The translations under genes were made by a program, and so were the position numbers. The notes below the pieces were generated by a model. It had not been told where the DNA came from and made no database searches. It worked only from the letters and a program-made list of their open reading frames with translations. From Lacipirellulaceae bacterium (GTDB taxonomy: Bacteria > Planctomycetota > Planctomycetia > Pirellulales > Lacipirellulaceae), in contig JAVJRG010000005.1 in the NCBI GenBank assembly GCA_040218535.1, positions 1,364,001-1,428,000 on the forward strand: 64,000 nt of DNA, given 5' to 3'. Shown in pieces: positions 1 through 64,000 of the stretch; positions within the stretch are counted from its first letter, which is position 1; the number at the start of each line of letters is the position of its first letter.

Positions 1-1
1 G

Positions 2-295
2 AAACAGGCAATCGCAGGTTTTCGCGAGGCAATCGTTCAGCTCGCCAGAGAACCTGAAACCTTGCTTAGCCTAAGCCGCGGTGCTGCGGCTCGCGCCCAG
101 GCGTTCTCCTGGCAAAAGCAACGCGAGGCAATGAACGGGCTTTATGAGGAAGCCCTTCTAGAGGCTCGATCTCCGGTAACAGCTGAATCAGAAAGTTACG
201 CCTCAGGTGCCGAGCCAGGCGATACACAGGCGGCGGATTCCGCTGAGAACTTTAAGCAACAATCGGTCGCTAGACAGCCGGTCCTAAGTAGTTGA
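2..295 (+). CDS. Glycosyltransferase family 4, C-terminal end (partial)
   Basis: The reading frame is open from the left edge and stops at 293-295. About 97 residues are visible. They look like the last helices of a GT4 (GT-B) glycosyltransferase: a helix ending in a run of small residues, then the F-S-W motif and a Tyr-containing helix, which usually close these proteins (Rossmann-half helix folding back onto the N-terminal domain). The last 40 residues are Ser/Ala/Glu-rich and look disordered. The donor and acceptor sites lie outside the window, so the sugar cannot be named. It is followed after 68 bases by the wzz-like gene, which fits an exopolysaccharide role. Family is likely, activity inferred. 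Confidence 0.6.
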   Translation, partial: KQAIAGFREAIVQLAREPETLLSLSRGAAARAQAFSWQKQREAMNGLYEEALLEARSPVTAESESYASGAEPGDTQAADSAENFKQQSVARQPVLSS

Positions 296-363
296 AGACA
301 TAATCAATTAAAGGAAACTCCCTAATGGGAGCACTCGTCACAGGATAGTTCATCGAGGTAGTC

Positions 364-1941
364 ATGGCACAATCATTCACCAAAGGCGGTCTACGTCAGA
401 TCGTCGAAACGCTTTTTCGACATAAGAAAAAGGCTTGCACGCTTGCGCTCGTCGCTCTAGCCGTTGGGACGCTTGCTGTTTTCTTCTATCCCCGTAAATA
501 TCGGTCGGAGGCGAAGGTCTTTTTGCAGGTCGGTCGTGAAACCGTTGGCATCGACCCAACCGCAACGACCGGGCAGACGATGTCGCTAATGCAGAATGGT
601 CGTGATGAGGAGATCCAAAGCGCGAAAGATGTGATTAGCAGCCGCGGTCTCATCGAAAAGGTTGTTGATCGTGTTAGCCCTGATCTCGTCCTTGGGAAAC
701 TTGCCGTTGGCGATGCAAAACCAAACCCGATTACCGAGTGGATGAAGGGGTTACTTGGTTCTGCGCTCGAAACTGCTCAGTCAATCGACCCCGTTTCTAC
801 TCGCGAGAGGGCTGTCATCAAAGTTGAGAAGAACCTAGAGGTCGATGCCGAGCGTAGTTCAACGGTCTTGGTGATGACCTACGATGCAAAGACACCTGAG
901 CTTGCACAAACGATTCTTGATGAGGTTGTTGAGGTCTACAAGGAGGAGCACCTCAGGATCCATCGCAACCAAAAGTCGAGCCAGTTCTTTGACGAGCAGA
1001 ACGAGATTCTGCGTGAACGACTCGTTAAAGCGGAGCAGAGACTGCGCGATGCGAAAAGCGAGCTTGGATTGGCTTCTGTCGAATCGCGAGCGACCACTCT
1101 TGAAGGCCAAATCCGCAATATCGATCAGGATCGCTACGCAACGGAGCAGGAACTGGCGACCTCGCGAGCTAGAATGGCTGACTTGACCAACCAGCTCGAA
1201 GAAACGCCTGAGCGACTTGTCTCTTCCAAGACAAGTAAGCCCAACGAGGGGGCCGACCTGTTGCGTGATCAGCTCTATCAGCTTCAAGTCAAGAAAATCG
1301 ACTTAGAGGCTCGTTACAGCGAAGAACACCCGCTGGTGAAGGCAATCAACGATCAAGTCAAACAGGCCGAAGCGATCGTCAACAAGCAGGAGGCGAGTCG
1401 CGAAGAGACGATCGATGACGTGAATCCCATTCATCGCCAGTTGCTGCTCGACTACAAGCAGCAGCAGGCAGCCGTCGCGGGATTCGAGTCACGATTGGAA
1501 AAGCTCTCGAACCAGCGAGAGCAACTTCGCAAGCAGTTGGTAAAACTCAACGCGGATGAGATACGGCTGGCAGAACTGTCACGCGAAGTGCAGATTGCCA
1601 ACAGCAAAGTCTTTCAATACGAGGACAAATTCGAGCAAGCTCGATTCGACAAAGAGCTGGAGAGCGAAAAGGTATCCAACGTCAGCATCGTGCAAGATGC
1701 CACCCTGGCCGAAAAGCCGATTAGCCCTTCGAAGGTTCTGATCGGTCTGGCAACGATTCTTTTTAGCACGGCGGCACCGCTCGCCCTTGCCCTGGGGCTC
1801 GAACGCTCCGACGATCGCTTAAGACAGGAGTCTGACATCGAAGAACTGCTGGACCTGCCTGTGTTGGCATCGGTCCCAGAGTCGTCACTCCATAGCCGTC
1901 TGTTGCCAACCACTGGAGTGGTCAGCGGCACGGATTATTGA
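364..1941 (+). CDS. Wzz/GumC-type polysaccharide chain-length / co-polymerase protein
   Basis: A 525-residue inner-membrane protein of the polysaccharide co-polymerase class, expected to oligomerise and set polymer length together with Wzy. Visible parts: a short basic cytoplasmic N-terminus, TM1 at about 24-43, a long periplasmic region that is strongly heptad-like from about 190 to 430 (coiled coil, GNVR-like), the proline motif PISPSK just before TM2 (about 452-479), and a short cytoplasmic tail of about 46 residues. There is no fused tyrosine-kinase domain; a separate CpsD-like protein follows. The ATG has a GAGGT Shine-Dalgarno at about 354-358, so the start is well supported. Length fits GumC-like proteins. 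Confidence 0.9.
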   Translation: MAQSFTKGGLRQIVETLFRHKKKACTLALVALAVGTLAVFFYPRKYRSEAKVFLQVGRETVGIDPTATTGQTMSLMQNGRDEEIQSAKDVISSRGLIEKVVDRVSPDLVLGKLAVGDAKPNPITEWMKGLLGSALETAQSIDPVSTRERAVIKVEKNLEVDAERSSTVLVMTYDAKTPELAQTILDEVVEVYKEEHLRIHRNQKSSQFFDEQNEILRERLVKAEQRLRDAKSELGLASVESRATTLEGQIRNIDQDRYATEQELATSRARMADLTNQLEETPERLVSSKTSKPNEGADLLRDQLYQLQVKKIDLEARYSEEHPLVKAINDQVKQAEAIVNKQEASREETIDDVNPIHRQLLLDYKQQQAAVAGFESRLEKLSNQREQLRKQLVKLNADEIRLAELSREVQIANSKVFQYEDKFEQARFDKELESEKVSNVSIVQDATLAEKPISPSKVLIGLATILFSTAAPLALALGLERSDDRLRQESDIEELLDLPVLASVPESSLHSRLLPTTGVVSGTDY

Positions 1942-1951
1942 CATTTATTAC

Positions 1952-2151
1952 TAGCCCCGGGATTTATCCCGGGAGATTTGTTTCCATCAAATATCGGTCG
2001 AGAAAAAGGGATAACAATGATCGGAGTATTGCCGAGACCGAAATATTCCGTGGACTGTTTCGACCTCGGCAACGATCGTCGGCAAAACTGCTACATAGCT
2101 CGGTCGAGAACCAGAGGCATGCACTGGACCCCGGGATAAATCCCGGGGCTA
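1952..2151. repeat. 200-bp element with perfect 22-bp inverted ends, each end itself a hairpin (REP pair / MITE-like)
   Basis: The outer 22 bases (1952-1973 and 2130-2151) are perfect inverted copies. Each copy contains a palindrome, CCCGGGAT-TT-ATCCCGGG at 1956-1973 and CCCGGGAT-AA-ATCCCGGG at 2130-2147. Inside are partial repeats of CGGTCGAGAA at both sides. No transposase reading frame and no clear target duplication are present. The structure matches paired REP elements (BIME) or a non-autonomous transposable element. It fills the gap between the wzz-like and cpsD-like genes. The small open frame across it only translates the palindromes and is not a gene. Confidence 0.7.
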
Positions 2152-2214
2152 TTAAGCGTACTGCTTCAACCAAGCTTTAGCCTAAAACAGATACCAGGAT
2201 TTATACGTGACTGC

Positions 2215-2997
2215 ATGACGAACGTCGTCACAACTTCTTTAGCGAGTAAAAATATCATGGCCGAACAACTATATGGTGGCTCAACGACAATGGAGACGAA
2301 CGAAGAGCCGATCACCCGCAACGAATCCGCGCTAAGTTCACAGCTTGCTGCAGAAGTTCCGCATCGTCGTGGTTCCGAAGTTTACGACGCAGCACTCATG
2401 CGACTTCGCGTACGAATGAACTCAGACGACGGCATGGGCTACGCGCTAGGATTGACCAGTTGCGAGCGAGGCTCGGGAGTCAGCACGTTCGCAGCCAACC
2501 TGGCAATCCGTGCCGCCGACTTACAGCTTGGCCCCGTGTTGCTGGTGGATGCCCATCCGGGGAGAAGTACCGTTGCCTCAGCGTTTGGTGTTGAGGCGGG
2601 GCCCGGCTTGGGCGAAGTCCTCTCGGGGCGGGCGCCTTTGGAAAACGGCATCCAGCAATCGGCAGTTGCAGGATTGGACCTCATGACGCTCGGTGGAAAA
2701 GGATTGCTTGAGCGAGCCAGCGTTGAAACGGAGCGAATTGGGAATCTCATCAAGCAGTTGCGTGCTGAGTACCCGATTATCTTGTTCGACTTCCCAGATG
2801 CGCAGCACATGATGCACACGTTGTTGCTCGGGCAGTTGATGGACGGGTTACTCCTAGTTGTGCGTTCAGAAAGAGTCCGCAGCCGACGGGCCGTTGATTC
2901 ACTCCGCCAACTTCGCTCCGACGGCATGAATGTCATCGGTTCGGTCATGACACGACGCCGTAGCTACTTGCCTACATGGGTCGATCGTCGGCTGTAG
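2215..2997 (+). CDS. CpsD/CapB-like BY-kinase family protein with degenerate ATP site
   Basis: A 260-residue cytoplasmic P-loop protein related to the bacterial tyrosine kinases that partner Wzz proteins. The fold signature is clear from about residue 78 on: beta-strand, P-loop region, second Walker motif (LLVDAH at 109-114), the PGLGEVLSG segment and Walker B (ILFDFPD). The P-loop reads ERGSGVST at 84-91: the invariant lysine of GxGK[ST] is Val89, and the Walker A' D-A-D is D-A-H. The C-terminus lacks the usual tyrosine cluster (a single Tyr near the end). It may therefore be a structural, non-catalytic partner of the upstream Wzz. The ATG at 2215 is upstream of further in-frame ATGs at 2257 and 2290; the true start is not certain. 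Confidence 0.8.
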   Translation: MTNVVTTSLASKNIMAEQLYGGSTTMETNEEPITRNESALSSQLAAEVPHRRGSEVYDAALMRLRVRMNSDDGMGYALGLTSCERGSGVSTFAANLAIRAADLQLGPVLLVDAHPGRSTVASAFGVEAGPGLGEVLSGRAPLENGIQQSAVAGLDLMTLGGKGLLERASVETERIGNLIKQLRAEYPIILFDFPDAQHMMHTLLLGQLMDGLLLVVRSERVRSRRAVDSLRQLRSDGMNVIGSVMTRRRSYLPTWVDRRL

Positions 2998-3085
2998 TCC
3001 AGAGTGCAGGATGATTTTATGGCTGTAGGGGTGCAGCCTGTTTGGGGAATCGCAGAGTTACAAAGCAAAGAGTCAGGCTGTTTTC

Positions 3086-4492
3086 TTGTCCGCTACCGTA
3101 AAAACACCGCCGAAGACGGCGTCGTCTCTGACGAGCGATCTTGCTGCGCCCCCAGCGATTGATGTAGCTCACGACGAACCTGTCCAGCCCGCCGAAGAAT
3201 CACGCCGTTTCTGGCAACGCGTTTCCTTGGGGGTGGCTGCACTGCCGATGCTGGCGCTGATTGATCAGGGCATTGTCAGTGGCGGAAACTTCCTCACCTC
3301 GGCCATCATCGGTAACGCCTGCTCGGAAGCCGACTTGGGAATCTATGGCAAAGGAATGACGATCGTCGTCATGCTCATCAGCTTGCCGATGGCTCTCATT
3401 TGGACTCCCTACAATGTCTACAGTTCAGACATGTCAAAACGGCGTCATGCCGGTTATCAGGCGAGTTCCTTAGTGCACTTGCTGCTGATCGTTGCGGTCG
3501 CTGCTGCGTCACTTTGCACGGTCGCACTGTTTTCAGCCTCTCAAATCAGTGCGCTCCTCTTTGCACTTGCCGGGGCTGCCGGTTTTCTCTTGGTCAGGGA
3601 GCACGCTCGGCGTCTCAGTTTTGCTCGGATGGATATGGCGTCCGCCATCAAGCTAGACGTGCTTGTAACCGCGCTGCATCTGACGTTACTAGGAACTGCT
3701 GCGTGGATGGGATGGTTGACCGGTGCTCGTGCATTCCTCGTGATTGGTTTGGCTTGCTTGCTCGGTATCGCGGTGATGTCACATCAGTGGTTGCCGCAGG
3801 CTTGGCCGCGTCGTCGCGGAGTGAAGCTCGACTTTCTCCGGAATTGGAATATGTCGAAATATGTATTCGCAGGAGCGGTGATGTTCACCTGCAGCAACGG
3901 AGCCTATCCGTGGGTGCTTGGTTACTTTGAGGGAGATGCCGCCGTGGGACGGCTTACAGCGGCTGCTGGAGCTATTTTCCTGGCGAATCCCTTGCTTATC
4001 GCTGCGACGAACTACTTCGGCCCTTCGATGGTTCGCACGAAACAGCGTGCTGGTGTTGCCGGCGTGTATCGAACCTCGCTGCAATGCATGGGTGGCATCG
4101 CGGTTTTGATGCTTGGCTTCTGTGGTGCCATGTATTTCTTCGGCGGCTGGTTTGTTGAGAGTGTCTACAGCGATAAATACGCAGGGCTTGGGGCTGTTGT
4201 TATGTCCTTGGCATTTGCCCAAGTTGCTACGGCGATGCTGATCCCGCTTCGCAGCGGATTGTTTGCCTTGGATCAAGGTCATTTAATGCTGCGGGGCGGC
4301 GTACTGCGATTGCTCTGCCTCGCAACGATCGGCATCTACGCTGTGAGAACTTGGGGACCCGTGGGCGTAGGCATCGGGATGCTCAGCGGTGACATGGCCG
4401 CTCTGCTGATGAAGACCTATTACCTTCGCAAGCTCGTTGCTGAGCAGGCAGGGGAAATTGGCTCAAGCAGCGAAGGCTTCGCTTCCACTTAG
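3086..4492 (+). CDS. Polysaccharide flippase (Wzx/MATE-like membrane protein)
   Basis: A 468-residue polytopic membrane protein with about twelve hydrophobic segments following a roughly 45-residue hydrophilic N-terminus. Pattern and length fit the MOP superfamily (Wzx/RfbX) that flips lipid-linked oligosaccharide across the inner membrane. An early segment, LALIDQGIVSGGNFLTSAII, is the typical first-helix motif of this group. The start is TTG at 3086; the frame is closed upstream at 3026-3028, and no ATG lies between. It sits between the CpsD-like and Wzy-like genes, completing a Wzx/Wzy-type export set. Substrate cannot be read from sequence. Confidence 0.85.
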   Translation: MSATVKTPPKTASSLTSDLAAPPAIDVAHDEPVQPAEESRRFWQRVSLGVAALPMLALIDQGIVSGGNFLTSAIIGNACSEADLGIYGKGMTIVVMLISLPMALIWTPYNVYSSDMSKRRHAGYQASSLVHLLLIVAVAAASLCTVALFSASQISALLFALAGAAGFLLVREHARRLSFARMDMASAIKLDVLVTALHLTLLGTAAWMGWLTGARAFLVIGLACLLGIAVMSHQWLPQAWPRRRGVKLDFLRNWNMSKYVFAGAVMFTCSNGAYPWVLGYFEGDAAVGRLTAAAGAIFLANPLLIAATNYFGPSMVRTKQRAGVAGVYRTSLQCMGGIAVLMLGFCGAMYFFGGWFVESVYSDKYAGLGAVVMSLAFAQVATAMLIPLRSGLFALDQGHLMLRGGVLRLLCLATIGIYAVRTWGPVGVGIGMLSGDMAALLMKTYYLRKLVAEQAGEIGSSSEGFAST

Positions 4493-4510
4493 AGAACTTC
4501 CAAAACAAAG

Positions 4511-5950
4511 ATGCAATCTCGCTACTACAGCTCGAGCACTGAAAAGCCCCAGGATGGCAAGCCTGGCCGGCCCTGGCTGTTCATGGTGTTGCTTGCGGGG
4601 ATTTTCTTCACGACTCATCCGCATCATCTCGATGAGAGCGTGCTGTTCAACTACAAAGCGGTCGCCGGCGACGGAAGTGAAGAGGACCGCGCGGACACCA
4701 ACGCCACGGCAGTAGCGGCGGGCAGTCCTGAACGTCGCATCGGCTTGAGCCTGCTGGGGCTGGCAGCGATCGCGACGCTTGTCACCTTCGAAGGGCCGAA
4801 GCTACGCATCAACGGCACGCTTGGTGTGCTTTGCGTCTGCTTCCTGGCCCTTATGCTCTTGAGTCCGCTTTGGTCGCAGGTTACGTTTCTTGCGATCCGT
4901 CGGGTCGTTGCTGTCGGGCTCTTGGTCTTGGGGGCGATTGCCGTCGCCCGGCGGTTCAGCGTTGAAGACATCATGCTTCTCGTTGTTCTTGCGACCGGAA
5001 GCTTCCTTGCGATCGGCATTCTGGCTGAGATCTACTACGGAAACTTCCGCCCCTGGGTTGGCGGCTATCGTTTTGGCGGAACCTTGCATCCTAATCGCCA
5101 GGGGATGAACTGCGCGATGCTGGCCCTTTCCTCAATTGCTTACGCAACGCAGGTGCAACGGGGCAAGCAATTGCTTCTCGCCACGGCCGGCGCTGCGGTG
5201 TGCTGCCTGATCCTCACCGGCTCGCGAACCTCATTGGCGAGTGCTTGCTTCGGGTTCCTTGTCTTTTCGCTCCTTTGGTTTCCTTTGGCTGACACACTTC
5301 GGTATGTGACGATTGCTGCTACCTTTGGCGCTTTGATGCTTGGCATCGGTGCAATGGTGGCTGGAGATCGCCTCGACGAGGAAGTCTCGTCCGTTCTGCT
5401 GCTGGGCCGCGAATCCGACAAGTCAAGCGCTGGTTCCGGTTCGCTGACAGGTCGCATCCCGCTCTGGGAGGAGTGCGCCGGCCAGCTTGCCGAGCGACCC
5501 TGGCTTGGTTTTGGTTACAAGAGCTTCTGGACCCCGCAGCGAATCTTGAAAATCTCCCACCACCAAGGATGGAGCATCATGCAGGCCCACAACGGCTACT
5601 TGGAGATGGCTCTGAATGTTGGCCTGATTGGTGCAGGGTTGTTCATTGCAATCATCGTGCTGTCCATCAAACACGCCTTGGCCTTGTTTGCTGAAACCAA
5701 GTCCGTTGGGGCCGCCTACGCAGTGGCGGTGCTTTCATGGCTCGTGTTGAACACCTTGCTGGAGTCTTGGATCGACGAACCACTCTTGCCCTCGTTCGTT
5801 TCCCTCACCTTGATCGTTTCACTTGCATGTCTGGAACAGCCACTCTGGCAACGAAACGATCTCAAGCAGATTGCCGACGGCCAGGAACGCATACCTGCCA
5901 AGTTGACGGTTAGCACTCCTCGATTGTCGCGCCCTTCCCTTGTGAACTGA
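4511..5950 (+). CDS. O-antigen ligase / Wzy-type polymerase family protein
   Basis: A 479-residue membrane protein with about ten to twelve hydrophobic helices. It carries the Wzy_C/O-antigen ligase landmarks: GGTLHPNRQG near residue 188, LTGSRTSLAS near 235, the periplasmic loop segment TGRIPLWEE and the motif AHNGYLEMALNVG near 358. These proteins polymerise or transfer undecaprenyl-linked glycans at the outer face of the inner membrane. It starts 18 bases after the flippase gene. Its last codons and stop (VN then TGA) lie inside a CTGAAAACT repeat tract that fills the gap to the next gene. Polymerase versus ligase cannot be decided, but the Wzx/Wzz context favours polymerase. Confidence 0.85.
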   Translation: MQSRYYSSSTEKPQDGKPGRPWLFMVLLAGIFFTTHPHHLDESVLFNYKAVAGDGSEEDRADTNATAVAAGSPERRIGLSLLGLAAIATLVTFEGPKLRINGTLGVLCVCFLALMLLSPLWSQVTFLAIRRVVAVGLLVLGAIAVARRFSVEDIMLLVVLATGSFLAIGILAEIYYGNFRPWVGGYRFGGTLHPNRQGMNCAMLALSSIAYATQVQRGKQLLLATAGAAVCCLILTGSRTSLASACFGFLVFSLLWFPLADTLRYVTIAATFGALMLGIGAMVAGDRLDEEVSSVLLLGRESDKSSAGSGSLTGRIPLWEECAGQLAERPWLGFGYKSFWTPQRILKISHHQGWSIMQAHNGYLEMALNVGLIGAGLFIAIIVLSIKHALALFAETKSVGAAYAVAVLSWLVLNTLLESWIDEPLLPSFVSLTLIVSLACLEQPLWQRNDLKQIADGQERIPAKLTVSTPRLSRPSLVN

Positions 5951-5976
5951 AAACTGACAACTGAACACTGAAAACT
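5944..5976. repeat. CTGAAAACT-type quasi-periodic tract, in front of a start codon
   Basis: Four near-copies of a 7-10 base unit (ACTGAAA, ACTGACA, ACTGAAC, ACTGAAA) occupy the whole gap. The tract contains the stop codon of the gene before it and ends two bases before the ATG at 5979, leaving no recognisable Shine-Dalgarno. The same unit in the same orientation relative to the gene lies before nqrE (24274-24307). Confidence 0.75.
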
Positions 5977-5978
5977 CG

Positions 5979-7037
5979 ATGGACCCTTTGATCTCGATCC
6001 TCATGCCGACCTACAACCGGGCCGATTGGCTCGCGGAGGCTCTGCGCACCGCGATTGCGCAGGAGTCGCAGGGGAAGTTCGATTTCGAGGTCGTCGTGAT
6101 CGACAACAACTCACCCGACCACACGCGGGAGACCATTGAGCGAATTGCCGCTGATTCTCCCGTCCCTGTGAAATACATCCATTCGATTCCTCCCGGCGAT
6201 GCTCAGACCCGCAATGCCGGACTGCCGCACTGTGAAGGTGACTGGATCGCCTTCATGGACGATGACGAGTTGGCTGAGCCGACTTGGTTGTTGAACCTTT
6301 ACGAGACGGCTACTAGAAACAACGCTCAACTCGTCGGCGGAGCGGTACTTCTTGACCTTCCTCAAGAAGAGGTTGAAAAGCTGAGCCTCGACGTTAGGCG
6401 ATCGCTTCGCGAACGCAGTCCTGCAACTTGTGAAGGAATCGAACGGCCTTTTGTAGATCGTGAATACCCTGGTACCGACAACCTTTTCATTGCTCGCGAG
6501 GTGCTGGAGGCACTTGGAGAGTTCGATACCACGGTGATCAGCGGTTCAGCAGATTACGATTTCTCCGTGCGGGCACGCGAGGCTGGGTTCCGCTGTTGGT
6601 ACTCGCCCGAGGCAATCGTTCGTCATCGAACCCCTGCAAACCGTCTCACCCAAGAGTTTATCGACTGGGACTCTTATCGCTCAGGCGTCATGCTTGCCTT
6701 TTACGACAATAAGTTTGGAGGTAAGTTCCAAGTTGCAAAGTGGCTCGCTGCACGGTGGGGGCAAGGGTTGCTCATAACACTCCCAAGATTCTTTAAAGCG
6801 AAGCTCACTGGAGATCAACAAACTTCGGATGACGTCCGCATCCGCTGGAAACGGCTCGCTGGTTTCACACGCAGTGCGCTGACGTTGCTTGCCCCGATAT
6901 TCTTTTCAAGCCATTCGCTGCAGGAGCAAATCGACTTCGCCCGAGGTCGCGAGATCGGCAAGTCGAAGCACAAAGCTCCGAAGCCAAGCCAGGTTCAGCC
7001 TGAGAATCCGCCAGTTACTGAGGAGGTAACCGTATGA
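5979..7037 (+). CDS. Glycosyltransferase family 2
   Basis: A 352-residue GT-A glycosyltransferase. It begins ISILMPTYNRADWL, the classic GT2 opening, followed by the nucleotide-binding VVIDNNSPD and the metal-binding DxD as FMDDDE near residue 90. The later segment SADYDFSVRAREAGF provides the usual ED/DD acceptor-side motif (as D-Y-D-F), and RHRTP is a common terminal motif. No membrane anchor is evident; a basic, lysine-rich C-terminal tail of about 30 residues ends the protein. It probably adds one sugar to the lipid-linked repeat unit on the cytoplasmic side. Its stop overlaps the next start (ATGA at 7034). There is no Shine-Dalgarno; the upstream region is repeat. Confidence 0.88.
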   Translation: MDPLISILMPTYNRADWLAEALRTAIAQESQGKFDFEVVVIDNNSPDHTRETIERIAADSPVPVKYIHSIPPGDAQTRNAGLPHCEGDWIAFMDDDELAEPTWLLNLYETATRNNAQLVGGAVLLDLPQEEVEKLSLDVRRSLRERSPATCEGIERPFVDREYPGTDNLFIAREVLEALGEFDTTVISGSADYDFSVRAREAGFRCWYSPEAIVRHRTPANRLTQEFIDWDSYRSGVMLAFYDNKFGGKFQVAKWLAARWGQGLLITLPRFFKAKLTGDQQTSDDVRIRWKRLAGFTRSALTLLAPIFFSSHSLQEQIDFARGREIGKSKHKAPKPSQVQPENPPVTEEVTV

Positions 7038-8311
7038 AGGTCCTCCAACTCTACAATCAGTACAGGAGCTTGCACGGTGGCGAAGAGACGGTCGTGCTGA
7101 TGACGGATGAACTGATCAAGAAGTACGGCGGCCAGGCAAAGCTGCTGATGCGCTCCAGCCGAGGGTTGGACGAATCCTTCTGGGGCAAGGCCAAAGCCTT
7201 TGCCGGAGCGTTCTACAACAAGAGTGCCTATCGCGAAGTGAAGGCAGAACTCGCAGCGGACCGGCCCGATGTGGTCCACGTCCATAATCTTTACCCGCTG
7301 TTCTCCCCTTCGGTGCTTGTCGCTTGTAAAGAGGCAGGCGTACCTGTGGTGATGAGCAACCACAACTACGTACTGACCTGCCCGACGACTCATCATTTGC
7401 GTCGCGGCACGGTTTGCGAGAAGTGCTTTGGCGGCAAAGAGTATCATTGCGTGCTCACGAATTGTCGTGGCAACGTAGCGGAGAGCGTAGCGTACGCAGC
7501 GCGAAGCGCTTATGCCCGTCGCAAAGGCTTCTTCCGTGGCGGCGTCTCGCAGTATATTGTGCTGACGGAGTTCGCCAAGCGACAACTGCTGCGTGATGGT
7601 TACCACGAAGAGCAAATTCACGTCTTGCCGAACATGGTGGAACTCGACCACCAAAGCGTTGATGCTTCCCAAGGCGATTACGTTGCGTTCTCTGGACGGA
7701 TGAGTCCCGAGAAAGGCGTTGAGACGCTTCTTGCAGCGGCCCGGATGTTACCCGAAGTTCCTTTTAGGCTAGCCGGCCACGGACCGTTGCTGGAAGATTT
7801 GAAAACCAATGCTCCCGAGAATTGTGAGTTCCTCGGCCAGCTCACCGCGGAGGAAATGAAAAGTTTCTATCGCGGCGCGCGGATGGTTGTGATCCCCAGC
7901 CATTGGTACGAAGGATGCCCCCTGGTGGTTTCAGAAACGATGAGCCACGGCGTGCCGTTGGTTGTCTCTCAAATTGGCGGCCTGCCCGACTTAATTGGCG
8001 AAGGGACCGAGGAGCCTTGCGGCAAAACCTTCCCGGTACGAGATGCCGCGCAACTGGCTGACCAGGTGAGTTCGCTGTGGGAGAGTCCAGAACTCTGCGG
8101 AGAACTGGGATCTGCCGGTCGTCGGAGGGCGCTCCGCGAGTACAGTGAGGAGACCTACTACCAGCGTCTCATGAGCGTCTACGAAGCGGCGATGGGCCGA
8201 ACGGCTGGAGAACGCAAGCTGCCTACGAAAGAAACAGCAAAAACTGAGTCAACTCGCGAGGAAGTTTCTGAGCCAAAGGAATTGGTAGGAAGTGCACCTC
8301 GTACCGATTGA
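7034..8311 (+). CDS. Glycosyltransferase family 4 with cysteine-rich insert
   Basis: A 425-residue GT-B enzyme. The N-terminal half has the acceptor-side segment VVHVHNLYPLFSP and HNYVLTCPTTHH; the C-terminal half has the donor-site landmarks SGRMSPEKGVETLL, LAGHGPLL, and the E-x7-E motif in YEGCPLVVSETMSHG. Between residues about 120 and 150 is a C-x2-C ... C ... C cluster (CEKCFGGKEYHC), a probable metal-binding or disulfide loop that is known in some GT4 subgroups. About 40 C-terminal residues are charged and look disordered. Translation is coupled to the GT2 gene before it by a four-base overlap. Sugar specificity is unknown. Confidence 0.9.
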   Translation: MKVLQLYNQYRSLHGGEETVVLMTDELIKKYGGQAKLLMRSSRGLDESFWGKAKAFAGAFYNKSAYREVKAELAADRPDVVHVHNLYPLFSPSVLVACKEAGVPVVMSNHNYVLTCPTTHHLRRGTVCEKCFGGKEYHCVLTNCRGNVAESVAYAARSAYARRKGFFRGGVSQYIVLTEFAKRQLLRDGYHEEQIHVLPNMVELDHQSVDASQGDYVAFSGRMSPEKGVETLLAAARMLPEVPFRLAGHGPLLEDLKTNAPENCEFLGQLTAEEMKSFYRGARMVVIPSHWYEGCPLVVSETMSHGVPLVVSQIGGLPDLIGEGTEEPCGKTFPVRDAAQLADQVSSLWESPELCGELGSAGRRRALREYSEETYYQRLMSVYEAAMGRTAGERKLPTKETAKTESTREEVSEPKELVGSAPRTD

Positions 8312-8362
8312 TATTGCGTCTGATTGAGATCAGAAAACCCTTTTCAACAAAGAAGGAAGATT

Positions 8363-9442
8363 ATGAGCGTAGCCATTGTCACCGGATCGGCAGGTTTGAT
8401 TGGATCGGAAGCCTCGAAATACTTTGCCAATGCTGGCATGGATATTGTCGGAATCGACAATGACATGCGTGCCGAGTTTTTTGGCGAAGAAGCTTCAACT
8501 CGTTGGAATCGTGATCGTCTGAAGAACGAGCTGGGCGATCGCTACACGCACGAATCGATTGATATTCGTGATGAAGCTGCCATCGAGTCGCTGTTTAAGC
8601 GTTACGGAAACGACATCAAGTTAGTGGTCCACACAGCCGCTCAGCCCTCGCATGACTGGGCAGCGCGTGATCCGAAGAAGGACTTCACCGTCAATGCGAA
8701 CGGCACCTTGAACCTCCTGCAGGCCGTACGCGAAATCTGCCCCGAGGCAGTATTCATCTTTACTTCGACAAACAAAGTCTACGGCGACACACCCAACCGC
8801 CTGCCTTTGATCGAACAGGAAACGCGGTGGGAAATCGACCCCTCCCATGAGTACGCCGGGGGTATCCCAGAAACAATGTCGATCGACCACACCATGCACA
8901 GCTTATTCGGCGCCTCAAAAGTAGCCGCGGATGTTTTGGTGCAAGAGTATGGTCGCTACTTCGACATGAGGACCGCGTGCTTCCGTGGCGGCTGCCTGAC
9001 GGGGCCGAGTCACTCGGGCACCAAGCTCCATGGTTTTCTCGCCTATCTGATGAAGTGTGCCGTGACCGGCGATCACTACACCGTGTTTGGCTACAAGGGG
9101 AAGCAGGTCCGCGACAACATCCACAGTCACGATTTGATCCGTGCTTTCGATGCCTTCTACCAGAACCCGAAGTCGGCAGCCGTCTATAACCTTGGGGGTG
9201 GTCGTCATAGCAATTGCTCGATGCTCGAAGCGATCTCGCTCTGCGAAGAAATCGCGGGCCGCAAAATGCAGCATAGCTATGAGGAGCAGAACCGCGCCGG
9301 TGACCACATTTGGTGGATCAGCGACCTAACATGTTTCCAGACCGACTATCCCGACTACCAACTGAAGTACGACGTTCCAGAGATTCTCAAGCAGATCTAT
9401 GAAGCGAATGTCGACCGCTGGATGGAGACCGCCGAAGCATGA
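8363..9442 (+). CDS. NAD-dependent sugar epimerase, CDP-paratose 2-epimerase-like (extended SDR)
   Basis: A 359-residue extended short-chain dehydrogenase. Residues 4-14 hold the dinucleotide motif (TGSAGLIG); [10 protein letters not shown] near 133-142 and FRGGCLTGP are hallmarks of the RfbE-like group. The catalytic Y-x3-K appears as F182-G-A-S-K186: the tyrosine is phenylalanine. I recall such F variants in close homologues, so this may be a subfamily trait rather than a dead enzyme. The ATG at 8363 is preferred over an in-frame TTG at 8324 because AAGGAAG lies seven to ten bases upstream. The gene overlaps the next by four bases (ATGA). It likely makes a nucleotide sugar for the exopolysaccharide. 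Confidence 0.85.
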
Positions 9443-10245
9443 TCGATCAAGGGAAGCACAATGTTCTGGGAATCGATGTCAGCGCTGTCGACTACGACGG
9501 TGCGGTCGATCGCATCGTTGAGGCGGCACGCAACCGACAGCCATTGGCGGTTTCCGCCCTGGCGGTGCACGGCGTGATGACTGGGGTTTCCGATCCAGAG
9601 CATCGTTACCGCTTGAATCAGTTCGATTTGATTTGCCCGGATGGGCAGCCGGTTCGCTGGGCACTCAAGGGGCTGCATGGGGTCGGGCTCGCCGATCGGG
9701 TTTATGGCCCTCGCCTCATGCTAGAAACTTGCGAAGCAGCGGCTGAGAACGGCTTGCCAATCTTTCTGTTTGGTGGCAGCGAGGAACTGCTCGACAAGCT
9801 ACAGACAGAGTTGCGGAAGAAGTTCCCTGAGTTGCAAATTGCTGGTCGCAGGGCTTCGAAGTTTCGCAAACTAGACTCCGTCGAGTGGGAAGAGCTGGTT
9901 GAAGAGGTCAACAACAGCGGTGCTTCGGTACTGTTTGTCGGCCTCGGCTGCCCTCGCCAGGAAGTGTTCACTTACGAGATCCGCGATGCGGTCTCCATGC
10001 CAACGTTAGCGGTTGGTGCTGCGTTCAACTTCCATGCCGGAGACCTACCACAGGCTCCTCCTCGAATGCAGCGGCTCGGCTTGGAATGGCTCTATCGCCT
10101 CATTCAGGAACCGCGTCGCCTGTGGCGTCGCTACTTACTGCTGAACCCCGCGTACGTCTCGTTGCTGGCACTGCAGAAGCTAGGAGTCTACAGCGTGCAG
10201 CGCGACAACCTCCAACCTCCCCAGAATCAGGTTTTGTACGGCTAA
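9439..10245 (+). CDS. WecG/TagA/CpsF family glycosyltransferase (GT26)
   Basis: A 268-residue GT26 protein. Clear family blocks: the CPDGQPV region (as [14 protein letters not shown] near 55-68), [25 protein letters not shown] near 157, and the C-terminal block [19 protein letters not shown] followed by [18 protein letters not shown]. The C-terminal amphipathic arginine-rich helix is the known membrane-association and acceptor-lipid region. Members transfer N-acetylmannosamine or uronic acid to lipid-linked GlcNAc. The start overlaps the epimerase stop (ATGA), so the two are probably translated together. Confidence 0.92.
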
Positions 10246-10247
10246 GT

Positions 10248-11036
10248 ATGGCTCTCTCGGCAACCATCCCTGATAAATCTTCGAACGCGGCAGGTTCACA
10301 TGCTGACGCGGCTGCAGAGTATGCAGTCTCGGTGGTGGTGCCGATCTATAACGAACGTGAGTGCCTCGATGCGATGTTGGAATCCCTCGTGGATCTCCAG
10401 GAAGAATGCGGCGAAGCCTACGACTTCGAGTTTCTACTTATCGACGACGGAAGTAGCGACGGCACGAGCCAGATGCTCAGCGAAAGAGCAGAGAGTCGTG
10501 CAAACTTTCGTGTCATCCATCACGAACAGAACCTAGGCATTGCCGCGGCGATCCAAACTGGAATTCACAATGCCAGCCGCGAGATCGTGGCCTCGATCGA
10601 TGCGGATGGCTCCTACGACCCGAGCTTGCTTGGCTCCATGGTTCCGCTGCTAACCGAGGGGGTCGATGTCGTGACAGCCTCTCCGTACCACCCGGAAGGG
10701 GCGGTCGAAGGCGTTTCTGCCTGGCGGATTGGGCTCTCCAAAGTCGCTTCGCGGCTCTATCGAGTTGCTACAGGCCGGAAGCTCTTCTGCGCAACGAGCT
10801 GCTTCCGCATCTATCGCCGGTCGTCGGTGATCGACTGTCCGCCTAAGAATCGTGGATATGTGGGCGTGGCTGAATTATTGTGGAATGTTCAACATGCTGG
10901 CGGAGCCGTCGTTGAGCATCCGGCAACTTTGCGTGTGCGAACGGCCGGCCAATCGAAAATGAAAATCGCCAAGGCAGCCCGTGGGCATTTAAGGCTTATG
11001 GGCAGCATTGTGAAACAGAGGATGATGAAAAGGTAA
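10248..11036 (+). CDS. Glycosyltransferase family 2, dolichyl-phosphate-mannose-synthase-like
   Basis: About 262 residues from the ATG at 10248, two bases after the preceding stop; a longer in-frame reading from 10086 would overlap the GT26 gene and is not accepted. A GT-A domain is visible: VSVVVPIYNERECL, FEFLLIDDGSSDGT, the G-I-A-A-A-I loop, and the DxD region SIDADGSYDP. The layout matches DPM1/GtrB-type GT2 enzymes that act on polyprenyl phosphate, but no C-terminal membrane helices are present, only a basic end. It may supply a lipid-linked sugar for the GT39-like membrane transferase further down the cluster; that link is inference. Confidence 0.85.
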   Translation: MALSATIPDKSSNAAGSHADAAAEYAVSVVVPIYNERECLDAMLESLVDLQEECGEAYDFEFLLIDDGSSDGTSQMLSERAESRANFRVIHHEQNLGIAAAIQTGIHNASREIVASIDADGSYDPSLLGSMVPLLTEGVDVVTASPYHPEGAVEGVSAWRIGLSKVASRLYRVATGRKLFCATSCFRIYRRSSVIDCPPKNRGYVGVAELLWNVQHAGGAVVEHPATLRVRTAGQSKMKIAKAARGHLRLMGSIVKQRMMKR

Positions 11037-11098
11037 TCGTAACGAACCATTGATAGCTGCATTAACATCTATTTGATTTTGGAAGTAAAGGTAAACCC

Positions 11099-12331
11099 GT
11101 GGCAACTGATTTGAAGCAACCTGTGAAGAAGATGGATCTGCCTTCGGACCAAGACTACACCGGACGCGAGATGGGCGACGAGGAAATGCTCCTCTTGGGT
11201 GAAGCGATCGCCAGTGGAACGCTCACTAGCACCAAAGGCAAGTTCGTCAAAAAGCTTGAGGAACAGTTTGCCAAGTATGTCGGCATGGACAAGTGCTATG
11301 CCGTGAACTCGGGGACCGGCGGCCTGCACACAGCTATCGCCGCGATTGATCCCGAGCCGGGTGACGAGATCATCACGACTTCGATCACCGACATGGGGGG
11401 GCTGACGCCAATCATTTATCAGTCGGCGATCCCCGTCTTTGCTGACGTTGACCCTCTCACCTACAACGTCACGCCCGAGTCGATCGAGGCCGTGATTAGC
11501 GAGCGGACCAAGGCCATCATGGTCACGCATCTGTTCGGTAATCCCTGCCGAATGAATGAGATCATGGAAATCGCTCGCAGTCGCAATATCCCCGTGATCG
11601 AAGATTGTGCCCAAGCCTTTGGGGCAACCATCGATAGCAAGATGATTGGCACCTTCGGCGACATCGGTTGTTTTAGCCTCCAGCAGGGGAAGCATATCAC
11701 CTCGGGTGAAGGCGGCCTGGTTGTTTCCAACGATGAAGCCCTGGCGCGACGGATGTACTTGTTCATCAACAAGGCGTGGGGTTATGGCGATCCGAAGCCA
11801 GATCATTACTTCTTGGCTCTGAACTATCGTATGAACGAGTTGACGGGAGCGGTCGCGCTAGCGCAATTGCAAAAACTGGCTGACTTTGTCGAACGACGCA
11901 CAGCCATCGCTGCGGCAATGACCGAAGGTCTCGCTGACTTGCCAGGGGTTCATCCTCCGGCGGTTGACCCTGGCATGAAGCACACCTACTGGAAGTACTG
12001 CCTGCGGGTCGAAAGCGATAAGCTTGAAGGCGGACTCGATGAGCTCGCAAAGCGACTCAAGGATCGCGGTATTTTCTGCGGTCCTCGCTACATTCAAAAG
12101 CCGGCTTTCGAGTGCGAAGTGTTGCGAGATCAGCGTACTTTCGGGAACAGCCGATTCCCCTTCACGCTAGCCCGCCCTGAGGCGGTTGACTACAGCCGTG
12201 AAAAGTTCCCCGGGACTTATGAGGCGTTGGCGAATGTGTTGGTGCTGGCACTGAATGAGAAGTACGAGTCTCAGCACGTTGACTACGTCGTGCAAAACAT
12301 CCGCGAAGTGACGCACGAAATCGCTTTGTAA
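11099..12331 (+). CDS. DegT/DnrJ/EryC1-family sugar aminotransferase
   Basis: A 410-residue fold-type-I PLP enzyme. It has the SGTGGLHTAI phosphate-binding turn near 71-80, the PLP-ring aspartate in VIEDCAQAFGA (Asp169), and the Schiff-base lysine in SLQQGKHITSGEGG (Lys198), so it should be an aminotransferase rather than a dehydratase such as ColD, which carries His here. Members aminate keto-sugars on nucleotide carriers. The start is GTG at 11099 with AAAGG a few bases upstream. Together with the oxidoreductase and acetyltransferase genes that follow it resembles the WbpB-WbpE-WbpD set for acetamido sugars; the exact sugar is inference. Confidence 0.9.
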   Translation: MATDLKQPVKKMDLPSDQDYTGREMGDEEMLLLGEAIASGTLTSTKGKFVKKLEEQFAKYVGMDKCYAVNSGTGGLHTAIAAIDPEPGDEIITTSITDMGGLTPIIYQSAIPVFADVDPLTYNVTPESIEAVISERTKAIMVTHLFGNPCRMNEIMEIARSRNIPVIEDCAQAFGATIDSKMIGTFGDIGCFSLQQGKHITSGEGGLVVSNDEALARRMYLFINKAWGYGDPKPDHYFLALNYRMNELTGAVALAQLQKLADFVERRTAIAAAMTEGLADLPGVHPPAVDPGMKHTYWKYCLRVESDKLEGGLDELAKRLKDRGIFCGPRYIQKPAFECEVLRDQRTFGNSRFPFTLARPEAVDYSREKFPGTYEALANVLVLALNEKYESQHVDYVVQNIREVTHEIAL

Positions 12332-12343
12332 AACTATTTCGTC

Positions 12344-12494
12344 GGGTATGCCGAGGCACGAGGCGTACTTGAAATATGGTCTAACAGTCGAAAGGTCGAA
12401 GTGTCAGAGAGTCTCAAATGGAGCCTTGTCTTCGACTCTTCGACCTTTCGACATTTTGACTCAGTTCTGGTATGCCTCGTGCCTCGGCATACCC
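12344..12494. repeat. 151-bp inverted-repeat element (MITE/REP-like) with nested palindromes
   Basis: Outer arms of 25 bases (12344-12368 and 12470-12494) are inverted copies with one mismatch and carry GTATGCCGAGGCACGAGG. Inner arms GTCGAAAGGTCGAAG (12387-12401 and 12438-12452) are perfect inverted copies, and each is itself a doubled GTCGAA unit. The element has no coding capacity and ends 18 bases before the next start codon; an AAGAAGG Shine-Dalgarno follows it. Confidence 0.7.
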
Positions 12495-12512
12495 TACAAG
12501 AAGGTTTCTCAG

Positions 12513-13532
12513 ATGAGTGAAGCTCAAACCCCTGTCCGTTTCGGACTCGTCGGAGCAGGCGCGATTGCGCAGGCCTACGCTCAGGCGTTTGCCATTTCAG
12601 ATCAGGTGAAACTGGTCGCGGTCGCCGATTGTCGGATCGAAGCTGCAGAAGCTCTGGCGGAAACTGCCGGAGCTGCATCTTTCCCAAGCGTTGAGACAAT
12701 GGTCGAAGAGATGGATCTCGATGCGGTCATCGTTTCCACACCACCGGTAACGCACGATGAAGTCTGCAAGGTGCTTTTCAACCGCGGCATCAATGTGCTG
12801 TGCGAGAAGCCACTGGCCATCGATTCAGAAACTGCAGGCGAAATGGCGAAGCAGGCCCAAGAAGCTGGAGTCATTTTCACAATGGCTTCGAAGTTTCGAT
12901 ATGTCGCTGACGTTGCTCAAGCGAAGTCGATCATCGCCTCGGGAGTTCTCGGCGAGGTAGTGCTTTTTGAGAATGTATTTACCGGTCGCGTAGATATGAC
13001 CCATCGCTGGAACTCCGATCCGACCATTTCCGGCGGTGGAGTACTGATTGATAACGGTACGCACTCCGTGGATATCACCCGGTACTTCCTAGGTGAGTTG
13101 ACCGAGATTCAGGCCATGGAAGGTAACCGGATTCAAGAACTTCCCGTCGAGGATACCGCCAAGATGTTCGTCCGCGGCAAGAGCGGCGTCGTGGCGAGCA
13201 TTGATCTCTCCTGGAGTGTCAGTAAAGAGTTGCCCTACTTTATTGCCGTCTACGGCAGTGCCGGCACGCTACTCGTCGGTTGGCAGGAGTCGAAGTACCG
13301 ACGCAGCAGTGACAAAGAGTGGACTGTGTTCGGCAAGGGTTACCAGAAGGTTGCAGCTTTTCAGCGACAACTTGAAAACTTCGCTGGGGCCATTCGTGGT
13401 ACGGAATCACTTCTCGTCGAACCAGCAGACGCCTTGGCATCGGTGAGTGTGATCGAAGCCGCCTACCGTTCGCTCGCTAAAGGTGACTGGGAGCCGATCG
13501 CGGAGTCCTCAGCAACACCGGTAACTGCCTAA
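12513..13532 (+). CDS. Gfo/Idh/MocA-family oxidoreductase
   Basis: A 339-residue NAD(P)-dependent oxidoreductase. The Rossmann motif GLVGAGAIAQAYAQAF (11-26) and the family signature EKP at 98-100 (NVLCEKPLAI) are intact; the later DNGTHSVDITRYF block supplies the usual catalytic His and Asp. The ATG at 12513 is preceded by AAGAAGG; a longer in-frame reading back to 12348 only translates the repeat element and is rejected. WbpB/WlbA, which oxidise UDP-N-acetylglucosaminuronate, belong to this family, and the flanking aminotransferase and acetyltransferase genes fit that pathway. Other sugar substrates are possible. Confidence 0.88.
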   Translation: MSEAQTPVRFGLVGAGAIAQAYAQAFAISDQVKLVAVADCRIEAAEALAETAGAASFPSVETMVEEMDLDAVIVSTPPVTHDEVCKVLFNRGINVLCEKPLAIDSETAGEMAKQAQEAGVIFTMASKFRYVADVAQAKSIIASGVLGEVVLFENVFTGRVDMTHRWNSDPTISGGGVLIDNGTHSVDITRYFLGELTEIQAMEGNRIQELPVEDTAKMFVRGKSGVVASIDLSWSVSKELPYFIAVYGSAGTLLVGWQESKYRRSSDKEWTVFGKGYQKVAAFQRQLENFAGAIRGTESLLVEPADALASVSVIEAAYRSLAKGDWEPIAESSATPVTA

Positions 13533-13546
13533 CTTCGATCTTCGGT

Positions 13547-14191
13547 ATGTCAGACATTTCTCCATCGTTCGTTCACCCTACCGCGATTGTTGAGGATGGG
13601 GTGCGTCTTGGCAGTGGCACGAGCGTCTGGGACTCGGTGCATATTCGTCGAGACGCCGTTCTGGGCGACGAGTGCATCGTGGGCGGAAAGTCGACGATCG
13701 CCTACGAAGTGAAGATCGGCCATCGGGTGAAAATCAACTCGATGGTTTACATCTGCTACGGCGTCACGATAGAAGATGGGGTGATGATTTCAGCCGGTAC
13801 GATTTTTACAAACGATGTTTTCCCTCGCGCAACGACCCCCGACCTCCAGCAGCTTCGCGGCTCTGACCCAGACGAAGAAACGCAAGAAACCCTGGTTGCC
13901 GAAGGTGCGACTATTGGTGCGGGCTGCATCATTGGGAGCAATCTACGCATCGGGAGATTTGCGATGGTTGGCATGGGGAGCGTGGTAACTCGTGACATTG
14001 AAGATTTCCATTTGGTCGTGGGCAACCCGGCCCGCTCGGTCGGGTGCGTTTGTCGTTGTGGTCAGCCGTTGCTGAAGTGGCCCGAGGGCGTTCCAAGCGG
14101 AGAAGTTGATTCTGTATGCGGAAAGTGCGCTCGGGAATATGTCATCATCGATGGCAAGGTCAGTGAGCAGCAGCCCAGCGGGGTGAGTTGA
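13547..14191 (+). CDS. Hexapeptide-repeat acyltransferase with C-terminal zinc-ribbon-like tail
   Basis: A 214-residue protein. Residues 9-160 form hexapeptide repeats (left-handed beta helix) as in WbpD-like sugar N-acetyltransferases: GDECIVGG, NSMVYICYGVTIEDG, the extended loop TNDVFPRATTPD, and GCIIGSNLRIG; a VGNPARSVG end is typical. After the helix, a tail of about 45 residues has C169-x-C171-G and C191-G-K-C194, two knuckles able to bind one zinc. The tail is also known from some WbpD-like relatives but its role is unclear. The stop codon overlaps the following ATG by one base. Together with the two genes before it, it probably completes an acetamido sugar. Confidence 0.88.
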   Translation: MSDISPSFVHPTAIVEDGVRLGSGTSVWDSVHIRRDAVLGDECIVGGKSTIAYEVKIGHRVKINSMVYICYGVTIEDGVMISAGTIFTNDVFPRATTPDLQQLRGSDPDEETQETLVAEGATIGAGCIIGSNLRIGRFAMVGMGSVVTRDIEDFHLVVGNPARSVGCVCRCGQPLLKWPEGVPSGEVDSVCGKCAREYVIIDGKVSEQQPSGVS

Positions 14192-15609
14192 TGTCAACCG
14201 ACCAATCAAGAGATTTCCCAAGCAGAAAATGGGCAGTCATCGGCGGCGGCATGCTGGGCCTTACCACCGCTCGCGGCTTAGCCGAGGCAGGTCAGCAAGT
14301 CACCCTCTACGAATCCGCCCCCGAAATCGGCGGCTTAGCCGGTGCCTGGCAACTAGGCGATTGCACGTGGGACCGGCATTACCACGTGACTTTGCTTTCA
14401 GATCTTCGAATTAGAGCTTTGCTCGCGGAACTTGGCCTGGAAGAAGAGATGCGTTGGGTCGAAACAAAGACCGGCTTCTTCACCGACGGCAAGCTCTACT
14501 CGATGTCGAGTACCCCTGAGTTTTTGAAGTTTCCGCCGTTGCGTTTGATCGACAAACTACGACTTGGCGGCACGATCTTTATGGCTTCCAAGCGTAAGGA
14601 TTGGCAAGCGTTAGAGAAAGTCCCAGTTGCCGATTGGCTTTCGAAGTGGTCGGGCCGACGCACCTTTGAGAAGATTTGGCTGCCACTGCTGAAAGCAAAG
14701 CTCGGTGAAACCTACCAGCGTTGCTCAGCCTCGTTCATTTGGGCAACGATTGCTCGCATGTATAAAGCACGGCAGAGTGGTCTAAAAAAGGAAATGTTCG
14801 GTTACGTCCCCGGAGGATACGCCAGAATCCTAGAACGTTTCGCGGCTTCGCTTGAGATGCGCAGCGTCGAGTTGCGAACAAGTTCCCCCATCAAGAGAAT
14901 CACGACCGAAGGTGCTGCCAAGGTTCAAGTCGAAACCGAGGAAGGCATACAGGAGTATGATCGTGTCGTTTTGACAACGCCTTCATCGCTCATTCCAAAG
15001 CTGTGCCCGCAGCTATCGCATGAAGAGCAAGAACAGCACGAAGCAATCGAGTACCTGGGTATCCTTTGTCCTTCAGTCGTATTGAAGAAGCCGCTCGCCG
15101 AGTATTACGTAACCAACATTACCGACTCGGGCATTCCCTTTACAGCAGTCATCGAGATGACGACTCTGGTCGACACCGCGGAATTCGGCGGCAACTCGCT
15201 TGTTTACCTTCCACGCTACGCGGCGCACGACGACGAGGCCTGGGGATGGAGCGACGAACAGATCGAGGAGAAGTTTCTCTCGGCGCTTGATAAGATGTAT
15301 CCTGATTTCAGTCGCGAAGATGTTCTGGCGTTTCGCGTTTCGCGAGCAAAACACGTCATGGCGTTACCAACACTTGAATACTCGACGAAGCTACCGCCCA
15401 TGAAAACGAGCGTACCCAACGTCTTTGCCGTGAACTCAGCACACATCGTCAAAGGCACACTGAACGTCAACGAAGTCGTCGAACTCGCCGAAGCGGCACT
15501 CGAAGAAGTACTGCTGCCCTCGCTCAATCATGAACACCTATCAGCCGAGAATTCAACCTTCCCAAAGACCGAGAAGAACCGACACAAACCTGCATTAAGC
15601 CACGGATGA
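14191..15609 (+). CDS. FAD-dependent oxidoreductase (protoporphyrinogen-oxidase / UGM-like)
   Basis: A 472-residue flavoprotein. The N-terminus has the dinucleotide motif AVIGGGMLGLTTARGLAEAG followed by the acidic YES ribose-binding residue and the GGLAGAW segment typical of amine-oxidase/UDP-galactopyranose-mutase-like enzymes; HYHVTLLSD follows, a substrate-region motif common in polysaccharide-cluster members. ATG 14191 overlaps the previous stop as TGATG; an in-frame TTG lies three bases earlier. The last three residues and the stop codon are encoded by the left arm of a repeat (15599-15616). The reaction is unknown; modification of a lipid-linked or nucleotide sugar is the contextual guess. 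Confidence 0.82.
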   Translation: MSTDQSRDFPSRKWAVIGGGMLGLTTARGLAEAGQQVTLYESAPEIGGLAGAWQLGDCTWDRHYHVTLLSDLRIRALLAELGLEEEMRWVETKTGFFTDGKLYSMSSTPEFLKFPPLRLIDKLRLGGTIFMASKRKDWQALEKVPVADWLSKWSGRRTFEKIWLPLLKAKLGETYQRCSASFIWATIARMYKARQSGLKKEMFGYVPGGYARILERFAASLEMRSVELRTSSPIKRITTEGAAKVQVETEEGIQEYDRVVLTTPSSLIPKLCPQLSHEEQEQHEAIEYLGILCPSVVLKKPLAEYYVTNITDSGIPFTAVIEMTTLVDTAEFGGNSLVYLPRYAAHDDEAWGWSDEQIEEKFLSALDKMYPDFSREDVLAFRVSRAKHVMALPTLEYSTKLPPMKTSVPNVFAVNSAHIVKGTLNVNEVVELAEAALEEVLLPSLNHEHLSAENSTFPKTEKNRHKPALSHG

Positions 15610-15678
15610 CACGGATTCTATTCGGATGAAATGTAATACCCTACATACTCGATCCGTGAAATCCGTGTCATCCGTGGC
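15599..15678. repeat. Perfect 18-bp inverted repeat of the ATCCGTGTCATCCGTGG family
   Basis: Arms at 15599-15616 and 15661-15678 are perfect inverted copies; each contains two tandem CATCCGTG-like units. The left arm supplies the stop codon of the flavoprotein gene. The right arm is followed by a run of A and ends 44 bases before the next start. Relatives are at 38127-38261 and 59903-59924. Confidence 0.75.
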
Positions 15679-15722
15679 AAAAAAACTAGAGTCACCACAC
15701 CAGCAACTTTCTGAAACTGGAC

Positions 15723-16718
15723 ATGCCTAAACGTCTCGCCAGCCTCTCGCTCGACCTCGATAATAAGTGGTCGTATATGAAAACCCACGGCGACGCTGGT
15801 TGGGAAGCGTTTCCGTCGTATCTCGACGTCGTCGTGCCACGAGTGCTAAAGTTTCTAGAACAGAGGAACCTCAAGATCACCTTCTTCGTGGTCGGGCAAG
15901 ATGCTGCTCTGCCAGAAAACACCAAGGCGTTGCGGTCGCTCGCCGATGCAGGGCACGAAATTGGAAATCACTCGTTTCACCACGAGCCATGGCTCCACCT
16001 CTATTCGCCAGAGCAGATTGAGGAAGAGTTACAACGGGCAGAAGAAGCGATCGAGGCAGCAACAGGGCAACGACCAACCGGTTTCCGCGGCCCCGGCTTT
16101 AGCTTCTCCCAGCAACTCCTGCAGACGCTCTCGAAGCGAGGTTACGAATATGACGGTTCGACGTTTCCCACCTTTCTCGGGCCACTCGCTCGCTTGTACT
16201 ACTTCTTCACTTCAGATCTGACGCCTGAGGAGAAAGCTGACCGCAAGCAGCTCTTCGGAAAGTTCAGCGAGGGTTTCCGCTCGCTCAAACCTTATCGATG
16301 GCCCGGCATCCTGCCGGAATTGCTCGAGATTCCTGTCACGACGATGCCCCTGTTCAAGGTGCCCATCCACGTTAGTTACTTGCTTTACCTTGGGCAGTAC
16401 TCGCAAGTCCTGGCGATGACGCATTTCCGCCTGGCACTACGACTTTGCCAACTAGCACGGGTTGAACCTTCGCTACTGTTGCATCCTTTGGATTTCATGG
16501 GGAAGGAAGACGATAGCGACTTGGCGTTCTTTCCCGCCATGGGGAGATCCGCCAAAGAGAAAATCGAACTGGTCGGTAAGGCGGTCGACCTGATGGCTTC
16601 GCGTTGGCAAGTCGTGACTATGCGTGATCATGCGCAGGCAATCCTTTCACGACAATCGTCGAACGTGACAAAGCATGCCTCGAAATTGTCGAACGCAACC
16701 GAGGCGGCTTCACCATGA
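15723..16718 (+). CDS. Polysaccharide deacetylase (NodB domain, CE4)
   Basis: A 331-residue protein with a NodB catalytic core at about 7-140. Metal-site landmarks: the first motif SLDLDNKW (Asp11 and Asp13), the H-S-F-H-H motif at 83-87 (GNHSFHH) and the R-G-P motif in GFRGPGFSF. CE4 enzymes remove N-acetyl groups from glycans such as GlcNAc polymers. The remaining 190 residues contain aromatic, hydrophobic stretches but no obvious signal peptide, so it may act in the cytoplasm or be membrane-associated. Its stop overlaps the sulfotransferase start (ATGA at 16715). It suggests that the cluster product carries free amino groups. Confidence 0.87.
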   Translation: MPKRLASLSLDLDNKWSYMKTHGDAGWEAFPSYLDVVVPRVLKFLEQRNLKITFFVVGQDAALPENTKALRSLADAGHEIGNHSFHHEPWLHLYSPEQIEEELQRAEEAIEAATGQRPTGFRGPGFSFSQQLLQTLSKRGYEYDGSTFPTFLGPLARLYYFFTSDLTPEEKADRKQLFGKFSEGFRSLKPYRWPGILPELLEIPVTTMPLFKVPIHVSYLLYLGQYSQVLAMTHFRLALRLCQLARVEPSLLLHPLDFMGKEDDSDLAFFPAMGRSAKEKIELVGKAVDLMASRWQVVTMRDHAQAILSRQSSNVTKHASKLSNATEAASP

Positions 16719-17857
16719 GTGAGCAGCAAAGCAAGCCGTCGCAAGCCGATGAAAAAGGCCTTAGTTACGGCAATTTTGCCGATCCCATAGGTTTGGTCTG
16801 GCGAATGTTGATCGAGGGGGGCCGTATCGGTCGCTCGACGCTTGCCATTGAAGCACTTTCGAAAATCGTGACTCCGCTCGATTGGATGCTCTCAGGAAAA
16901 GAGCAACGCCTCCGCAAAGAGGCGGCCGCTTCCGATCTTCCAATTGTGCTGATCGTCGGACCGCCCCGCAGTGGAACGACACTCCTTTATCAGGTGCTCG
17001 CGAACCACTGGGAAGTGAGCTACTTCACCAATTGCAACGCCATGTTCCCGCGTAGTCCGGTGATGGCGGCGAAGCTCTTCGAGAAAAGTTTCGTTCCCCC
17101 AGCAAGCAAGAAACAGGGGACTAAGTACAATAGTCTTTATGGGAACACGGCGGGACTTCGAGGCCCCAACGACGGATTTCACATCTGGAATCAGTTCTTT
17201 GGCGAAGATCGCTATGACATTCCCGAACGGTTATCCGACGAGCTTCAAACAGAAATGCAACGGCTCTTTGCGGCTTGGTTAGAGATTACCAAGAGGCCGT
17301 TGCTGAACAAGAATAATCGCAATACCGTCTGTTGTGCGACGATCGCCAATGCGCTGCCCAACGCACGTTTTGTGATCGTCGAGCGTCGGCCTTGGTTTGT
17401 AGCACAGTCGTTGATCAAAGCACGGAAGTGGGTCCAGGGAAGTAAAAAGCTTGGCTGGGGGCTGGGTGCTGAGTCCGTCCAACAGGGGACCGACCACCTG
17501 GCCTATGTTGAAGCAGTTTGCAAACAAGTCGCCAACCATCAGAAACAGCTACATATTCAGATGCAAGCGATTCAGCCAGAGCGAGTTCTCTACACCACCT
17601 ACGAGTCCTTCTGCTCAGATCCTGCAGAATTCGTTGAGCAAGCAATGGCTTGGTTGCCAGAGATAAGCATGCGTGACGGCCGTACCTTGGAATCGCTCTC
17701 ACCTTTTAGGTGCTCAGATAAGTGGTCACTGCCGGCTGAAACGGTTGACCGCATCCAATCACTCCTGCCAGAGTCGATTGATGGAAAAGCTGAAGTCCCC
17801 AGACCACATTTCTCCCAAGCGACAGAAGTAGCGAGAAGGGAGCCTCCTCGCCCTTGA
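16715..17857 (+). CDS. PAPS-dependent sulfotransferase family protein
   Basis: A 380-residue cytosolic-type sulfotransferase. The 5'-phosphosulfate loop is VGPPRSGTTLLYQVLA at about 81-96, and the 3'-phosphate-binding region is VIVERRPWFVAQSLIKAR, with the expected Arg and downstream Ser. The length and the long segment between the two motifs fit Sulfotransfer_3-like proteins. It presumably sulfates a sugar of the exopolysaccharide, in line with the sulfatase-rich, sulfated-polysaccharide lifestyle known for planctomycetes. Start and stop overlap neighbours on both sides (ATGA at 16715, TTGA at 17854), so it is part of a tightly coupled group. Confidence 0.87.
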   Translation: MSEQQSKPSQADEKGLSYGNFADPIGLVWRMLIEGGRIGRSTLAIEALSKIVTPLDWMLSGKEQRLRKEAAASDLPIVLIVGPPRSGTTLLYQVLANHWEVSYFTNCNAMFPRSPVMAAKLFEKSFVPPASKKQGTKYNSLYGNTAGLRGPNDGFHIWNQFFGEDRYDIPERLSDELQTEMQRLFAAWLEITKRPLLNKNNRNTVCCATIANALPNARFVIVERRPWFVAQSLIKARKWVQGSKKLGWGLGAESVQQGTDHLAYVEAVCKQVANHQKQLHIQMQAIQPERVLYTTYESFCSDPAEFVEQAMAWLPEISMRDGRTLESLSPFRCSDKWSLPAETVDRIQSLLPESIDGKAEVPRPHFSQATEVARREPPRP

Positions 17858-19458
17858 TCGATCGTTCTAAGAACGCAGATTTTTCGGTGAATGGGAGTCT
17901 TCGAAATCTTCTAGCAATCAGCCTGGTTCTGATTGTCGCATTCGCATTACGCGCTTACCGGCTCGACCATCAAAGCTACAGCATGGATGAAGTGATCGAG
18001 CTTTCGATCGCGAGCTTGCCAATATCCGACATAGTCGTCGAGCCCGACGGCTTTCCGCCCTTGTATCACTTGGTGCTCAAGGCTTGGGTTACCGTATGGG
18101 GATCTGAACACGCCAGCCGCTGGTTGTCTGTCCTTGTCGGATGCTTGACTGTCTTCTTCACCTACCAACTAGGCAAACGAATCGCCAACTTCACCGTCGG
18201 CTTAGCCGCCGCCGCAACGCTTGCGGTTTCGCCACTGCACATCTATTTCTCACAAGAAACTAGAGCCTACGCGACCTACATTTCGCTTGTCTCGCTAGCC
18301 TTGTACCTCTTTTTTGCAGCCTGGAAATCAAACAAGCCGCTGTACTGGATCGGCTTTGGCGTGGCGATCACTGCATCGGTTTACACGCACTATTATTCCG
18401 CTCTGCTGGCGGCATTCTTAGGACTGGCGTTTCTCGCTAGTCGACCGCCCTTGAGAGACAAGGCAAGAGGCTTAGTGGCTCTGTCTCTGGCGGCATGTGC
18501 ATGTGCGCCGGCCGTGCTCTTAATGCGTGGCGACCACAGCTTTCAGACGGAAGGATGCATGTACACGCCCTTCAACTGGCAAGGCTGGGGCTATACGGTC
18601 TTCACTTCCCTGGGGGGATTCTCTCTCGGACCTTCTCCTAGCGAGATGCACGCCGCAGAGCAGAGCGAAATCATCAGTCAATCGCTTCCTTGGATTGCCT
18701 TGTTAGGTATCGCGGCTGGATGGCTCGGTTGGCATGGTTTCCTGCGAATTCAGAAACTGCCCAAAGGCTGGACATTGATACTACTCGCCCTACTTGCTGC
18801 GCCAATGATCGGCATGATTGGAGAAACCGCAGGTGTCGGCTACAAGGTGCGATACGTCAGTTGGACGATTGTTCCGCTGAGTGTTTTGCTCGGGGCTGGT
18901 GCCGTCGCCGGTCTGAAGTTCTCTCGCGGTGCAGGGATCCTTGCCATTTCACTCTTCTTGAGTGTTCAGGCCTACGCGATCTATCAACGTCAACACGTCC
19001 CCCGTTACGCGAACGAAGATATTCGTGCTTTAGCCGCGACGCTTAACTCAGGCGATTACACTCCCGGCCCTGTGTTTGTCGTCTCCGACTATATGATTGG
19101 ACCCGTGAAGTATTATCTCAACGGCACGCTGATCCATCAGGAAGATTCGGAGAAAGCTTGGCAGGTTTATGAGTTGCCCAAGTCCGAACAGGGTCGAGCG
19201 TCGTTCCTAGAGGACGAGGCCGTAGAGCGGGCTTTTGAGAGGATTAGCCAACGAGTGGCACAAGACGTCTTTTGGCTCATTTACACACGTAGCTATCACG
19301 GCGACCCCGAAGGACTCTTTCTGGAAGCATTTGAAGAGAGGTTTGAAGTGATCAACAGAATCGACTCTACTGGTGCATTACTAATACGCGCGAGAAGGAC
19401 TAATCAACAAAGAGACGCGCAGTCAGCATTACATACAACGGGATCCGAAAAGAGATGA
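17854..19458 (+). CDS. GT39/ArnT-like membrane glycosyltransferase
   Basis: A 534-residue membrane protein, about eleven to twelve hydrophobic helices then a soluble periplasmic end of about 150 residues. The first periplasmic loop has the acidic pair of the GT-C class, SYSMDEVIEL (Asp45-Glu46), followed by the PPLYHLVLKAW motif. Such enzymes use a polyprenyl-phosphate sugar as donor on the outer face of the membrane, and the DPM1-like GT2 at 10248 could make that donor. It starts at TTG 17854 overlapping the sulfotransferase stop, and the next gene overlaps its own stop. No ATG is available near this point. Confidence 0.82.
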   Translation: MIDRSKNADFSVNGSLRNLLAISLVLIVAFALRAYRLDHQSYSMDEVIELSIASLPISDIVVEPDGFPPLYHLVLKAWVTVWGSEHASRWLSVLVGCLTVFFTYQLGKRIANFTVGLAAAATLAVSPLHIYFSQETRAYATYISLVSLALYLFFAAWKSNKPLYWIGFGVAITASVYTHYYSALLAAFLGLAFLASRPPLRDKARGLVALSLAACACAPAVLLMRGDHSFQTEGCMYTPFNWQGWGYTVFTSLGGFSLGPSPSEMHAAEQSEIISQSLPWIALLGIAAGWLGWHGFLRIQKLPKGWTLILLALLAAPMIGMIGETAGVGYKVRYVSWTIVPLSVLLGAGAVAGLKFSRGAGILAISLFLSVQAYAIYQRQHVPRYANEDIRALAATLNSGDYTPGPVFVVSDYMIGPVKYYLNGTLIHQEDSEKAWQVYELPKSEQGRASFLEDEAVERAFERISQRVAQDVFWLIYTRSYHGDPEGLFLEAFEERFEVINRIDSTGALLIRARRTNQQRDAQSALHTTGSEKR

Positions 19459-19649
19459 GTAAAACATGGTCGGATCGCTTTTTGGCGACAGGTGCATTCA
19501 TGTGCGTCTTTAGCGCTTATCTCATTATTGGTCGAGGACCTGCTGCCAATAAATTGCAACTCGTCTTTCGAATGGGACTAGCCATACTTGGCCTGATCTT
19601 CGTAGCTGTCGGAAGGGTGCTGAAGGCAAGGCAAGACCACGAGGGCTGA
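19455..19649 (+). CDS. Small membrane protein, function unknown
   Basis: A 64-residue protein with two hydrophobic segments (about 10-25 and 36-54) and a charged C-terminus with lysines and histidine. Its ATG overlaps the stop of the GT39-like gene (ATGA), which supports translation as the last gene of the exopolysaccharide run. I do not recognise a family. The 50 bases after it separate it from a convergent prepilin gene. Confidence 0.6.
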   Translation: MSKTWSDRFLATGAFMCVFSAYLIIGRGPAANKLQLVFRMGLAILGLIFVAVGRVLKARQDHEG

Positions 19650-19700
19650 TTTATGAGCACGTAAGGCAAATCGAAACTTCTACTTCTTGACCGCAATAAA

Positions 19701-20684
19701 TCACTGCTGCAAGACTTCCGCACCTGCCACGGTACTCAGCGCCCCCAGCCAGAGCCACTCGTCGTCGATACGAATGTCCTCAACATTCCCGGGGTTCACT
19801 CCTGACGCTGAGCTACGGCTCGTCGAAGAGAGCGCTTCGGCATGCCCATCGAGAAAGACGAACAACGTAACACCGGGGTGCAAACTGCCGAAGACTTCGT
19901 TGTCGTCATCGTCAGGACCAGTCGCCAAGCCGTCCTCAGTCCCCCGCATCACGGTCTTCAAATTGTCGGAGGCCAGGAAGCAAGTGTCACCCTGGCGTGC
20001 ATGGATTCGGCCGGTTTCCCAATCCGACCGCGGCGGTGGGATGTGGCGTTCGCCGATGGCCAAAGTGTTTGAAAGGCCATCAGTCACTTGGCGTGCAGCG
20101 ATTCGTGAGCCGCTGAAGATAGGTCCCGCAAGAGTGAGGTTGAGCCCCCCGTTGGCGAAGTCATTGTCCTCCATGCCCATGTCTTCCTCGAAGCCAGCGT
20201 TGGCCGCGTAGTCCCCGAGCACGGCGGATGCGAGCAGGAGCGAGGGAGTGTCATCGTTGTCAAAGTCACGATCAGCCGCCGCAGGCCGACGGGTTGGGCA
20301 AGCGTAAACGGGAATAGGCGTTCGCATGGCTGCGGCGTTCGCAGCGGAGTCAACTCGCTCGCTCGGCACATAAGCGTCGTGTATTGCTTGTTGCTCAAGG
20401 TAAGGGAGAAGCGAATGTGCCCAAGAGACTCCAAATTGATCCGTGCGATTTCTTCCGCTGGGAAATCTCCCCTTGGCACTTTCATAATTCTGGATCGCTA
20501 GACCGATCTCGCGAAGCTGCGACATGCATTGTGAACGGCGGGAAGCTTCGCGGGCAGCTTGAACGGCAGGGAGCAACAAACCGACGAGTGCACCAATGAT
20601 TGCGATGACAACGAGTAGTTCGACTAATGTGAAACCGAGGCGGGAGGAAGATCGCTCGCTACGTTGTACGAGAGGGGCACTCAT
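19701..20684 (-). CDS. DUF1559 prepilin-type N-terminal cleavage/methylation protein
   Basis: About 327 residues from the ATG at 20684; an in-frame TTG lies nine bases upstream. After a short polar leader comes the type IV pilin-like signal GFTLVELLVVIAIIGALVGL, with the cleavage Gly, Glu at +5, and the hydrophobic helix, then AVQAAREASRRSQC, the mark of the planctomycete DUF1559 family. The globular part contains the usual Cys-containing loop and ends with LFVFLDGHAEALS, the family's C-terminal block. These are pseudopilin-like exported proteins present in tens to hundreds of copies per planctomycete genome; the role is unclear. Preceded by a good promoter at 20739-20768. Confidence 0.93.
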   Translation of the reverse strand: MSAPLVQRSERSSSRLGFTLVELLVVIAIIGALVGLLLPAVQAAREASRRSQCMSQLREIGLAIQNYESAKGRFPSGRNRTDQFGVSWAHSLLPYLEQQAIHDAYVPSERVDSAANAAAMRTPIPVYACPTRRPAAADRDFDNDDTPSLLLASAVLGDYAANAGFEEDMGMEDNDFANGGLNLTLAGPIFSGSRIAARQVTDGLSNTLAIGERHIPPPRSDWETGRIHARQGDTCFLASDNLKTVMRGTEDGLATGPDDDDNEVFGSLHPGVTLFVFLDGHAEALSSTSRSSASGVNPGNVEDIRIDDEWLWLGALSTVAGAEVLQQ

Positions 20685-20738
20685 GGATGGCAACCAAAAC
20701 GGAGGGAGGGAATGGAGAGGCTTTTAGGCGGGTTTATC

Positions 20739-20768
20739 ATTATACCCGAATCCGCCGCCGGATAGTAA
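20739..20768 (-). promoter_or_regulatory. Sigma70-like promoter for the DUF1559 gene
   Basis: On the minus strand a perfect TATAAT (20739-20744) lies 18 bases after TTACTA (20763-20768). The predicted start of transcription is about 50 bases before the ATG at 20684. No activator site is visible. Confidence 0.5.
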
Positions 20769-20786
20769 CGATGGCCATGACTAGGC

Positions 20787-20927
20787 TTATGAGAACCATT
20801 TCACGAAGCAGAAAAGCACGAATGTAAACAAAGAAAACAGGATGAGATGCGTGAGGCATCCCAGTGATTCCCATTTTCCGCCAGGGTCGCCTAAGCCGAA
20901 TCCGCCAATTTCAGGGTCTCCCAACAT
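20787..20927 (-). CDS. 46-residue single-TM protein at the end of the nqr operon
   Basis: A small open frame that starts with ATG at 20927, eleven bases after the nqrM stop (20938). A purine-rich GGGTGAAGAG, made partly of the last nqrM codons, is a plausible Shine-Dalgarno. The product has a Gly/Asp/Pro-rich N-terminal half (LGDPEIGGFGLGDPGGKW) and one C-terminal hydrophobic helix of about 20 residues ending in a lysine. I do not recognise a family. Position suggests co-expression with Na+-NQR, so an accessory or assembly role is possible, but this is only inferred from context. Confidence 0.5.
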   Translation of the reverse strand: MLGDPEIGGFGLGDPGGKWESLGCLTHLILFSLFTFVLFCFVKWFS

Positions 20928-20937
20928 GGTCGTCTCT

Positions 20938-21159
20938 TCACCCTTGAGATTCCTCAAGTGGCTCCCCTGCACAATCAGGGCTCGGGTCCGTGCACGCATC
21001 ACAGATGGTACGCCCTTGGGAATCCTTCATGTTGGCCAACCCACCGCAGCTCCCCGTGATGCGACGGTTGCTGACGATCACACCAATGGCCATTGCCGCC
21101 ACGGCTACAAGAAACACGATCACAGCGATGACGAGTGTCCAAAACATTCGTGAATTCAA
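20938..21159 (-). CDS. nqrM: (Na+)-NQR maturation protein NqrM
   Basis: A 73-residue protein with one N-terminal membrane helix (about 6-28), then the DUF539 signature AMAIGVIVSNRRITGSCGGL and a C-terminal cysteine pair region C-D-A-C with one more Cys. NqrM is known to be needed for Fe insertion between NqrD and NqrE, using conserved cysteines. It overlaps the end of apbE (TTGA, start TTG at 21159); an in-frame ATG four codons later (21147) is an alternative start. The order nqrF-apbE-nqrM is standard. Confidence 0.88.
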   Translation of the reverse strand: MNSRMFWTLVIAVIVFLVAVAAMAIGVIVSNRRITGSCGGLANMKDSQGRTICDACTDPSPDCAGEPLEESQG

Positions 21160-22247
21160 TTCTGTACTGATGAGGTTGTAGAAGCTTGACGTGGCCGACG
21201 AGGGTTCAGTTTCTCGAATAACGGCGTTGCTCGCTCGCTGATCGCACCCTTCGAATCAGTTGTCTGGAACAACGCGGCAGTGTCGTGCTCTTCACACCAG
21301 AGGTAGCCCTCGTTTTCACCCATCACGACCAGCGCAGTGGCCAACGCGTCCGCTTCTAGACAAGTCTCGGCAACGACCGTGACGGCGACGCCCCGATAAG
21401 GGAGCGGTCGTCCGGTCCGCGGATCGAGGATGTGAGTATAAGCGTTCTCGCCGGTGCCACGAAAGTTGCGATAGTCCCCCGAGGAAGCCAGGGCGAGATC
21501 CTTCAACGGAACGATCCAGGAGAGTTCACGCCTGGCTTGCTGCGGGCTTTCGACCCCAATTCGCCAATCCGCCTCTGCGGATTTCGTTCCCAAGGTTCGC
21601 ACTTCGCCGCCGATCTCAACCATGAAGTTCTCTAGGCTAAGTTGAGTGAGAACTTCGCAGACCCGATCCACGCCGTACCCTTTGGCAATTGCCGAGAGGT
21701 CGATCTCAAGTTCTGGGATCTTCTTGCTTAACGTAGTAGGGGATGTCGTCACAGTGACTTTCTCAATGCCCGTCATCGCTCGCGTCTTCGCAATCTCTTG
21801 ATCAGAAAGTTCTAAAGCGGAAGACCGAGGATCATTCAGCTTCCATAGTCGGACTAGCGGACCGACGGTCACATCCAGGGCTCCCCTAGTTTTCTCGTGA
21901 ATAGCTACCGCCTGCTGAACAACATACGCGGTGGCTGGTGAAACTTCCTGCGGCTCCAGCGAATGACTGTTGTTGAACTGAGAAAGCTCCGAGTCCGGCA
22001 AGTAAGTCGACATCTGGTTGTTCACTTCAGCCAGCGCTTCCTCGACTTGCTGTCGCACCTCCCTTTCCGAGATTTCAATCGGCCCTCGGTATTTCACGCT
22101 GTATGTGGTCCCCATCGTCTGACCACGGAGCGTCACTGTTTGAGATTCCGCCGACTTAATAGCCGAAGCAGAAGTCACCTCGGTACGGGAGCAGCCCAGA
22201 GCTAGAACTAGAGCGGCGTACAGAACCAAATATCGTGAACGGTTCAC
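21156..22247 (-). CDS. apbE: FMN transferase ApbE, lipoprotein
   Basis: A 363-residue exported flavin transferase that attaches FMN to threonines of NqrB and NqrC. Family blocks in order: GQTMGTTYSVKY, LDVTVGPLVRLW, AIAKGYGVDRVCEVL, MVEIGGEVRTLG, YTHILDPRTGRPLPY and ATALVVMG. I chose GTG 22247 because it yields a lipoprotein signal, a basic N-terminus, a hydrophobic core and the lipobox LALG-Cys at residue 19; longer in-frame readings to 22376 lack this and would overlap nqrF. It lies 76 bases after nqrF and overlaps nqrM by four bases. Confidence 0.92.
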   Translation of the reverse strand: MNRSRYLVLYAALVLALGCSRTEVTSASAIKSAESQTVTLRGQTMGTTYSVKYRGPIEISEREVRQQVEEALAEVNNQMSTYLPDSELSQFNNSHSLEPQEVSPATAYVVQQAVAIHEKTRGALDVTVGPLVRLWKLNDPRSSALELSDQEIAKTRAMTGIEKVTVTTSPTTLSKKIPELEIDLSAIAKGYGVDRVCEVLTQLSLENFMVEIGGEVRTLGTKSAEADWRIGVESPQQARRELSWIVPLKDLALASSGDYRNFRGTGENAYTHILDPRTGRPLPYRGVAVTVVAETCLEADALATALVVMGENEGYLWCEEHDTAALFQTTDSKGAISERATPLFEKLNPRRPRQASTTSSVQN

Positions 22248-22323
22248 AGCATCCCCGGCGACCGGTTCGGTCGCGGCTATCAAGAAGGGAATCACACACC
22301 GCTTGCGCCCGACGCAGTAAGCG

Positions 22324-23547
22324 TTAGCCGCCGAAGTCGTCGTACGCGATGTTCTCTTTTTCAACGCCAAGATCATCCAGCATCTTGAACACGGCAGCGT
22401 TCATCATCGGCGGGCCGCAGATGTAGTACTCGATATCTTCAGGAGCCGGGTGCTTGCTGAGGTACTCGTCGTGCAGCACTTGGTGGATAAAGCCGGTGTA
22501 GCCATCCCAGTTGTCTTCGGGCTGCGGTTCGGAGAGCGCGATGTTGAACTTGAAGTTCGGGAAGTCCTTCTCAATCGCACGGAAATCCTCGATGTAAAAC
22601 AATTCACGCAAACTACGACCGCCGTACCAGTAAGTCACCTTGCGATCCGTCTTTAGGTTGCGGAACAACTCGAAGATGTGACTCCGCAGCGGAGCCATGC
22701 CGGCACCGCCACCGATGTAGACCATTTCAGAGTCTGTGTCCTTTATGAAGAACTCGCCGTAAGGCCCTGAGATCGTGACTTCATCGCCCGGTTTCAGGCT
22801 AAAAATGTAGGAAGACATCTTGCCCGGAGGTGTGCCTTCAGGCGCGCGAGGCGGCGGGCTGGCCACCCGAACGTTGAGCATGATGATGCCCTTCTCGCCA
22901 GGGTAGTTTGCCATCGAATAAGCCCGTACCACTTCAGCGTCAACCTTCGAGACGTACTGCCAGATGTTGTACTTATCCCAGTCGGGATGGTACTCCTCTT
23001 CAATATCGAAGTCCTTGTAGTGGACCTCGTGCGGCGGGCACTCGATTTGGATGTAGCCGCCCGCCTTGAAGTTGACGTCCTCGCCCTCGGGCAATTCAAG
23101 AACGAACTCTTTGATAAAGGTCGCCACGTTTTCGTTTGACTTGACCTTGCACTTCCACTTCTTGGTTTCAAATGCTTCGGGCGGAACCTCGACCTTCATG
23201 TCCTGCTTGACGGCAACCTGGCAGGAGAGCCGACAGCCTTCGCGTGCTTCTTTGTTGCTGATGTGTGCCTTCTCAGTGGGAAGGATATCACCACCCCCTT
23301 CGTGAATCTTGACTTCACACTGGGCACAAGTGCCACCGCCGCCGCACGCCGAAGAGACGAAGATCCCTGCGTCCGACAGAGCCCCCAGAAGCTTACCGCC
23401 GGCAGGCACCTGAATGGTCTTCTGCTCGTTGATCTCAATCGAGACATCACCGCTCGCCACAAGCTGCGACTTCGCGGCCAGAATCACGCCGACCAACGCA
23501 AGCACCACGAGGGTGAACATTCCAACGCCTAACAGTACTTCCAGCAT
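22324..23547 (-). CDS. nqrF: Na+-translocating NADH:quinone reductase subunit F
   Basis: A 407-residue subunit, the NADH-oxidising entry point of the pump. An N-terminal membrane helix (4-24) is followed by a [2Fe-2S] ferredoxin domain with ligands Cys68, Cys74, Cys77 and Cys109 ([12 protein letters not shown] ... GCRLSC), then the FAD domain (RAYSMANYP) and NADH domain ([21 protein letters not shown]), ending YDDFGG as in the family. All key residues are intact and the length is normal. It is downstream of nqrE; the 110-base gap between them carries a TCTGCG-type hairpin. Confidence 0.97.
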
Positions 23548-23576
23548 GGTTACCTAACCCATCTCGCAATTAAGTC

Positions 23577-23647
23577 TCACACAGAGGCGCGGAGTTTGCA
23601 GAGAGCTTTGTTTCTGTGAACTCTGCGATCTCCGCGTCTCTGCGTGA
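23577..23647. repeat. TCTGCG-type imperfect hairpin between nqrE and nqrF
   Basis: Arms of 27 bases at 23577-23603 and 23621-23647 are inverted copies at 23 of 27 positions, separated by 17 bases. Each arm is built of near-tandem units like CTCTGCG / CTCCGCG. As RNA within the nqr transcript it would form a long stem about 30 bases before nqrF. A one-armed relative is at 28864-28894. Confidence 0.7.
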
Positions 23648-23657
23648 AAACAAGTTT

Positions 23658-24266
23658 CTACATTCCGCCGAATGACATAAACGCAAGCGACATCAAACCA
23701 ACCGTCATGAAGGTAATCCCTAAACCCTTCAGCCCATCGGGGACATCGCTGTATTTCATTTTCTCGCGAATGCCGGCTAGTGCGGCGATCGCGAGTGCCC
23801 AACCGAAGCCGCTGCCAAATCCAAAGACGCAGCTCTCAACGAAATCGTAATCACGTTCTTTCATGAAGAGCGATCCGCCAAGGATGGCGCAATTTACGGT
23901 AATCAATGGGAGAAAGATGCCCAGCTGGTTGTAGAGTGAAGGGAAATAGCGATCGAGGGCCATCTCGAGGATTTGCACCATCGCGGCAATCGTCCCAATG
24001 AAGCTAATCAGCGACAGGAACTCCAGATCGACTTCGGCGAACTGTGAACCCATCCAAGCGAGCGATCCCTTCTTCAAGAGATGCTGGTAGATGAGGTTGT
24101 TGGCCGGAATCGTGACGAACATCACAAGAATTACGGCAAGACCCAAGCCGAGGGCCGTCTTCACTGATTTTGAAACCGCTAGGAACGTACACATTCCCAA
24201 GAAGTAGGCTAGCGCCATATTCTCAACGAAAACGGACTTCAAAAAGATACTGAGGTAGTGATCCAT
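23658..24266 (-). CDS. nqrE: Na+-translocating NADH:quinone reductase subunit E
   Basis: A 202-residue membrane subunit with six helices, normal length. Cys26 ([13 protein letters not shown]) and Cys126 ([12 protein letters not shown]) correspond to the cysteines that, with two from NqrD, bind the intramembrane iron centre. The opening [21 protein letters not shown] is diagnostic. The ATG is seven bases after a CTGAAAACT-type repeat tract and there is no Shine-Dalgarno, so its translation may depend on coupling or on the tract itself. It follows nqrD after a 62-base gap. Confidence 0.97.
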
Positions 24267-24273
24267 GAGATTG

Positions 24274-24307
24274 AGTTTTCAGTTGCCAGTGTTCAGTTTT
24301 CAGCACT
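24274..24307. repeat. CTGAAAACT-type tract directly before nqrE
   Basis: Read on the minus (coding) strand the tract is a chain of CTGAAAACTG / ACACTG / CAACTG units, ending in AACTGAAAACT seven bases before the nqrE ATG. It matches the tract at 5944-5976 in unit and in orientation relative to the following gene. Confidence 0.75.
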
Positions 24308-24328
24308 CGCGACTTGTCGCTTAGCCGT

Positions 24329-24964
24329 CTAGTGTCCTTCTTCCACTTGATCCGTCTTAAACGTCCTCAGCACCCAAATAAACCCACCGATGATGAAAAA
24401 GGCACTCGGTGGCAGAAGCATTAATCCGTTGGGGACGTACCAGCCACCCTCGGCTAGTGGTTTCAAAACGGTGATCCCCCAGAGCGTCCCTGAGCCGAAC
24501 AGTTCGCGAAAGAATCCAACGACAATCAAGATGAAGCTGTACCCCAATGCATTGCCGATGCCATCTAGGGCGGAGATGTACGGCTCGTTCTTCATCGCAA
24601 AGGCCTCTGCGCGACCCATCACGATACAGTTCGTGATAATCAGTCCAACAAAGAGCGAGATCTCCTTAGCGATATCAAACGCGAACGCCTTCAGAAATAT
24701 GTCGACGACAATCACTAGCGAGGCAATGATCGTCATCTGGACAATGATGCGGATGCTGCTCGGAATGTATTCACGAATGAGACTGACCGCGGCATTCGAC
24801 AACCCGAGCACAACGGTTACCGAGAGTGCCATCGCCACGGAGGTCGAGAGCTTATTCGTCACCGCCAGAGCGGAACAAATGCCCAATACCTGTAACGCGA
24901 TCGGGTTGTTGTTAAAGATCGGATCGAACAGGGCGTCTCTCGCCCCTGGAGTTTTATCAGCCAT
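24329..24964 (-). CDS. nqrD: Na+-translocating NADH:quinone reductase subunit D
   Basis: A 211-residue membrane subunit with six helices, homologous in fold to NqrE and inserted in the opposite direction. Cys30 ([11 protein letters not shown]) and Cys113 ([12 protein letters not shown]) are the expected iron-centre ligands. Length is normal. It overlaps the end of nqrC by eight bases, which points to coupled translation. Confidence 0.97.
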
Positions 24965-25835
24965 TGGTTTTCCCCGCCGTCGTGTTCGCAGGGGCTTCAG
25001 TTGTTGACTCTTCCCCGGATCGTAACGAGTCTAGGTATGGTCCGAACGCCTCTGGGCCGAGCCAGTAATGAATCATGTTCGTGACGCCGTTGGAGGTGAT
25101 GGTTGCTCCAGAGAGCCCATCAACTTGGTAGGCAGCAGTTTCGCTAGTTTCGTCGACGGCACCTTTAATTACTGCAAGCTCTACCTCGCCGTCATCGTAG
25201 ACGGACTTATCAACCCACTTCGCCTGCCAGTCGGGGTTCTGAATCTCAGCGCCGAGCCCAGGAGTTTCTCCATGCTCGTAGTAGGTGATACCATCGACCG
25301 TGTTGATGTTTTTTTCCAAAGCGATAAAGCCGTAAAGCGTCGACCAGAGACCCTTGCCGTAGATGGGGATAACGATTTGCTCGAGCTCGCCAGAGTCACC
25401 GACCACCTTGTAGACATAAGCGAACTTCTCGCGACGTTTCAGTCCGGCATCGTCGACATCTGCGGGAATTTTCACGCTTAGCTTGGGGTTTTTGGCAGCT
25501 TCGCGGGGGTCGTAGCCGGAGAGTTCTTCAAGTTGATCCTCAGAAACAGGCTTGCCGGTTTCCAAATCGACCAGTTCTTTTCGAATTCGACCACCTTCGG
25601 CGAACAGCTTATTAACGCTTTCGGGGTTAAGCTCTTCCTTCTCAAGAAGACCTGCTGCCAAGACGACATTCTTCTGCCGATCGAGCGTCTTATTCTCCTC
25701 AATCGTGTTTCGCAGACCCACCGCGGCACCGGCAACGACGACGGAGCAAACGACGCAAAGCACGGTAGCAACCATGATCGTGCCGGAGGTGCTATTCCAC
25801 TTCTCCTTGTTGGAAGTTTTCTCTTCAGGTGGCAT
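24957..25835 (-). CDS. nqrC: Na+-translocating NADH:quinone reductase subunit C
   Basis: A 292-residue subunit with a single N-terminal membrane helix (about 19-40) and a periplasmic FMN-binding domain. The covalent FMN site is the threonine of the motif D-G-L-S-G-A-T (Thr245), target of the ApbE encoded in the same operon. The C-terminus has an extra 15-20 Thr/Ala-rich residues. It overlaps nqrB by eleven bases at the start and nqrD by eight at the end. Confidence 0.96.
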
Positions 25836-27099
25836 AGCGTGCCATCCTCCGCTTAATGTTCGCTTGAATGACGAAATAGTCGATCAACGGAGCCATGACA
25901 TTCCCGAACAGGATGGCCAGAAATACACCTTCGGCATACGCTGGGTTGATTGAACGTATAAGAATCGTAACTACTCCGATGAGTCCTCCGTACCACCAAC
26001 GACCGACTTCCGTCATCGAGGAAGATACCGGATCAGTTGCCATGAAAACGGTACCGAAGGCAAAACTCCCAATGACGAGGTGCCACCAGGGAGAAAGCGA
26101 AGTGACTGCGTACTCTGGGTTGCTGGAGAACGCCCAGAGAGTTCCTGACATCGCAGCAGCACCAACGACGCAGCCAGCCATAATTTTCCACGATCCGATA
26201 CCGGTCAGAATTAGAATTGCCGCTCCAATGAGACACGCAAACGTCGAGGTTTCTCCCATGGAGCCTGGTATATAGCCCCAGAAGCAATCCCACCAGCTTA
26301 AGTCGGTCAGTGTCTCGACTGTAGGAATGACTCCACCAGCCGCGTCTTCTACCTTGTAAGTTCCCATTGCGCCCAGTGGAGTCGCACCCGTTACTCCGTC
26401 GGCTGCAGTCCAAACGCCGATTCCCAGTTCGTCAGTTCCGGGAGTTGGCACCCGCTTCACTCCAGACATATACGTAGGAAATGCGAAGTAAAGAAACGCG
26501 CGTGCGGTAAGAGCCGGATTCAAAAAGTTCTTTCCCGTCCCCCCAAAAATTTCCTTGCCAATCACCACACCAAACGCGATACCGAGCCCCGCCTGCCATA
26601 GTGGTGTCGTCGCCGGAAGTGTCAGCGGAAACAAAGCGCTGGTGACAAGAAATCCCTCGTTAATCTCGTGACCGCGTACAATACTGAAAATGCCTTCTAG
26701 GGTGCCTCCAACAGCAAGCGTTACAAGGTAGATGGGGGCAAAGAATAAAGCGCCATAGACGAAGTTGCTTAGAAAGCTTTCAGGGTCATGTTCGAGACCC
26801 AAAGTACTCATCACAGGCTCGCGCCAAGAATCGATTGGCTGAGCCTCACCTGCAATCGCGAGATTCGCCTGATAGCCAGTGTTGTGGCAAGCCATGAAAA
26901 AGCATGGCAAAAGGGCAACCACCACGATCGACATCATCCGCTTCAAATCCATTCCGTCACGGACGTGAGACGGCGATTTGGTCACATCCGCCGGCGTGTA
27001 GAGGAACGTATCAATCGCCTCGTAAGCCGGGTAGAAGCGTTCAAGCTTCCCCCCTTCGGCGAATGTCGGATGCAGTTTGTCGAGTAAGTTGCGAAGCAC
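25825..27099 (-). CDS. nqrB: Na+-translocating NADH:quinone reductase subunit B
   Basis: A 424-residue membrane subunit with about ten helices; part of the Na+ channel. The covalent FMN site is Thr240 in D-G-V-T-G-A-T-P, the NqrB form of the flavinylation motif. [20 protein letters not shown] is another diagnostic block. The start is GTG at 27099, four bases after a TAGCC/TAGCT-type repeat tract, and no Shine-Dalgarno is present in the four-base spacer. Length normal. Confidence 0.96.
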
Positions 27100-27103
27100 T
27101 TTG

Positions 27104-27135
27104 AGCTGTTGGCTATTAGCTATTGGCTACTAGCT
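27104..27135. repeat. CAATAGCC-type tract directly before nqrB
   Basis: On the coding (minus) strand the tract is a chain of AGTAGCC, AATAGCT, AATAGCC and AACAGCT units and ends four bases before the GTG of nqrB. A tract of the same type and orientation ends six bases before polX (47361-47391). Confidence 0.7.
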
Positions 27136-27180
27136 TTCCTGATTAAAAGTTAAGTTGCCGACCGATTCCTAACGAGCACG

Positions 27181-28563
27181 CTACCCTTCATTCTCGATGA
27201 CTGTCAGGTTTTCGCGAAGAATCGGCCCGTAATCGTACTTGCCCGGGCAGACAAAAGTACACAAGCTCAAGTCCTCTTCGGCCAATTCCAGTGCACCAAG
27301 TTGCTGAGCCGACTCGATATCCTGAACGATCAGCGACTTGAGCAATGGGGTTGCAATCAAATCCAAGGGCATCACTTGCTCGTACATGCCGATGGGAACA
27401 ATCGCACGACGGCTTCCGCCCGTGTTGGTAGTAAAGTTGAATCGCTTCCCCTCACCGCCGGTCCAAGCAGACTTGAAGATCTTGCGGATAGAGAACTTCT
27501 CATCGCCGGGGAGCATCCACCCGATGAGCTCTCGATGGTTGCCTTCGGCGAGAAGCGAGACCTGGTTCGCAAAGCGTCCGAGAAAATCAACCAGCGGCGT
27601 TGCTGCTCGGCCCGAAAGCACGGAGCCGGAGATGACGCGAGCCTCCTTATCGCCATCAAGAGCGACTTCGCCTGAGGTCAATTCACTTAGCGAAGCTCCC
27701 AAGCGAGTAGTCACGAGCCGAGGGTTCTTCGCCGCAGGCCCAGAGATCGCAACGGTCCGCTCGGTAAAGATCTTACCGTGTAAAAACAGGTGCCCGGCCG
27801 CGACGACGTCTTGGTAGCCGATGTGCCAGACTTCTTTATTCCGATCCACTGGGTCGAGCAGATGGATATGGGTCCCTACGAGACCCGCCGGGTGAGGGCC
27901 GTCAAAGGCCTGGAACTCAGCCGCGACCTTGCTTTCGCCGGGGATTTCCGAGCCTGCTCGACGGCAGACATAAGTTTTTCCATCGGTCAGGGCGCTTAGC
28001 GCTTCAATACCTGCAATGAACTCTGCTGGATACTTCGCCAGCATGATCGCCGGATCGGCTGCCAAGGGATTCGTATCGATCGCTGTGATGAACAGCGAAT
28101 GCGGAATGCCGTCTAAAGAGGGCGTCTTGTTGTAAGGCCTGGTCCGCAGGGCCGGCCAAAGTCCGGCATTCACAAGCTGATCGCGGACTTTATCACGCTC
28201 TAGGCGTGCTAAATTATGGTCGGGAAAAGTTGGAAAGGTCTCTTCGTTGGTTTCAGAAGCACTGTCGCCTTCGAGCGCGATCACAAGCGATTCGAACTTC
28301 CGCTTCGCCCCACGGTTGACAGCAACGACCTTGCCAGCACCCGGCGAAGTGTAGAGGACACCGGGGTTCTTCTTGTCCTCAAAAACCACTTGCCCAAGCT
28401 TGACGGAATCTCCCTCCGCGACAGCCATCGTCGGCTTCATCCCGACGTAATCGTCGCCCAAGAGGGCCACTTTGGTGATGGCCGGCCCGTCTGAGATCGT
28501 CTGCACAGGTTCCCCGGCGATTGGCAGATCGAGCCCTTTTTCGATTCGCGTGACAGTCGTCAT
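27181..28563 (-). CDS. nqrA: Na+-translocating NADH:quinone reductase subunit A
   Basis: A 460-residue peripheral subunit and first gene of the operon. The start MTTVTRIEKGLDLPIAGEP and the block LLGDDYVGMKPTMAVAEGD are typical, as is the cysteine-containing C-terminal CTFVCPGKYDYGPILRENL. NqrA anchors to NqrB near the quinone site. The ATG at 28563 faces the divergent sucC gene across a 473-base spacer that contains a CRP-type palindrome about 100 bases upstream. Confidence 0.96.
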   Translation of the reverse strand: MTTVTRIEKGLDLPIAGEPVQTISDGPAITKVALLGDDYVGMKPTMAVAEGDSVKLGQVVFEDKKNPGVLYTSPGAGKVVAVNRGAKRKFESLVIALEGDSASETNEETFPTFPDHNLARLERDKVRDQLVNAGLWPALRTRPYNKTPSLDGIPHSLFITAIDTNPLAADPAIMLAKYPAEFIAGIEALSALTDGKTYVCRRAGSEIPGESKVAAEFQAFDGPHPAGLVGTHIHLLDPVDRNKEVWHIGYQDVVAAGHLFLHGKIFTERTVAISGPAAKNPRLVTTRLGASLSELTSGEVALDGDKEARVISGSVLSGRAATPLVDFLGRFANQVSLLAEGNHRELIGWMLPGDEKFSIRKIFKSAWTGGEGKRFNFTTNTGGSRRAIVPIGMYEQVMPLDLIATPLLKSLIVQDIESAQQLGALELAEEDLSLCTFVCPGKYDYGPILRENLTVIENEG

Positions 28564-28659
28564 GACAACTCAGTGGGGCAGTTTTATAAGCGAAAACAAG
28601 CTGTTTCTAGTGATACAAGCCGAGAAATGGACGGTACTTAGGTACGCTACTCTCGACCT

Positions 28660-28675
28660 TGTGAATTTTTTCACA
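28660..28675. promoter_or_regulatory. CRP/FNR-family-type palindrome TGTGA-N6-TCACA
   Basis: TGTGAATTTTTTCACA is an exact TGTGA-N6-TCACA dyad, extended by one base on each side to TTGTGAA-N4-TTCACAA. The centre is about 104 bases before the nqrA ATG and about 370 before sucC. It matches the enterobacterial CRP consensus; which planctomycete regulator would bind is unknown. Confidence 0.45.
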
Positions 28676-28863
28676 ATCTGCATGGCAAGTCAAGAACCAT
28701 TCTGTTGGGTGTGGGAGTCGGTTACCTAGCTGGCTCTTAGGGTAGGGAGAGCCAGCAACTGTGTGTGTGGGTTTCGCTAGATCTCAACGGTTTGACTTCC
28801 TGAGTGGTGGACAAGCTCGACTCTTCAAGCTTGCGGAGCCGATTTAAGCAGCTCACCACCCTG

Positions 28864-28894
28864 CCTCTCCGCGTGCTTTGCGACTCTGCGTGCA
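28864..28894. repeat. Single TCTGCG-type repeat arm
   Basis: A chain of CTCTCCGCG, TGCTTTGCG and ACTCTGCG units with no facing arm nearby. It resembles one arm of the hairpin at 23577-23647. Confidence 0.5.
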
Positions 28895-28964
28895 CAAGTA
28901 TTGTAGCGATACTAGGTCGCGGTGGGTCCTCTAGTGGTTTCGTAACTTCGCACTCTTGCCGTCC

Positions 28965-28993
28965 TTGGCGGTTCTAAACCGAGGCGCTATACT
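28965..28993 (+). promoter_or_regulatory. Sigma70-like promoter for sucCD
   Basis: TTGGCG (28965-28970) and TATACT (28988-28993) are separated by exactly 17 bases. Transcription would begin near 29000, about 37 bases before the sucC ATG. Confidence 0.5.
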
Positions 28994-29036
28994 CCCCGTT
29001 CAACTTCACTAAGCGTGAATCACGGAAGCCAAATCG

Positions 29037-30227
29037 ATGAAGATCCACGAATTTCAAGCCAAAGAGCTTTTCCGCAACGCAGGCATTGCCGTGCCCGCAG
29101 GCCATGTCGCGACTTCCCCTGATCAAGCAGCAGACGCTTTCACCAAGCTCAGCGGCGAGATTGCTGTCGTCAAAGCCCAGATCCATGCTGGCGGTCGCGG
29201 CAAGGGCACGATTAAGAGCAACCCCGACCAACGCGGTGTGCAACTCGTGAAAAGCGCTGAAGAGGCGGCTCGAGTTGCCGATGCGCTCCTCGGGAACGAG
29301 CTCGTCACCGTCCAGACGGGCCCTGCTGGAAAGACGGTAAAGCAAGTGTTCGTCGAGGCAGGCTGCGACATCGACCGCGAGTTGTACCTGGGCATCGTCG
29401 TCGACCGCGCCTCGGGCTTGCCTGTATTGATGTGCTCGCAAGAGGGTGGCGTGAATATTGAAGAGGTCGCTGAGAAGACCCCCGAGCTAATCTTCAAGGA
29501 GCCGTTCCATCCCGACGAAGGCTTGCAGGCCGAGCAGGTCGAGCGGCTTTGCGAGCAGCTCAACATCACCGGCGAGAGCGTCGCCAGCGCGAAAGACTTG
29601 ATGACCAAGCTTTGCAAGCTGTTTGTCGATCTCGACTGCAGCATCGCGGAAATTAACCCTTTGGTTGTCACCAAAAGCGGCGAAGTGATGGCACTCGACG
29701 CCAAAATCAACTTCGACGACAACGCACTGTTCCGCCACAAAGAACTTCTTGAGCTTCGCGACCTCGACGAAGAAGACCCCGCCGAGGTACGGGCCGGCAA
29801 GGCAGGCCTCAGCTACGTGCAGCTTGAAGGCAACATCGGCTGCCTCGTCAACGGTGCTGGCTTGGCCATGAGTACGATGGACCTCATCAAACTCCACGGC
29901 GGAGAGCCTGCCAACTTCCTCGATGTCGGCGGCGGTGCCAAGACGGAACAGGTGACCGAGGCGTTTCGCATCTTGCTTGGCGATAAAAATGTGAAAGCTG
30001 TTCTGGTGAACATCTTCGGCGGCATCATGCAGTGCACGACGATCGCCAATGCGGTACTGGAAGCCTACAAGCAAGTCGGCTTTAACGTGCCGTTGGTTGT
30101 CCGCCTTGAAGGTACCGAAGTTGAAGAAGGTCGAAAAATTCTGGCGGAAAGTGACGTCGATATTATCACAGCAGAAGGTCTAACCGACGCAGCGGAGAAA
30201 GTTGTAGCCGCGGCAAATGCAGCGTGA
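29037..30227 (+). CDS. sucC: Succinyl-CoA synthetase (ADP-forming) subunit beta
   Basis: A 396-residue ATP-grasp subunit of normal length. [20 protein letters not shown] opens it; the nucleotide site includes [15 protein letters not shown] (44-58 region), and the magnesium and interface blocks AEINPLVV and [13 protein letters not shown] are intact. [10 protein letters not shown] near the C-terminus is the CoA-ligase-domain signature. It works with SucD to convert succinyl-CoA to succinate with nucleotide phosphorylation in the TCA cycle. Transcribed from the promoter at 28965-28993. A REP-like element fills the gap to sucD. Confidence 0.97.
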
Positions 30228-30342
30228 GTTCGTAGTTCCGCCTTTAGGCGGCTGCAATGAATGAGCGTCTACACCCTCATTAAAGTTTACACCACACAGT
30301 AACTTTCCCCTGATGCTGCCGCATAAATGCGGAACTACGAAC
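30228..30342. repeat. Inverted pair of REP-like hairpins with GTAG heads between sucC and sucD
   Basis: GTTCGTAGTTCCGC (30228-30241) and its exact inverted copy (30329-30342) flank the element. Each runs into its own hairpin: CCGCC-TTTA-GGCGG (30238-30251) and CCGCAT-AA-ATGCGG (30319-30332). A GTAG tetranucleotide just before a GC hairpin, with hairpin bases changed in compensating ways between copies, is the REP/BIME layout. It would be transcribed within sucCD. A relative is at 42567-42618. Confidence 0.7.
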
Positions 30343-30364
30343 AGCCAACGAACAACGGATAACC

Positions 30365-31249
30365 ATGAGCATCCTAATCAACAAAGACACCAAGCTTATC
30401 TGCCAAGGCATCACAGGTCGTGCTGGTGAGTTCCACTCAAAGAATTGCCTCGACTACGGCACGAAGCTCGTCGGCGGGGTCACGCCTGGCAAAGGTGGCC
30501 AAGAAGTCCTCGGTCTGCCAGTGTTCGACAGCGTAAAGGAAGCCGTTGAGAAAGAAGGCGCCGACGCGAGCATGATCTTCGTGCCGCCCGCTTTCACGGC
30601 TAGCGCGATTCTCGAAGCGGTCGATGCGGGGATTAAGGTCATCGCCGCGATCACCGAAGGCGTCCCCGTGCTCGACATGGTGCGCGTCTACGACAAGATC
30701 AAGGACCGCGACGATGTCCACCTGATCGGCCCCAACTGCCCAGGCATCATTACAGCCGACGAATGCAAGATGGGGATCATGCCCGGCTACATTCACAAGA
30801 AAGGCAAAGTCGGTGTAATGAGCCGCAGCGGCACGCTCACCTACGAAGCCGTTTGGCAGCTCACCAATTTGGGGCTTGGCCAAACTACCTGTGTCGGGCT
30901 TGGTGGCGATCCGATTGTTGGTACCTCGTTTATCGACTTGCTGAAGATGTTCCAAGAAGATGACGAAACCGAAGCGATCATGATGATGGGCGAAATCGGC
31001 GGCACAGCCGAAGAGGAAGCCGCCGCGTTCGTTAAAGAACACATCACCAAACCGGTCGCCGCCTTCATCGCCGGTCGCACCGCCCCTCCAGGCAAACGAA
31101 TGGGCCACGCCGGGGCGATCATCTCCGGCGGCAAAGGCACCGCGGAAGAAAAGATTGCCGCGTTAGAAGATGCCGGCATTGAAGTCGCGCAGAGCCCAGC
31201 AGATATGGGTACGGCGACCGAGCGGGCGATCAAGCGGCATGCAAGCTAA
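30365..31249 (+). CDS. sucD: Succinyl-CoA synthetase subunit alpha
   Basis: A 294-residue subunit of normal length. The CoA-binding Rossmann part opens [20 protein letters not shown]; the ligase part holds the phosphorylated histidine in [18 protein letters not shown] (His248). It pairs with SucC from the gene before it, 137 bases away across a REP-like element. All active-site blocks are intact. No clear terminator follows; the next gene is convergent. Confidence 0.97.
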
Positions 31250-31293
31250 GGTGCGATCAGATCGTACTAGCCAGAATCGTGACTTCGCTAGGC

Positions 31294-31653
31294 CTATCCC
31301 TTTCGCTTCTGCTTAAGTAGCAAGGCGATCCCCCCGCTAATCGCCCCTTTCGCGATTGATGCCGCCACGATCAATAGCAAGCAGAGGCTAAAGTAAGCTG
31401 GGATCAGCATCAGCTTGTTCGGCAGTTCGACCTGTTTGCCATCTAGTACGGCTTTCAAGGGTTCGCCATCATCGGTAGCGATCGCGGTAATGATGCCGGG
31501 TGGGTCGGCGGCGTTGATCGCAGTGCCGATCATGACGAGCACCCAGATCCCCACGCATACTCCAAAGATTAGTAGCGTGCTGCCGATCACGCCACGAATC
31601 ATCGACCCGGTGTCGAAATCAGCAATCGGCTCATTGCGGTTCGGCTCGCGCAT
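31294..31653 (-). CDS. Small membrane protein, function unknown
   Basis: A 119-residue protein with a polar N-terminus and two hydrophobic helices (about 18-45 and 80-112) separated by a soluble loop of about 35 residues; it ends in a lysine/arginine cluster, KQKRKG. I do not recognise a family. It lies 23 bases after the hydrolase gene on the same strand, so the two may be co-transcribed. Reading quality (Gly, Ile, Val patterns and charge) looks like a real inner-membrane protein. Confidence 0.65.
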   Translation of the reverse strand: MREPNRNEPIADFDTGSMIRGVIGSTLLIFGVCVGIWVLVMIGTAINAADPPGIITAIATDDGEPLKAVLDGKQVELPNKLMLIPAYFSLCLLLIVAASIAKGAISGGIALLLKQKRKG

Positions 31654-31676
31654 GGAATACCCTTTGGTCGGTTCGG

Positions 31677-32357
31677 CTAGTTGTGCGAATGCTTCTCAAC
31701 TATAGCACGTAGAAAATCGTTTACCTCCTCGGGATGACTTAGCGTGATAACGTGTCGTGCGCTGGGGATGATTTCGTCGGGCTGCGTCAAGCCGACTGGA
31801 AAAACCCAATCACGCTTTCCGTGAATCTGATAGACAGGGCAGGGCACTTTTAGGGAGTTCTTCCACTGAAGAACTTTTCGCAGAGACCAACGCACGACTT
31901 GCGCATCGACCTTGATGAATTGCTTGGCAATAGCGCTCACCAACGGAGCCCAACTTCCCAGCATCGCCGCACCGCGGGACAGCAAGCGAAATGGAGCAAG
32001 CGGAACAAAGCGAATCGAACCAACCAACGGTCGAAACACTCGAACCCTTCTCGGGAGTTCTCCTGGGTCGCGAACGGTTGCTATCAGAACAACGCCGCGA
32101 GCATCAAGATGTTTCGCGCAGTGCTGAGCAACTATCCCACCAAACGAAATCCCCGCGAGTAGGCACGGCTCGCCGGTATCGATCTTCTGAGCGAATCGTT
32201 CACAGTAAGCCTCAAGCGTTTCATCATTCTCAGGAACTAGCCATTCAGGACAGCTCGCCTGTGGAAACGCCTCGAGCTGCGGCCGCACTATCTCCGCGTC
32301 GGCGGCAAGGCCAGAGAAAATGATCAAAGGTATCGGTTGAGAGTCATCTTTACTCAA
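31677..32357 (-). CDS. Alpha/beta-fold hydrolase
   Basis: A 226-residue alpha/beta hydrolase. The nucleophile elbow is LLAGISFGGIVA (Ser71), the acid is probably Asp in HGKRDWVFP, and the base is the histidine in TLSHPEEVNDFL. The compact size and the missing large cap resemble small esterase/thioesterase-like planctomycete hydrolases. The start is TTG at 32357 with GGGAGG eleven bases upstream. Substrate unknown. The gene faces an unannotated 300-base gap. Confidence 0.8.
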   Translation of the reverse strand: MSKDDSQPIPLIIFSGLAADAEIVRPQLEAFPQASCPEWLVPENDETLEAYCERFAQKIDTGEPCLLAGISFGGIVAQHCAKHLDARGVVLIATVRDPGELPRRVRVFRPLVGSIRFVPLAPFRLLSRGAAMLGSWAPLVSAIAKQFIKVDAQVVRWSLRKVLQWKNSLKVPCPVYQIHGKRDWVFPVGLTQPDEIIPSARHVITLSHPEEVNDFLRAIVEKHSHN

Positions 32358-32661
32358 GCGTCAATTTACCTCCCAAAATGCTGCTGGCTGAAAGCTAATA
32401 ACCAAGGTGGCCAAGAATACTTGCTGTACCAGCTTACCAAGTCTCTAAAATGATACACGTTCGTCGGCAGCGTTGGTTAACGACAGCGGCGGGCGAAGAA
32501 AGTAGCCGGTGGCACATCTGAACAAAGCAGAAGACCTTCTTTAGCGGGATCGGCACTTCTACTTCCCGGGGATGTACCACCCAAGCGTGTAAGCGTGATC
32601 GCGAACGCGGTTAACCATTCTGACGAACGGTTGATGGCAGGAAGTAATCAGCTCTTCGAAT
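32358..32661 (+). other. 300-base gap ending in a terminator; candidate small RNA
   Basis: No protein-like frame is seen. The gap ends at a plus-oriented terminator-like hairpin (32662-32688) although no plus-strand gene precedes it, so a short transcript may begin inside. No known RNA family (6S, SRP, RNase P, tmRNA) was recognised by eye. Confidence 0.3.
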
Positions 32662-32688
32662 GATGGACGTCCATCTTTGTTTTTTTTT
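32662..32688 (+). terminator. Terminator-like palindrome plus T tract without an obvious upstream gene
   Basis: GATGGACGTCCATC (32662-32675) is a perfect 14-base palindrome, able to form a five-pair stem with an ACGT loop, followed by TTTG and nine T. It is directional for the plus strand only. Confidence 0.45.
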
Positions 32689-32859
32689 GAATTTGATTGA
32701 ACAACTAGCCGCCGAGCTTCGCCTCGGCTGGAGACGCAGGAGCGAAAGATTGAGATCCTAAAAAGACTAGCCCAGTGGTGGAACGACTATCTCGGCAATC
32801 ATGAGCTCGAGCAAGCGATCCGAGACGAACTGCGTCGTGAAGGTTTTCGCCCGCATGCG

Positions 32860-33084
32860 ATGAAGCTGTGCGATGTCAAACTGGTGGCAATCGAACGACC
32901 CGGCTGGGTACAGGTTTGGCGGTTTCGGGTTGAAACGAAGACTGTGGATGGACAACCCGTTACTTTGCATGGTTCCGCTCGTGACGATGGTCGCCGTGCA
33001 AGGAGCGAAGTTCTGCTTGCCACTTCAGTCGAACGTGTCGTACAGCAAATCGATGCTTGGAGCGAAGGACTTATTCAACGATGA
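32860..33084 (+). CDS. Small conserved-looking protein, 5' end uncertain (possibly frameshifted)
   Basis: From ATG 32860 the product has 74 residues with an alternating beta pattern (VKLVAIERPGWVQVWRFRVE) and a C-terminal helix. The same frame stays open upstream to 32701 and reads as a good helical segment (KIEILKRLAQWWNDYL and so on) but has no ATG, GTG or TTG there; only CTG 32728 is available. A different frame beginning ATG 32661 reads LNLIEQLAAELRLGW before stopping at 32756. The two may be pieces of one protein of about 140 residues broken by a frameshift between 32701 and 32755. I do not recognise the family. The following TPR-like gene starts 87 bases later. Confidence 0.5.
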   Translation: MKLCDVKLVAIERPGWVQVWRFRVETKTVDGQPVTLHGSARDDGRRARSEVLLATSVERVVQQIDAWSEGLIQR

Positions 33085-33171
33085 TCGCGGCGGATTGCGA
33101 AAGGAGAGCAATCCGCACAGAATGAAAGGCAACATTACGAATCGATCACCCTCAAAAAATCGACTCTCGAC

Positions 33172-36100
33172 ATGGCATATTCTCAAGATAGTGATCCCGA
33201 ACCTCTTTTATGGGAGGTTTCGGAAACATCAGCCAATAGTCGAAAGCCAGCCGCGAAACAACGAGATTTCCTCTCAACTCCGCTTGGAATTGCCACGTTT
33301 ATCACAACCAACGTGGTGATAGTGGCCGCCGTGGCATTCGTGATTTCGACACTTAGGGGCGGTGCGGTTGAGATTGCAGCAAGGGACTATCGCGAAATAC
33401 AGCGTGAATCTGTTGAGGCATTCACGACTTTCGATCAAGCAGTGCCCGTCGAGGAACGCCTTTCTCCTGAACTCGCTGAAGAGTACTTCGCTATTGTTCA
33501 GTTTCTTCGTGAAGTCGAGAAAACCGCGCAGGACGAAGATGATGAGGCCTTTCAGGAGCTAGTCGATATCGACGGGCTCTTTCAAAGAATCTTGCTCACC
33601 GGCGCACTCGACAATTGGTCGAGGGAATCAGTTAGGCAGGGCAAACAGGCCGTGCAAGAGGGGGTAACAGTCGAACGGTGGTGGCAGCAAATCGTCGTTG
33701 CTGATGTGATTGAAGACCCGAGTGCTGACAATGCGCTGATTGTTTACGCCTATGGAATGGAAGAAGGCGAGACCTTGCTGGATGGGATTCATCAGAGATT
33801 TACATTGACTCGGGACGGCGACAGTTTCAAGCTGGCTGATTGGTTGCGCCTCGAGTTCGGGCTGAGCCAATCGCAAGAGTGGGCAGCGAAGGCTGGACTT
33901 GACGACGATCGAGGCGTGGATGGCTACGAGCGTTGGAGCAAACTGATCGTCCAGGCTGACGCAGAAATCGAGGGGGGAGATGAAGCCGCCGCCAAACGAC
34001 TGATCCGCCTAGCTGAGAAGCAACCGATCACAACCGGATATCACGACTATCATTGGGTCCTCACGGCCTATCGTTGGCGAGCTTTGGGAGACGAGCAGGA
34101 AGCGAAGCGTTGCTATCTGAAAGTGCGCAACCCCGATCGCGTTCCGGCAGCCTATCAGGGGCTGGCTGATTGCGAACCACGTTACGCTTCGCAGCAGGCG
34201 GTCGATAATCTGCAGAAGATTGAAGACCTCATTGGGCCTTCTTACTTTTTGTCTCAGCAACTTGCCTACATGCACAGGGCCTTGGGAGATAAGGAGTACG
34301 CGGCCAAGCAGTGGAAGCAGATTCTGCGCTTCGATCCTGAAAACTTAAGTGCGTTGACTGGTCTCATGCAGCAGTTCCCGGCAGAGAGCAAGTCCGAGAT
34401 AGCCACCTATCTTGAGCGAGCTGAGGATCCAGAGGGCTTGGGCACTCAGTTGGCGAGTAGTATGCGTTACCTCGACCAAGATAGCTTCGATTACTTGCTT
34501 GAATACTTGCAAGAGAATGCTCCGAATTCAGCAAGTACGCTAAGTGTACTGGCAATGTCTGCGGAAATGGAGGGCGATTTCAAAGAAGCTCGGCAGCAAT
34601 ACCTTTTGGCAATGCAAATGGAAAAAGACGAGGAGAAGCAACAGGACTTCGTGAATCGATTCTTGAGTGCCGCCACTGAGGCAGGTACGTTGGTGGAGGA
34701 TTGGAACGAAGTCCCTAAACCCGAAGCGGCCTTCGAGTCTCTGACTTACGAATACGACGAAGGCATGGATACGTTCTCCAGGAATGAATTCGAGGCTATC
34801 GTTGAGAAGTTTCTTGAGCAGCGGCCGCAGGACTTGCGGGGCCTCTACTATGCTGCACAAAGCGCACTAAGAAAGGAGCAGTTTCGAGAAGCCATTGAGC
34901 TCCTTGAAAGCCCTCTCGATGGCTTTTCGATTGAAGAAGGTGTCGAGCAATCGGACGAATACGACGAAGAGTATGAGAGCAAAAAGTCACTCTTGGAATT
35001 GTTTGCTCAGGCAATTCACGAAACTATGACTCTTGAGGTGGCCTACCAGCAGCTTCGCTCGAGATCGGCTCCGCTGTCGATGATTGCTTCCCCGCTGATT
35101 GAAAGTCGAGAGTGGGAAAAGGTTGATCAACTTGTCTCACTTCACCGCAAGCGCGATCCCTCTGACAAGGAGATTGAAAAGGTATTGGCCACAAAGGCCT
35201 ACGCGCTTGAAGAATGGGACGCAGCTTGCAAGCATTTAAAGAATGTTCTAGCAAAGGAGGACGAAGACTCTTGGTGGTTGATGTTTCAGTATCGCGACAG
35301 TTGCATCAACTCAGGGCGTTGGCGAGAGTATTACGATGCGGAGGCGACTGACAAGCAATCAAGAGCCGACGTTTTTCGTGAACTGGCTTCCCAGTTGAGG
35401 CGCGAAAAGCGATGGGACGATTACGATGAGCTCATCCGTCTATTTCAAAGAGAGAGCTCGCCCTTTAGCCCTTCTAACCTTTACGAAGAGGCCGTCTACC
35501 ATTGGGAGCGGAAAAACTACCAACGCTGCGCAGCAACGTGCAATCAACTGCTTAGCAAGGTCGATCACGGTGGCATCTTTGCTGAGGATACGCTCGATGA
35601 GTATGCTTTGCGCGAGATTCGTGACTACCGTTTGAGATCGCTGTTGAAAACGAAAAGGTACGAGAAAGCGCAGGAGCTAGCCGAACAGCTCAAGCGTGAA
35701 CACGATGATGAAGTCTCAGTGGCTATCGTCGCGGCGGCGCAAGGCAATCATACCAATGCGGTACAGTTGGCGCTCGACGCATTGGAAGAGGACGATGGCT
35801 CGAACGCATACGAGTATTATCAAGATGAGTGCTTGGGCGATGTCTTTCTCTCGAAGGAATATAAGTTGCTGCACGAGAAGTCTCCTGCAGGCATACCTTA
35901 CGTAGCAACGGAGAATGCCGCCGTCTTTTTCTTCCCTCAAAGGCCAGAGATTGACGGGAATAAGCTGGAGAGCTTGATTGAAGCGGTTGGTGATCCGCTC
36001 AAACTTCAGCTTCAGCTCTTGGGTCGCGAGCAACTGCTCAATCGCTTGCGGACCAACCCAGGCATGCGTTCGGGCTTAGCAACTCTAGCACGAAGAGAGA

Positions 36101-36864
36101 GGAAAGAGTACCGCTTGCCAGTGTTCGCCGAACTAGGAGATTGTGAGTCTGTTGATGGTCTCTTGACGCTTCCCTCTGGCGAAGAAGTGAAGGTTCATTA
36201 CTTCCTTTTCGACGACTGCACTCTCTGGTTCGCAACGGGCGAGGGGCCGTTCTCGAAGCGTTGGTCCTGGCCTGAGGAAGAGAAATCCTCGACAAAAAAC
36301 CTTAGCTGGATGGTGTTTGGCAGCACCAGTTGGACTGAATCCCAAAGCGACCGTGCCAGGCCAACCTTACGGTATCTCGCTTCGGAGCTGGCGGGAGAGT
36401 CGGCTAGGTATTTTGGCAAACTTAGCTACTGGTCGAACTCCCCGAACGCCATTTATCGCGCATCTCCCGAGTTGCTCGAAGCTTGGCAGCGTGACGAATC
36501 GCTGGCCCCTTTCGCGTCTCAGCGTATCCTCGTGAATCATGAGGAATCAGCAGGTCTGGTCCTCGCCCAACGTAATTTCCGCCATGCGCTACAAACGGTA
36601 GCGCGAGATTGGAGGAAATCTTCTGAAGCAGATTTGCGAGTACTCGTAAGGATCGGCGGTTCACGCTTTGCGGAGATTGGTTGGGCAAAAGTGGAAAAGG
36701 CTGAACTTAAGTACGGTGAGTGGCAGTTCACCGTAAAGTTTCTTGAAGCGTCGCAAACGATCAGCGCGATCAATACCGAACTCCCACTATTGATCCCGCA
36801 AGACGAGGTGAGAGCATTCCGCTGGGGTGACAACCAGCCCGTCCTCGCGCCTAGTACGTACTAG
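33172..36864 (+). CDS. 1230-residue membrane-anchored TPR-like protein
   Basis: A short polar N-terminus, one hydrophobic helix (about 39-60), then more than 1100 residues predicted to lie outside the cytoplasm. From about 250 to 900 the sequence is a long series of helix pairs with TPR-like spacing of small and aromatic residues (for example W-x-L-T-A-Y-R-W-R-A-L-G-D, with acidic content). The last 300 residues change to a mixed beta pattern rich in Trp and Tyr and look like a separate domain. I do not recognise the C-terminal domain. Large TPR proteins of this kind are common in planctomycetes; a scaffold or protein-binding role is likely, nothing more specific can be said. Confidence 0.75.
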   Translation: MAYSQDSDPEPLLWEVSETSANSRKPAAKQRDFLSTPLGIATFITTNVVIVAAVAFVISTLRGGAVEIAARDYREIQRESVEAFTTFDQAVPVEERLSPELAEEYFAIVQFLREVEKTAQDEDDEAFQELVDIDGLFQRILLTGALDNWSRESVRQGKQAVQEGVTVERWWQQIVVADVIEDPSADNALIVYAYGMEEGETLLDGIHQRFTLTRDGDSFKLADWLRLEFGLSQSQEWAAKAGLDDDRGVDGYERWSKLIVQADAEIEGGDEAAAKRLIRLAEKQPITTGYHDYHWVLTAYRWRALGDEQEAKRCYLKVRNPDRVPAAYQGLADCEPRYASQQAVDNLQKIEDLIGPSYFLSQQLAYMHRALGDKEYAAKQWKQILRFDPENLSALTGLMQQFPAESKSEIATYLERAEDPEGLGTQLASSMRYLDQDSFDYLLEYLQENAPNSASTLSVLAMSAEMEGDFKEARQQYLLAMQMEKDEEKQQDFVNRFLSAATEAGTLVEDWNEVPKPEAAFESLTYEYDEGMDTFSRNEFEAIVEKFLEQRPQDLRGLYYAAQSALRKEQFREAIELLESPLDGFSIEEGVEQSDEYDEEYESKKSLLELFAQAIHETMTLEVAYQQLRSRSAPLSMIASPLIESREWEKVDQLVSLHRKRDPSDKEIEKVLATKAYALEEWDAACKHLKNVLAKEDEDSWWLMFQYRDSCINSGRWREYYDAEATDKQSRADVFRELASQLRREKRWDDYDELIRLFQRESSPFSPSNLYEEAVYHWERKNYQRCAATCNQLLSKVDHGGIFAEDTLDEYALREIRDYRLRSLLKTKRYEKAQELAEQLKREHDDEVSVAIVAAAQGNHTNAVQLALDALEEDDGSNAYEYYQDECLGDVFLSKEYKLLHEKSPAGIPYVATENAAVFFFPQRPEIDGNKLESLIEAVGDPLKLQLQLLGREQLLNRLRTNPGMRSGLATLARRERKEYRLPVFAELGDCESVDGLLTLPSGEEVKVHYFLFDDCTLWFATGEGPFSKRWSWPEEEKSSTKNLSWMVFGSTSWTESQSDRARPTLRYLASELAGESARYFGKLSYWSNSPNAIYRASPELLEAWQRDESLAPFASQRILVNHEESAGLVLAQRNFRHALQTVARDWRKSSEADLRVLVRIGGSRFAEIGWAKVEKAELKYGEWQFTVKFLEASQTISAINTELPLLIPQDEVRAFRWGDNQPVLAPSTY

Positions 36865-36965
36865 CATCAAAACAGCGAATCGTAATCTGAAGCGTAAGCC
36901 AGGAAGAAACTCAGTAAGTGTGACTCCCTGCACTCGAGTCGGGCTACGATCATGATGAACGGTTG

Positions 36966-38162
36966 CTAGTAACTCAAGCCGGCCCGCACAAACACGGTAT
37001 CGTCGAGTTGCAACTCGGTAGCCGGTCGCTCGAATTCCAGCTCGCGATAGAACACGTAGCCGAACTCCAACCGATGGGAGATCCCGCCCAGCCGTTTGCG
37101 TTCCAAGCCAACTAGCAACCGGAGATCGTTATAGTTCACGGTATCGAGCATCCCTGTCGAGGGTCGAGTGATCGACCAGACGCCGCCACCGAATTCGCCG
37201 CCGATGTAGAGCCAACGCGCATCATTGGGAGTACTTCCTGCCAATTGCCAAGCAGCGCGAGGGCGTGGGAAAATGAGCTCGTACTTCGTTGCATCATCCG
37301 GCGTATAGATAACGCCGGCAGCCGGAAAGAGACTGTTGCCCGCACGGTTCAGATAAACCGCTCCGAAGATCCACTTCGCCGCAGGTGATGATTCGTAAAC
37401 GGCAAGCAGCCGACCGTTAACGCGAGTGGCATCGCCAGAGTCTTGGTCGAAATCGCTGTAGTAACCAACGGACACCGCCGCATCCATCGCCCAAGGGCCG
37501 TCACCAAACTTGCGCAAGTGTCGAAACTCAGTAGCCACGTCGTAAACGCGGTTAGGCAAATCGTTGCTTGCGGCATTTTCGAAAAAGTGAATTCCGAACC
37601 GTGGAGTGATGAGTAGAGGACTTTGAATCGTCATGAACGGTATCCCCAAGACGACACTGGCATCAAAATCCGTAACACCAAGCGTGTCTGGCTCATCAGA
37701 CAGCGTCGGTGCCCAGGTGCCAGTCATCCGGAACTTTTGAAACAGACCCTTGCGAACCCCTGGAGGTAATTGAGTTGCCTGGGGATCAACCAGCTCTTCG
37801 CCGTTGGGAATGGTCTGCGTATTCAAGGAAGCCGTGCGAATTGGACTGGTGTCGAGAGGCACCAATTCGTCGAGCATCACCACATCTTCCGTGGAGGAAA
37901 CCGCCGTAGGAATCGTGACTGCAGAAGCAGGCGCGCCTTGTACCAAGTCGCCCCCATAAGAGTTGGCACTTGTGACCGGCTTCACCGGACTGCCAACCAC
38001 CGGGGTTGCTTGGCGAAGCGTCCCGAACGTGGCCCCAGGAACCACCTTGGGGAGATAGCTGCCATCCCAACGAATGTTACGGTCATCTTCCTGAGCAAAA
38101 GAAGTTACCGCGAGGCAAAAAAATAAGCCGCAGATGAACGCCGATAAACGCAGATGATTCAA
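36966..38162 (-). CDS. Outer-membrane beta-barrel-like exported protein (paralogue A)
   Basis: A 398-residue protein with a signal peptide (residues 1-23, cleavage after SFA). About 110 Pro/Thr-rich residues follow, then about 260 residues of alternating hydrophobic/polar strands with many Tyr, Trp and Gly; the protein ends in -GLSY, an aromatic C-terminus typical of outer-membrane barrels. The C-terminal 200 residues align by eye with the next gene (shared blocks Y-D-x-x-x-E/D, LFPAAGV/LLPAGGI, GGEFGGG/AGEYGGG, LDDTV-VRAG). The signal peptide NHLRLSAFICGLFF is encoded by a CATCTGCG-type repeat arm (38127-38156), so either the repeat inserted at the gene start or the start was recruited from it. 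Confidence 0.75.
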   Translation of the reverse strand: MNHLRLSAFICGLFFCLAVTSFAQEDDRNIRWDGSYLPKVVPGATFGTLRQATPVVGSPVKPVTSANSYGGDLVQGAPASAVTIPTAVSSTEDVVMLDELVPLDTSPIRTASLNTQTIPNGEELVDPQATQLPPGVRKGLFQKFRMTGTWAPTLSDEPDTLGVTDFDASVVLGIPFMTIQSPLLITPRFGIHFFENAASNDLPNRVYDVATEFRHLRKFGDGPWAMDAAVSVGYYSDFDQDSGDATRVNGRLLAVYESSPAAKWIFGAVYLNRAGNSLFPAAGVIYTPDDATKYELIFPRPRAAWQLAGSTPNDARWLYIGGEFGGGVWSITRPSTGMLDTVNYNDLRLLVGLERKRLGGISHRLEFGYVFYRELEFERPATELQLDDTVFVRAGLSY

Positions 38163-38261
38163 AACTAGAAACTCAACAGGTCAAGGAAAGTTCTAGCAGT
38201 GACGATACCGCTTTTGACGATTCGCAAACTAACATCTGTGGTATCTGTGTTCATCCGTGGC
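38127..38261. repeat. CATCTGTGG/CATCCGTGG-type imperfect inverted repeat overlapping a signal-peptide coding region
   Basis: The left arm (38127-38156) lies inside the coding start of paralogue A and the right arm (38233-38261) in the gap to paralogue B. Both are built of GCAGATGAACGC-like units. Relatives: 15599-15678 and 59903-59924. Confidence 0.65.
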
Positions 38262-38274
38262 CAAAAAAGAAGCG

Positions 38275-39462
38275 TCAAAAGTCAACACCAGCCCGAACCA
38301 TCACGGTATCGTCTAATTCGTACCGTGGCGGTGCGTTGGTGCCAGCGAAGAGAATCTCGCGCTCAAAAACGTAACCAACCTCAACGTGACCGCGCGCCTG
38401 GGTTTGTGTTTCCCATTCAAAGCCGAAGATGACGCGGATGTCGTTGATGTCGATGTCGTCCGCCATGCCGTTGGCTCGCTGCACAGTCCAGCGTCCACCG
38501 CCGTACTCACCAGCGAAGTAGTACCACCATTGGCTCGAACCGATATTCACGAATCGTTTTCGCACTTTAGGATTTGGAAAGACAAGGTACGCATCCCACT
38601 CGGAGTTCGGTCGCCAATGGATACCACCGGCGGGAAGGAGCTTGATATCGTTGCGGTCGAGATACCAAACGCCCGCAAGAAGATCCAAGTTGGGCGAAAA
38701 GGAAAGCACGCCCAAGCCGCGACCGAGATAGCGGACGGAGTCGCTGTTCACCTCGTCGAAGTCGGTCCACACGCCAGTTCGGAACCCAAGGTCGGCCGAA
38801 AGCCAATCAGTAAATCGCGGATGCCAGGCCGTATCGAGATAAGCATCGTAGATTCGCGGGGGCAGGTCGGCGGTTGGGGTGTTGGCGTCGACCGGGCCCT
38901 CCAGCCAGTTGAATGCGAAACCGGGGGTCACCAACAGCGGCGTATCTGGGTTGTAGAAAATGGGGATACCAAACGTGGCAGCAAGTTCCGTGCGGTTGAT
39001 CTCCAGTTCCTCATCAACGTGCTCGCCAGCGAGCCAGGTATGCTCGAAGCTAATTTGTTGCAGGAAGCGTTGCAGTCGGGAAACGGTGCCATCGGAGTTT
39101 TGATAGTCGTAAGTGCCTGACTGCCAGGCCACTGGTGGATTGTTCCCGAGCAGCGTTCCCGATGCCTGTGGCTGAGCGGAATAGTCCACCGCCGGCCCAA
39201 AGGGATTGGCGTTCCCGCCGTAAGTTGTTGGCGGGCCGTAGTTGTAAGGAACGTCCGCAGGTGGTGCGCCTAACGACGAGTTGTTGTACGGATCGTAGGA
39301 AGGTAGCGAGGGTGCAGGAGTTGGCGGATTGTAGCCCCCAACCGAAGAGGGGAACTGGACGCGTTGGCCGAAGGCTGTCTCATCAATGATGAGAGAGATC
39401 GCGATCACGACCAACCACGGAAAGGCGGTCGCCGGCGAATAAGTTTTCGATATCCTGAGCAC
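38275..39462 (-). CDS. Outer-membrane beta-barrel-like exported protein (paralogue B)
   Basis: About 395 residues from GTG 39462, chosen because GGAAGAGG lies at the right distance upstream and the result begins with a signal peptide (hydrophobic core FPWLVVIAISLII, cleavage after AFG). A Pro/Tyr/Asn-rich stretch of about 90 residues follows, then a barrel-like region ending -AGVDF. It is a tandem paralogue of the gene downstream and shares the LDDTVMVRAGVDF end. A longer frame to 39567 adds residues without signal character. Role unknown; possibly a porin-like or substrate-binding surface barrel. Confidence 0.75.
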   Translation of the reverse strand: MLRISKTYSPATAFPWLVVIAISLIIDETAFGQRVQFPSSVGGYNPPTPAPSLPSYDPYNNSSLGAPPADVPYNYGPPTTYGGNANPFGPAVDYSAQPQASGTLLGNNPPVAWQSGTYDYQNSDGTVSRLQRFLQQISFEHTWLAGEHVDEELEINRTELAATFGIPIFYNPDTPLLVTPGFAFNWLEGPVDANTPTADLPPRIYDAYLDTAWHPRFTDWLSADLGFRTGVWTDFDEVNSDSVRYLGRGLGVLSFSPNLDLLAGVWYLDRNDIKLLPAGGIHWRPNSEWDAYLVFPNPKVRKRFVNIGSSQWWYYFAGEYGGGRWTVQRANGMADDIDINDIRVIFGFEWETQTQARGHVEVGYVFEREILFAGTNAPPRYELDDTVMVRAGVDF

Positions 39463-39706
39463 AACAGACCTCTTCCAACAAATTCGCAAACCAACTGCCC
39501 AAGGCGGGCTTGTATGACTGCTTGCAGCGGGAGCAGACAGATACCAAAACACGGTTTCCGGGGTCAAGATCGATCACTTTGGTCAATGCCTGGAAAACGC
39601 TGGGGGTAGTGGCCAAAACCCGTGCTAGCTACCACATCTGCCTTCGTGGTAGAATGCTGTCTAGTTGTGAGAGAATTCATTCAAGGCCAGCTAGTGAGGC
39701 AGTCTC

Positions 39707-41326
39707 ATGAATCGTCCCATCGTCTTCGCCGCGTTGTTAATCGGAATCCTCTTGGGCACGGCGACCGTTGCGACGGCCAGTGACTTAGTAACGGTTGCCC
39801 TAAGTGACACTCCCGCCCCGGGGGACAACATTGGTGGCGACTTTTCCCTTTTCCAAACACCGTCGATCAATGCTCAGGGAAAGGTTGCTTTCTTCGCCGA
39901 CACGCAGGCCGATACCCCTGAAATGACTGTGCGAAGTAACGGCCTCTGGTGGGGAGATGCCAATCAGCTCCAGCCGCTAGCCCAACGCGGCGATCAGCTG
40001 CCAGGGGCACCCGCGGGGACGACGACGACTTTCATCAACGATCCGTCAGTACCTCCGCCGTTGAACGATTCCAACCAAGTGGTGGTCTCAGGCGGTCTAA
40101 CTAATGGACCTAACGGTCTATGGGTAGCCGGACCGCTTGGAACGACCCCGATTGCCATCTCAGGCGACGCTGCTCCCAGCGGGATGCCCGGTAACGTCTT
40201 TGAGAGAGTACCTCAGTTTTCGCGAGCGATGCCGCTCAACGAAAATGGCGATGCGGTTTTCTCTGCGAGTACTCGGCAGGACCGGCTTGCTCCATTGAAG
40301 TTAGGCTATTGGCTTTACGACGCGCCGCAGGGAGAACTCAATCTCCTAGCCGAAGACGACCAAGTCCTCGACTCGGGCGACATTCTAACGCTCAATCCGC
40401 GAGGCGTGACACCCGGTCTGCTAAACAATGCTGGTACAACGGTTTTCAATTCACGCCTGAACGACAACTTCAGCACCTCCGCGATCTTTGCGGCGAGCAA
40501 AGATTCATTGGAGGTCTTGGTAGGCCCCAACACGCCTGTTCCTCAGGTTGGCGTCGACGCCACCATTACCCCGTTCTCTCAGCCTGACGGCATCAATGGG
40601 CGTGGTGAGGTTATCTTTCGTGCGGGGATCGATGATCCGGACGATCGCAGATTTGGTGTCTGGATCGTAAGTGATGCGGGTGTTCATTCGGTTCTTCTCT
40701 CTGGAGATACCTTGCCAGGAGATACCAGCGGGCAAGTATTTAGTGGCTTTAGTTACGAAGCGGTGATTAACGACCAAGGGAAGGTGGCGTTCTATGGTTC
40801 ACTGGCTGATCTCGACGGGCAGAACAGGCGTTCGGTGTTGATTGCTGGCCAGCCTGGGGACCTCGAGCTTGTTGCTTTCCAGGGGAGTGAGGCACCTGGA
40901 ACCGGTAGTGTGTTCACGGGATTCTTCCGCAACACGCCGGCCATGAACGCCAAGGGGCAGTTGGCATTTACTACCGGCGTTCAAGATCAAACGAGTACTT
41001 TCGGATCGCTCTGGGCAACCGATCCCGAGGGGAACTTACAACTCATCGTCCAAGAGGGTGACCAGCTAGAGGTCGCACCGAGTGACTTTCGTGACGTGCA
41101 GCGAGTCATTTTCCACCGCGGAGCTAACAGCGGCGGTGCCGATGGTCGTGGCTCAGGGATTAACGATCTCGGACAGATCACTTTCGCGGCCACCTTCACC
41201 GATGGAACTCACGGTGTGTTCATCTCGAACGTCGTCGCCGTACCGGAACCGGGCGGGGCGAGTTTGCTGATCCTCATCGCTGGGTTGGGTCTTTTGAGAA
41301 GCCAGCGGTCCCGAAAGCCTTGTTAG
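39707..41326 (+). CDS. PEP-CTERM exported protein of the DUF7453 repeat type
   Basis: A 539-residue protein. N-terminal signal peptide (1-24, cleavage after ATAS). The body repeats a pattern of G-D-x-x-P-G ... F ... I-N-x-x-G-x-V-x-F about every 55-60 residues (NAQGKVAFFAD, NGRGEVIFRAG, NDQGKVAFYG, NAKGQLAFTTG, NDLGQITFAA), a beta-propeller-like series seen in planctomycete surface proteins. The C-terminus is the PEP-CTERM sorting signal: VPEPGGASLLILIAGLGLL followed by an Arg/Lys tail and an unusual final Cys. Export through an exosortase encoded elsewhere is expected. It is convergent with the methyltransferase gene, overlapping by four bases. Confidence 0.88.
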   Translation: MNRPIVFAALLIGILLGTATVATASDLVTVALSDTPAPGDNIGGDFSLFQTPSINAQGKVAFFADTQADTPEMTVRSNGLWWGDANQLQPLAQRGDQLPGAPAGTTTTFINDPSVPPPLNDSNQVVVSGGLTNGPNGLWVAGPLGTTPIAISGDAAPSGMPGNVFERVPQFSRAMPLNENGDAVFSASTRQDRLAPLKLGYWLYDAPQGELNLLAEDDQVLDSGDILTLNPRGVTPGLLNNAGTTVFNSRLNDNFSTSAIFAASKDSLEVLVGPNTPVPQVGVDATITPFSQPDGINGRGEVIFRAGIDDPDDRRFGVWIVSDAGVHSVLLSGDTLPGDTSGQVFSGFSYEAVINDQGKVAFYGSLADLDGQNRRSVLIAGQPGDLELVAFQGSEAPGTGSVFTGFFRNTPAMNAKGQLAFTTGVQDQTSTFGSLWATDPEGNLQLIVQEGDQLEVAPSDFRDVQRVIFHRGANSGGADGRGSGINDLGQITFAATFTDGTHGVFISNVVAVPEPGGASLLILIAGLGLLRSQRSRKPC

Positions 41327-42507
41327 GAGGTCGAGGACTTCGGCCCGCGGACGGTTGAATGCGGCCCATCCACGCGATGACGCTTCCCTGTGGTTCGGCG
41401 TCTTCGCAAGCGCCTTTGCCCGCGGCTACGCAGTGCGACGAGGCAGACTTCTTTGCCGTTGAACGCCAACTGCCGCAGTCGCACATCGCGGTAACCCCAT
41501 GACTTCACTCGTTTGACGACTTCGGAGAGTTCTTCCGCGAGTTCCCAATTCGTTAGCTTCAGCGTGAGGATCATGCCGCGCACGGAACTGCTGGCGTGGG
41601 TGACGATCGCCTCGACGGCGTCCAATGTGTAGGCTGGGGTTGCGTTGATGTCGGAAAACAACCATTTCGAATTGCTGAATTCCTTGCGCTGGACATCGAT
41701 CGCGCGTCTTTGCAGGTGGCGAAACGCAGGGTGTTTCAACACACTCTCTGCCACTTCTGCCGGATCAACGCCAACGACTTGCAAACCACTTTCCAGCAAA
41801 CGCTGCGCGGCACCGCCGGGGGCACAGCCGATTTCGACGCACTTGTCGCCTCGTGAGATTGGCAGGGCGGACCATTCAAGTGACTCTGCCATTTTCAAAT
41901 AGGCACGGCTCGCAGCATCGTCGGGGAGTTCAATGTCGGGGACTCCGCCGGGCCAGCAATCGGCGCGTTTGTCCGTCCGGTGACATCCGATCCACCACTC
42001 ATTCGGCTCAACTAGGACAATGTCTAGTACCCAGCGGTTCCGCGGGCTCACAGTAGCTTGGGAATTAGCCTTTTCTCGAAGCGGTTCAACGGGCGTAGTT
42101 TCCCCGAGCAAGCATCGCACTTCCTCAGAGAGTGCGGTCACTCCGGGTTCGAATCCGCGCTTCCCCGGCGTCGCTGCATCTCTTTGCCAAACATGGATGT
42201 CGACTGGAGTTTGCGTGCGTAGGAACTCCTGCAGATCAGGCAACTCCCAAACCGCCTCCGCCGCAGCGCTTGCGGTTTCGCCGCTGACCTTGCCCAATGA
42301 AAACCCGCTTCCTCGCACGAAGGGAGAGCTTGGCAGGGCAGACTGCCAGTCGATGAGACCTTCGGGAAGCTTGAACGTAATGAAGCCAGGACGCGAAAAG
42401 GCAAGACGCAACTCAGGCTGTCTCTTAGTGACGTCGTTCTTGATGACGACCTCGGCACCGTACTGGCATGATGCGAAGACAAATTTTGGGAACCAACCGT
42501 TGCTCAT
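41323..42507 (-). CDS. RlmM-like SAM-dependent rRNA 2'-O-methyltransferase
   Basis: A 394-residue protein with an N-terminal THUMP-like part (EVVIKNDVTKRQPELRLAFSR region, 19-40) and a C-terminal FtsJ/Rossmann methyltransferase. SAM motif I is CVEIGCAPGGAAQ (223-235). The K-D-K-E tetrad can be placed at Lys205 (AYLKMAE), Asp286 (FSDINA), Lys317 (LTLKLTN) and a Glu in GKEVCLVAL. This layout matches RlmM, which methylates C2498 of 23S rRNA. The basic arginine-rich tail may bind RNA. A U-site in rRNA other than C2498 is possible. Confidence 0.82.
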   Translation of the reverse strand: MSNGWFPKFVFASCQYGAEVVIKNDVTKRQPELRLAFSRPGFITFKLPEGLIDWQSALPSSPFVRGSGFSLGKVSGETASAAAEAVWELPDLQEFLRTQTPVDIHVWQRDAATPGKRGFEPGVTALSEEVRCLLGETTPVEPLREKANSQATVSPRNRWVLDIVLVEPNEWWIGCHRTDKRADCWPGGVPDIELPDDAASRAYLKMAESLEWSALPISRGDKCVEIGCAPGGAAQRLLESGLQVVGVDPAEVAESVLKHPAFRHLQRRAIDVQRKEFSNSKWLFSDINATPAYTLDAVEAIVTHASSSVRGMILTLKLTNWELAEELSEVVKRVKSWGYRDVRLRQLAFNGKEVCLVALRSRGQRRLRRRRTTGKRHRVDGPHSTVRGPKSSTS

Positions 42508-42566
42508 GGCCTCATTGTAGCAGAAGTGATTTTCGATTCAGTCGCAAAGTTTGGCCACCCGTAAAA

Positions 42567-42618
42567 CCACGCTCCGCGTGGTAGGCACTACGAACAGCGC
42601 ACCACACGGAGTGTGGTG
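42567..42618. repeat. REP-like element with GTAG head and two hairpins
   Basis: On the minus strand: hairpin CACCACAC-TCC-GTGTGGTG (42600-42618), then GTTCGTAGT (42587-42595), a GCCTA spacer and hairpin CCACGC-GGA-GCGTGG (42567-42581). The GTTCGTAGT word matches the head of the element at 30228-30342 but the hairpins differ, the mark of a REP family. It lies between the methyltransferase and the helicase genes. Confidence 0.6.
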
Positions 42619-42627
42619 TTGCAGTAT

Positions 42628-44922
42628 TTAGGCAGGATGTAGCGGACTATGAGCCAGCACAAACCGCTTCTCTCCCGCGGTCGCGAAACGAACCGTCGCG
42701 CGGCGGTTGTCTCCTGATCCACTCAGGGCAACGATTTTCCCAGGACCATACTCGGGGTGTTTGACCGTCATGCCTTGTTTGAACAAGTTCGGATCAGCCT
42801 TAGCGACTTGCTGTTTTTCTTTGCCAGCAAGTTGTGCCGCGGTGGTGACTTGGCTGGCGGCGACCTTCCAACGCGGCCGAGTCGAAGTTTCTTCTTCCGG
42901 CGGTTCAGCACTGCTCTGGTCAAATTCATCGAAGGAAGCGGAGCCCACATCCTCTTCGTCGAAGTCGTCCCAATCAGTTGGATATCCGAAGGAATCAGTT
43001 TGCGGTTCGACGAGCTCCATCTCTTCACGGGGCAGCTCCAGCAAGAACGGGCTGGGCACGGTACGGCGGCGTTGGCCGCGGAAGTCGCGATGGACGGCGT
43101 AGCTGAGTTGAAGCTGCTCTTCCGCACGCGTGATGCCGACGAACGCTAGGCGGCGTTCTTCCTCCATCTGATTCTCATCGTTGATGCTGCGCTCATGCGG
43201 CAGGAGCCCCTGTTCGACGGCCACTAGATAAACCACCGGGAACTCCAAACCCTTCGCGGCGTGTAGCGTCATCATCGTGACCTTATCCGTGTCGTCTTGC
43301 CAATCGTCGGTGTCGTTCACCAGCCAGGCGTTTTCCAGATACGTTTCCAACTGCCCGCCGCCGGGGTTCTTTTCATCGAACTGCCGCGCGTCGGTCAATA
43401 GTTCTTCGATGTTCGCCAGGCGGTTCATGTCCTCTTCGGATTCGCTTTCCTGCAGCGGTTCTCTATACTTTGTTTCTTCGAGGATCGTACCCAGGATTGC
43501 CTCCATTTCATCACCTGCGAGCTTGTTGAGGCGGTCGACAAGTTCGACGTAGGCGAGAGTCTTCTTGGCGGAGCGCGCTGCTAGCCCTTCGATCTGCATG
43601 GCTTCACGAGCGGCGTCAAGCAAAGGAAGCCCGTGGATGTAGGCGTACTCGGAGACAAGGTCCACAGTCTTACGGCCAATGCCACGGGTTGGCGTGTTGA
43701 TGGTTCGTAAGACCGCCTGGTCGTCGCGTGGGTTGTTGATTAACTGGCAGTAGCCGAGAACGTCCTTGATTTCCTTGCGTTGATAGAACTCCAAGCCGCG
43801 AATCATTTGATAAGGAACCCCCGCATCGCGGAGGCCACGTTCCAACGAACGTGACAGCGCGTTCACGCGATAAAAAATAGCAAAGTCGCTGGCAGTTCGA
43901 CTGCCCTCGGCAATCTGCTGCGCGATCGACTCAGCGATTTGCTGGGCTTCATCATCTTGGTTGGAGTATTGCACAAGCCGTACTGCCGAGCCTTCGTCCC
44001 GTTCAGTGAACAACGACTTCTGCTTCCGCTTGAGGTTGCAGCGAATCAGTTGGTCCGCCACGCGCAACACGTTCGGCGTGCTGCGGTAATTCTGTTCGAG
44101 CCGCACTACTTTGACGGTGGGAAAGTCGTTCTCGAACTGAAGGATGTTATTGATGTCGGCACCACGCCATCCGTAGATACTTTGGTCGGGGTCGCCTGTG
44201 GCAGCGAGGTTCGGGTGATCAACCGACAGCGCTCGGAGCATGACATACTGGGCGTGGTTGGTGTCCTGGTACTCGTCGACAAGCACGTAACGGAACCGCG
44301 CGTCGAGCGTCGCCCGCACTTCGCTGTTGGTGTAAAGCAAGTTTGCCAGATGCAAGAGCAAATCGTCGAAGTCGACCGCGCTGCTGGCGAGCAAGCGTTG
44401 CTGATACGCCGGGTACACTTCCGCAACGATGTGACTCAGCGGACTGCCGGTGCGTGGCTCATAGCGATCGGCGGTTACGAGTTTGTTCTTCGCATTGGAA
44501 ATCGCCGCAGCAATGCGATCAGGCGAGTAGTGCATCGTACGGAACTTGCCGGCTTCGATCACACGTTTGAGCGTCTGTTTGGAATCGCTCGTGTCGTAGA
44601 TCGTGAAGTTGGGGGTGAGACCGACCAGCTCCGCATACTCGCGCAGTAACCGCGCTCCGAAGCGATGAAACGTGCTGACCCACGTCCGCCCGCCCGGCAC
44701 GAGTTCTTGCACGCGGTTCTTCATTTCCTCCGCTGCTTTGTTGGTGAACGTCAGCGCGAGAATCTGCGAAGCGGGAACCCCTTCGCGAATCAGGTGTGCG
44801 ATGCGGTGCGTCACGACACGGGTCTTGCCACTGCCAGGGCCGGCGAGGACAAGCATGGGCCCATCGATATGCTGGACGGCTTCGCGCTGCGCGGGATTGA
44901 GGGGGTCGAGGAGTCGGTCCAC
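42628..44922 (-). CDS. pcrA: UvrD/PcrA/Rep-type superfamily 1A DNA helicase
   Basis: A 764-residue helicase with all SF1A motifs: LAGPGSGKTRVVTHR (motif I, 27-40), DEYQDTNHAQY (II), GDPDQSIYGWRGA (III), LEQNYRST (IV), TLHAAKGLEFPVVY (V) and FVGITRAEE (VI). A C-terminal 50-residue tail forms a Tudor-like domain (TVKHPEYGPGKIVALSG) that in PcrA/UvrD contacts RNA polymerase. An acidic linker precedes it. It unwinds 3'-5' and works in repair and in removal of stalled forks or polymerases. Not obviously operonic. Confidence 0.93.
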   Translation of the reverse strand: MDRLLDPLNPAQREAVQHIDGPMLVLAGPGSGKTRVVTHRIAHLIREGVPASQILALTFTNKAAEEMKNRVQELVPGGRTWVSTFHRFGARLLREYAELVGLTPNFTIYDTSDSKQTLKRVIEAGKFRTMHYSPDRIAAAISNAKNKLVTADRYEPRTGSPLSHIVAEVYPAYQQRLLASSAVDFDDLLLHLANLLYTNSEVRATLDARFRYVLVDEYQDTNHAQYVMLRALSVDHPNLAATGDPDQSIYGWRGADINNILQFENDFPTVKVVRLEQNYRSTPNVLRVADQLIRCNLKRKQKSLFTERDEGSAVRLVQYSNQDDEAQQIAESIAQQIAEGSRTASDFAIFYRVNALSRSLERGLRDAGVPYQMIRGLEFYQRKEIKDVLGYCQLINNPRDDQAVLRTINTPTRGIGRKTVDLVSEYAYIHGLPLLDAAREAMQIEGLAARSAKKTLAYVELVDRLNKLAGDEMEAILGTILEETKYREPLQESESEEDMNRLANIEELLTDARQFDEKNPGGGQLETYLENAWLVNDTDDWQDDTDKVTMMTLHAAKGLEFPVVYLVAVEQGLLPHERSINDENQMEEERRLAFVGITRAEEQLQLSYAVHRDFRGQRRRTVPSPFLLELPREEMELVEPQTDSFGYPTDWDDFDEEDVGSASFDEFDQSSAEPPEEETSTRPRWKVAASQVTTAAQLAGKEKQQVAKADPNLFKQGMTVKHPEYGPGKIVALSGSGDNRRATVRFATAGEKRFVLAHSPLHPA

Positions 44923-44957
44923 GTCTGTCCTTACTAAATGAAACTATGTTCGACATT

Positions 44958-45084
44958 ACCCTCCCTTTGGGAGGGTCGACGTCTCAGCGTCGGGGAGGGT
45001 GTGTAGCTGAGCCAATATTGTTGAGCAAATCTAGGCATCTCCCTCCCCGGCCGCTACCGCGTCCAACCCTCCTAAAGGGAGGGT
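44958..45084. repeat. Inverted pair of ACCCTCCC hairpins (REP-pair-like)
   Basis: ACCCTCCC-TTT-GGGAGGGT (44958-44976) and ACCCTCC-TAAA-GGGAGGGT (45066-45084) are hairpins in inverted order. Between them GTCGGGGAGGG and CCCTCCCCGGCC add a second, inner inverted pair. It is another BIME-like element and lies between the divergent helicase and alpha-CTD genes. Confidence 0.6.
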
Positions 45085-45203
45085 GAAGCAGCCGACTAAT
45101 TTTGCTTTTGCCCAACCTCAATCCTAAGCGTTACTGGCCACAGGCGGCAATGCTAGCACTTGTTGCCTCGGCACTCAAAAACTGTCTAGCCGTGGCATTT
45201 TTC

Positions 45204-45234
45204 TTGGTAATGCAAGCACAACTTTTGCTATATT
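45204..45234 (+). promoter_or_regulatory. Extended -10 promoter for the alpha-CTD gene
   Basis: TGCTATATT (45226-45234) has the TGn extension before TATATT; a TTGGTA -35-like word lies at 45204-45209, with a long spacer of 19. The start codon is about 65 bases downstream. Confidence 0.4.
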
Positions 45235-45299
45235 GCTGGCTGTGGTGAGGAGGTCTCGCCCTTCGCTTTTCGTATCCAATGATGGGGAAGGAGTCCCGA

Positions 45300-45572
45300 A
45301 TGACACGCATTCCGTTGAATCAAGCTGAGCTGGCTAATCAGGGCATGAAGGATCGCCTAGAGATGAGCACCGCCGAGATTGGCTTGGCCGTTCGCACGAC
45401 CAACTGCCTTGAGGAAAAAGGCATCTTTACCGTCAGCGACTTGCTGCAAACCAAGCGGGAAGAGTTGCTAAGTATCTCGAACTTTGGTGAGAAGACGCTC
45501 GAAGAGGTCTACAAGGCGCTCGAACGGATTGGGTTTCATCGTCCTCAACCGGCGAAGCGCTATCCTCGGTAA
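45300..45572 (+). CDS. Stand-alone RNA polymerase alpha-subunit C-terminal domain protein
   Basis: A 90-residue protein consisting of one alpha-CTD (helix-hairpin-helix-like) fold without the alpha-NTD. Aligned by eye to E. coli RpoA: LAVRTTNCLEEKG matches LTVRSANCL, so Arg32 equals R265 and Asn35 equals N268; SNFGEKTLEEV matches NLGKKSLTEI, giving Gly63 (G296), Lys65 (K298) and Thr66 (S299). The residues that touch UP-element DNA are thus kept. ATG 45300 has GGGAAGGAG at the best distance; in-frame ATGs at 45279/45282 are less likely. It may bind DNA or RNA polymerase independently; its role is unknown. Confidence 0.85.
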   Translation: MTRIPLNQAELANQGMKDRLEMSTAEIGLAVRTTNCLEEKGIFTVSDLLQTKREELLSISNFGEKTLEEVYKALERIGFHRPQPAKRYPR

Positions 45573-46123
45573 GACAGCTCGGTAAGAGGTTGTCCCGGCT
45601 AAGCCGCAAGCGGCGTGTCTGACTTAAGTGTCTCGGCTGTCGCCCGCTTTCTTTCTTCGTTCGCGAACGAACTGCGCTCTCGGTTCGTAATGATTTTGCC
45701 TGCGATTGGTGCTTCCGGTGCTGTCATCGGGAAACATCCCGTCGAGCAATGTTGCGTTTTGGCAACATCTCGATTCAGGGCAAAGCCTTGTCCGGCTTAT
45801 TGCGAGAAATTGCCTGCCGCGCACTTGCCGCAAGCTACATTACTTAGAAGCCTAGCCTTGGAGAGTGAATGGCCGCCGGGCGTAGTTCGCGACAGCCAGC
45901 ACTGGGCATGATAGCTTCGCTTGTCGCTGAACTTTTCCCAGTTGTTAGAGTCTCTCTAAGCTGTATTTGCGGATAATCGAGTGCCTGACGCAAGAAAATG
46001 ATTGCCAACAGGGGGCTCGGGAGAGTAAACCTAAATGATGGCGACCTTTCATTCCAAGGTCGTAGTAGGGCCAACCCTAAGTAATGTGCGACAAGCGCAC
46101 ACCCATTTGAATGCGAGATAAAA
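45573..46123. other. 550-base gap, no convincing gene
   Basis: Contains a small hairpin GCCGC-AA-GCGGC (45603-45614) shortly after the alpha-CTD stop, without a T tract. A 98-codon open frame (45615-45911) has irregular composition and no start context; not accepted. The last 100 bases are the leader of the next gene. Confidence 0.5.
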
Positions 46124-47230
46124 ATGAATCGTAACTTCACCCTTGCTTTGGCTGCTGTAGCACTCTGCGTTGCTTCCATGATGAGCCCAAGCGTTGCGAC
46201 AGCTCAGTGCGACACGTGTGTCCAACCAACGGTTGCCTACCAACCAGTACAGCCAGTAGCGACTGTGGTTGCCCAAGAAAGAACCGGTTGGTACCCGGGG
46301 CGTTTATTGGATCGGTTGCGCATGCGTTCCTGGCGAGCACAGACACCTGCGACCGCAACCTACACGACCGCTGCGTATGCTCCCTACAATTATACGGCCG
46401 CCTACACGCCGTACACTGCGAGCTATGCACCTTACACAGCTAGTTACACTCCTTACACCGCGAGCTACACGCCTTACGTGACGGCTTATGCTCCGCTCCA
46501 GCGGCGCGTCTATCGCCCGGTCGTATTGCGTCCGGTAATCGCTGACACCGGTTGGTCAACTTGCAACTACACGCCAGCGGCAACTTGCAGCGACTGTGGC
46601 GTCGCACAAGCAGCTTACAGTGAGCCCGTTGGTGGTTGCTCCAACTGCGAAGCCGGCTCCAGCGTGCCCGACTACGCCTACGAAGATGCAGGGAGTTGGC
46701 GAGAGAGTGGATCTCAGGCATCAAGCGATCCACCAACTCCACAGCCTTCTTTGAAGCCAGAAGCCGACCCGCAGCTTTCCTACTACCGTGGCGAAGCACT
46801 CGCCAACGCCCGTGAGTTGGAAACGCTCCGTGACCGGATCGAACAACTCGAACGTGAACGCGATGCCTACCGTGGCTACGGTAGCGAACGCAAAAGCGGC
46901 TATCGCGGAGCGGACGAACCTGAGCAGTCGATCCTCAAGAAAGAACTTTCTGAGGAACCGGAAACGGATGATGGATGGCCCGGTCTGTATTCTCCGGATA
47001 ACGCCACCGAAGAGGAAGACGATCCAGCCGCCAACAGTCCGTACCCACGGTGGAACGTCCCCGTGAGCGAGCGGACGGCACGTGGCCCAAGCGTGAATGT
47101 TTGGAACGCCGTTTACTCGAAGAACAGCGCTCGTGGAAGCCAAGTTAGCAACCGTCAGGTGGCGAAGCAGGCTCCCACGCAGGCTGAGATTGACGCCGTT
47201 GGCTGGCGTGCGGTTAAGCGTGATCGCTAA
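46124..47230 (+). CDS. Exported Tyr/Pro-repeat, Cys-containing protein
   Basis: A 368-residue protein with a signal peptide (1-28, cleavage after ATAQ region). Residues 80-124 are a low-complexity tract of Y-T-P-Y-T-A-S / Y-A-P-Y repeats encoded by imperfect 21-base units (about 46360-46495). Cysteines come in pairs (CDTC at 29-32, C-S-D-C, C-S-N-C), suggesting disulfides or metal binding. The C-terminal 150 residues are charged, include a short coiled coil (ANARELETLRDRIEQLERER) and a basic end. I do not recognise a family; a cell-surface or envelope structural protein is plausible. A strong terminator follows. Confidence 0.75.
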   Translation: MNRNFTLALAAVALCVASMMSPSVATAQCDTCVQPTVAYQPVQPVATVVAQERTGWYPGRLLDRLRMRSWRAQTPATATYTTAAYAPYNYTAAYTPYTASYAPYTASYTPYTASYTPYVTAYAPLQRRVYRPVVLRPVIADTGWSTCNYTPAATCSDCGVAQAAYSEPVGGCSNCEAGSSVPDYAYEDAGSWRESGSQASSDPPTPQPSLKPEADPQLSYYRGEALANARELETLRDRIEQLERERDAYRGYGSERKSGYRGADEPEQSILKKELSEEPETDDGWPGLYSPDNATEEEDDPAANSPYPRWNVPVSERTARGPSVNVWNAVYSKNSARGSQVSNRQVAKQAPTQAEIDAVGWRAVKRDR

Positions 47231-47257
47231 TCCATTTCAAAAAAATTAGAGACCCAG

Positions 47258-47295
47258 ACGCCTCGGCGGCTTCCAAGCTGCCGGGGCGTTTTTCG
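47258..47295 (+). terminator. Rho-independent terminator after the Tyr/Pro-repeat gene
   Basis: ACGCCTCGGCGGC and GCTGCCGGGGCGT pair over 13 positions, with two G-U pairs, around a six-base TTCCAA loop (47258-47289), followed by TTTTTCG. Confidence 0.75.
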
Positions 47296-47299
47296 TTTT

Positions 47300-47391
47300 G
47301 GCTGTCTGCTATCGGCTATTGGCTGTCGGCTAAGCAGTCTAAACTAAACGCAACATACTTGCCGATAACCGATAGCCCGAAACCGATAGCC
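47300..47391. repeat. CGATAGCC-type inverted quasi-periodic repeat, in front of polX
   Basis: Left arm 47300-47334 is a chain of GGCTGT / CTATCGGCTATT units; right arm 47361-47391 is the inverted chain (GCCGATAACC, GATAGCC, CGATAGCC). The right arm ends six bases before the polX ATG. The first arm follows a terminator. Relative: 27104-27135 before nqrB. Confidence 0.7.
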
Positions 47392-47397
47392 AAGAAA

Positions 47398-49119
47398 ATG
47401 ACTAACCGTGATATTGCCGCTGTCTTTGATCAAATCGCTGATCTCCTGGAATTTCAAAGCGCAAATCCTTTTCGGGTGCGCGCCTACCGGAACGGAGCCC
47501 GCAAGATTGGCGACTTGAGCCAGCCGCTTGCAGCGTTGGCCGAGTCGGATGAGGGTCTGACTTCAATTGACGGCATTGGCAAGGACTTGGCCGAGAAGAT
47601 CACGACTCTGCTAAAGACCGGCAGCCTGCCGATGCTCGATGAGCTGCTGGCGGAGATTCCACCAACCGTGTTGGCCATATTGCGTGTGCCAGGGTTGGGT
47701 CCAAAGCGAGCGGCGGTGATTCATAAAGAACTCGGTGTGAACACGTTGGACGAGTTACGAGCCGCTTGTAAGTCGGACCAAGTGAAGGATCTGAAGGGTT
47801 TCGGTAAGAAGACGCAAGAGACGATTCTCAAGGGAATCGATATCGCGGCGCAAGCCGATGTTCGCACCAAATGGGCGGAGGCGGATGGCGTGGTGCAAGA
47901 GCTACTCGCCCACATGGAAGGAATCGAAGGGGTACGGCGGATGCAGATGGCCGGCAGTTATCGGCGAGGACGTGAGACCGTTGGTGACCTTGATCTCTTG
48001 GTGGACGCCGATGACGGTGCCGCAGCGATGACCCGTTTTGGAGAGTTTCCGGCAGTGGATGAAGTGATCGTCCGAGGCGGCACCAAGATGTCCGTTCGAT
48101 TGAAAAGCGGCTTGCAAGTCGACCTGCGTGTTGTGCCCGAGCGTTCATTTGGGGCTGCGTTGCAGTACTTCACAGGCTCGAAAGACCATAACGTGGAGGT
48201 GCGTGGCCAAGCGAAAGCGCGCGGCTTGAAGGTGAACGAATGGGGCGTCTTTGAAGTCGACGGCGACGAGGAGAAGTACTTGGCAGGAGCGACTGAGGAA
48301 GAAGTTTATGCAGCGCTCGACTTGCCTTGGTTTCCGCCAGAATTGCGCGAGGCTCGCGAGGAGTTTCAATTAGCGGCAGACGAAGGTTTGCCAAGGCTGA
48401 TCGAGCTGGATGACATACGTGGTGACCTGCATATGCACACCAACGCTTCCGACGGGAAGGCGACTCTTGAAGAAATGGCTGAAGCGGCTATCGCCAAGGG
48501 ACTAGAATACATCGCGATTACCGACCACTCGAAACGCGTTTCGATGGCCAACGGATTAGACGGTAAGCGTTTGCTCAAGCAGTGGAAAGAAGTCGATCAG
48601 CTCAATGAGGAGCTGACCGAATTGGAGATTCTCAAAGGCATTGAGTGCGACATTCTCGAAGCTGGTGGCATGGACCTGCCGGATGAAGTGCTCGAGCAGG
48701 CCGACTGGGTTATCGCCAGCGTCCATTACGGGCAGAACCAATCTCGCGAACAAATCACCGAGCGGATTCTGGGGGCCTTGGAAAACCCGCATGTCGATAT
48801 CGTTGCCCATCCCACGGGACGCCTAATCAATCGTCGCGAACGATACGAAGTCGACATTGATGCGGTGTTCGCTGCCGCGGCAGAGCAGGGGAAGTTGTTA
48901 GAGCTCAACGCCAACCCGGCTCGTCTCGATCTTGACGATGTCCACTGCGCCGCGGCCAAACGACATGGCGTGCCAATCGTCATCAGCACCGACGCGCACC
49001 ACACAGGCGGCCTCGACGTGATGCGATACGGTATTCTCCAAGCACGCCGAGCAGGGCTAACGGCTGAGGACGTGGCGAATACTCGATCAGTGGCGGAGTT
49101 TAAGAAGCTGTTGACGTGA
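47398..49119 (+). CDS. polX: DNA polymerase X (PolX) with PHP domain
   Basis: A 573-residue protein. N-terminal helix-hairpin-helix repeats (AALAESDEGLTSIDGIGKDLA; ILRVPGLGPKRA), a nucleotidyltransferase palm with GSYRRGRETVGDLDLLVD as the catalytic G-S-x-R-R-G ... D-x-D motif, then a C-terminal PHP phosphoesterase with DLHMHTNASDG, ITDHSKR and STDAHHTGG metal-binding motifs. Bacterial PolX fills short gaps in base-excision repair and PHP gives 3'-5' exonuclease activity. Both active sites look intact. The ATG at 47398 follows AAGAAA, not a real Shine-Dalgarno; an in-frame upstream reading from 47359 translates only the repeat. Confidence 0.93.
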   Translation: MTNRDIAAVFDQIADLLEFQSANPFRVRAYRNGARKIGDLSQPLAALAESDEGLTSIDGIGKDLAEKITTLLKTGSLPMLDELLAEIPPTVLAILRVPGLGPKRAAVIHKELGVNTLDELRAACKSDQVKDLKGFGKKTQETILKGIDIAAQADVRTKWAEADGVVQELLAHMEGIEGVRRMQMAGSYRRGRETVGDLDLLVDADDGAAAMTRFGEFPAVDEVIVRGGTKMSVRLKSGLQVDLRVVPERSFGAALQYFTGSKDHNVEVRGQAKARGLKVNEWGVFEVDGDEEKYLAGATEEEVYAALDLPWFPPELREAREEFQLAADEGLPRLIELDDIRGDLHMHTNASDGKATLEEMAEAAIAKGLEYIAITDHSKRVSMANGLDGKRLLKQWKEVDQLNEELTELEILKGIECDILEAGGMDLPDEVLEQADWVIASVHYGQNQSREQITERILGALENPHVDIVAHPTGRLINRRERYEVDIDAVFAAAAEQGKLLELNANPARLDLDDVHCAAAKRHGVPIVISTDAHHTGGLDVMRYGILQARRAGLTAEDVANTRSVAEFKKLLT

Positions 49120-49130
49120 CACGATGTTTC

Positions 49131-49155
49131 GAGCCTCCCGGCAGAATGACACGAT
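49131..49155. repeat. Fragment of the GTCATTCCG...GGAATGACA repeat family
   Basis: GAGCCTCCCGGCAGAATGAC resembles one arm, inverted, of the element at 53871-53975. It lies between polX and the end of the RND gene. Confidence 0.5.
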
Positions 49156-49157
49156 TG

Positions 49158-52100
49158 TTACTTCGCTTTCGCCGCAGAAGTCACTTGCCGACGTCGTAGT
49201 AGAGCTGCTGCCGTGTCTTTCACCCCCCGCAATTCGTCAAAGAATGTGTACGAAACGCTGTAGCAAACGGGGATGATCAACAGCGTGAGCACGGACGCAA
49301 AGGCCAAGCCGAAGACGACAGCCCCGGTGAGCGGTTGCCAAAATTCTGCTCCGCCGGAGATGTTGAGCAGCAATGGAAGCAATCCACCAATAGTCGTGAT
49401 CGTCGTGAGCATCACCGGGCGAAGGCGGTTGATGCCGGCTTCGATGAGCGAGTCGTAGACGTTCAAGCCTCGGGCGCGAGCTTGGTTGGTGAAGTCGACC
49501 ATCACGATCGCATCATTGACGACGATGCCTGTCAGACTGACCAGCCCAATGAACGAAGCCAGGCTAAAGGGGAATCCGCAGGCCCACATCCCCAGCACGA
49601 CGCCGATGAAACTTAACGGCACGGTCATCATCACGATCACGCCTTGACGGAAACTGTTGAATTGCCAGACAAGAATGCCATAAATCAGCACAACGCCGAT
49701 GATCATGCTGTACAGCAAGTATCGGAAGTTCTTATCACGCTCTTCGTTCTCGCCGGTGAATTGCGCTTTGATGCCTTCCGACTCAGTAAGTGGCTGGCCG
49801 AGGAAAACCATTGAGTTCTCCTCGCTTCGTTTGAATCCTAACTCGGGAAGAATCTCGTCGGCAAGAATTTTGAAAATGTCGTCCGGTGTTTTCGACTTCT
49901 TATCGACATCGCACTTCGCGACGACTGCGCGATCACGTTCATAGCGGTTGATGCTGAACAGGCTCGTCCCGCGTTTGAGTTCGGCCAAACTGGCTAGCGA
50001 AGTCATCTGGCCGGCAGGCGTGGCGATCATCACGCGTTCGAGGGTGTTTGGGTACTTTTGAAACTCGGGGGCGAGCTGCACACGGAGGGTGATATCCTCG
50101 TCGTCGAGCGTCAGTTGGATTTGCTGATCTCCCGCGATCGCGATTTGCACCGCGCGGGCAATCATCGCCTCGTTGAGTCCCTCATACAAACCGACCACAT
50201 CGGGCTTCGGTTCGATCATCAATTCGGGATTGTCAGGACGGTAGTCCGTCGAAGCATCAAGCGTGCCACGCAGGGTGCCGAGCTTCTTCGCGATAATCTG
50301 CCCCAAGTCACCCAGTTGCTCAAGGTTTTCTCCCGTCAATCGCACCGCCACATCCGCACCGCCAGGCGGGCCGTCTTCGACAGGCTCGATGGACATTTTC
50401 ATGCCGGGCAGCAGTTTGATGTTTCGGCGAAGATCGTCAATCACTTCTTGTTCGTGGACGTCACGGTCAAGCGGTGAAAGCATTTCGACCATGATCTCCG
50501 CGAACTCCGGTCCCGAGGCAGAGTCTTCATCAACGCGTATCGCCATGCCGCCGGCTGAGCCGATCGCGGAGACGTAGTGCTTGATGACTCCCATCTCTTC
50601 CCATTTGCGAAGTGGTTCGATCACGACTTCAGAGGCGGCGAGAGTTTCCTCGATGCTGTAACCGAGCGGTAGTTCGTACTTAATGGTGAACTGCCCCCGA
50701 TCGCTTGTCGGGAAGAAGACGAAGCCGAGTTCTTTGTAGAGCCTGCCAGCGCCGACGACGGCCAAAAAACAAAGAATCAAAACCGAAGCACGGTTGGCGA
50801 GTGACGTGCGAAGGATCGCTGCGTAGATCCGCGTTCCCCAGCCTAAATTAGGCCGAACGCGAAGCTCACCACTCGCTTTTTGTTCTTCAGCGATCGCGCT
50901 ATCTTTGGGTTCTTGCTTCCGATACCAACGCGCCGCTAGTGTTGGGATGATGAAGTGATCGACCAGTACCGAACCTAACAGGGCCACGCTTACGACTTTA
51001 GGCATCACGCCCATGAAGTCGCCCATGATGCCGGGAACGAGCAACATCGGGCCGAACGCGGCGACGGTTGTTAGGTCGGCAGCGATGACCGGTAAGCCGA
51101 CTTCTTCAATGCCGACTTTCGCGGCATCGATCGGGTCTTCGCCGCGCTCGATGTGGCGGTGGATATTCTCCGCCACAATGATGGCACCGTCGACAACCAT
51201 CCCCAGCACGAGAATAAACGCGAACACCACCATGTTGGAAACGGGGATGCCGCTGGCGTAGAGGAAAACCAAGGCGACGGCGGAACTGAACGGAATCGCC
51301 AGGAGAACGAGGATGGAAATCCGCAGGCCCATCGACCATGCAAGTATCACCAGGACGAGCATCGCGCCGAAAATAGCGCTTGAGCCCAGCACACGAAACA
51401 TGACCCAGATCTCTTCGGACGTGTCGCGGGTCGTCGCAAAGTCGATGTCGGGGTACTGCTGGCGGAGGTCTTCGACCAGGGAGTTGATTGCTTGGGCGGC
51501 ACCCAGCGTGTTGATATTCGATTCTTTGTAGATGATGATCGTCGCGCATTCGCGACCGTCAATCTGCGAGAAACTCTTCACGCGACGATGGGTATCAATC
51601 ACGTCCGCGACATCGTCAACGGTAATGGCCCGTCCCCCGACGTTGCTGACGATGGCTTCGCGGATGTCTTCGACGCCCCGGAACTTGGCCTCGACACGCA
51701 GGATGCGATCGTAGTTTTCCGTGTCGAGCGAACCAGCCGGTATTTTCGCGTTGAAGGCACGCAGGGATTCGAGAAGTTGATTGAGGGTGATTCCGTACTC
51801 GGCCAATAGATCAGGGTTCGCGTTGACGTGGATCTCTCGTTCTTTGCCACCGTAGAGCTGCGTGCTTGCCACGCCATCGATATCGGCCTTGATCCGTTCT
51901 TCAACTTCCTCGGCGACTTCCTTTAACGAGCGGTCGTCATAGCCTTCGGGTCCCGTCAGCGTGACCATCATCAGCGGCATGTTCTCAAAGTCGATCTTCG
52001 TGACGACGGGCTGAATTTCGCGACCTAGAGGAAGTTCGTTACGGATGCGGTCGACGAGGTCTTTGACTTCGCGTTTCGCCTCGTCGGGATCGACGCCGTC

Positions 52101-52388
52101 AAGGAAAATGACTTGCGTAATGCTCGCCCCGCGCATGTTCGTCGAGGCGATAAAGTCGACGCTCTGCAGCTCGCCAAGGACGTCTTCGACCTTGCGGGCG
52201 ATTTCGTTTTCGGCTTCGCTTGGCTGGGCGTCAGGGTAGGGGATCGCTACCAGGACGACAGCCTTGGTGATTGCCGGCGTGCGTTGGACCGGCGTGAATG
52301 TTGCCGCGTAGAACGCCATCATCAGTGTTAGGATCGTGAGGATCAACACTGAGCGAGGATGATCGATGGCTTGTGAGCTAAGCTTCAC
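49158..52388 (-). CDS. RND-type efflux permease (HAE1/AcrB-like)
   Basis: A 1076-residue inner-membrane pump with the RND duplication: TM1, large periplasmic loop, TM2-6, then TM7, second loop, TM8-12. The proton-relay region in TM4 reads [16 protein letters not shown]: one Asp is present where AcrB has a D-D pair. The second half has [45 protein letters not shown] near the start is typical of HAE1 members. The start is GTG at 52388. Paired with the adaptor gene before it, and an outer-membrane TolC-like factor must be elsewhere. Substrates unknown. Confidence 0.9.
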
Positions 52389-52452
52389 GGCAATTAGTGT
52401 TTCCGCTGCATGAGTTACCGGGAGCTAACGCCCGGCGGCTGATGATGTTTCG

Positions 52453-53754
52453 TTATGGCTTTGCTGCCGTTTGAACCGAGGGCTGTGCGTCGGGCGACTC
52501 CAGGCCCTCAGTGATCCGAACAAGTTGCCCCGAGGCGAGTCGGTGTTGTCCACGGACGATGACTTTCGTGAGATTAAGCTCCTCGCCATCGCAGATTGCA
52601 GGGACAACGACATGCTCTCCTTGATCGACCCAGTCGGTTAGTTCCACCTTACGAGCCCGATAGATGTCCGCTTTGCCGACCGACCAGTAGAGCATCTCAA
52701 GATCAACGGCTTCCTTGTCGACGGTGTAGAGGTAAGCTCTGTCCTGACGGTAAATCACCGCGAAAGTTGGGACTTCGTAACCCTCGACCCGATCGACCAC
52801 AAGTTGAGCCGTGGCGACCATGCCGGGGCGGAGGAGTCTCTCGTCGTTGGGGATTCGCACCTCGACTTCGAAGAGACTCGTTCGTGGATCGGCAACCTCC
52901 GCGATGTGATAGACCTCTCCTTCGAGCGTCGGCCAAGGGTTGCCGAAAGTGTCTTTGCCTTCGAGCTGAATATGCACGCGGAAGACGCGATCCTCTTGGG
53001 AGGTCGATTCACTGGCTTGTCGACTTTCGATCGCTCGCTGTCGCGCTTCGAGTTCACGAATACGTGACTCAGGGACGTTCAATACCAGAAGGACATCTTC
53101 GTTCTGAACCAGTTCGAACGCCATCTGTTGCATGGTGACGGTTTCGCCCGAATTGACCATGCGGCGGGAAATCGTAGCATCGACGGGCGCGCGTAGGGTA
53201 GCATCCTCGAGGTTTTTCGTAACGACTTCCAACTGCGAACGGGCCATCGCTTCGTCGGTTACCAGGCGTTGCAGTTGCGAATCGGTCACAGCGGCTGGGT
53301 TGCGTTCGCGGATCCTTTGTGAGCGCTTCAAATCAGAAGAGGCCTGCTCAAGTCGTGCGACTGCCTCGCCCCGTTGTGCGCGAAATACGCGGTCATCAAG
53401 CGTGGCTAGAACTTGACCCGCCTTGACACGATCACCTTCGTCGAGTGTTCTCCCCGATTCGCTATTGCCCAATGACGTCACGCGACCTGGGGATTCAAAC
53501 CCAATGGAAAAGGTTTCCCACGGCCGGATCTTCCCTGCGTAAGTCATGGTGACTTCGCAGACTTTGCGTTCCACCGAAGATATTGAGACCGGCGCTTTCG
53601 GTGCGGTGGAGACTGGGAGTTCTCGGACAACGGCAACTTGACTCTTGCCATTTGCCTTCCCACCACGACTCATTTGCCACATCACCCAGCCCGAGAAAAT
53701 CGTCAGTGCGATGAGCACCGCGTAGTGGAGAAACTTCTCGGTCAAACGCTTCAT
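52453..53754 (-). CDS. RND efflux adaptor (HlyD/AcrA-like membrane fusion protein)
   Basis: About 433 residues from ATG 53754; an in-frame GTG at 53799 is an alternative. N-terminal membrane anchor (8-30), then lipoyl halves (ESGRTLDEGDRVKAGQVLATLDDR and ATLRAPVDATISRRMVNSGETV) flanking a coiled coil (RAQRGEAVARLEQASSDLKR), then beta-barrel and membrane-proximal domains. It bridges the permease to an outer-membrane channel. It is 64 bases before the permease gene, forming a two-gene operon; no regulator gene is adjacent. Confidence 0.9.
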   Translation of the reverse strand: MKRLTEKFLHYAVLIALTIFSGWVMWQMSRGGKANGKSQVAVVRELPVSTAPKAPVSISSVERKVCEVTMTYAGKIRPWETFSIGFESPGRVTSLGNSESGRTLDEGDRVKAGQVLATLDDRVFRAQRGEAVARLEQASSDLKRSQRIRERNPAAVTDSQLQRLVTDEAMARSQLEVVTKNLEDATLRAPVDATISRRMVNSGETVTMQQMAFELVQNEDVLLVLNVPESRIRELEARQRAIESRQASESTSQEDRVFRVHIQLEGKDTFGNPWPTLEGEVYHIAEVADPRTSLFEVEVRIPNDERLLRPGMVATAQLVVDRVEGYEVPTFAVIYRQDRAYLYTVDKEAVDLEMLYWSVGKADIYRARKVELTDWVDQGEHVVVPAICDGEELNLTKVIVRGQHRLASGQLVRITEGLESPDAQPSVQTAAKP

Positions 53755-53870
53755 GGTTGCGAGGGTGGCTGGCTGAGGCGGGGGGTGACTGGCGGGCACG
53801 TTCTTCCATCATAAATCGGACGCCAGGTGGCGGCAATGCGAGCCAAAAGAAACGATGCGAAACAACCTGA

Positions 53871-53975
53871 TGTCATTCCGACGGGAGGCTCGCCGACCGA
53901 AGAATCTAGTGTGAACTCTTGTTCGGACGAGATTCCTTCCCGATGTCTCGGGACTGGGGCTCGCTCGGAATGACA
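53871..53975. repeat. 105-bp TGTCATTCCG...CGGAATGACA inverted repeat element
   Basis: Terminal TGTCATTCCG (53871-53880) and CGGAATGACA (53966-53975) are perfect inverted copies; inside, AGAATCT and AGATTCCTTCC face each other. I recall very similar sequences scattered in the genomes of many phyla. A damaged copy is at 49131-49155. Confidence 0.6.
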
Positions 53976-54002
53976 CGATGGTGACCAACTAGCAAGAGCC
54001 TA

Positions 54003-54704
54003 TCAAAGTCCCTCAAAAAGCGCCGAACCGATACGAACCAGAGTTGCCCCCTCGGCAATCGCAGTCTCGAAGTCGCCGGTCATACCCATTGAGAGTTCTG
54101 GAAGCTTCACGCGCCGGAATTCGGCAAAAAGCTTACCGCGTAGTTCCCGCAATGCGGCGAAGTTTTTCCGAGCGACATCGACACCCCCTTCGCGTGCGGC
54201 CATGGTCATGAGGCCTTGGACTTCCACATGCGGGTAATTCACGAGTGAACCAACAAGCTCGCGCGTTTGCTCTGCGGTGAGACCATGTTTTTCAGCGTCA
54301 CCCGAAGTGTTGACTTCAAGGAGGACTCGGCTGGTGTTGCCGCTCTGCGAGGCAGCTTTGTTGATCACCTTCAACAAGCGGGCACTATCGACGCTGTGGA
54401 TAAGATCCGCACAAGCAGCGGTGCGTGCGGCTTTGTTGCGTTGCAAGTGGCCGATGAGATGCCACTCGGCGTTTTGCAGCTCGTGTGCGTCGTGCTTTTC
54501 CCAGAGTTGCTGGGGCCGACTTTCGCCGAGAAGTTTTGCACCCGCGTTGAAGAGCGCAGCCGTTTCTTCGATACCGACGTATTTGCTGACGGCGACGATC
54601 TTTACTTCGTCAGCGTCGCGACCCGCCGCCTGGGCAGCTTCGGCAACGCGATCCTGCACGCGACGATAGTTGTCGGCGATGATTTGAGGGCTAGCTGCGT
54701 CCAT
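54003..54704 (-). CDS. YggS/PLPBP-family PLP-binding protein
   Basis: A 233-residue protein, the normal length for YggS. The PLP lysine is Lys41 in VKIVAVSKYV; further blocks are LGESRPQQLWEKH, EWHLIGHLQRNKA, IHSVDSARLL, VNTSGDAEKHG and the phosphate-binding C-terminal LSMGMTGDFETAIAEGATLVRIGSALF. It is a single-domain TIM-barrel PLP-homeostasis protein without known catalysis. ATG 54704 matches the family's length; a longer frame to 55100 runs antisense-like through the neighbour and is rejected. The preceding gene ends 17 bases earlier on the same strand. Confidence 0.95.
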   Translation of the reverse strand: MDAASPQIIADNYRRVQDRVAEAAQAAGRDADEVKIVAVSKYVGIEETAALFNAGAKLLGESRPQQLWEKHDAHELQNAEWHLIGHLQRNKAARTAACADLIHSVDSARLLKVINKAASQSGNTSRVLLEVNTSGDAEKHGLTAEQTRELVGSLVNYPHVEVQGLMTMAAREGGVDVARKNFAALRELRGKLFAEFRRVKLPELSMGMTGDFETAIAEGATLVRIGSALFEGL

Positions 54705-54721
54705 ATTCGAGGAGGAGTCCG

Positions 54722-56611
54722 CTACCGACCATCGATTTCGATGAGCTCTTCCGCCTCGCCCTCGGGTGCTAAGAATCGCGCGACGAAAAACTCCGAAGAG
54801 ATGTTTTGACCGATGAAGGTGCGATTCGCTGTGTCGGCTAAAGAGCGATACATGACCCACTGATCCTTCCCACACTGTGCACGAAATGCGACGGCCACAT
54901 CGCGGCTGACTGTCTCTAACGATTCGGCAACCGTGAGTTGCCGCCAGGTACATTCCTTTTGGGCGCGGCGTGGATTCAAATCGATGAACAGTGGTGCGCA
55001 AATCGCTTCGAGTGGTTGTTGTTGACGGAGAGTCAATTGAGTTGGCTTGTCTTCTTCGACCTCGGCAACCAGCGTTCCGCCGCGCGGATCGACACGCCAT
55101 TCTGGAAGTGCCAGTGGAAGAACTTTGCCAATGGCTTTCTCGCTAACAAGCAGTCCCTCGCGCGTTTCGCTGTTCGGTTCGAAGGCGACTCCCTCGGCCA
55201 ACGGCAGGCTCCATGTGTGAGTGATGAGGTCAGCCTGCGGACGCATCACGTTGTCTGCGAGCAGTAAGAAGTCGTCATCGCGAGCCAACAGGATTTGTCG
55301 CTCAAGCGTTCCGCCTCCGACGAGATCAATGGAGAGCTCTAGGTAGTCCACCTCCTCGTCGCTGAACCAGCAAACCTCTTCCCAAGTTCCCGTGGGGCGG
55401 AGGAGTGTACCGTCCGCTTCGCTGCCAAAGTCCCAGGGGCCCGCGAACAAGGTGCGTCCGCCGGCTGAAACCTCAAGCTGGATTGCGGAACCCGAAAAGT
55501 CGACAGCCACACGAGCCGCTTTCCGCGACCAATTGGTGCGTAAGATCGCAAGCCCGGCCCACTCGCAGCGATCAGCCGTTTCCGGTAGGGCCGCGTTCTT
55601 CTTGATCTTTGGATCGGAGTAGATCTTTTTTCCCAAAGACTCGGTCGCCGCTGACCGATCAGCCGCGTCGCCGGCGAGGTCGAGCATCGTGGCGACGAAA
55701 TCTTTTTCCCAGGCGACCTCCTTCGCGGCAAGTAACTGCGAGCCGTCAGCTCGTGTCCAGCGTAGCGCTTGGGTAACGCTCCAGGCGTACTGCGCGGCGG
55801 CACTGGCCGACCAAGCATTCTTCTTGAACGTTTCGCCGATGATTGCCGAACGGGTCCAACTCGCCAACAGAGGTCGCCAAACGGTGAGCAGTGTTCCGTG
55901 GCAAAGTCCCTCGCCGTTGAGCACTTCTTCAAGGTTCGTTGTGAGACGTTCTCGCGCTTCGCTGCGCAAATCGTGCAACGGTTTCATTTCAGGAAACAGA
56001 TAGGCGAGTGTTAGCGGAAGTTCACCGGCAACTAATTGTTGTGCAAGTGTCTTCTCCGGCGGGAGGTCGAGATCCGTCTGCCAAGAGCTGGCGGCAACGG
56101 CGGTTTCGTACAAGGCGTCGAGCGCCTGCCACCAAATTTCTCCGTCTAAGTCGGAGGCGACCTCGGGCAGAATCCTTGCAACCGCCAGCGAAGCCAAAGC
56201 GGCGTCAAAACTCTGCGGCAGTTCTCGATAGTCTTTCAACCACGACTGGACTGCTGTTTCAGCTCGCCGGAGCGACTTGCCTTTCAACCCGGACTTCCCT
56301 GCCTTGAGCGACTCGTCATTCGCCTTCAATAGCGCTAGAGTCGTAGGAGCAAGTGACTCTCGATTCAATCCCCAGCCTAGCGGCGATTGCGAAAGCGTCC
56401 TTCGATAGAGTTCAGTTGACTTCAGTGTTTTGCGGACCTGCAGGTGTTTCTTCCAGGGGCTATCTTTGCTCTCGGGTGCTTCTTTCGCCTTCTTCGGAGC
56501 GGCCCGTCGCCAAAACTTTGCCTGGCTTGCTGAAGCAAGTAGGTTCGGGGTGCCGTTGGAATGTTTCACGGCCCCGTTGGTCGAGTTGGTTGGAACTAAG
56601 GTTTGTGACAT
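54722..56611 (-). CDS. Large protein, conserved-looking, possible heparinase-like architecture
   Basis: A 629-residue protein. The first 50 residues are basic and low in structure. Residues about 60-360 are helical, with the repeated long helices of an alpha/alpha toroid; residues about 370-620 change to a beta-sandwich pattern (VAVDFSGSAIQLEVSAGGRTLF, LELSIDLVGGGTLERQ, TLVAEVEEDKPTQL). This order resembles polysaccharide-lyase/heparinase II/III-type proteins, but I see no decisive catalytic motif, and no signal peptide is evident. A cytoplasmic uncharacterised planctomycete protein is as likely. It precedes the YggS gene on the same strand by 17 bases. Confidence 0.65.
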   Translation of the reverse strand: MSQTLVPTNSTNGAVKHSNGTPNLLASASQAKFWRRAAPKKAKEAPESKDSPWKKHLQVRKTLKSTELYRRTLSQSPLGWGLNRESLAPTTLALLKANDESLKAGKSGLKGKSLRRAETAVQSWLKDYRELPQSFDAALASLAVARILPEVASDLDGEIWWQALDALYETAVAASSWQTDLDLPPEKTLAQQLVAGELPLTLAYLFPEMKPLHDLRSEARERLTTNLEEVLNGEGLCHGTLLTVWRPLLASWTRSAIIGETFKKNAWSASAAAQYAWSVTQALRWTRADGSQLLAAKEVAWEKDFVATMLDLAGDAADRSAATESLGKKIYSDPKIKKNAALPETADRCEWAGLAILRTNWSRKAARVAVDFSGSAIQLEVSAGGRTLFAGPWDFGSEADGTLLRPTGTWEEVCWFSDEEVDYLELSIDLVGGGTLERQILLARDDDFLLLADNVMRPQADLITHTWSLPLAEGVAFEPNSETREGLLVSEKAIGKVLPLALPEWRVDPRGGTLVAEVEEDKPTQLTLRQQQPLEAICAPLFIDLNPRRAQKECTWRQLTVAESLETVSRDVAVAFRAQCGKDQWVMYRSLADTANRTFIGQNISSEFFVARFLAPEGEAEELIEIDGR

Positions 56612-56790
56612 TGTCTCAAGCGTCGAGTTCTGGCTAGTATCAGGGGCAAACGTTACTGAGAGTCGCTGAAGTGCCTACTATGTTGTTTCACTTATCCGAT
56701 GGCAAGGATTTTACCGCGCAGATGGGTAATTCTCCCAGGGGCTAGGGGTATGAAATCTTCGGGTGCCTTTAACTCAGGGCGAGCGTGATT

Positions 56791-56799
56791 TGATAGAAT
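56791..56799 (+). promoter_or_regulatory. Extended -10 promoter-like word before the YdjY gene
   Basis: TGATAGAAT has the TGn-TAGAAT form, 66 bases before the ATG at 56865. No good -35 is seen. Confidence 0.35.
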
Positions 56800-56864
56800 G
56801 TGAGAGCCGTTTCGTCGTGTGGTGGCGATCTCTCCCAGCTCAGATTCATTAGGAAGTATGGCTC

Positions 56865-57752
56865 ATGGAACGAATCAACGAACTGCGATTAGCCTGGCTG
56901 GTCGTTCTCTGCTGCTTGCTCAGTCTTGCACCAGTAAACGCTGACGAAGCCGAGCAAGCGCATGTTGCGCTCGTTGCCGAAGGCGAAGCTGAGCCGCTGG
57001 AAGATGCCATCGATTTTTCACCTGCGGAGAGACCCAGATTGCCAGACCCGGTTGGTGCCGTTCTACTAGTTCCGCCTACGGAGCCAGACCGCGTGTGGGT
57101 CGATAAAAAGAAGCGGTCGGTGATCGTCGATGGCTATGTGACACTTCAAGAGGGCTATCTGGAAATGTTCGCCTGCATCGCGGGCACCAAAGAGCATGAA
57201 GCAGTGGTCTCGCTCGAATCGCGAGCTTTTCTCATGCACACGGGGCTGCTTGCCGTGGGAGCGAAGCCGGGCAAGACAGCGATCTACCTGCCCGAGTTAC
57301 GTCCCGTTTTGGCGTTCGACTTTTTTTTCTCCGACATTGCCACCGCGTATTCGACGCCCCAGTTTTTCCCTCCCACAGGAACGGAGATTGAGGTCACCGT
57401 TCACTGGCTCGACCGAGAGGGCGTGTGGCAACAGGCCCGCGCGCAGGATTGGGTGATCGACGGCAATACGGACAAACCGATGACCCAACCCTGGGTGTTC
57501 GCCGGCAGCGGTTTCTGGAAAGACGAACAAACCGGCAAGGAACACTACCTGGCCGAATCAGGTGATGTGATTTGCGTCAGCAACTTCAGCACGGCAATGC
57601 TCGACGTGCCAATTGAGAGCAGCCAGCAGAACGATGGGCTCATCTTTACTGCGAATCCGAAGAAGGTGCCGCCGTTGGGGACGCCGATTCGGTTGGTGTT
57701 GACGCCGAAGTTTGTTCAGGAGCAGGGAAGTGACAGTGAAGCCAATAACTAA
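56865..57752 (+). CDS. Exported YdjY-domain protein
   Basis: A 295-residue protein. N-terminal signal peptide (hydrophobic core LAWLVVLCCLLSLAPV, cleavage after VNA). A variable acidic stretch precedes the YdjY domain, which starts near residue 75: VWVDKKKRSVIVDGYVTLQEGYLEMFAC, AVVSLESRAFLMHTGLLAVGAKPG, then IEVTVHWLDREGVWQQARAQDWV and PWVFAGSGFWKDEQTGKEHYLA. The domain is widespread in planctomycetes and of unknown function. The gene overlaps the start of the next small gene. Confidence 0.9.
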   Translation: MERINELRLAWLVVLCCLLSLAPVNADEAEQAHVALVAEGEAEPLEDAIDFSPAERPRLPDPVGAVLLVPPTEPDRVWVDKKKRSVIVDGYVTLQEGYLEMFACIAGTKEHEAVVSLESRAFLMHTGLLAVGAKPGKTAIYLPELRPVLAFDFFFSDIATAYSTPQFFPPTGTEIEVTVHWLDREGVWQQARAQDWVIDGNTDKPMTQPWVFAGSGFWKDEQTGKEHYLAESGDVICVSNFSTAMLDVPIESSQQNDGLIFTANPKKVPPLGTPIRLVLTPKFVQEQGSDSEANN

Positions 57753-58209
57753 ACGTCAGTTTGATAGAATCGCGTGTGAGCTATTTGGGACAATACTGAG
57801 TCCACATGGGTTCTCCTGCGAGGATTCCATGCATTGCACTTTCGTACGTAAGATCAGTGAGGATGTCTTGCACATAGTTCTACCGGATCCAGGAACTCGA
57901 TGTGCATGGTACGATGTGAATGTGTTTCCTACTTCACCGAGATTCTACGACGACTTCGCTCAAACATATCCCGATAATCTTGGGTTTACGCTCGACTCCT
58001 GGTCTAAGCTGAGTGAAACAGCAGGCGTCGGAATGGATCAGCAACGATTCAACTGTAAATACGAATCTAATATGCGTAATCGGTTTGCACAGACTGTCGC
58101 TGGACTCCTAGAGAATGTCGCAGTTCCGTTCTTAGACAGAATACGAACTTACAATGATATTCTTCCACTTTTACGGGGGCCATTCGCTCGCTTTCGAGAT
58201 GGCGAATAA
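57730..58209 (+). CDS. Small soluble protein of unknown function, compositionally unlike its neighbours
   Basis: About 159 residues from GTG 57730 (AGGAGCAGGGAA upstream); a second GTG at 57736 and a TTG at 57712 are alternatives. The start lies inside the end of the YdjY gene. The pattern (F-D-R-I-A-C-E-L-F-G ... L-S-P-H-G-F, then strands and W-Y-D-V-N-V-F) loosely recalls DUF4304-type proteins, some of which are immunity or anti-toxin-like; this is weak. The coding DNA is visibly more A/T-rich and uses rarer codons than its neighbours, suggesting transfer. No toxin partner is adjacent. Confidence 0.55.
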   Translation: MTVKPITKRQFDRIACELFGTILSPHGFSCEDSMHCTFVRKISEDVLHIVLPDPGTRCAWYDVNVFPTSPRFYDDFAQTYPDNLGFTLDSWSKLSETAGVGMDQQRFNCKYESNMRNRFAQTVAGLLENVAVPFLDRIRTYNDILPLLRGPFARFRDGE

Positions 58210-58385
58210 GAAAACGACGGGTTTGGAGTTTCTTACCGTTGTAAAGGCGCGACGACAATAAGGATTTGCGGCGTCAGTGTTATCTAGGTCTCAATTAGTT
58301 TGGCTTGAACGTGCCACGTATCGGCCTCGTTAATGTCCCGTCGGTTGGTTGCCTCTTTGCTCGGCCGATGGTCAAGCTTGCGAAC

Positions 58386-58463
58386 CTACCCAGGGCTGCG
58401 ACCACACTCGCTTATGCTCGTGATGGTCTTGCCCTGGGCTATGGTAGTTGCGCCCCTTCGGGG
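58386..58463. repeat. Intergenic element with CCCAGGGC/GCCCTGGG arms and a GCCCCTTCGGGGC hairpin
   Basis: TACCCAGGGC (58386-58395) faces GCCCTGGGCTA (58430-58440), and GCCCC-TTC-GGGGC (58451-58463) follows. I recall near-identical sequences in intergenic DNA of many bacteria. The 290-base gap 58210-58498 otherwise holds nothing I can name; the small frame over the element is not protein-like. Confidence 0.55.
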
Positions 58464-58498
58464 CTGAATCGATTAGTAACCGAAGCGTGATGCCTTTG

Positions 58499-59776
58499 CT
58501 ACTGCACCGCCAACCCCGTCTTCCCATCACTCACATCAAACGAATAGAGCAAATCCTGATCTCGCAGATACAGCCTGCCGTTGCTCACAACGGGCTGCGT
58601 CCAAATGCGGCCTTTGTCTTTGCGGATTTCGCTGAGCGGGCTTAGGGTGAAACGGCCGTGTTCTTTCCAGCCTTCGGGTGAGGCATCGGCAAGGACGGCG
58701 ATCCCCTCGTCTTTGCTGAAGCAGTAGAGACGGTTGTCGGCGTAGGCGATTGAGCCTTTGCCGAGGGCTTCTCGTTCGCGCCAGACGGACTTGCCGCTGA
58801 GGAAATCTTGGCAGACCCAGCCGACTTTGTCGGAGTGACCAAAAAGATGGTCGCCGATCAGGACAACGCCACCGTGGTGGTTTTTCATCACCTTGTTGTC
58901 GTAGGCAACGTCAACGTTGTACTGAGCGTCAATAGAAACGAGCATGCTGCCGACGCCGTAGCCGCTGGTGAAGTAGACGTGATTGTCACGCAGGATGGGC
59001 GTCGGAACAACGGCCACGCGCCCTGGCCAGGGAGTCTGCCAAAGCATGTCACCGGTCGCCGCATCAACGCCGACGCCTTTGTCGACCAGCAGTTGAACGA
59101 TTTCCGCCTTGCCGTTTCGCTGGGTGAGCATGGTGGATGAATAGTGGGCGCCTGAGGTGAGCTCAGCGGACTGCCAGACGAGCTCGCCGGTTGACTTGTC
59201 GAGCGCGACGATCGCTCCTTCCTTGCCACCAGGAGTGACGATGACATGCCCTTGGTGAATCAACGGCGACTCACTGTAACCCCAGAAAGGCGGTCCTTTC
59301 GAACCCAAGTCAACCATCGACTTCTGCCAGACCAGCTCGCCCGAAGGTGCTTCCACACAAATGAGATTGCCTTGCGCACCAAGTGCGTAGATACGATCTC
59401 CATCAACGGTCGGCGTACTGCGAGGTCCATTCCCCCAGCCGTTTTCAAATTCAGTCCCGATGTCGGTGAACCAAAGCTCCTCGCCGGAGTTCGTGTTTAA
59501 CGCAATCAGTTTCTCGACACCATCGCGTGAGCCGAGGATGTAAATCCGGTCTCCAACAACCGCCGGGCCCGAATAGCCAATGCCGCAATCCTTAAAAACC
59601 CATTTCTGCGGCGGCCCCGCTGCGGGCCACTCTTGGAGCAGGCCGGTTTCCTTCGAGACTCCATCGCGTCGCGGCCCGCGCCATTGGGGCCAATCTTCGG
59701 CTTGAAGGTTTGTTGTGAGTGCTAGGAAGAGCAGGGAGATAGAAAAAAAGTACTGCTTCGAGTAGGCGGGCGGCAT
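58499..59776 (-). CDS. Exported PQQ-binding-like beta-propeller protein
   Basis: About 425 residues from ATG 59776 (GGAGAGACC upstream). A signal peptide (QYFFSISLLFLALTTNLQA, cleavage before EDWPQW) leads to WPQWRGPRRDGVSKETGLL, the standard start of planctomycete PQQ-like propellers. Blades with the repeating pattern G-x-L-x-A-L-D-x-x-T-G-E-x-x-W follow (YILGSRDGVEKLIALNTNSGEELW; IVALDKSTGELVW). No catalytic residues for a quinoprotein dehydrogenase are apparent, so it is more likely a structural or binding protein than an enzyme. An in-frame upstream reading to 59821 precedes the signal peptide. Confidence 0.88.
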   Translation of the reverse strand: MPPAYSKQYFFSISLLFLALTTNLQAEDWPQWRGPRRDGVSKETGLLQEWPAAGPPQKWVFKDCGIGYSGPAVVGDRIYILGSRDGVEKLIALNTNSGEELWFTDIGTEFENGWGNGPRSTPTVDGDRIYALGAQGNLICVEAPSGELVWQKSMVDLGSKGPPFWGYSESPLIHQGHVIVTPGGKEGAIVALDKSTGELVWQSAELTSGAHYSSTMLTQRNGKAEIVQLLVDKGVGVDAATGDMLWQTPWPGRVAVVPTPILRDNHVYFTSGYGVGSMLVSIDAQYNVDVAYDNKVMKNHHGGVVLIGDHLFGHSDKVGWVCQDFLSGKSVWREREALGKGSIAYADNRLYCFSKDEGIAVLADASPEGWKEHGRFTLSPLSEIRKDKGRIWTQPVVSNGRLYLRDQDLLYSFDVSDGKTGLAVQ

Positions 59777-59902
59777 GCGGGGTCTCTCCTCCGTGGGAAT
59801 TGGCAGGTCCCTAGCTGGCAAGCTACCTTGCAGCTAAGGCGTCTACAAATTACCACGGAGCGGTCGCGCGGTGCAACGCGTCGATTAGCAGAATCCTATC
59901 CT

Positions 59903-59924
59903 TGTCATCCGTGCAATCCGTGGC
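59903..59924. repeat. Single CATCCGTG-type arm
   Basis: TGTCATCCGTGCAATCCGTG is one arm of the family at 15599-15678, lying six bases after the stop of the large gene. No facing arm is seen in the 150-base gap. Confidence 0.55.
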
Positions 59925-59930
59925 CAATTC

Positions 59931-62900
59931 TTACTCGATTCCCCGGTCGGTTTGCTTAGATGCTTCATTGATGAGCTCGAAATACTGCTCAATTGCCGAA
60001 CGGTAGTCGGCGGGAGGCAATTTGCCATCGCCTTGGAGGATGCCATCTTCAAGTTCCGAGGCTAACTTATTCCAAGCGGTCGAACGCCGCTTCTCGCTTT
60101 TGGGCTTCTTCAGTCGGGCCGTCTCTTGAGCACGACGAGCACGGGCCATTGCCCGTTGTTGGGCCCGACGAGCGGCGCGGCGCATGCGTTGTTGTTCTTG
60201 ACGCAACTGTGCCATGAGCATCCCACCGCCTCCGCCTCCGCCGTTGCTGGGGTTCGTCCAGTCGGACATTGTTTGCAAATTTGAACGTCGAGGGGGGATG
60301 CCCAACACGTCTTCGAAGTTCCGTTCTTGCTCGAGTGCTGCTAGAAGTTCATCAAGAGTTGGGTCACGTAAGAGCGAGGCGATGGGGTCTTCAACAGGCA
60401 GCTCGTCGAGGTACTTCACGGCAGCAGCGACCATTTTGTCGAACTCTTTTTCTGATAAGCGAAGAGTTGCGGCGGCTGCTTCGGTATGCTTCTCCGCCAA
60501 AGGAAGGGTGTTCTTACGGAGTGCGAATCCGCTGCGGTATTGGTTCGGGAGAATCTGCTTGTCGAATGCATTCATCAAGGCACGCGAGTGCTGGGCGACG
60601 TCGGCGGGAAGCGTGTTGTCTTGACGCTGCATCGTGATGGCGAGCGTTTGCTCGACATTGCCAAGCTCGGCAGCAAGAGCGTCTGTGTTTTCCGCGAGTT
60701 GCAGTTGGGCGATCTCACCGACGCGGTGGAACTCTCCGTCCTCGTATGCCGCGAGTTGTTTCATCCAGTATCCGACTCGCTTATTCAGGCGCGCCGCTTC
60801 CGCAAGACGATTCAGAACGAAATTGCCCAGCTGCCCCGAGTCGTCCGTCGGCTGGGCCTGTAGCAAGGCGGCTTGCATCTCGCGTAAGTGACCTTGCAGG
60901 CTCTCACCGTGTTCTCGTAATTCTTCGATGGCGTCGGCGGCTTGGTCGGGATCGCTCGTGACGAACCGATCGGCAGCGTTCTGCAATTGACGAGCGGTGC
61001 CCGCAGCACGCTCAACAGCTGTTTCTGCCTCGACGAGCTCGCTTGAGCCGAGGCGTTTGTTCAGGGGCATCCAGATTTCGTAGTGGTCGTTCAGGTCTGC
61101 CGCATCCGCAGCGATGACTCCTGCGTGGTCGGCGAATCTTCCTGTGAGCAGTTCCGCGGGATTGTCTCCGTTGCCGCTAAGGGCGGCAATTTCCTCAGCG
61201 AGCAATTCTTGATCTTGGCGAATCTCCGAGAGTTGCTTACGGAAGGTGCTTGCTCGGTTCCTCAATGAGTCCATAAAACGTCGTAAGAGGCGTGGATCTT
61301 CGGCGAGAATCCTCGCCAGCTCGGCGCGAAGATCACGACGCATTTCGAGCACTTCGCGGAGACGTTTTAGGTATTCTTCGTCAAGTTCGAACTCTGCGAT
61401 TTTCCGCGGCACTTTGCTGTTGCCGTCTTCGCTGGGGCTGAGCATGGCGAAGGTGTCTTCGATGAACACCCGATACATCTGCTTCACGCGTTCGGTCCGT
61501 TCGGCGAATTCAAGTTCGGTCTTTACTCCCTCGTAGCGTTTCTGGAGGCCCGCCAGCAACTCGCGGGCACGGACGGTGTGCTGCCAAGCGGCTTGGACGG
61601 CAGCTTGGCGACGATCTTCGCCCGTTTGCAATGCTTTCCAGAGCTGGTCGTTGGCTGGCTCAATGTGTGCAAGTCCGATGTCGGAGAGTTGTAAGCCAAT
61701 AAAGGCATAGGGCGTGCCGCGGCTAATACCGCCAAGGTCGGCAATCAGCTTTAGGGACTCGTCGAGTGGTTTTGCCGCGTCGTCGACTTCTCGGTCGTGT
61801 CGAACTTGCCAGTTGGGATCTTCTTCGAGCGCATCGAGCAGATTGCGCGAGATTTTTTCGCTGCTGGCGAGCAGTTTGTCGAGTCTGGCCAGTCGCGGCG
61901 CAATTGCCATTTCTAGCTTGGCACGGCGTTGTCCCTCAAAACTACCCGCCCACTTGTCGACTTTGATTCCCATGCGTTGGCTCGATCCTGATTGGGGAAC
62001 ATCAAGGCTGCGACGCTGCATGTCGTCCGCGGGGGGAGGGTCGGACGCGGCTTGGTTTTGAGACTGCTCAGCGTTAGGACTGCTTGACGACTGTGAACGA
62101 TTTGATTGAGTACGATTCGCGTTCTGGCTGGAACTGCTTGGATTCTTTTCGGACAGTTGACCGGTGGAATCGTTCTCGACGTTGGCAGAATCACTCGGTT
62201 GCGAGACTTCGTTTTGATCGCTTTCTTTTCCAGGGCTGGCCTTCTCGGGGGACTTTCTCATTGTTCCGTCAGGATTGATGGACGGATTTTCCGACGGGTT
62301 TGCCTGTTGGCTGTCAGATGTTTCTGTCGGGTTCTGTGAACCTTCCATTTCGGCGTCCTCGTCGGTGGTTAGGACGTTTCGCCGATCGGTAGTTGCTGAT
62401 CGCGGCTCCTTTGGGGTCTCGGCATCTTCGGTTCCCGACGGATTGGCTGCGTTGTCAAAGGAATCGGACGACTTGCCTTGTGCGGAGGTTGACTCCTTGG
62501 TCATTTTCTCGGACGTAGGAGCAGAGTCGCTTGTTGCGTTGTCTGCCGACTTCTCGAACTTCGTTTCTTGAGCTTCGTTAGTTTCATCACTATTTGGTCT
62601 TGCGTCCCGCATAGCCGTTTCCGCGGCTTCTGTCGGCTCGCTCTTCGCGTTGAGTGGTGCGGTCGCACTCTGTTCTTCGGATGGCTTTCCGTTTTTGTTT
62701 GAACGGCTAGGATTGGTCGTGCTCTGTGATTGACCTTCAGGTGTTGCAGCGTTGGCCGTCGCTTGGTTGCTCGGAGACGGTTGCGCTTGGAAAGCTTCTC
62801 CGATTGATGCTATCTCTTGATTCAGTTCCCCAGCGGCTTGTGGAGAGTCGGTAACGGGTTCGCTACTTTGAGTCTGTGACGCAAGGTCCGAATCCGACGG

Positions 62901-64000
62901 CTGGGTTTCTGCTTGCGGGGAGTTTGAAGGAACTCCATTTGAAGTCGAAGGAAGAGCTTGTTCTGTATCGACACTGGCGAGTTGCTCCTCTGCGGTTGTT
63001 CTTTTGCGCTCTGCGTCATTCGAGTCAGCAGGAGTTTTTTCATTGGCGACGCTTTCGTTTTTCGCGCTAGTTGCCTGGGCGACAGACTTGGTTTGCTGAC
63101 CGCGCTGCTCGTCAACGCGGACGGCGTAGCTGAGAGATTCTCCGTCTTGCACAGGGAATTGAGAGAGATCAAGCTCGGTCGTCGCTCTCACGCGGCGACG
63201 CCCCGACTGCTCGCCAAGGTCGATCGGCAAAGTTGCCAGGATCTCCGCTTGGTCGCCCGCCTTCATTGGCTCTTTGAAGACGACAAGCTCCGCGGCACCA
63301 ACGCCGATGTCGTCTTCCGCGGTGAATTCAATCTCGATCGTATCGTCAGGTCGCACGGCGATCGTGTCGTCTGGGCTCAGCACGCGGACTACGGGGGGAC
63401 GGTCAGGGTAGACGCTGATTTGGCAGACAGGAGGTCGACGATTCTTGAGGCCGTGTGACTCAGTCATACGCAATTCGAATTCGAAACCTTCTTCGAGCTC
63501 GACAGACCAGCGGTGCCAGCCGTCGGAATCGAGAGGTAAGACTTCCGGCGATCCGTTCTTGCGGCTGAGTTCGAAACGGGTGACTTCGCGCTTGGTTTGC
63601 ACCCGCAGATCGAGCCGCGTTCCTTTCAACGCGGAAAGTCGCCGTGGAAGTTTCTTTAGTTCTTTGCTTTTGTGTCCCGTATAAGCTGGGGGAGTTAGCA
63701 GCAGCCGGACCTTTCCGATCTCAGGTCGATCGGCAACGGTCACCTGGAACCATTCTGTTCGGTCGTCGCCTGCTGCTAGCCGGTACTTCATGGACTGCTT
63801 GACGGAGCGAATGCGGTGTTTCAGTTCTGCGGGTGAGTCGCCTCGGGGGGTGAGCTTCAGCAGTTTCTCTTTTTCGTTCTGCTGGATGGCGAGTGAAGCC
63901 TCTTCGACCGGCTTTCCTTCAAGATACGCGTTGATGAACAGCGGCTCGCCTCGCCCAACCAAGATGTTTCCGGTTGGTTCTTCGATACGCGTGGCCGTGA
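59931..64000 (-). CDS. Large DUF4175-like protein, N-terminus beyond the window (partial)
   Basis: At least 1355 residues; the frame is open to the right edge, where it reads T-R-I-E-E-P-T-G-N-I-L, so the true start lies outside. The beginning shows the Ig-like extracellular region of DUF4175-type proteins (VRLLLTPPAYTGHKSKELK, RPPVVRVLSPDDTIAVRPDD). Next is a Ser/Gln/Asn/Thr/Glu-rich insert of about 350 residues (encoded near 62030-63100) with almost no hydrophobic residue. It is followed by a long coiled-coil-rich region (ESLKLIADLGG ... LREMQAALLQAQ) and a Gly-rich, Met/Arg-rich segment (GGGGGGGMLMAQLRQEQQRM). Membrane helices expected at the N-terminus are not in view. Function unknown; common in planctomycetes. 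Confidence 0.8.
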   Translation of the reverse strand, partial: TATRIEEPTGNILVGRGEPLFINAYLEGKPVEEASLAIQQNEKEKLLKLTPRGDSPAELKHRIRSVKQSMKYRLAAGDDRTEWFQVTVADRPEIGKVRLLLTPPAYTGHKSKELKKLPRRLSALKGTRLDLRVQTKREVTRFELSRKNGSPEVLPLDSDGWHRWSVELEEGFEFELRMTESHGLKNRRPPVCQISVYPDRPPVVRVLSPDDTIAVRPDDTIEIEFTAEDDIGVGAAELVVFKEPMKAGDQAEILATLPIDLGEQSGRRRVRATTELDLSQFPVQDGESLSYAVRVDEQRGQQTKSVAQATSAKNESVANEKTPADSNDAERKRTTAEEQLASVDTEQALPSTSNGVPSNSPQAETQPSDSDLASQTQSSEPVTDSPQAAGELNQEIASIGEAFQAQPSPSNQATANAATPEGQSQSTTNPSRSNKNGKPSEEQSATAPLNAKSEPTEAAETAMRDARPNSDETNEAQETKFEKSADNATSDSAPTSEKMTKESTSAQGKSSDSFDNAANPSGTEDAETPKEPRSATTDRRNVLTTDEDAEMEGSQNPTETSDSQQANPSENPSINPDGTMRKSPEKASPGKESDQNEVSQPSDSANVENDSTGQLSEKNPSSSSQNANRTQSNRSQSSSSPNAEQSQNQAASDPPPADDMQRRSLDVPQSGSSQRMGIKVDKWAGSFEGQRRAKLEMAIAPRLARLDKLLASSEKISRNLLDALEEDPNWQVRHDREVDDAAKPLDESLKLIADLGGISRGTPYAFIGLQLSDIGLAHIEPANDQLWKALQTGEDRRQAAVQAAWQHTVRARELLAGLQKRYEGVKTELEFAERTERVKQMYRVFIEDTFAMLSPSEDGNSKVPRKIAEFELDEEYLKRLREVLEMRRDLRAELARILAEDPRLLRRFMDSLRNRASTFRKQLSEIRQDQELLAEEIAALSGNGDNPAELLTGRFADHAGVIAADAADLNDHYEIWMPLNKRLGSSELVEAETAVERAAGTARQLQNAADRFVTSDPDQAADAIEELREHGESLQGHLREMQAALLQAQPTDDSGQLGNFVLNRLAEAARLNKRVGYWMKQLAAYEDGEFHRVGEIAQLQLAENTDALAAELGNVEQTLAITMQRQDNTLPADVAQHSRALMNAFDKQILPNQYRSGFALRKNTLPLAEKHTEAAAATLRLSEKEFDKMVAAAVKYLDELPVEDPIASLLRDPTLDELLAALEQERNFEDVLGIPPRRSNLQTMSDWTNPSNGGGGGGGMLMAQLRQEQQRMRRAARRAQQRAMARARRAQETARLKKPKSEKRRSTAWNKLASELEDGILQGDGKLPPADYRSAIEQYFELINEASKQTDRGIE

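Follow-up and report, generated by a model that had tools for sequence, protein, structure and literature searches.

A free-standing RNA polymerase alpha-CTD gene with its own leader in the order Pirellulales

The alpha C-terminal domain (alpha-CTD) is usually regarded as a tethered part of RNA polymerase. Our analysis of the window, the whole stretch of 64,000 nucleotides under study, located on contig 5 of a 5.36-Mb genome from a Lacipirellulaceae bacterium, reveals a gene that encodes an alpha-CTD on its own and that is carried by 186 of 196 genomes of the order Pirellulales. The domain is known and so is its fold; what is new is the dedicated, order-wide, stand-alone form with a leader of its own. 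The gene and the parts of its product are as follows.

45300..45572, + strand: stand-alone alpha-CTD coding sequence, 90 amino acids, from the open reading frame and the PF03118 profile match
Residues 1–20 of the product: N-terminal arm, with R3 invariant and P5 near-invariant
About residues 22–80 of the product: alpha-CTD core
From E. coli position 314 on: C-terminal tail of the free alpha-CTD, with a mean net charge of +3.2 over 21 orthologues

The Pfam profile PF03118 (RNA_pol_A_CTD), whose cut-off is 23.8 bits, matches the 90-residue product at 66.5 bits through residues 15–75 and profile positions 6–66 of 67. This is the single Pfam alpha-CTD in the protein, and little else is encoded. 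By comparison, the rpoA equivalog model TIGR02027 yields 58.5 bits against a cut-off of 227.8 and aligns only through model positions 227–293 of 298, and the alpha-NTD, the dimerisation and assembly part of RpoA, is absent from the protein. The two scores bear out the reading of the product as an alpha-CTD alone in the first-pass annotation, which was made from the letters of the DNA. The HHH_5 profile scores slightly under its cut-off. The best solved chains by sequence are alpha-CTDs (3gfk, 3ihq and 1z3e). AlphaFold2 with 40 sequences gave a poor model (pLDDT 59.6, pTM 0.42), and single-sequence prediction was also weak; the top nine Foldseek matches of the weak AlphaFold2 model are alpha-CTDs or alpha chains, with E values of 0.05 to 1.3 and 9dvt_A as the best. 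The assignment to the alpha-CTD family thus rests on the profile match and not on the predicted model. The NCBIfam family NF005841 (PRK07758, a 95-position ‘hypothetical protein’ family) is also small and shows a weak match in its second half; it scores 18.2 bits with the free protein against a cut-off of 115, and nothing in the same genome exceeds this cut-off, the best score being 28.4 bits for the TPR protein described below.

The window contains in-frame ATGs at 45279 and 45282 upstream of the ATG at 45300. The latter is likely the start codon, because an orthologue from the same genus (96% identity) starts at the equivalent position, in-frame starts upstream are absent in 7 of the 11 orthologues readable there, and AAGGAG lies directly 5’ of this ATG. 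Of the 30 orthologue loci taken for comparison, 27 were parsed.

The genome of the window carries four PF03118 matches in three genes, namely rpoA, a TPR-repeat protein and the free alpha-CTD gene. A full-length rpoA, whose presence the first-pass annotation had proposed to check, was found; it encodes 373 residues and sits between open reading frames that read by eye as rpsD and rplQ. The TPR-repeat protein is the following.

L001:1471-2838 (G000:C8), − strand: TPR-repeat protein with two alpha-CTDs, 455 amino acids, adjoining an open reading frame that reads as tgt

Like the free gene, this protein places alpha-CTDs outside RpoA in the same genome. It differs in its length, in the lysine at position 268 of its second CTD (12 of 12 sequences), in the threonine at position 298 of both CTDs (12 of 12 each) and in its phylum-wide occurrence. 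In a sample of the phylum, 46 of 47 genomes have at least three alpha-CTD matches. As listed, these mostly consist of one match in a frame the length of rpoA plus a pair in another frame, and such two-alpha-CTD frames are common across Planctomycetota. A different small alpha-CTD open reading frame of 69 residues was observed at L210:2627-2836 on the − strand, in genome G426 from another family of the class.

The free gene is close to universal in the order. Among the genomes of relatives it was detected in 57 of 59, the own genome included, with 63–100% identity, and the two relatives with no match are 72% and 68% complete. Of the 196 Pirellulales genomes, the 186 that carry the gene have one match each (E 1e-25), so that it is not restricted to one genome, the outcome that would have counted against the first-pass reading. 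It is present in 154 of 158 good-quality genomes of the order and missing in G435, G442, G450 and G485. The named genera with a match include Adhaeretor, Bythopirellula, Lacipirellula, Aeoliella, Botrimarina, Pirellula and Mariniblastus. In a draw from the class, 26 of 27 genomes of the own order score at least 127.7 bits; outside the order none of 91 genomes has the gene, and none exceeds 76.2 bits, the level of rpoA. A draw from the phylum (E 1e-22) matched 5 of 294 genomes, all from the own order. These genome-by-genome searches were made within Planctomycetota, and the origin of the gene is most simply placed in an ancestor of Pirellulales. In all, 362 stretches encode a relative, and the best 80 of the 362 were used below. 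An origin from a phage or plasmid was considered and rejected, as the matches in 20 phage and 68 plasmid records reach at most 43% identity (20 of the 68 plasmid records listed); the annotated phage or plasmid places among the matches listed are named RNA polymerase alpha. One of these records, Bacillus phage vB_BmeM-Goe8, has two matching places and encodes an ‘RNA polymerase subunit alpha’ of 210 residues with an alpha-CTD-like match (L189:1054-1686). Among the matches listed from the open-licence literature, searched partly by narrow phrases, no stand-alone alpha-CTD protein was found; PMC10632474 concerns Planctopirus limnophila of the order Planctomycetales.

The residues of the putative DNA face are retained throughout the family. 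For E. coli numbering, residue roles and the list of DNA contacts we use the established assignments for alpha-CTD positions. The window protein has R265, N268, C269, N294, G296, K298, T299 and E302, in agreement with the first-pass annotation, which had listed R265, N268, G296 and K298 as kept and position 299 as Thr. In an alignment to the window protein, the first seven of these residues are present in 123 of 123 loci, with L063 included and some genomes counted twice; E302 is present in 121, with Q in the other two. A loss of the residues in orthologues, which would have spoken against the earlier reading, is therefore not seen. Because the best 80 of the 362 loci were picked with the patterns MSTAEIGL and VRTTNCLE, the presence of R265 and N268 in them is to some extent preset; the remaining 43 of the 123 loci were chosen without those patterns.

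The free alpha-CTD is also conserved somewhat more strictly than the alpha-CTD of RpoA in the same genomes. Where both genes could be compared, in 21 genomes, the free protein has 37 invariant positions out of 60 in the core and the RpoA CTD has 21. Mean pairwise identities over these positions are 82.0% and 76.2%, respectively; by identity the free protein leads in 158 of 210 genome pairs and ties in 22. This comparison is gap-free, and an extra residue near the end of the RpoA of genome G041 costs RpoA some identity; without G041, the identities are 82.1% versus 78.3% and the invariant positions 37 versus 26 of 60, with the free protein ahead in 138 of 190 pairs. If the comparison is cut to the first 53 positions, with all 21 genomes included, 34 positions are invariant in the free protein versus 21 in RpoA, and the free protein leads in 187 of 210 pairs. 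In nine close pairs dN is 0.011–0.050, and dS is 0.33–2.8 in seven of them and not computable for the other two. Since dN is far under dS, the free alpha-CTD gene is under purifying selection. When 79 CTDs were placed in a tree, all 21 free ones grouped as a single clade with 100/100 support and a long stem. This tree has an unsettled bootstrap, and its 60 columns are too few to resolve the root of the free clade and its RpoA source.

Our comparison with RpoA separates what the free protein shares from what it has replaced. Both belong to the same domain family, and both have the core motif VRxxNCL...NFGxxTLxEV and all DNA-contact positions. The free protein, by comparison, has no alpha-NTD or linker, is encoded by its own gene and carries the conserved R3/P5 arm, and its mean identity to the Pirellulales RpoA CTD is 42%. 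At 20 positions, which include much of the DNA face, the two proteins of the 21 genomes share the same residue, fixed to at least 90%. Nine positions are fixed but different (free/RpoA: I260/L, T266/A, L282/V, S291/E, I292/V, S293/R, K298/T, F312/L and R314/L), and ten further positions are fixed in RpoA only, among them R279, E286, D287 and K306. Lysine occupies position 298 in all 21 free proteins. In the sampled Planctomycetota RpoA this position carries T in 33 of 34 sequences and A in the remaining one: the 21 Pirellulales sequences all have T, and the 13 loci from outside the order that were parsed and used out of 20 comprise 12 with T and the one with A. Position 293 is R or K in every member of four comparison groups but S in the 21 free proteins, and position 304 is Y in the free proteins but mostly R or K in the comparison groups, with Q, T or E in some RpoA. 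In the wider set of 89 orthologues, 78 have S at 293, and at 304 there are 80 with Y and 9 with F. Position 261 is G in all 89, versus N, K, Q, S or H in the RpoA of the 21 genomes. E259, part of the sigma-contacting determinant, is kept in all 89 parsed free sequences.

Since the DNA face is retained, a lysine absent from RpoA is present and charged positions of the RpoA type have been exchanged, we infer that the free alpha-CTD probably binds DNA and has its own partners, instead of reproducing RpoA’s protein contacts. The pattern of conservation agrees with the suggestion in the first-pass annotation that the protein could bind DNA and compete with or supplement RNA polymerase. In two genomes from another family of the class (L201 and L205), RpoA also has E297-T298, and these genomes (G082 and G106 in the class draw) lack the free gene, which argues against simple compensation for a weakened RpoA.

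Specific features are also found upstream of the gene.

45285..45297, + strand: leader element GGGAAGGAGTCCC, of the GGGARGGANCCC type, overlapping the Shine-Dalgarno sequence and able to form a 4-bp stem
45204..45234, + strand: possible promoter, recognized by eye, with TTGGTA, a 19-nt spacer and TGCTATATT (TATATT, extended -10-like)

In the window alone the leader element has 2 matches with at most one mismatch, versus 2.07 expected, which is no excess over chance, so its weight comes from the orthologues. With L113 left out, the strict form GGGA[AG]GGAN(1-2)CC is found just 5’ of the ATG in 57 of 85 distinct orthologue leaders and the loose form GG[AG][AG]GG[AG]N(1-3)CC in 70 of 85; shuffles gave means of 0.03 and 0.2, respectively, and four stretches farther upstream gave 0 or 1. 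All 57 strict elements can fold on their own into a GGG/CCC-type stem, of three pairs in 49, four in 7 and five in 1, with a mean stem energy of -2.9 kcal/mol, which shows a capacity to pair only. The purines of the leader are an ordinary Shine-Dalgarno sequence, which does not account for the conserved CCC that follows them. In 57 genomes, GGGAGGGANCC-N(1-8)-ATG occurs at 80 sites, versus 20 for a reversed-pattern control, and 27 of the 80 are the alpha-CTD gene; of 30 GGGAGGGANCC-type sites that were read out, 13 are this gene. Full GGGAGGGANCCC sites precede an ATG 33 times in these genomes, and by hand count 27 of them belong to the alpha-CTD gene; of the six others, three are one sequence in one genus. 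The idea that the leader is a general Shine-Dalgarno form is therefore rejected in part, by the 27 of 33 GGGAGGGANCCC sites, although similar sites do precede other open reading frames, and the element appears to be largely specific to the free alpha-CTD gene. Translational control through the leader hairpin is possible. A leader of the same kind, GGGAGGGACCCCTCGAG-ATG, stands before another small open reading frame (MSASYLR...) in L186 and L188, of genus g2.

The promoter of the gene had been described earlier as looking strong. A strong consensus promoter was rejected, as a sigma-70 consensus scan of 44900-46150 returned 0 promoter-like sites (0.6 in shuffles), which leaves just the candidate seen by eye. 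A terminator-like hairpin lies at 45244-45260, downstream of the possible promoter and ahead of the start codon; the scanned stretch has 3 terminator-like sites versus 1.4 in shuffles, possibly by chance. Between uvrD and the alpha-CTD gene, an inverted repeat at 44958-45084 has 19-nt arms 89 nt apart, and parts of it recur at several places of contig 12, in a REP-like manner. Two miRNA models of Rfam fall on the palindromic spacer far under their gathering scores and were taken as chance.

The one recurrent neighbour is a divergent helicase gene.

42628..44922, − strand: UvrD/PcrA helicase, divergent neighbour of the alpha-CTD gene, with a PcrA_UvrD_tudor domain (Pfam)

A divergent pcrA/uvrD lies within 1.2 kb upstream in 51 of the 71 loci with at least 2.6 kb of upstream sequence. 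Among the 20 other loci, L092 misses the 1.2-kb cut-off by about 70 bases, and L055 has uvrD about 5 kb off. UvrD is found in 59 of 81 sources, followed among neighbour families of ordinary length by counts of 26, 25, 22, 21 and 20; the comparison is rough, as the downstream flank is short at many loci. Clusters of short open reading frames (47, 38, 35, 34 and 18 of 81 sources) were set aside; three of them have a member in the window, in each case over uvrD. The downstream genes differ between loci. Conservation of the neighbours, as considered in the first-pass annotation, thus holds for the divergent pcrA/uvrD, and no other neighbour recurs in most loci. The downstream protein of the window (46124-47230, + strand) is by eye Cys- and Tyr-rich and probably secreted; it has no match in Pfam, and its cluster occurs near the alpha-CTD gene in 20 of 81 sources.

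Taken as a whole, these features lead us to propose, tentatively and at somewhat less than an even chance, that the free alpha-CTD acts in trans as a DNA binder at promoters. In the proposed mechanism, an alpha-CTD would have become a gene of its own and, since the alpha-NTD is missing, its product could not be built into RNA polymerase as alpha is. At a set of promoters it would bind minor-groove sites that are A+T-rich and UP-like, act beside a polymerase whose own alpha-CTDs are without K298, and help or block that polymerase through new lineage-fixed surfaces, namely G261, S291-I292-S293, Y304, F312, R314 and the R3/P5 arm. The median net charge of the family is -2 (87 of 89 proteins), so the putative affinity for DNA without a partner may be low. 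A broader form of the proposal, which we hold to be doubtful, is that the whole order uses a trans-acting alpha-CTD, as a near-universal dedicated promoter-binding module that would supply the K298-type minor-groove contact missing from alpha and would be translated through its own conserved, structured Shine-Dalgarno leader.

Other roles have to be weighed against action at promoters. The protein might act at the protein level, as a decoy or adaptor that binds sigma region 4 or the activators that touch the alpha-CTD of RpoA and tunes them, with DNA binding being secondary. The retained E259 is consistent with this role, as are the closest solved chains, of which 3gfk and 3ihq are complexes with the regulator Spx. 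A decoy should, however, copy the surface of RpoA, and several charged positions with at least 90% fixation in Pirellulales RpoA (R279, E286, D287, E291, R293 and K306) are replaced or variable in the free protein, whose glycine at position 261 is invariant and differs from the residues of RpoA there; a plain decoy is thereby less likely, and we regard this role as unlikely. Alternatively, the neighbourhood could point to an accessory of PcrA/UvrD in DNA repair or transcription conflicts, in which a small DNA binder of the helix-hairpin-helix type was made from an alpha-CTD. The frequency of the divergent helicase gene, the tudor domain of the helicase in the window and the HHH_5 score just under its cut-off would fit such a link, yet 20 of the 71 loci fail the neighbour test, the pair is divergent and forms no operon, and the fixed residues are those of the alpha-CTD DNA face, so that we consider it rather unlikely.

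Pairing with other alpha-CTDs, either that of RpoA or those of the TPR protein, is improbable in our view: the TPR protein and the common two-alpha-CTD frames do indicate that such modules are used outside RpoA, but these frames are phylum-wide and also occur where the free gene is not found. The small size of the gene and its resemblance to the end of rpoA could finally suggest a functionless rpoA fragment, pseudogene or annotation artefact. This is rejected as having a negligible chance, given the presence of the gene in nearly all genomes of the order, dN far under dS, the conserved leader and a sequence that has diverged so far from the RpoA CTD. Action in trans at promoters is the reading that we prefer.

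Here a free copy of an alpha-CTD has turned into a gene of its own and has then been nearly frozen across an order. If action in trans at promoters is true, bacteria of a little-studied group would have in this protein a small general transcription factor, and the abilities of an untethered alpha-CTD could be tested in a natural setting.
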